Below, piece after piece: positions 1 through 17,396 of a DNA stretch of 17,396 nucleotides. Source of the stretch: Thermoplasmata archaeon (GTDB taxonomy: Archaea > Thermoplasmatota > Thermoplasmata > Lutacidiplasmatales > UBA184); assembly GCA_013044425.1 (NCBI GenBank), contig JABEUK010000057.1, forward strand, positions 1 to 17,396, in the 5' to 3' direction. Numbering within the stretch: position 1 is the stretch's first letter; each line of letters opens with the position of its first letter. The translations under genes and the position numbers were made by a program. Below the pieces are notes generated by a model. The model saw nothing but the letters and a program-made list of their open reading frames with translations. It did not search any database and was not told where the DNA came from.

Positions 1-678
1 CTCCACGTCTGCCGGCACGCCGATGCCTCGCCGCGTCGCCTCCTGCAGATCCTCGAGATCAACGCGAGTCCCGCGGCCCTCCCGGAGATCACGGCCTTCC
101 TCCGCGAACGGGCCGGCCCCGAAGAGATCTCGCTCACGCAGCTCGGATCGCAGCGGCTCCTCGTCCGTCTCGTCGGACCGCTGCCGGCCCTCTGCCACTC
201 CGTCTTCGAGATGGGGGCCATCTGCATGAGCTGTCCGTTCCTGCCGTCGGCCGGCGTCCAAGAGGGGGAGGTGCGGGAAGGGGAGTGGCGGGTGCTCGTT
301 CATCGAGTTCGGGACGCCCATCCCCTCCTCGCTTCGTTCACCACGCCGGGCAGCACGCCGGCCTCGCTGGTCCGCATCGGTTCCTTCCGAGGGTCCCTCG
401 ACCTGACGCCCCGCCAGGAGATGGCCGTCGGAACGGCCCTCGTGCTCGGGTACTATGACTACCCTCGCCGGGCCCAGCTCAAGGATGTCGCGAAGTCCCT
501 CGGGATCAGCCGTGCGACGGCCATGGAGAGCCTGCGTCGTGGCATGCGCAAGCTCGCCTCCGAGCGCCGATCCAAGGTGGGCGTCGTCCGGAGCCGCCCC
601 CCGTCCACCGACCGTCCCCGCAGCGCGTCCGTTCTCCGCGACGGCGAGGGGACGCGCCTCCCTCTCAGGGAACGATGA
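1..678 (+). CDS. HTH_10 (Bat-like) transcriptional regulator, 5' partial
   Basis: The reading frame is open from the first base of the window, so the start lies off the left edge; 225 residues are visible. Residues 134-186 form a C-terminal HTH_10 domain of the archaeal Bat type: LTPRQ, then GYYDYPRR, then the recognition helix region around LGISRATAMESLRRGMRKLA. The preceding part is a small alpha/beta sensor-like region that I cannot assign to a named domain; it contains a CMSCP motif (Cys75 and Cys78) that could bind metal or sense redox state (inference). A basic, low-complexity tail follows the HTH domain. The 3' end overlaps the convergent dehydrogenase gene by 14 bp. Its position beside the benzoyl-CoA operon makes it a candidate regulator of that operon, but nothing in the sequence proves this. 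HTH_10 identification is firm; target and signal are unknown. Confidence 0.85.
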   Translation, partial: LHVCRHADASPRRLLQILEINASPAALPEITAFLRERAGPEEISLTQLGSQRLLVRLVGPLPALCHSVFEMGAICMSCPFLPSAGVQEGEVREGEWRVLVHRVRDAHPLLASFTTPGSTPASLVRIGSFRGSLDLTPRQEMAVGTALVLGYYDYPRRAQLKDVAKSLGISRATAMESLRRGMRKLASERRSKVGVVRSRPPSTDRPRSASVLRDGEGTRLPLRER

Positions 679-1687
679 GGGTGCGGAGCCCGTTCCCGGC
701 GCGGAGGTCCTCGGCGGCCTCCCCGATCCGATCGAGCGGAAGGGTCGCGGTAACGACCGCGTCGAGGCTCACCATCCCCCTACGCACCATTTCGATGACG
801 CGGGGATAGTCCACGGGCCGGCACCCGAGGGAGCCGACGATCTCGTACTCGAAGAACATCAGACGGTTGAGCGGGATCGGAACGACCGAATCGCTGTACC
901 CCACGACGCAGAGCCGGCCCCCGCGCCGGAGCGTGGAGAGGGCCAGGCTCACGGTCTCGGGAGTACCGACCACTTCGAGGGCCACGTCCGCGCCTCCTCC
1001 GGATCTCTTCCGTACCTCGCGGCCAAGGTCGGGGTACTCCCGGGGGTCCAGCGCGTCGCACGCCCCCAGGCGCCGAGCCGTTTCGCGCTTCTCCGCCCGA
1101 AGGTCCACGGCGATCACGTTCGCACCCACGGCTGCCGCGAACTGGACGGCGTTGATGCCCACGCCGCCGCATCCGACGACGACGACCCAATCCCCGCTTT
1201 GCACTCGCGCGCGGCGGACGACCGCGTGGTATGGCGTCGTCAGGGCGTCGGCGATCACCGCGCTCGACGCGAGATTGAGATCGGAGGGCAGCGGCACGAG
1301 GTCGCGTGCCGGGACTCGGACGTACTCCGCGAACCCTCCATCGATGTGGTTACCGGGCATCTGGAGGTACGGACAGATGTTCGCGCGCCCCGATCGGCAC
1401 TGCTCGCAGTTCCGGCAGGGAAGGACCGAAGGGACGAGGACCCGGTCCCCGATGGACCGTGCGGTGTTCCCGACTCCCAGTTCCTCGACCACTCCGGAGA
1501 TCTCGTGTCCGAGAATGAGGGGCGGGCTCTTCGCGGTCGGGACGCCGTGGTCGAGGTAATGCAGATCGGTATGGCAGAAGCCGCACGCCGCCACCTTTAC
1601 GAGGGCGTCGTCCGGGCCTGGGACCGGGCGAGGCACTTCACCGACGACGAGGGGACGACCCGACCCATGAAAGACGGCCGCGCGCAT
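665..1687 (-). CDS. had: Zn-dependent alcohol dehydrogenase, likely 6-hydroxycyclohex-1-ene-1-carbonyl-CoA dehydrogenase
   Basis: A 340-residue medium-chain dehydrogenase/reductase. Catalytic zinc ligands are visible at Cys38 (CGFCHTD) and His61-Glu62 (GHE). The structural zinc lobe has Cys91, Cys94, Cys97 and Cys105. The Rossmann glycine motif GCGGVG sits at residues 172-177, with an acidic Asp195 at the end of the next strand that favours NAD+. Within this operon the expected role is NAD+-dependent oxidation of 6-hydroxycyclohex-1-ene-1-carbonyl-CoA to the 6-oxo compound, between Dch and Oah. It is the last gene of the operon, starting 12 nt after the dch stop; no clear Shine-Dalgarno motif precedes the ATG. 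The MDR family is certain; the specific substrate is inferred from operon context, since MDR enzymes are hard to assign by sequence alone. Confidence 0.85.
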   Translation of the reverse strand: MRAAVFHGSGRPLVVGEVPRPVPGPDDALVKVAACGFCHTDLHYLDHGVPTAKSPPLILGHEISGVVEELGVGNTARSIGDRVLVPSVLPCRNCEQCRSGRANICPYLQMPGNHIDGGFAEYVRVPARDLVPLPSDLNLASSAVIADALTTPYHAVVRRARVQSGDWVVVVGCGGVGINAVQFAAAVGANVIAVDLRAEKRETARRLGACDALDPREYPDLGREVRKRSGGGADVALEVVGTPETVSLALSTLRRGGRLCVVGYSDSVVPIPLNRLMFFEYEIVGSLGCRPVDYPRVIEMVRRGMVSLDAVVTATLPLDRIGEAAEDLRAGNGLRTLIVP

Positions 1688-1699
1688 GGATCCGCGGTC

Positions 1700-2470
1700 T
1701 CAGCCGTCCTTCCAAACGGGGGCTCGCTTTTCGAGGAACGCTTGGAGGCCTTCCTCGGCTCCCACGGACGTCATGAGCTCGTCGAGGTAGGTCCGCTCGG
1801 CGTATGCCAGACGGGGCCACGGGTCCACCTCCGATCTTCGGAGGACCCGTTTGAGTAGCTGCAGTGCTTCCCGACGGTAGCTGCAAAGTGTCTGGGCGGC
1901 CAATGCCACCGAGGCATCGAGCTCTTCCTCGGGAACTACACGGTTGACGATCCCGACGGCCGCCGCTCGCCGGGCATCGAACGGCGTTCCCAAGAACAGG
2001 AGCTCCGCGGCGGGCCGAGAACCCAGGAGATGGGAGTACGTGGCGGCTCCGAACGGTGCAAAGACCCCCAACCGGATCTCGGGCTGGCCGAACGACGCCC
2101 CCTCGGAGGCGATCGCGAGGTCGCAGGCCATCAGGAGCTCCATGCCGCCGCCGAGGCACCTTCCGTGGACCTGGGCGATCGTCGGGGAGGCTAGGTTCCA
2201 CAAGGTGGTGAGGGTGGTGCGGAACGCTTCGAACATCGTCGAGACCCGCGGCTTGAGATGGTCCTCGACACTGAGACCGCCGCTCCACGATCTGCCGCCG
2301 CCGCGCAGCACGACGACGTGGGCGGAGGTGACCTCCTCGCGTTGCAGCGCGCGGGTCAGCTCCTCGAGGAGCCGGATGTCGAACACGTTCGCCGGTCCGC
2401 GCTCCCAGGTGATCGTCGCACGCCCATCGACGCGCACGACGGAGACCGTGCCCGGAGGTTTTGCGCTCAC
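1700..2470 (-). CDS. dch: Crotonase family, likely cyclohexa-1,5-diene-1-carbonyl-CoA hydratase
   Basis: A 256-residue enoyl-CoA hydratase/isomerase-fold protein starting with GTG; the upstream GCGAGGC is a possible ribosome site, and the start lies 12 nt after the bcrC stop. The oxyanion-hole segments are around residues 63-66 and 107-110 (CLGGGMEL), and both catalytic glutamates of hydratases are present (Glu111 and Glu131). Two features resemble dienoyl-CoA hydratases of the benzoyl-CoA pathway rather than ordinary crotonases: the VEDHLKP...MFEAF segment at 68-83, and GVFAPFGA at 135-142 where ordinary hydratases have a GTIPGAGG-type loop. Expected reaction: water addition to the cyclic diene product of benzoyl-CoA reductase, giving 6-hydroxycyclohex-1-ene-1-carbonyl-CoA. 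Family is certain; the specific function rests on these motifs plus its position between bcrC and had. Confidence 0.85.
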   Translation of the reverse strand: MSAKPPGTVSVVRVDGRATITWERGPANVFDIRLLEELTRALQREEVTSAHVVVLRGGGRSWSGGLSVEDHLKPRVSTMFEAFRTTLTTLWNLASPTIAQVHGRCLGGGMELLMACDLAIASEGASFGQPEIRLGVFAPFGAATYSHLLGSRPAAELLFLGTPFDARRAAAVGIVNRVVPEEELDASVALAAQTLCSYRREALQLLKRVLRRSEVDPWPRLAYAERTYLDELMTSVGAEEGLQAFLEKRAPVWKDG

Positions 2471-2482
2471 GGTCTGCCTCGC

Positions 2483-3730
2483 TCACTCGAAGAGGATCGA
2501 CTCGGCGAACGTCTCGAGCTGAAGGCGTGCCTGCTCGTAGGTCGTCGACTTCTCTTCGAACTCCATGTGCAGGTAGGGGATGCCCCGTCCCTCGAGCGCC
2601 CTTCGGTAGAGCACCACGTCTTCGAGCGCGGGCTCGCAGAACTTGGCGGTGAGGAACAGCGCCCCCTGCGCCTTCGAAGCATCGACCCGTGCGAGGATGG
2701 CGGCCGCCTTGGTGGTCGGGGTGCTCCGGACCCCGATATCGATGGGCGTCCGGACGTACGACGTAGCGAGGCTCTCGAGAGGATCGCTCCCCGGCTCGAT
2801 GCGCGGGCACCAGCGGTGCAGCATCTGGAGCTCGTCGCCGACCACGTAGCACCCGACGTCCTCGACGAGCTGGAGGAGCTCGAGGGTGGGCTGTTCGCAG
2901 AACGGACCGAGCACGATCACTCGGATCGAGTCCTTGTTCTTTCGCTCCCTTCCCTCGAGCTCCGCGAGCGCCCGACGGAGGAGCGGAACGTGTACCTCCC
3001 GGGGGAGAAGACCTCCGAGCCGGAGCAGAAGGTAGTATTCGACCAGGCTGACCTTCCACGGAGAGTCCCGCTTCAACACGACAAGTCGATCCACGAGCGC
3101 GCGCTGCTCGTTGAATACTTCCAGGGATGCGCGCAGGTCCTCTTGGGAGAACGGACGGCCGGCGACGCGTTCGAGCTTCGCGATGAGGCTGCGGTACTCC
3201 GCCACCAGGAACGGGATCGTGGCCGGGGACGTGAAATTCTGCGGGAGGTGGAGCATATGCGAGGGCCGTTGGGGAAGGACTCGGGCGAAGATCCCGTCGA
3301 GGTTGCGACTGACGTCGCAGATGTACGGAAAGACGAACGCATCGAAGGGGTCGAGGAGACCGGTGAGGGCCATCTCGAGCGTCGACTTGGAGATCGAGCA
3401 GAGGAAGGAGCCGAGCGCTGCGTCGGCGCGGCTGATCTCGAGGTTCTCTCCGCCCCCCTGGATCGAGACCGGCAACATCGCGAAGGAGTGGATGAGCTCC
3501 TGCGGCGTGTAGACGGGAAAGCACCCGACGGCCTTCCCGCCCGCGGCCCGCCAGGCCCGGACGGTCGGGAACGTCGGATCGGCGAGGACCTCCTGAGCGA
3601 GATGGACGATCCGTTCGACGGACTCCGCCTCGGTGAACTCGCGGAAGTCCGACGAGATTTCGACCCCGGGAGGAGTCTCTCCATCCGGGAGATCCTCGGC
3701 CCAGGACCCGATCTTCAGCAGTTCGGGCAT
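2483..3730 (-). CDS. bcrC: Benzoyl-CoA reductase, subunit C (BcrC/BzdN-like)
   Basis: A 415-residue protein of the 2-hydroxyglutaryl-CoA dehydratase HgdB/BcrBC family. Its signatures match the gamma subunit of class I benzoyl-CoA reductase: FPVYTPQELIH at 71-81, GGGENLEI at 92-99, PYICDVSRNLDGIF at 135-148 and LPQNF at 162-166. Cysteines at 70, 111, 138 and 365 (KFCEP) are at or near positions expected to hold the active-site [4Fe-4S] cluster in this family. With BcrB it would form the module that binds benzoyl-CoA and transfers electrons to the ring. It begins with ATG two bases after the bcrD stop, so translation is probably coupled. Here it sits downstream of the ATPase genes rather than first as in the Thauera bcrCBAD order. 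A 2-hydroxyacyl-CoA dehydratase subunit is the alternative, made unlikely by the neighbouring dch, had and oah. Confidence 0.9.
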   Translation of the reverse strand: MPELLKIGSWAEDLPDGETPPGVEISSDFREFTEAESVERIVHLAQEVLADPTFPTVRAWRAAGGKAVGCFPVYTPQELIHSFAMLPVSIQGGGENLEISRADAALGSFLCSISKSTLEMALTGLLDPFDAFVFPYICDVSRNLDGIFARVLPQRPSHMLHLPQNFTSPATIPFLVAEYRSLIAKLERVAGRPFSQEDLRASLEVFNEQRALVDRLVVLKRDSPWKVSLVEYYLLLRLGGLLPREVHVPLLRRALAELEGRERKNKDSIRVIVLGPFCEQPTLELLQLVEDVGCYVVGDELQMLHRWCPRIEPGSDPLESLATSYVRTPIDIGVRSTPTTKAAAILARVDASKAQGALFLTAKFCEPALEDVVLYRRALEGRGIPYLHMEFEEKSTTYEQARLQLETFAESILFE

Positions 3731-3732
3731 GC

Positions 3733-4542
3733 CTATCCACCCGCCCCCTGCGGCGCCGCAGCAAGCTTCCGAAGCCGCGAGTGCCCGAGGATCGCGCTAC
3801 CGATGGCGGCGGCGTAGTACGCTTCGGGTGCCACGTTCAGGTCCATCCCGACCGTGTCGTGGAGGGCCTTCACCATCCCGACGTTGCGCACGAGGCCCCC
3901 GACGAGCGTGACCTCCGGCTGGATCCCCACGTAGCGCATGAGGGAGTGCGCGCGCTGAGCGAGGGAGAGGAAGACGCCCATCAGGATGTCGGGGAGCGGT
4001 ACGCCTTCGGCGACGTTGTTGATGATCTCCGTCTCGGCCAGGACCGCGCAGACGCTCGAGATGAGCTTCGGGCGTTCCGACGCGAGCGCCTTCGGGCCCA
4101 TTTCCTCGAGCGGGACCTGGAGATACTTCGAACAGCGTTCGACGAAGCGGCCCGCACCGGCGGCGCACTTCTCGTTCATCTTGAACTTGAGGACCTTTCC
4201 CGTATCGGAGACGGACATGGTCCGGGAGGCCTGCGTTCCAACGTCGACCACCAGCCGGGTCTTCGGAAAGAGGAAGATGGCGCCGCGCGCGGAGGATGTG
4301 AAGTCGCTGACCTGCAGGTTCCGCTCGGGGATCGTGTACCGGCCGAATCCGGTCGTGCAGAGGTAGTCGATGTCGTCCGGAGCGATGTTGGCCGCCTCTC
4401 CCAGGGCATCCAGCACTTGGCGCGCGACCTGGACCGGGATCCCCCGCGACGGAGCCGAGGCGGTCGCGAGGATGCGCTGGCCGTCTTCGAGCAGCGCACC
4501 CTTGATGGCTCCCGCGCCGAGGTCGAGACCCCCGGTGATCAT
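3733..4542 (-). CDS. bcrD: Benzoyl-CoA reductase ATPase subunit D (BcrD/BzdQ-like)
   Basis: A 269-residue BadF/BadG/BcrA/BcrD-type ATPase of the ASKHA (actin/Hsp70-like) fold. I take the ATG whose first base is 4542 because it overlaps the bcrA stop as ATGA and begins directly with the first phosphate motif GGLDLGAGAIKG; the frame is open further upstream but that part is out-of-frame readthrough of bcrA. Cluster ligands expected to bridge the A and D subunits are Cys126 (KCAAGAG) and Cys165 (SSVCAVLAETE). The ICAVLAETEIIN-like segment points to BcrD rather than BcrA. The second phosphate motif is degenerate: VGTQASR at 101-107 replaces the canonical GGQDTK. Role: with BcrA, couples ATP hydrolysis to electron transfer from ferredoxin to BcrBC. 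Family assignment is firm; the A-versus-D label is slightly less so. Confidence 0.88.
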   Translation of the reverse strand: MITGGLDLGAGAIKGALLEDGQRILATASAPSRGIPVQVARQVLDALGEAANIAPDDIDYLCTTGFGRYTIPERNLQVSDFTSSARGAIFLFPKTRLVVDVGTQASRTMSVSDTGKVLKFKMNEKCAAGAGRFVERCSKYLQVPLEEMGPKALASERPKLISSVCAVLAETEIINNVAEGVPLPDILMGVFLSLAQRAHSLMRYVGIQPEVTLVGGLVRNVGMVKALHDTVGMDLNVAPEAYYAAAIGSAILGHSRLRKLAAAPQGAGG

Positions 4543-5333
4543 GCCGCGCCTCCCGAGAGCCGTTCGCGGCCGTGGAGCGCGGCTCCCAAAGCTCCGAGGT
4601 ACTGCGAGAGCGGGCTCACGTTGACGGGGGCGCCGAGCCGGCGGCGGAGTGCGTGGACCATGCCCTCGTTCTGGGAGACGCCGCCCGTGAACGTGATCTC
4701 GGGCTCGACCCCGACCCGCTGCATCAGGGAAAGCGTCCGATTCGCGATGCTGGCATGCAGCCCTGCGAGGATGTCCTTCGGGTCCTTGCCCCGCGACACG
4801 TACGACGTGACCTCGGATTCCGCGAAGACCGTGCAGGTGCTCGTGACCTTCACCGCGCGCCGGGCTTGGAGGGAGAGCGGCCCGATCTCGCCGACATCGT
4901 ACCCCAGCGCGTTGGCACACACGTCCAAGAATCGCCCGGTGCCGGCCGCGCACTTGTCGTTCATCGCGAAGTCGACGACCTCGCCCTTCTCGTCGATCCG
5001 GATCGCCTTCGTGTCCTGGCCACCGATATCGACCACCAGGCGCGTTCCGGGAAACAGGAAGTGGGCTCCCCGCGCGTGGCAGGAGATCTCGGTGACGACG
5101 AGCTGGCCGAAGTAGACCTTGTACCGGCCGTAGCCGGTGCCGGTGATGAACGATACATCGGACCGGGACAGGTGAGAGTCGGCAAGCGCCGCCTCGAGGG
5201 CGCGCTCCGCGTCCTTCACGATATCCACTCCGACCACGCTGAGCGACTTGCCGAGGATCCGTGGACCCTCTCCGAGGACCACGCACTTCGCCGTCGTCGA
5301 GCCGATGTCGACGCCCGCGACGACCCCGCTCAT
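4539..5333 (-). CDS. bcrA: Benzoyl-CoA reductase ATPase subunit A (BcrA/BzdP-like)
   Basis: A 264-residue BadF/BadG/BcrA/BcrD ATPase. The ATG at 5333 is chosen because it overlaps the bcrB stop as ATGA and immediately precedes the phosphate-1 motif GVDIGSTTAK (residues 7-16). Other landmarks are TGTGYGR (64-70), an intact phosphate-2 motif DIGGQDTKAI (102-111), and cluster cysteines Cys128 (NDKCAAGTGRF) and Cys167 (STCTVFAESE). These are the typical features of the activating ATPase that carries a [4Fe-4S] cluster between two subunits. The protein is much shorter than the roughly 48-kDa BcrA of Thauera and is closer in size to the small ATPase subunits of bzd-type reductases. HgdC-like dehydratase activators share the fold; two separate ATPase genes next to two catalytic subunits favour a benzoyl-CoA reductase. 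Confidence 0.9.
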   Translation of the reverse strand: MSGVVAGVDIGSTTAKCVVLGEGPRILGKSLSVVGVDIVKDAERALEAALADSHLSRSDVSFITGTGYGRYKVYFGQLVVTEISCHARGAHFLFPGTRLVVDIGGQDTKAIRIDEKGEVVDFAMNDKCAAGTGRFLDVCANALGYDVGEIGPLSLQARRAVKVTSTCTVFAESEVTSYVSRGKDPKDILAGLHASIANRTLSLMQRVGVEPEITFTGGVSQNEGMVHALRRRLGAPVNVSPLSQYLGALGAALHGRERLSGGAA

Positions 5334-6634
5334 CCGGGGGCGGCCCCCGCCGCGGCGGACACGGCCCGGCGCTGCTCGAGGGATTCGAAGAAGGCGTCCA
5401 TGCGGTTCTTGATCTGGGCGGGCGCGAAGTACCGCGGGTCCTGATGGTCGGACTCGATGTAGAGGGTGGGTACCCCCTGGTCGTGGATCAACCAGTCCCT
5501 CAGGTCCCCCTGGCCGGCGGTGAACGAGCGGCACGACTTGATCCCGTGGATGATGACCGCGTCCACCTCGTACTCCTTCACGTAGTCGGCGATGATCTTC
5601 CGGCGCAACGGCCAGGATTGATTCACGTAGGCGCCGAGGCTGTACTCCGCGATGCTCTCGAACGGCCGGGACGGGTCGTGCCGGAAGCCGCGGTCGAAGA
5701 GCCCCCCGACCTTCGGGTAGGTCGCGACGACCGATACCGCGCCCCACTTTCGGAAGAAGTCCCAGAACGTCCGGTAGTTGGTGTACGGCGGGACTCCCTC
5801 GACGAGGACGCGGACCTTCTCCTCCGGCAGAGGATAGTTCCCGTCCCGCACCCGGGCTCGGACCTCCTCGTTCACCACGTCGTAGAAATCCGCGGCCCCG
5901 GGCGTTCCCCGAAGCACATTGATCGGGAACATGTAGAAGATCGATTCAAAGTACGCCTCGATCGGCGACGGGCGGAGACGGCCGGCGCGGAGGAACTCTA
6001 CCCACCCATCCTCGGCCCGGCGCGATTCGGCCAGCACCCGCTTGAGCTCGTCCATGTCGAACGCGCGCCCGGTGCGCTTCTCGAGGAGGTGGACGAGCTC
6101 CCAGAGCTGGCTCACCAAGTAGGCGATGTCCTCTTTGCGGGGAGTCTCCTCCCGCATGTACGGCACGTCGAACATGAACAGCGGGGCGCCGTAGGACTCG
6201 GCGAGCGCCTCCCACCACTTCACGTACACATAGCAGCCGGAGAAACTGCAGACGAGCAGGTCGGGACGTGGGATCTGACCGAACGAGGTCTTCCCACCTA
6301 GGTCTTGGAGACCGAGGTCGTTCTTCACGTACCCGCAGACATCGAGCCCGTACCCGAGCGACTCGGCGTGCAGGATGTTCTCGAGCGACTGGTGCTTGAT
6401 CGCACAGTTGAGCGCGACGATCTCCGGGAAGACCACATCGTAGCCGAACGAACGGAGGATCTCCGTGAGGTTCCCTCCGACCAGCATGTACGCCACGGGT
6501 CGGCGTGGTGGGTCGGTGGACGCGAGTTCGCCGTAGTACTCCTCCACGAGCTTGCGCTGGAGGCCGCGGGCATCGCGAAGGAAGGAGCGCGAGACGCCGC
6601 CGGGGACCGCGGGTGCCGATGCGCCTTCCGCCAC
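5330..6634 (-). CDS. bcrB: Benzoyl-CoA reductase, subunit B (BcrB/BzdO-like)
   Basis: A 434-residue HgdB/BcrBC-family protein with subunit-B signatures: VGGNLTEILRSFG at 52-64, VVFPEIVALN at 67-76, GLDVCGYVKND at 96-106, FSGCYVYVKWWE at 131-142, and near the C-terminus GIKSCRSF (364-371) and ESDHQDPRYF (394-403). Cysteines 100, 129, 134 and 368 are candidates for the active-site [4Fe-4S] cluster and its surroundings. It pairs with BcrC as the benzoyl-CoA-binding reductase module. The start is GTG, four bases after the oah stop; no better in-frame start precedes the conserved region. The stop overlaps the bcrA start as ATGA. Length fits the 430-450 residues usual for this subunit. Confidence 0.92.
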   Translation of the reverse strand: MAEGASAPAVPGGVSRSFLRDARGLQRKLVEEYYGELASTDPPRRPVAYMLVGGNLTEILRSFGYDVVFPEIVALNCAIKHQSLENILHAESLGYGLDVCGYVKNDLGLQDLGGKTSFGQIPRPDLLVCSFSGCYVYVKWWEALAESYGAPLFMFDVPYMREETPRKEDIAYLVSQLWELVHLLEKRTGRAFDMDELKRVLAESRRAEDGWVEFLRAGRLRPSPIEAYFESIFYMFPINVLRGTPGAADFYDVVNEEVRARVRDGNYPLPEEKVRVLVEGVPPYTNYRTFWDFFRKWGAVSVVATYPKVGGLFDRGFRHDPSRPFESIAEYSLGAYVNQSWPLRRKIIADYVKEYEVDAVIIHGIKSCRSFTAGQGDLRDWLIHDQGVPTLYIESDHQDPRYFAPAQIKNRMDAFFESLEQRRAVSAAAGAAPG

Positions 6635-6638
6635 CGTC

Positions 6639-7745
6639 TCACGCCCCGGGCGCCTTCGGCGAGGGGAGAGCGGATCCGCACCTTCCGCAGAACTCGAAAT
6701 CCTCGGGGAGCCCCTTGGCCCCGCAGGCCGAGCAACGTCGCGCGGGGCGGCCGAAGAGGAACTCGCTCCCCCTTCCTTCGGCGAGGCGACGGCGAAGGCC
6801 CGCCACGTCGGGAGGTCGCTTCTCGACGAACGCGTTCATTCCCTCGTGGGGTTCCCGATCGGTGAAGTGGAGGGAGAGCCATTCGCGGCCGTGACCGATC
6901 GTGCTGTTCCAGGCCAGCTCCTTCCAGAAGTTCACCTGCTGTTTGGTGTACCGAAGGCATTCCGGGAACATCCCCAGCAGGCGCTCGCAGAGTCGATCGA
7001 CCGACGCGTCCAGCGGCGCGAGGTCGATCTGGTAGCCTTCCAACGCCTTGCGCGCGAGGTCGATCTGCTCGCTCGTGGGGTCTTCGACGAGCTCCGTTCC
7101 GCGCCGTACGGATGGGGCGACCTCGCTCACGAGACCCCAGTCCAGGGCTTTGGGCGCCGAGATCCGTTCATTGAGAAACAGCATGCTGCGGGCCCGGCGG
7201 TCTCCCACCACGAGAGGGAGCCATTGGGTAGCGCCACCGCAGGCGACCGAGCCGACGCCTACGCCCACCTGCCCGATGTACACGTGGGACGCCGCGACCG
7301 ATAGATCGCATGCGAGATGGAGCTCGTTTCCGCCGCCCACGGTGATCCCGTTGAGCCGTGCGATCGTCGGCTTCCCGCACCGCAGCAGAGCTTCGATCGC
7401 TCCCTGGAAGAGGCCCATGTACTTCCAGTAGTCCCGGGGGCGTTGGGTGTAGCGTTCGGCATATTCGCGGACGTCACCGCCGGTGCAGAAGGCCGCCGAC
7501 CCCGCGCCCGTGAGCACGATGACGCCGACCGCATCGTCGAGCGACGCATCCTCAACCGCCCGGGCGAGCTCCCGAAGGGTGCCGGTCGCGTAGGCGTTGT
7601 ACGCGCCGGGGCGATTGAGCGTGATGCGCGCGATCCCATCGCGCTTCTCGTAGAGGAGGTCTTGGAAGCCGATGTCCTGCGGTGCCTTCGGCGCTAGGGC
7701 GTCGAGATCGCTGACGAGTCCGGACGGGGTGCGGCGTGCCTTCAT
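6639..7745 (-). CDS. oah: 6-oxocyclohex-1-ene-1-carbonyl-CoA hydrolase with C-terminal zinc ribbon
   Basis: A 368-residue crotonase-superfamily protein matching the ring-opening hydrolase of benzoyl-CoA degradation. Recognisable features are FCTGGDVREYAERY (86-99) followed by QRPRDYWKYMGLF, GGGNEL at 137-142 (Glu141 present), loss of the second hydratase glutamate (Gly161 in GQVGVGVGS), GGATQWLPL at 170-178, and the C-terminal FPECLRY and REWLSLHF segments found in Oah proteins but not ordinary hydratases. It adds water and hydrolyses the ring C-C bond, giving 3-hydroxypimelyl-CoA. After the Oah fold there is a zinc ribbon, Cys338, Cys341, Cys353 and Cys356 (CxxC-x11-CxxC), which I do not know from characterised bacterial Oah. 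It is the first gene of the operon. The ATG is preceded by a weak GTGA ribosome-site match. Confidence 0.92.
   Translation of the reverse strand: MKARRTPSGLVSDLDALAPKAPQDIGFQDLLYEKRDGIARITLNRPGAYNAYATGTLRELARAVEDASLDDAVGVIVLTGAGSAAFCTGGDVREYAERYTQRPRDYWKYMGLFQGAIEALLRCGKPTIARLNGITVGGGNELHLACDLSVAASHVYIGQVGVGVGSVACGGATQWLPLVVGDRRARSMLFLNERISAPKALDWGLVSEVAPSVRRGTELVEDPTSEQIDLARKALEGYQIDLAPLDASVDRLCERLLGMFPECLRYTKQQVNFWKELAWNSTIGHGREWLSLHFTDREPHEGMNAFVEKRPPDVAGLRRRLAEGRGSEFLFGRPARRCSACGAKGLPEDFEFCGRCGSALPSPKAPGA
6678..6734 (-). other. Zinc-ribbon extension at the C-terminus of Oah
   Basis: Codons for Oah residues 338-356 encode CSACG, an 11-residue spacer and CGRCG, followed by a short Pro/Ala-rich tail. 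The two CxxC knuckles are typical of small archaeal zinc ribbons. The segment is in frame with the hydrolase and ends just before the stop, so it is a fused domain and not a separate gene. Its role is unknown; zinc-stabilised oligomer contacts or binding to another pathway protein are possible. Confidence 0.8.
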
Positions 7746-7859
7746 GAACTCACGGTATCCGAATCACGGAAGACCGCTCGGGGGAGATGCGCGTTGTCCC
7801 GTACCGGTTAGGGGCGGGCACCGTGCGACGGACGGAGCCCGAACCGGGGCGCACCCGGA
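7746..7859. promoter_or_regulatory. Intergenic region expected to hold the benzoyl-CoA operon promoter
   Basis: These 114 bases lie between the oah start and the stop of the hemerythrin-like gene, both on the minus strand. Position argues that the operon promoter is here, or that transcription continues from upstream. No convincing TATA box sits 25-30 nt upstream of the oah ATG, unlike several other genes in this window. A 6-bp inverted repeat CCGGTT (7804-7809) and AACCGG (7842-7847) could be an operator, but such short repeats are expected by chance in GC-rich DNA. Confidence 0.35.
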
Positions 7860-8423
7860 CTACCGTCCGCGGAGGTCCCCGTACGCGGGCCGCCGCACCC
7901 CGAAGCTAGCCCCGAGCTGAACTTCGATAGCCTCGCAGATCTCGGCCACTTCGGACATCTCCGCCGGAGTGAGGACGGCCCGGGCCATCGGGAAGAGAAC
8001 CCGATCTTCCTTCTCGATGTGGTCCGCCAAGAGGCGGTCGACCGCGTCGGTGGCGACGGAGACCGCGGTCCAGGCTTCTACCGCCTCGAGGTCGGTCTCG
8101 AGCTTGGGGACGTTGCGGGCGATGGTCTTCTGATGGCGGCGTAGGAGGCCGTGCTCCTCGAGCATCACGCCCACCGGGCCGCCCTCGCTCCCGATGTGTC
8201 GGACGAGGATCGGGAAAAGTCCCTCCTCTTCCTTTCGCCCGTGGAATCCGTCCACATCCTTCGCAAGAAAGTCGGCGAACGTGGACATCGAGGCCGCTAC
8301 GGCCCGGGCTCCGCGCCCTTCCCCCGAGAGTCGCTGAAGATCGGTCCGGACCTCCTCGAGGCGCCGGAGGAAGCCCTGGTGTTCCTCCATCAGGACCGCG
8401 ATGGGGTCGTAGGAAATCGCCAC
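7860..8423 (-). CDS. Hemerythrin-like HHE cation-binding domain protein
   Basis: A 187-residue, mostly helical protein with the spaced His/Glu ligands of hemerythrin HHE domains: His15 (EEHQG), His61 and Glu65 (FHGRKEEEG), His91 (MLEEHG), His97, and His135 with Glu139 (DHIEKEDRVLFP). Such proteins carry a di-iron site and are known as oxygen carriers or sensors, iron stores, or NO/peroxide-related proteins. I choose the GTG at 8423 because GGGGAGG lies about 7 nt upstream and the conserved part begins soon after; an ATG at 8495 would add 24 poorly conserved-looking residues. It is transcribed toward the benzoyl-CoA operon, 114 bases upstream of it, so cotranscription is possible. A role in protecting the oxygen-sensitive reductase is speculation. 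Confidence 0.85.
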   Translation of the reverse strand: MAISYDPIAVLMEEHQGFLRRLEEVRTDLQRLSGEGRGARAVAASMSTFADFLAKDVDGFHGRKEEEGLFPILVRHIGSEGGPVGVMLEEHGLLRRHQKTIARNVPKLETDLEAVEAWTAVSVATDAVDRLLADHIEKEDRVLFPMARAVLTPAEMSEVAEICEAIEVQLGASFGVRRPAYGDLRGR

Positions 8424-8540
8424 TACGGGCCCCTCCCCAGGACGGATGCGACACGGACCACCGGCTTCCACCGGCGGTGGGCACGCTCCATCCATCCATC
8501 GGATCGATCCGACATACGATTGCCGAAGGGCCGCGGATGT

Positions 8541-8590
8541 GCTTATCAGTTCGGAACTCGCCCAGCGTTAACTCCAAGAAGCAGGGAGGA
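8541..8590 (+). promoter_or_regulatory. Possible TATA element and Shine-Dalgarno site for the enoyl-CoA hydratase gene
   Basis: GCTTATCAG (8541-8549) is the most TATA-like stretch upstream of the hydratase. It would place the transcript start near 8572, leaving a short leader that contains GGGAGGAG just upstream of 8592, about 10 nt before the ATG at 8602. The Shine-Dalgarno match is good; the TATA match is weak, and TTAA at 8568-8571 is an alternative. Confidence 0.35.
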
Positions 8591-8601
8591 GTGCCGGGCT
8601 C

Positions 8602-9393
8602 ATGCCCGTCCGTTTCAAGACCGACGGGCGCGTCGCGTGGATCACTCTGGATCGTCCGGAGGCGCTGAACGCCATCGATCCAGAGTCCCATGCTGCCCTG
8701 GTGGCCGCCTGGGAGCGCTTTCGCGATGCGGACGACCTCCGTGTGGCCGTGCTCACGGGAGCGGGCCGGAAGGCGTTCTGCGCCGGGGTCGACATCAAAC
8801 GGATGGGGGAGTTCTATGGGAAGGTCCCGGCCGGGCAGCGAGTACAGGTCTGGAACCGCGAACCGGGGATCGGCGGGCTCACCCGGAATCTCGAGGTAGG
8901 CAAGCCCGTCATCGCCGCGGTCAACGGACTGTGTCTCGGGGGTGGGCTCGAGTTGGCCCTCGCCTGCGACATCCGCTTGGCGAGCGCGAACGCCAGCTTC
9001 GGTCTGCCCGAGGTACGTTGGGCGATCATCCCCGGTCAGGGAGGAACCCAGCGGCTCCCGCGAGCCGTGCCAGCCGCCGTAGCGCTCGAGATGATCCTCA
9101 CTGCCCGTCCGATCGATGCCGCACGAGCCGCGGCCATCGGTCTGGTCAACCGGGTGTACCCGTTCGCCCGCCTTCGGGAGGAGGCCCAGACGATGGCGGA
9201 GGCGATCGCTGCACACCCGCCCCGCGCCGTTCGAGCCGCGCTTGCGGCGGTGCGCGGTGGCCTCGCCCTCCCGCTCTCCGAAGGCCTGCGGCTCGAGCAG
9301 GAGCTTGCCGATCCTCTGCGCGACAGCCCGGACAATCGCGAAGCCCGGGAGGCGTTCCGGGAGAAGCGACCGCCTCGCTGGACCGTCGGCTGA
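8602..9393 (+). CDS. Enoyl-CoA hydratase/isomerase
   Basis: A 263-residue crotonase with all hallmarks of a true hydratase: FCAGVDIKRM at 59-68 (oxyanion hole), CLGGGLELALACD at 111-123 with catalytic Glu117, FGLPEV with Glu137, and IIPGQGGTQRLPR (142-154). The C-terminal AFREKRPPRW is the usual family ending. It probably hydrates trans-2-enoyl-CoA in beta-oxidation. It is divergently oriented to the hemerythrin-like gene and separate from the benzoyl-CoA operon, so a role in the lower pathway (3-hydroxypimelyl-CoA to acetyl-CoA) is possible but unproven. It is clearly distinct from Dch and Oah. A strong GGGAGGAG motif about 10 nt upstream supports the ATG at 8602. Confidence 0.9.
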   Translation: MPVRFKTDGRVAWITLDRPEALNAIDPESHAALVAAWERFRDADDLRVAVLTGAGRKAFCAGVDIKRMGEFYGKVPAGQRVQVWNREPGIGGLTRNLEVGKPVIAAVNGLCLGGGLELALACDIRLASANASFGLPEVRWAIIPGQGGTQRLPRAVPAAVALEMILTARPIDAARAAAIGLVNRVYPFARLREEAQTMAEAIAAHPPRAVRAALAAVRGGLALPLSEGLRLEQELADPLRDSPDNREAREAFREKRPPRWTVG

Positions 9394-9690
9394 CCCTCTC
9401 GGATCGCGCAGGTCGGAAGGGTCCTTCTCCGCCGGACCGCCATTCCCTCGCGTCACGAACCCTTCTGGAACGTGCGAGAGGTCGTACCCGACTCGGCCGG
9501 CAAACATACGGCTCGTGCACCGATATCCGAGGTGGGTCGATCGGGCTCGGGCCGGTCGTCGTGGTCCGCATTCCATCCGCCCCGCCCTGGCCCCGGGACC
9601 ACTGCAACCTCTCCCGGATGGCCTCGTCGGGCTTCGAGGGAACTCGGCACGGTGGAGCCCGCGGCGGAGGTAAGACGCCCCGACGGTCGA
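9394..9690. other. Intergenic stretch without a recognised gene
   Basis: These 297 bases separate the 3' ends of the convergent enoyl-CoA hydratase and antiporter genes. Short open frames exist on both strands but encode Arg/Pro/Ser-rich sequence typical of chance frames in GC-rich DNA. I see no tRNA, no T-rich terminator and no recognisable small RNA. The length is unusual here, because the other convergent pairs in this window overlap. Confidence 0.5.
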
Positions 9691-11061
9691 TCACCCTCCT
9701 TCCGGAGGAGGATCGGGCAGTTCTTGGCTCGGTCGCGGAGCGGGGACCGGAGGGGGCGTGTCGGGGTGCGCCGCCTCGCGCGGGCCGGCGGCCTCCGCCC
9801 GGAACGGGTCGAGGGGATCGCTCAAGCCTCGGCCCGCCGGGGGCGCCGAGCCCTCCGACACCGGCTCGAGGAAGACAAGCACCGTCATGATGATGTCCGT
9901 TCCGATGATGATCAGGAACGCGGGAAGGAGGATCGACTGCACCGCGGGGAGTACGAGGATCGCTAGGATGAGGAGCACGGCGTTCGTCAATCCCCGGCCG
10001 TAGAGGCCGGAGAGACGGCGTGCGTTCCCCGCCTCCACAAGCTTGCGGCTTTCCAGGCGACCGAGGAACCACCGGCGCGCCAACAGGAGCACGAACGGCA
10101 CTGCGATGACGGCCACCGCCGCAATGATCCCGAGCGGCTGGAACGGAACCAGGATCCCCAGGATGACGAGGAAGATCGCTCGCAGAACGAACGCGATCTC
10201 GTTGTGGACTTGGCGGACGGAACGGTCGAAGGCGAAATCTAGACCCGTGGAGCGCGGTAGCCAACGGCGGAAGAACGCGTCGTTTCCGAGCACGACCCCC
10301 ATGATCAAGGCGGCCATGATGCCGGAACCGCCCAGACTCTGCGTCGCTCCATAGATCAGGAAGAGAATCCCCATCGTTGCGAGGCCGGCATAGACGCGCC
10401 GTTGCCAGCGGGACAGGAACTCGATCGCGACGAACCCGCCGAGGACTCCGAAGGCGATGGCCAGGGGGAGCGGGAGAAGGACCTGGGGCACCACCGACGC
10501 CCATCCCCCGTTCGGTGAGGCGACGACGGCGAGCAGCGCGGTGACCGCGATCACCGAGATAGTGTCCTCGACGGCCATGTCGAGGTGCAGGGTGTCGCGC
10601 ACTACGGGCGCGAAGTGGAGTCGTCGAGCGATGGGAAGGACGACCGCGCCCGAGACGCCTCCCAGGCAAAGGGCGAAGAGGACGGCCACGAGTACGTCGC
10701 CGCCCGCGAACGCGTACCAACCGATCGCGAAGAGCAGGCCGACCGCGATCGTGTAGCTGCCGATCGCGAGAAGGAGGCCGGCCGAGCCCACCTCGCGGGC
10801 CTCCCTCGGATTGAAATCGATCCCGGCGTCGTAGAGGATGATGATCAACGCGATCGTGCCGAGGATCGCCCCGAGCCCGGTGACCTGGCCGGGCTGGACG
10901 ATATGGAATACCGGCCCGGCGAGGAGACCGAACAGGATCAGCCACAGGACGTCGGGGATGCGGAAGCGCTGAGCGAACGCGTCGCTCGCGAAGGCGAGAA
11001 GGACCGTGGCCCCGACGAGAAGGATGGCGATGGTGGCTGTCGAAGGGAGGATGGCGTTCAG
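9691..11061 (-). CDS. CPA1/NhaP-type cation:proton antiporter (start codon non-canonical or disrupted)
   Basis: A polytopic membrane protein with about 12 hydrophobic segments and a hydrophilic Pro-rich tail of about 50 residues. The N-terminus resembles NhaP antiporters: FRIPDVLWLILFGLLAGP, then LGTIALIIILYDAGIDF. With a CTG start at 11061 (GGGAG eight bases upstream) it has 456 residues, and the ion-binding motif in the central helix reads Glu165-Asp166 (AVEDTIS) where NhaP proteins usually have Asn-Asp. The canonical TDP motif is replaced by GVSGAVVLP. Expected role: exchange of Na+ or K+ for H+ across the cytoplasmic membrane. The frame has no ATG, GTG or TTG until TTG at 10848, which would delete the first conserved helices. 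The start is therefore uncertain: CTG initiation, or a one-base error or frameshift linking to ATG at 11108. Family is secure; substrate ion is not. Confidence 0.8.
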   Translation of the reverse strand: MNAILPSTATIAILLVGATVLLAFASDAFAQRFRIPDVLWLILFGLLAGPVFHIVQPGQVTGLGAILGTIALIIILYDAGIDFNPREAREVGSAGLLLAIGSYTIAVGLLFAIGWYAFAGGDVLVAVLFALCLGGVSGAVVLPIARRLHFAPVVRDTLHLDMAVEDTISVIAVTALLAVVASPNGGWASVVPQVLLPLPLAIAFGVLGGFVAIEFLSRWQRRVYAGLATMGILFLIYGATQSLGGSGIMAALIMGVVLGNDAFFRRWLPRSTGLDFAFDRSVRQVHNEIAFVLRAIFLVILGILVPFQPLGIIAAVAVIAVPFVLLLARRWFLGRLESRKLVEAGNARRLSGLYGRGLTNAVLLILAILVLPAVQSILLPAFLIIIGTDIIMTVLVFLEPVSEGSAPPAGRGLSDPLDPFRAEAAGPREAAHPDTPPPVPAPRPSQELPDPPPEGG

Positions 11062-11397
11062 GATGATATCTCCCGAGCTGCGCCGCCCTCGTCGAGCCCG
11101 TGCCTCATCGGTCCCGCTCCGCTCAAGCTCTCACCGGAGGTCTCCCCATCGCTTGGGCCATTATCTCTGTCGCCCGTATCGCCGGCTGCCTCGGACGGCT
11201 CTGGGGGGTCGCGCACGGGAGATTGACCCGTCGACCGATACCGGCGGGTCCGCTCGACGCAGGGGCCGGACCTGGGCGAGCCACGGAGGGGAGGACTCGG
11301 CTCACGGCACAGCGCGGGCTCCATTCACCGCACGAGGTTCGGTCGGTTCGCGCACGCATAGGGGTGTGCTCAGCCGAACCCGAAGCCGGTGTCGAGC
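11062..11397. other. 336-base stretch between antiporter and proline iminopeptidase genes
   Basis: Both neighbours are on the minus strand. No convincing gene is present: the short minus-strand frame at 11058-11324 encodes Arg/Pro/Ser-rich sequence, although its end (from ATG at 11108) might be the missing N-terminus of the antiporter if there is a frameshift. A weak TATA-like GATAATGG on the minus strand (around 11161-11168) could be the antiporter promoter. A perfect 7-bp inverted repeat lies at 11336-11380. Confidence 0.5.
11336..11380. repeat. Inverted repeat downstream of proline iminopeptidase
   Basis: GGTTCGG (11336-11342) is complementary to CCGAACC (11374-11380), enclosing an inner GCAC/GTGC pairing around 11352-11369. 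GGTTCG is also repeated directly at 11345-11350. It starts 18 bases after the iminopeptidase stop in the direction of transcription. It may be a 3'-end hairpin or a protein-binding site; function is unknown. Confidence 0.45.
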
Positions 11398-12288
11398 TCA
11401 AGCGATCGAATCGAGGAAGCTCCGTACGGCATCAAGGTACGCGGTCCGTTCCTCCCAGAACGGGGTATGCGAGCTGTCCGGGAATTCGATGCGCACCGCG
11501 CCGGGAACCGCCTCGGCGATCTGACGCGCGCAGGCGGGAGTGACCTCATCGTACCTCCCGCCCGTGACGAGCGCGGGGACCCGGATCGCGCCGAGCCGAC
11601 CGGAGATGTCCCAATCCCGGATCGTACCCGTGATCGTGAACTCGTTCGGGCCGTTCATGTAGTTGTACACGGGCTTACTGATCTCCGCAAACGAGTAGGT
11701 CACGAGGGGGGGCCACTCGGGCAGGCGACAGACGAACTGCCGATAGAAGTGCTCGACCGCTCGGAGATACTCCGGGTGCTCGTACTCGTGAAGCCGGTCG
11801 TACTTGTAGATCGTATCGCGGTCCTCCGTCGCCATTCCGTCCACGAGCTTCCACATCTCGCGGACTGCAAGAGGGATGCTGGCGAGCCCACCGACCGTGA
11901 CAAGGCTCTTCAGATGCTCCTGATAGCGGAGCGCGTACGCGAGCACCAGGGCTCCACCGTAGCTCGAACCGACGATATGGACGGGGCCCAGGTTGAGGGA
12001 GCGCCGGAGGCCCTCCACCTCCTCCACATTGTGCTCGACCGTGAAGAGCGAGGTATCGGTGGTGCGCTCCGAGAGGCCACACCCGAGCTGGTCCATGAAA
12101 ACCACTCGGTATCCGTGCCGGCTGAGGTCGGCGAACGGCTGGAGATAGTCGTGCGTCGCACCCGGACCTCCATGGATGCACAGCACGGTCTCGCGGGCAT
12201 CCATCGGGCCGCAGATACGGTAGAACATCTGGTGGCCGAGGACGCCGATATGCCCATCGTTCATCGGCGAGGGCCACCCTTCGGTCAT
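11398..12288 (-). CDS. pip: Proline iminopeptidase, tricorn-interacting factor F1-like
   Basis: A 296-residue alpha/beta hydrolase very similar along its length to Thermoplasma factor F1. Shared stretches include HGGPGATHDYL (39-49), DQLGCGLSE (66-74), GSSYGGAL (107-114), MNGPNEFTITGTIRDWDI (211-228) and YDEVTP. The catalytic triad is Ser109, Asp247 and His274; Glu216 and Glu248 fall at positions that bind the substrate amino terminus in F1. It releases N-terminal residues, especially proline, from peptides, completing protein breakdown after the proteasome or tricorn protease. I choose ATG 12288 because a TATA box lies 28 nt upstream, giving a leaderless transcript, and the resulting length matches F1 (293 residues). 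The frame is open further upstream to 12465, but that part is Arg/Ala-rich and unlike the family. Confidence 0.93.
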   Translation of the reverse strand: MTEGWPSPMNDGHIGVLGHQMFYRICGPMDARETVLCIHGGPGATHDYLQPFADLSRHGYRVVFMDQLGCGLSERTTDTSLFTVEHNVEEVEGLRRSLNLGPVHIVGSSYGGALVLAYALRYQEHLKSLVTVGGLASIPLAVREMWKLVDGMATEDRDTIYKYDRLHEYEHPEYLRAVEHFYRQFVCRLPEWPPLVTYSFAEISKPVYNYMNGPNEFTITGTIRDWDISGRLGAIRVPALVTGGRYDEVTPACARQIAEAVPGAVRIEFPDSSHTPFWEERTAYLDAVRSFLDSIA

Positions 12289-12309
12289 CGGCGGCGGGGA
12301 CGCGCGGCG

Positions 12310-12324
12310 GGGGATATTTCTTTC
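12310..12324 (-). promoter_or_regulatory. TATA box/BRE of the proline iminopeptidase gene
   Basis: On the minus strand the sequence is GAAAGAAATATCCC: a purine-rich BRE-like AGAAAG followed by an AAATATC TATA core centred near 12316. The centre is 28 nt upstream of the ATG at 12288, so transcription should start at or within a base or two of the start codon (leaderless mRNA). It is one of very few AT-rich spots in this GC-rich region. Confidence 0.7.
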
Positions 12325-12446
12325 TGCTGCCCCACGCCGATCCGCTCCACCCGCGGGTCCCTCGACCGATCGACGCGCCACCAGCGGTCGCCGGGCGGCG
12401 CCGGCGGAACACGACGGCGCCGCGTCGCGCGATCTTCCCGACGCGC

Positions 12447-13568
12447 GTGCCGGCTCGGAGAGCAACGCCCAAAACGGACGTCGAACTCAGGTCCTCCGTG
12501 AACGGCGGATCACCCTTCGACTCCCGGCTGGATACGACGCTCTTGGAAGGGCTCGAGTTTGCATGCCGCCCGGACTGCGGCCTCTGCTGCTACGCGACCC
12601 CCGCGGTGGATCGAGCCGAGCGAGCGGAGCTTCTTCAGATCGCTCCGGAGAGCACCTTCATTGCCGACGCACGCGGCAGGGCCTACATTCCCGCCCGGCC
12701 GCAGGGCGGAGCGTGCCAGTTCCTCGCCCAGAGTCGCTGCAGCGTGCACGCTGCGCGACCGTTCCCGTGCGCCGTGTTTCCCGTGATCGTCCACGCCGGG
12801 ACTCGCTTCCAGGCGTCCGCGGTGCTGTCCTGTCCCGGCGTCTCGATCCCGGGGGCGGTCGATCCGGGGGGCGTCCGCGCACTCGGGCCCCCCCGCGGTC
12901 TCGAGACGGAGCTCGGCCGCGCCGAGGCTCGATGCCGCTCCGAGGAAGGAAGGCGAGCCCTGGCGGCCGCACGACGGGACGGTCAGCGCGTTGAACGGAT
13001 CCTCGAACGAGAGGGCCTATGGGTACCGACGCTCCAGGTCCGCGCGTCGTTGCGCGGACGGATTCCCCTGCCGGATTCGTCGGACTTTCCCGTCGAGGAT
13101 CCTCCCGAGCTCGAGGAGGGAGAGGAGGTCTTGCCGCTCTTCTTTGATGACCGACGCGGCCCCGTCGCGATCGCCGGCCACGCCGGCGGCTGGCAGCTCG
13201 TGGAGCTCCAGGAGGCGGGAGGCATCCGCGCGTGGCGGGGCGTCTGGCCCCCTCCCACACGAATGCCGCGGCTCGACGCCGGCGCGGAGCGCGCCCTGCG
13301 AGAGTATCTCGCCTACTGGCTGGAGCGCGATGCCCTGTTCGGGTTCGTGCACGCGGCCATGCTCGAGGAACCTTCCGGGGAGGATGTCCTCATCCGCATC
13401 ACCCGAGAACTGCGCTGGATCGGAGCGACGACCGTCGCGAGGGCCCGGGTTCGAGCGAGCGGTCGGGGAGCGAGCGCACCGGTGCTCGCGGAGCCCGATA
13501 TCGCGCGAGGCATCCGGGCCTCGGACGCCGATCTGCTCGATCGTGCCGGCTGGACCGTTCAGCTCTGA
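12447..13568 (+). CDS. YkgJ-like cysteine-cluster (CxxCxxCC) protein
   Basis: A protein of 373 residues from GTG at 12447, or 356 from GTG at 12498. The N-terminal third carries the YkgJ/CxxCxxCC family pattern: Cys40, Cys44, Cys47 and Cys48 (CRPDCGLCC), then Cys90 (GACQFL), Cys98 (RCSVH) and Cys108 (RPFPCAVFP). These cysteines are expected to bind zinc or an Fe-S cluster; the biochemical role of the family is not established. The rest is an acidic, mostly soluble region that I do not recognise, with no membrane segment. The first residues (MPARRATPK...) look non-conserved; an AAAAC stretch about 27 nt before 12498 would suit a leaderless start there, but the match to a TATA box is weak. The stop overlaps the convergent HDAC-like gene by 10 bp. 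Confidence 0.8.
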   Translation: MPARRATPKTDVELRSSVNGGSPFDSRLDTTLLEGLEFACRPDCGLCCYATPAVDRAERAELLQIAPESTFIADARGRAYIPARPQGGACQFLAQSRCSVHAARPFPCAVFPVIVHAGTRFQASAVLSCPGVSIPGAVDPGGVRALGPPRGLETELGRAEARCRSEEGRRALAAARRDGQRVERILEREGLWVPTLQVRASLRGRIPLPDSSDFPVEDPPELEEGEEVLPLFFDDRRGPVAIAGHAGGWQLVELQEAGGIRAWRGVWPPPTRMPRLDAGAERALREYLAYWLERDALFGFVHAAMLEEPSGEDVLIRITRELRWIGATTVARARVRASGRGASAPVLAEPDIARGIRASDADLLDRAGWTVQL

Positions 13569-14716
13569 ATGCGGGGTCGCGGGAACCGGCGCCCGAGGGC
13601 CGATTCGAGATCGCCGACCAGCTGCTCCTCGGCCCCCGAGTTCCACGGCGAAGGGAGCCGCTGGGTAGGGATCGACCAATCGAGCGGGGCCGCCTCTCCC
13701 GTCTCCCGCTCGAACTCGGCCCGCCAAGCGATCGGTAGCGGGTCGTCCCGCCCCGGCCCCGAAACCGAGCCCGCGAGGCGGTGGCCGGCTCGAGCGAGCC
13801 CTCGCGCGACGTTCTCGGGCGTGTATCCTCCCCCGCCCGTGACCAGGAGGCGGGAGCGACACAGCTCACGAGAGAGGTCCAGGAGCTCGTCCAAGACCGC
13901 CGCGTACCCATCGGGGGTGTACTGGAGGCCCGCGAGTCGATCGCCCGCGTGGCCGTCCAATCCATGTTGCAGGACGATGAGATCGGGGCGAAACTCGCGC
14001 ATCAACGGCGGGACCACGCGCCGGAAGAGCGGGACGAGCGCCTCATCTCCCGCGCCCGGCGGCAACGGAAGGTTGACCTTGAGACCCTCGCCGTCGCCCT
14101 GCCCGGTCTCGCTCGGGAACCCGGTGCCGGGAAAGAGCGTCCTCCCGTCCTGATGGAAATCGATATCGAGGACGCGTCCGGAGTCGAAGAACCCGTACAT
14201 CACGCCGTCCCCGTGGTGGGCGTCGATGTCGAGATACGCGACCCGGTCGCCTCCGTCCAGCCCGCGGCGAACGGCGAGGGCGACGTCGTTGACGATACAG
14301 AAGCCGCTCGCCCGGTCCGGGTGGGCGTGGTGCAGGCCACCGGACGGCTGGAACACCGGCGCGTCCCGCTCGCGGGCGAGAGCGACCGCGCGCAGGGAGG
14401 CAGAGGCCACGCGGCCGGAGGCCTCCCAACATCCGGGAAACGCGGGCGTGTCGCCCGTGTCGAGGAAGACCGAGCGCTTTCCCGCGCTGGAGCGCTCGAC
14501 GAGCTCGAGGTACTCCGGCGTGTGGAACGTAGACAGCTCCGCCCGCGATGCCGGATCGATCTCTCGCACCCATTCCACCCTGGATTCGGGTGCTAGGGTC
14601 GCTTCGAGCAGGCGGGCGGCGAGCGCCCGGCTCGACATCTGAAACGGGTGACCCGCCCCGAAGTCGTACTTCCGGAACCGCTCGTCCCAGATCACCGTCA
14701 GCCGACGCGCGGTCAT
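13559..14716 (-). CDS. Histone deacetylase/AcuC family amidohydrolase
   Basis: A 385-residue arginase-deacetylase-fold protein with a full set of HDAC catalytic residues: His129-His130 in GGLHHAHP, zinc ligands Asp165 and His167 (DIDAHHGDGV), Asp254 (QHGLDGHAGD), and the transition-state Tyr298 (GGGGYTPENVAR). The loop FHQDGRTLFPGTG (188-199) is also typical. It should remove acetyl or related acyl groups from lysine side chains or small amines; in prokaryotes substrates include acetyl-CoA synthetase and acetylpolyamines, and in archaea chromatin proteins such as Alba have been considered. The ATG lies 25 nt after the stop of the TMEM175-like gene, with no TATA box of its own, so the two are probably cotranscribed. 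The C-terminal region beyond about residue 315 is less conserved. Confidence 0.92.
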   Translation of the reverse strand: MTARRLTVIWDERFRKYDFGAGHPFQMSSRALAARLLEATLAPESRVEWVREIDPASRAELSTFHTPEYLELVERSSAGKRSVFLDTGDTPAFPGCWEASGRVASASLRAVALARERDAPVFQPSGGLHHAHPDRASGFCIVNDVALAVRRGLDGGDRVAYLDIDAHHGDGVMYGFFDSGRVLDIDFHQDGRTLFPGTGFPSETGQGDGEGLKVNLPLPPGAGDEALVPLFRRVVPPLMREFRPDLIVLQHGLDGHAGDRLAGLQYTPDGYAAVLDELLDLSRELCRSRLLVTGGGGYTPENVARGLARAGHRLAGSVSGPGRDDPLPIAWRAEFERETGEAAPLDWSIPTQRLPSPWNSGAEEQLVGDLESALGRRFPRPRIQS

Positions 14717-14741
14717 CGTAGGAACTCCGAACCCATCCCGC

Positions 14742-15458
14742 TCACGCGTCGTCCGCAGCGGGGGACCGAACGTAGCCGACCCTCTGCATCGTGCGTTCGC
14801 CCCTCCGAGCGATCCAGCGGCCGCCGATCGCGGCCGCTCCGAGCGCTACGACCCAGTAGAAGTAGCGCGCATGGAGGACGATAAGCTTCGGCGGAGAGGC
14901 ATCGTTCAGCTGGGAGGTCGTGAGGGTCCACGACCAGAACACCGGTAGGATCGCGAGGGCGATCAGGGCCGCGCTGACGTACCGCCAGTGGATCAGGTTC
15001 TGGATCTCGTGCGAGAGGGCCGACGGGACCTCGTGCGCGGGGTGCAGGATCCCCTGACGCATCATCAGGCCGAGGATCAGGAACATCAGCGCGACGTCCA
15101 GCGACCAGGCGATCGACGATAGATCGAGCAGCGTCTGATCCCGTCCGAGGAAGACGCCCGACCATACGATGAACAGCAGGTACGGTTCCAGCGACACGAG
15201 CATCAGGAGCAAGGCGCTGAGCAGCAGGAGCTTCTCCCGCTCCACCGTAATCCGTTCGGTGATGCGGGTGTAGGACGTCCAGATCCAGACGAGAAGGCCG
15301 AAGCTCACGACGAACTCCGCGATGTATCCGACCACCTCCACCGGGTTGTTCGGAGGGGCGAACGCGAGCTGGATCGCGGTGATCGAGAGCGCGAGGCCGA
15401 AGATCATGTCGCCGAGCGCCTCGACGCGCGAGGGGCTGATGTGCGAGAGCGCCGCCAT
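14742..15458 (-). CDS. TMEM175-like (DUF1211) integral membrane protein
   Basis: A 238-residue membrane protein with about six hydrophobic segments. The N-terminal helix contains SRVEALGDMIFGLALSIT (10-27), matching the conserved RxxAxxDxIF signature of the TMEM175/DUF1211 family, in which the first helix lines the pore. Characterised members are potassium channels made of repeated six-helix units; a single unit such as this would assemble as a tetramer (family knowledge). The start at 15458 is supported by a TATA box 29 nt upstream. It is the first gene of a probable two-gene unit with the HDAC-like gene. Channel function and ion selectivity are inferred. Confidence 0.75.
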   Translation of the reverse strand: MAALSHISPSRVEALGDMIFGLALSITAIQLAFAPPNNPVEVVGYIAEFVVSFGLLVWIWTSYTRITERITVEREKLLLLSALLLMLVSLEPYLLFIVWSGVFLGRDQTLLDLSSIAWSLDVALMFLILGLMMRQGILHPAHEVPSALSHEIQNLIHWRYVSAALIALAILPVFWSWTLTTSQLNDASPPKLIVLHARYFYWVVALGAAAIGGRWIARRGERTMQRVGYVRSPAADDA

Positions 15459-15483
15459 CCGGCGGGACCACGGGCGTGGACGG

Positions 15484-15493
15484 CTTAATACAG
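15484..15493 (-). promoter_or_regulatory. TATA box of the TMEM175-like/HDAC-like unit
   Basis: On the minus strand TGTATTAAG has a TATTAA core at 15485-15490, 29-30 nt upstream of the ATG at 15458. This predicts a leaderless or nearly leaderless transcript. The same AT-rich spot, or GTTATC at 15521-15526, could also serve the divergent winged-helix gene. Confidence 0.6.
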
Positions 15494-15561
15494 TCGAGCG
15501 TGGGGGAGGAGACGGACACCGTTATCCCGCCCGCGGGGTCGGGGCGCGCACGGAACGCACC

Positions 15562-15789
15562 ATGTCGATCGAGGATACGCTCTCGCCCAACGCGGTCAAG
15601 GTCTATCGGGCCATGAAGGACCTGAACTACTTGGGCGAGGAGAAGATGGGAACCGCCGAGCGGATCACCCAGACTTCCAAGCTGCCGAAGAACATGGCCC
15701 TCAACGCGCTGCAGGAGCTCCAGACCAAGGGGCTCGCTCGCCGCAAGGTCCGCGAGAAGAGCGCGGGCTACTATCTCGTGCTCACGTAG
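15562..15789 (+). CDS. Small winged-helix DNA-binding protein
   Basis: A 75-residue basic protein forming a single winged helix-turn-helix domain: LSPNAVKVYRAMKDL (helix 1, 7-21), TAERITQTSKLPKNMALNALQELQTKG (helix-turn-helix, 31-57) and a C-terminal wing LARRKVREKSAGYYLVLT. It resembles the many single-domain archaeal wHTH regulators; I cannot assign a specific subfamily or target. The ATG at 15562 directly precedes the conserved part, and the open frame upstream has no better start. A weak TATA-like GTTATC at 15521 would give a leader of about 11 nt. Its stop overlaps the convergent TFB gene by 8 bp, and it is divergent to the TMEM175-like gene. Confidence 0.8.
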   Translation: MSIEDTLSPNAVKVYRAMKDLNYLGEEKMGTAERITQTSKLPKNMALNALQELQTKGLARRKVREKSAGYYLVLT

Positions 15790-16759
15790 CGCGATCGGAC
15801 GGGTCCGCGGGGCGATGCTCCCGCGCAGGCCCCATCACGCGCTCGAGCACCCGGCTGGTCGATCGTAGCGTTACCTCGGTCACCGCGCTGACCCGGGCGA
15901 CCTGAGCTCGGGACCGGCGTTCGCCCTCGCGCTCCGCGGCGAGGTAGATCATCGCCGCCACGAGCCCGTGTGGGCTGAGCCCGGAGAGCTCGGGCTCCTT
16001 CTGCGCTTCCTCCATCATCGCCTCGACGGTCGAGCGCACGTGGGAGGAAAGGGCGAGCTCCTCGGCGTACCGCACCAGGAAGGACTTCATCCCGACCGAG
16101 GGGATCGCGAGCTCGGCCTCGCGCTGGATCATCTTGAACGCCCGGCCGACGTCGGGGCGCGACGCGCCCGCCGCCTCCGAGATCTCGCTCAGGGTCCGGG
16201 GGATGGCGAAGCGCCGACAGGCCGCGTAGATCGCCGCCCCCACGCTCGCGCCGAGGCTGCGGCCCCGGGACAGCCCCTTCGACTTCGCGACCTGGAAGAT
16301 CCGTTCGGCCTCGGTCATAACGACCGACGGCAATGCGAGGCGGTCTCCCACGAGCGCTAGCTCGCCGTGGGCGGAGGAGCGATCGGACGCCCCGCCCGTA
16401 ACCCGAGAGGTCTGGCGTTGCATCACGCGCTTGAGATGCTGGAACTCGTAGCGTCGGTGCCAATCGAGGCGGCGACCTTGGCCGTCGCGGGTGAGCGACA
16501 AGGTCGAGCCCAGAGCGCGCCGGGAGCTCCCGCTCGGCGCGAAGGGGCCGATCCCCCGGCCGCTTCCGGTGGAGGAGTTTCCAGAGGAGGGAGCAGGGCC
16601 GCTGGTGATGAGCTCGCCGGTCTCGAAGACGAGGCCGCACTCCGAGCAATGAACTTCCGACCGCACGGGGTCGACGATCCGGTGGGTGCTGCGGCACATC
16701 GGGCAGGCCGCCGGGGCATCGGTCGTCGGCGCCGAACGGGGACCGCCTTCGCCGGTCAC
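15782..16759 (-). CDS. tfb: Transcription initiation factor B (TFB), divergent paralog
   Basis: A 325-residue TFIIB homolog. The N-terminal zinc ribbon has Cys19, Cys22, Cys38 and Cys41, followed by GLVFETGEL. Two cyclin-like repeats follow at about 130-220 (RSLGASVGAAIYAACRRF, then a helix-turn-helix) and 225-310 (SPHGLVAAMIYLAAERE and SAVTEVTLRSTSRVLERVM). TFB recruits RNA polymerase to TBP-bound TATA boxes and contacts the BRE. The linker at 53-79 is Ser/Gly-rich, and the usual B-reader sequence (WRAFD...ER-type) is not visible, so it may be a specialised paralog. The start is GTG at 16759, with a TATA core 27-28 nt upstream (leaderless). An additional canonical TFB elsewhere in the genome is expected. 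Confidence 0.93.
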   Translation of the reverse strand: MTGEGGPRSAPTTDAPAACPMCRSTHRIVDPVRSEVHCSECGLVFETGELITSGPAPSSGNSSTGSGRGIGPFAPSGSSRRALGSTLSLTRDGQGRRLDWHRRYEFQHLKRVMQRQTSRVTGGASDRSSAHGELALVGDRLALPSVVMTEAERIFQVAKSKGLSRGRSLGASVGAAIYAACRRFAIPRTLSEISEAAGASRPDVGRAFKMIQREAELAIPSVGMKSFLVRYAEELALSSHVRSTVEAMMEEAQKEPELSGLSPHGLVAAMIYLAAEREGERRSRAQVARVSAVTEVTLRSTSRVLERVMGPAREHRPADPSDRAT

Positions 16760-16779
16760 AAGGAATAGAAGTGAGCGTA

Positions 16780-16793
16780 GGTCTATTTAGTCC
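16780..16793. promoter_or_regulatory. Nearly symmetric TATA box between divergent TFB and SRPBCC genes
   Basis: The plus strand reads GTCTATTTAGTC and the minus strand GACTAAATAGAC. The core centre near 16786.5 is 27-28 nt upstream of the TFB GTG (leaderless), and about 41 nt upstream of the ATG at 16828 on the plus strand, giving that gene a leader of about 15 nt that contains GGAGG. One AT-rich element may thus direct both genes. Confidence 0.6.
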
Positions 16794-16827
16794 ATCGTCC
16801 AAGCTAGGGTGGAGAAGGCGGAGGAAC

Positions 16828-17319
16828 ATGGCCCCACGGTCGATGGCACGATACCGCTTCCGAAAGAGCTTCCGAGTCTCGGCCCAGGAGGCGTATGCAT
16901 GGCTGACGGACTTCGACGTCGACGATCTGAAGCGGATGGGGTCCGAGGGCACCCGCGAGGTCGTTCGACTGGCCCCGGATCTGTACCTGTTGATCGACCA
17001 CTTCCGCCGGAATGGCCGCACGGTCCGGAAATCGAAGCTCGTTCACCTCTACCCGAAGGAACACTCCTGGATCTGCACGTACATCGGAGACGCGTCGAAC
17101 CGTTCGCAATTCGTGTATCGGATCGAACCGAGGGGCCGCCACCGCTCGCGGTTCACGTTCACCGGCCTGCAAATGGTGCCCGGAGTCCGGGCCCGGGAGG
17201 GGGCTCGACTCGCCCGGTACGCGCGGCAGCTCCAGCTCGAAGATTCGGCGGAGTGGACGGCCCTGACCCGCCAGCTCCACGAAGCGCTGGGGGTCCCTCC
17301 TCGCGCTCCGGCGCTCTGA
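16828..17319 (+). CDS. SRPBCC/START-like domain protein
   Basis: A 163-residue soluble protein. The N-terminal pattern YRFRKSFRVSAQEAYAWLTDFDVDD is typical of the SRPBCC (START/polyketide-cyclase/CoxG-like) fold, with the first strand followed by two short helices; alternating beta strands then follow (REVVRL, YLLIDHF, SKLVHLYP, SWICTYIG, FVYRIEP, SRFTFTGL), ending in a long C-terminal helix. Such proteins bind small hydrophobic ligands or act as chaperone-like factors; no ligand can be inferred. ATG 16828 is preferred because GGAGG lies three bases upstream (a short spacing) and the TATA box fits. GTG 16771 would lie within the promoter, and ATG 16843 is a shorter alternative. Confidence 0.75.
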   Translation: MAPRSMARYRFRKSFRVSAQEAYAWLTDFDVDDLKRMGSEGTREVVRLAPDLYLLIDHFRRNGRTVRKSKLVHLYPKEHSWICTYIGDASNRSQFVYRIEPRGRHRSRFTFTGLQMVPGVRAREGARLARYARQLQLEDSAEWTALTRQLHEALGVPPRAPAL

Positions 17320-17396
17320 CAGTCGGCGGTTCGGCGCCGCCAAAGTGTATCTCCTCCCTGCCGATAGACTGAGACGTGCGCAAGGGACTCCTTATC

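What the first reader, a model, noticed from the sequence alone, without database searches (positions are those of the whole stretch)
665..7745. Complete class I benzoyl-CoA degradation operon in an archaeal genome
Seven adjacent minus-strand genes cover the reductase (A, B, C and D subunits), diene hydratase, hydroxyacyl-CoA dehydrogenase and ring-opening hydrolase, with gaps of 12 nt or less or 4-nt overlaps. The wider context is archaeal (TFB, HTH_10, F1-type iminopeptidase, TATA promoters). Ferroglobus placidus is the best-known archaeon with this pathway; a high-GC Thermoplasmatota-like host would extend its range and suggests anaerobic aromatic use.
Basis: partly seen in the sequence, partly recalled or inferred. 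Interest (0 to 1): 0.82.

Follow-up and report, generated by a model that had tools for sequence, protein, structure and literature searches.

The report
Archaeal operon for opening benzene rings
Seven adjacent genes in an archaeon from a group known from acidic soils look like a full set for breaking open aromatic rings without oxygen; the pathway is known, but this host group's gene order and its unusual ring-opening enzyme appear to be a new variant.

Summary
In detail: seven minus-strand genes (665-7745) encode an ATP-dependent (class I, bcr-type) benzoyl-CoA reductase (BcrB, A, D, C), a hydratase, a dehydrogenase and a ring-opening hydrolase, with gaps of 2-12 nt or 4-nt overlaps. Iron-sulfur cysteines are conserved and selection is purifying. 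The contig is no chimera: it is collinear with a 799-kb same-genus contig. The genus includes SubAcS9-61, a published Lutacidiplasmatales genome. Of 21 bcr-carrying genomes in the genus (78 searched), 20 also encode a haem-copper oxidase, so they are probably facultative anaerobes.

"Extends the range beyond Ferroglobus" is only partly right: Thermoplasmata bcr was reported in 2019 and 2022. Unreported as far as my few searches show: (1) the order oah-bcrBADC-dch-had, found only in this clade; (2) an Oah subfamily with a C-terminal zinc ribbon, grouping with canonical Oah and taking its place in bcr loci of Heimdall archaea and several bacterial phyla; (3) a co-directional hemerythrin gene recurring beside bcr clusters. 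No benzoate-CoA or phenylacetate-CoA ligase over cut-off was found in the (incomplete) host genome, so substrate entry stays open. Nothing was tested biochemically.

The parts
6639..7745 (-). [quoted passage not shown]
   Evidence: TIGR03200 209 bits, best of 72 families, below cut-off; one clade with canonical Oah, 99/96*, 97/95* without the ribbon columns; E <= 1e-60 in 19 of 78 genus genomes, all 19 bcr carriers
6675..6734 (-). C-terminal zinc ribbon of Oah (CxxC...CxxC, residues 338-357)
   Evidence: sequence; pattern in 118 of 120 and 120 of 120 listed homologs of two searches, absent from the nine canonical-type Oah of bcr loci
5330..6634 (-). bcrB: catalytic HGD-D subunit, 434 aa; cluster cysteines C100, C134, C368
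   Evidence: TIGR02260 336 bits; MbdO (PDB 9g87) 218 bits; these Cys in 81 of 81 rows
4539..5333 (-). bcrA: ATPase activator subunit, 264 aa; C128, C167
   Evidence: TIGR00241 272 bits over cut-off, TIGR02259 207 bits below cut-off; Cys in 71 of 71 rows
3733..4542 (-). bcrD: second activator subunit, 269 aa; C126, C165
   Evidence: TIGR00241 190 bits over cut-off, TIGR02261 167 bits below cut-off; Cys in 71 of 71 rows
2483..3730 (-). bcrC: second HGD-D subunit, 415 aa; C111, C138, C365
   Evidence: TIGR02263 271 bits; MbdN (PDB 9g87_B) 265 bits; Cys in 74, 74 and 73 of 74 rows
1700..2470 (-). [quoted passage not shown]
   Evidence: ECH_1 154 bits; TIGR03189 129 bits against generic ECH 130; groups with the crotonase picked as Dch from other bcr loci (13 rows, 97/95*; a weak test, one other crotonase besides Oah in that tree); absent in L035
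665..1687 (-). [quoted passage not shown]
   Evidence: TIGR03201 273 bits (cut-off 338.65), next best 195
7860..8495 (-). hemerythrin (HHE) gene directly upstream of oah, same strand, 114 nt away; probable operon member
   Evidence: PF01814 61 bits; His/Glu ligand set in 19 of 19 rows; recurs beside bcr clusters; less constrained than the seven genes, dN/dS 0.31
1..678 (+). HTH_10 regulator gene, convergent with had (ends overlap 14 nt); 5' end cut by contig end; probable operon regulator
   Evidence: PF04967 68 bits; within 3.6 kb of the operon in the window and 19 of 28 related loci
8602..9393 (+). divergent enoyl-CoA hydratase (EchA19-like), perhaps lower-pathway beta-oxidation; linkage conserved in much of the clade
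   Evidence: NF051848 247 bits, ECH_1 205 bits; tblastn hits beside the operon

Best explanation
The operon encodes the central anaerobic benzoyl-CoA route of the Thauera type in an archaeon of the Lutacidiplasmatales clade that can probably also respire oxygen. Inferred steps: BcrAD hydrolyses ATP and passes electrons from reduced ferredoxin (made by 2-oxoacid:ferredoxin oxidoreductases) to BcrBC, which reduces an aryl-CoA, most likely benzoyl-CoA, to the cyclic diene; the crotonase Dch hydrates it; the zinc dehydrogenase Had oxidises the alcohol; the zinc-ribbon Oah opens the ring by adding water, giving 3-hydroxypimelyl-CoA for beta-oxidation. The upstream hemerythrin probably buffers or senses oxygen (or protects iron-sulfur centres), and the linked HTH_10 protein probably regulates the operon. 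Shown here: genes, order, conservation, cysteine ligands, purifying selection, family placement. Inferred from established knowledge of the families: substrate, direction, intermediates. Guessed: expression, roles of hemerythrin and HTH_10.
For: BcrB 336 bits to TIGR02260 against 159 to the hydroxyisocaproyl-CoA dehydratase model; BcrC 271 against 181. PDB MbdO/MbdN (3-methylbenzoyl-CoA reductase) 218 and 265 bits against 133 and 168 for the dehydratase. Cluster cysteines conserved. All seven genes in order in 22 of 28 related loci. Oah placement 99/96*, and 97/95* without ribbon columns; shared residues. Zinc-ribbon Oah in 19 of 78 genus genomes, all 19 bcr carriers. dN/dS 0.07-0.18. POR_N proteins in 8 of 8 genomes tried, the window's included. 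Haem-copper oxidase in 70 of 78 genus genomes. Collinear same-genus contig of 799 kb.
Against: No pathway-specific model is passed at its curated cut-off. Dch cannot be told from a generic enoyl-CoA hydratase by HMM score, and L035 lacks it. No benzoate-CoA ligase or PaaK over cut-off in the window's genome, which is 83% complete. An HcrA-like subunit (817 bits, cut-off 994.55) occurs in genomes with and without bcr. The Heimdall Oah L048 scores marginally better as MenB (189 bits) than as Oah (187). bcr is patchy: 21 of 78 genus genomes. No expression or activity data.
Confidence: 0.8

Rival explanations
1. Same chemistry, different substrate: a class I aryl-CoA reductase whose physiological substrate is a substituted or hetero-aromatic CoA ester (for example methyl- or hydroxybenzoyl-CoA) rather than benzoyl-CoA itself.
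For: Nearest solved relatives of BcrB and BcrC by sequence are MbdO and MbdN of 3-methylbenzoyl-CoA reductase. All subunits fall outside the curated benzoyl-CoA equivalogs. No benzoate-CoA ligase over cut-off in 77 of 78 genus genomes.
Against: BcrB and BcrC match bcr-type models far better than bzd-type ones (336 against 109 and 271 against 96 bits). Had and Oah of the unsubstituted pathway are in the same operon.
Confidence: 0.22
2. The HGD-D proteins are 2-hydroxyacyl-CoA dehydratases, as some database names say, serving amino-acid fermentation.
For: Shared PF06050 fold; some source names read '2-hydroxyacyl-CoA dehydratase'.
Against: Scores for benzoyl-CoA reductase models and structures exceed dehydratase ones by 85-177 bits; linked Had and Oah.
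Confidence: 0.03
3. The hemerythrin and HTH_10 genes are neighbours without a role in the pathway; only the seven genes form a functional unit.
For: 13 of 23 loci of the clade with at least 1 kb upstream of oah lack the hemerythrin. Many bcr carriers have strong hemerythrins elsewhere in the genome. The hemerythrin is less constrained, dN/dS 0.31. HTH_10 lies at differing positions, and no background count of HTH_10 genes was made.
Against: 16 of 19 hemerythrin hits in 81 bcr loci lie within 1.5 kb of a cluster gene, all 16 co-directional, at several operon positions and in unrelated phyla. HTH_10 stays linked despite rearrangement.
Confidence: 0.3
4. Contig chimera or contaminating bacterial DNA in the bin.
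For: Fragmented bin (217 contigs) with a second, 85%-identical copy of part of the operon on a 3.5-kb contig.
Against: Window collinear from TFB to HTH_10 with a 799-kb contig (L019; same length as G001:C6); bcr in 21 of 78 genus genomes.
Confidence: 0.01

Closest known systems
Class I bcr-type benzoyl-CoA reductase operon with dch-had-oah (Thauera aromatica; gene set as quoted in PMC8163825, other Thauera facts recalled)
   Same: Four reductase subunits, zinc-type Had, crotonase-type Dch and Oah; best pathway-specific HMM matches
   Different: All below equivalog cut-offs; BcrA aligns only from position 211 of the 432-position model; order oah-bcrBADC-dch-had; zinc-ribbon Oah
bcrABCD in Ca. 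Yaplasmales (Thermoplasmatota, PMC9239135) and in Thermoplasmata of deep-sea seeps (PMC6472368)
   Same: Same phylum, class I bcr reported from MAGs
   Different: Marine sediments, described as probable anaerobes or acetogens; L050, a MAG titled Candidatus Thermoplasmatota that I take to be of the Yaplasmales study by its sample label, has bcrC-B-A-D-dch-had and a BcrB in another part of the tree
Heimdallarchaeota bcr loci (L047, L048; bcr in Heimdall, Loki and Hermodarchaeota reported in PMC8163825)
   Same: Among the fetched loci the closest BcrB outside Thermoplasmatota (59-60%), one clade with the window's group (100*, quick tree); zinc-ribbon Oah
   Different: bcrC before bcrB (inverted in L047); oah after bcrD
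Canonical Oah (TIGR03200)
   Same: One clade with the zinc-ribbon type; shared residues conserved in both and not in Dch (T88, G90, E94, Y95, Y52, K125, R130, N132, W279, W289)
   Different: 33-36% identity to the window's, no zinc ribbon, longer internal segment; three members tested score 486-569 bits, five of the ribbon type 187-226
BadI, 2-ketocyclohexanecarboxyl-CoA hydrolase
   Same: Hydrolytic ring cleavage (recalled); about 40% identity over 78% of the query
   Different: Grouping of zinc-ribbon Oah with BadI rejected (p-AU 3e-81; 2e-40 without ribbon columns); no zinc ribbon

Membership tests
[quoted passage not shown]
   PF06050 twice, PF01869 twice, adjacent genes
[quoted passage not shown]
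   BcrB and BcrC aligned with MbdO and MbdN
[quoted passage not shown]
   HMM and PDB scores
bcr-type equivalogs TIGR02259/02260/02261/02263 | Score over curated cut-off | tested here: not met
   207/578, 336/486.55, 167/312.85, 271/421.15 bits: related to, but outside, the curated set
[quoted passage not shown]
   needs purified protein
Canonical Oah (TIGR03200) | Score over curated cut-off | tested here: not met
   209 of 464.45 bits, best stretch residues 39-224; L060, L063, L068 pass
Oah in the wider sense | Grouping with canonical Oah to the exclusion of BadI, MenB and Dch | tested here: met
   99/96* in a 39-row tree; 97/95* without ribbon columns; few outsiders (3 BadI or BadI-like, 1 MenB, 4 ECH/Dch, 1 other)
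Had (TIGR03201) | Score over curated cut-off | tested here: not met
   273 of 338.65 bits, yet best by far, next 195
Dch (TIGR03189) | Distinct from generic enoyl-CoA hydratases | tested here: inconclusive
   129 against 130 bits; tree test weak
Lutacidiplasmatales host | Same genus as a published Lutacidiplasmatales genome | tested here: met
   L028 is SubAcS9-61; its BcrC edge fragment at 3431-3703 equals that of G105:C87, listed 'same genus'; SubAcS9-61 stands in the paper's table just before the Lunaplasmatales heading. Indirect: no species tree was made

The most novel reading that the evidence does not exclude
Zinc-ribbon Oah is a separate, undescribed family of ring-opening hydrolases that, together with an operon-embedded hemerythrin oxygen guard, lets oxygen-respiring archaea and uncultured bacteria of several phyla run the oxygen-sensitive class I benzoyl-CoA route where oxygen fluctuates, as in acidic soils. 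Ribbon-bearing homologs in Gemmatimonadota, Longimicrobiales and Chloroflexota would then mark hidden aromatic-ring catabolism in lineages often thought of as aerobic.
Probability: 0.3. Interest if true: 0.65.

Novelty: new variant of a known kind. Interest (0 to 1): 0.5.

Why it matters
Class I benzoyl-CoA reductase is an ATP-costly, oxygen-sensitive enzyme (recalled). A conserved operon for it in archaea that also carry haem-copper oxidases, in a group known from acidic soils, points to archaeal turnover of plant-derived aromatics on land. The zinc-ribbon Oah is a practical marker: a bamA survey keyed to the canonical model's cut-off would miss the members scored here. The hemerythrin link gives a directly testable idea of how such an enzyme is kept working near oxygen.

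Tried and rejected
Rejected: (1) dehydratase reading of BcrBC. (2) BadI reading of the Oah: plasmid hits at about 40% identity made it plausible; trees with BadI and MenB rejected it. (3) Chimera. (4) Feeding routes not found: benzoate-CoA ligase TIGR02262 over cut-off in 1 of 78 genus genomes (G059); PaaK TIGR02155 over cut-off in 0 of 78, weak matches in 25, best 34 bits; HcrA-like TIGR03194 match in 76 of 78, none over cut-off, not tied to bcr; 52 kb around ligase and HcrA in G001 read by eye, nothing tied to bcr seen. (5) Hemerythrin co-occurrence (a hit of 50 bits or more in 16 of 21 bcr carriers against 3 of 57 others, counted; Fisher p 9e-10) is not corrected for kinship or for incomplete bins. 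(6) Structure prediction of Oah never ran (server busy). (7) A search of Chloroflexota genomes for zinc-ribbon Oah did not run, so whether the enzyme occurs without bcr outside the genus is untested.

Limits of counts: the BcrB tree (86 rows) is a quick LG+G4 tree; identical proteins were merged, and L067 does not appear by name (its copy is probably L111). The Oah trees used 44 and 39 chosen rows. Ribbon and no-ribbon groups were sorted by a CxxC pattern, so the cysteines are conserved in the first group by choice; the ribbon group is one side of a branch at 97/87* but only 89/75 and 89/80 once BadI and MenB are added. The Oah reading frames cut from L052 and L058 run on past the expected end, L057 is truncated, L066 is short: left out of the trees; L052, L057, L058 (57-61% identity) fit the ribbon type but are not counted as ribbon-tested. 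'No locus with both Oah types' rests on tblastn identity. Supplements of papers were not read.
Full report
What is there. The window is a whole contig (C193, 17,396 bp) of a 1.42-Mb bin in 217 contigs, 83% complete. Seven minus-strand genes at 665-7745 are packed with 2-12-nt gaps or 4-nt overlaps: oah, bcrB, bcrA, bcrD, bcrC, dch-like and had in transcription order. Each reductase subunit, Had and Oah has a benzoyl-CoA-pathway model as its best pathway-specific match, always below the curated cut-off; BcrA and BcrD pass the general activase model TIGR00241. The dch-like gene ties with a generic enoyl-CoA hydratase. BcrA aligns to its model only from position 211 of 432, so it is a short activator.

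Reductase, not dehydratase. BcrB scores 336 bits to TIGR02260 against 159 for the hydroxyisocaproyl-CoA dehydratase model, BcrC 271 against 181. Against solved structures, MbdO and MbdN of 3-methylbenzoyl-CoA reductase give 218 and 265 bits, the dehydratase 133 and 168. Cysteines that align with MbdO and MbdN are conserved: BcrB C100, C134, C368 in 81 of 81 rows; BcrC C111 and C138 in 74 of 74, C365 in 73 of 74. BcrA C128, C167 and BcrD C126, C165 are conserved in 71 of 71 (rows are the window and those of loci L019-L098 with a long enough hit).

Real and maintained. 22 of 28 related Thermoplasmata loci (27 titled Thermoplasmata archaeon, one titled bacterium) hold all seven genes in this order on one strand; five of the other six are cut by contig ends, and L035 lacks only dch. 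dN/dS against L019 is 0.07-0.18 for the seven genes and 0.31 for the hemerythrin; against the partial second copy on contig C39 it is 0.06-0.14 for the four genes there. That copy (oah-bcrB-A-D, 85% DNA identity, 3.5 kb) is a sister-strain fragment or a duplicate.

Host. The window is collinear from TFB to HTH_10 with L019, on a contig of MAG YP1.bin63 whose length, 799,357 bp, equals that of G001:C6, same genus. Of 78 genus genomes searched, 20 have a BcrC match (one, G105, as a contig-edge fragment) and G027 is added by its BcrB: 21. Among near-complete ones 12 of 25 have BcrC. G105 is the published SubAcS9-61 (same edge fragment at 3431-3703), which stands in the genome table of the Lutacidiplasmatales paper just before the Lunaplasmatales heading (PMC9287336, passages). 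That paper's main text has no 'benzoyl' or 'aromatic' and describes the order as aerobic or facultative, from acidic environments. COX1 is found in 70 of 78 genus genomes, in 20 of the 21 bcr carriers (not in G105) and twice in the window's genome. I built no species tree.

Prior art. Class I bcr in Thermoplasmata and Bathyarchaeota: PMC6472368 (passages). bcrABCD in Ca. [quoted passage not shown] Asgard bcr: PMC8163825 (passages). Another Thermoplasmatota archaeon, abundant in a benzene-fed culture, lacked most of these genes (PMC10570749, passages). So the archaeal extension is in print at phylum level. For this host group I searched 'Lutacidiplasmatales' (15 papers listed, two opened, PMC9287336 and PMC12220078, neither with 'benzoyl' in the main text) and 'benzoyl-CoA' with 'Thermoplasmata' and 'acid mine drainage' (no paper).

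Evolution. In the BcrB tree (86 rows, quick) the window's group joins Heimdall loci (100*), whereas L050 (by its sample label probably Yaplasmales), a groundwater euryarchaeote (L057) and L111 (G140, same phylum) fall among bacterial sequences: at least two bcr lineages in Thermoplasmatota, on an unrooted tree with some long branches. Of 52 loci outside the window's clade, 48 show both bcrC and bcrB, and in all 48 bcrC comes before bcrB (inverted in L047); in the window's clade bcrC follows bcrD.

The ring-opening enzyme. The window's Oah ends in a CxxC...CxxC zinc ribbon. The ribbon type, 52-64% identical to the window's in other groups, is in bcr loci of Heimdall, Acidobacteriota, Chloroflexota, Planctomycetota, Neomarinimicrobiota and another Thermoplasmata lineage (L067); nine other bcr loci (L060, 61, 63, 65, 66, 68, 69, 72, 85) have a protein 33-36% identical and without ribbon. 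Three of these nine were scored and pass the TIGR03200 cut-off (486-569 bits); five ribbon-type proteins reach 187-226, and one, L048, scores slightly better as MenB (189 against 187). I saw no locus with both types in the fetched stretch. In a 39-row tree with BadI, MenB and Dch the two Oah types form one clade (99/96*), and still do without the ribbon columns (97/95*); grouping the ribbon type with BadI is rejected (p-AU 3e-81 and 2e-40). The ribbon type by itself is one side of a branch at 97/87*, 89/75 and 89/80, so its single origin is likely but not firm. Many residues are conserved in 22 ribbon rows (95% or more) and 8 canonical rows (90% or more) but not in Dch rows. The ribbon pattern is in 118 of 120 listed homologs of the window's Oah and 120 of 120 of L056's. 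In the genus, this Oah (E 1e-60 or better) is in 19 of 78 genomes, all 19 bcr carriers; in the two carriers without such a hit, G105 and G015, the bcr contig is cut within or before oah (L028, L044). [quoted passage not shown]

Neighbours. A hemerythrin gene (7860-8495) lies directly upstream of oah. In 81 bcr loci (window plus L019-L098) there are 19 hemerythrin hits: 16 within 1.5 kb of a cluster gene (230.5 kb of flank) and 3 beyond (513.7 kb; L067 at 1.6 kb on the other strand, L082 twice). All 16 are co-directional: 10 in the window's clade upstream of oah, 6 in Neomarinimicrobiota, Bacteroidota (two), Latescibacterota and Planctomycetota (two) beside dch, had or the second activator gene. 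In the window's clade 13 of 23 loci with at least 1 kb upstream of oah lack it. Its His/Glu ligand set is in 19 of 19. Hemerythrins were noted before in benzoate clusters under BenR, AphS or BoxR control of Betaproteobacteria, role unclear (PMC6449761, passages). Of four papers with 'hemerythrin' and 'benzoyl-CoA reductase', the three opened do not tie it to bcr clusters in the passages shown; the fourth was not opened. An HTH_10 gene is within 3.6 kb of the operon in the window and 19 of 28 related loci, at differing positions, and in L067; several of the others are truncated, and no background count was made.

What is missing. No benzoate-CoA ligase over cut-off except in G059, no PaaK over cut-off, an HcrA-like protein whatever the bcr status. 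POR_N proteins are in 8 of 8 genomes tried. Substrate entry stays open; an unrecognised acyl-CoA ligase is the simplest guess.

Verdict. A genuine class I benzoyl-CoA-type operon in an order for which I found no report, with its own gene order, a divergent Oah subfamily and a hemerythrin link. New variant of a known kind; moderate interest.

Noticed in passing
G000:C39 (L003) 1-3479: Second copy of oah-bcrB-A-D at 85% DNA identity on a short contig of the same bin: sister-strain fragment or duplicate.
   Followed up: partly
L025 and L037: Two divergent bcr operons in one MAG, WH2.bin83: true duplication or co-binning.
   Followed up: no
Homologs P0241-P0360: Relatives (62-91% to the Oah of L056) from Gemmatimonadota, Longimicrobiales, Rhodothermales, Ardenticatenaceae and others, 120 of 120 with the ribbon pattern; whether those genomes carry bcr is unknown.
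   Followed up: partly
G000:C200 (L107, L122), G001:C6:375310-377541 and most of the genus: HcrA-like molybdenum hydroxylase subunit (about 820 bits, below cut-off) in genomes with and without bcr; in G001 a nucleotidyltransferase-like ORF (Mo-cofactor type by eye) lies close by.
   Followed up: partly
G059:C102 (L099, L121): The only benzoate-CoA ligase over the TIGR02262 cut-off among 78 genus genomes; G059 also carries bcr.
   Followed up: partly
L035, about 14144: Operon lacks dch: had follows bcrC directly.
   Followed up: no
L027, L030, L032, L033, L034, L043 upstream of oah: A conserved protein of about 400 aa, U32-peptidase-like by eye, not confirmed by any search.
   Followed up: no
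window 13559-14716 (-): Histone-deacetylase-fold protein (PF00850), with a TMEM175-type gene next to it at 14742-15458.
   Followed up: no
L052: The Oah reading frame runs on into a tail that looks SDR-like by eye: fusion or sequence error.
   Followed up: no
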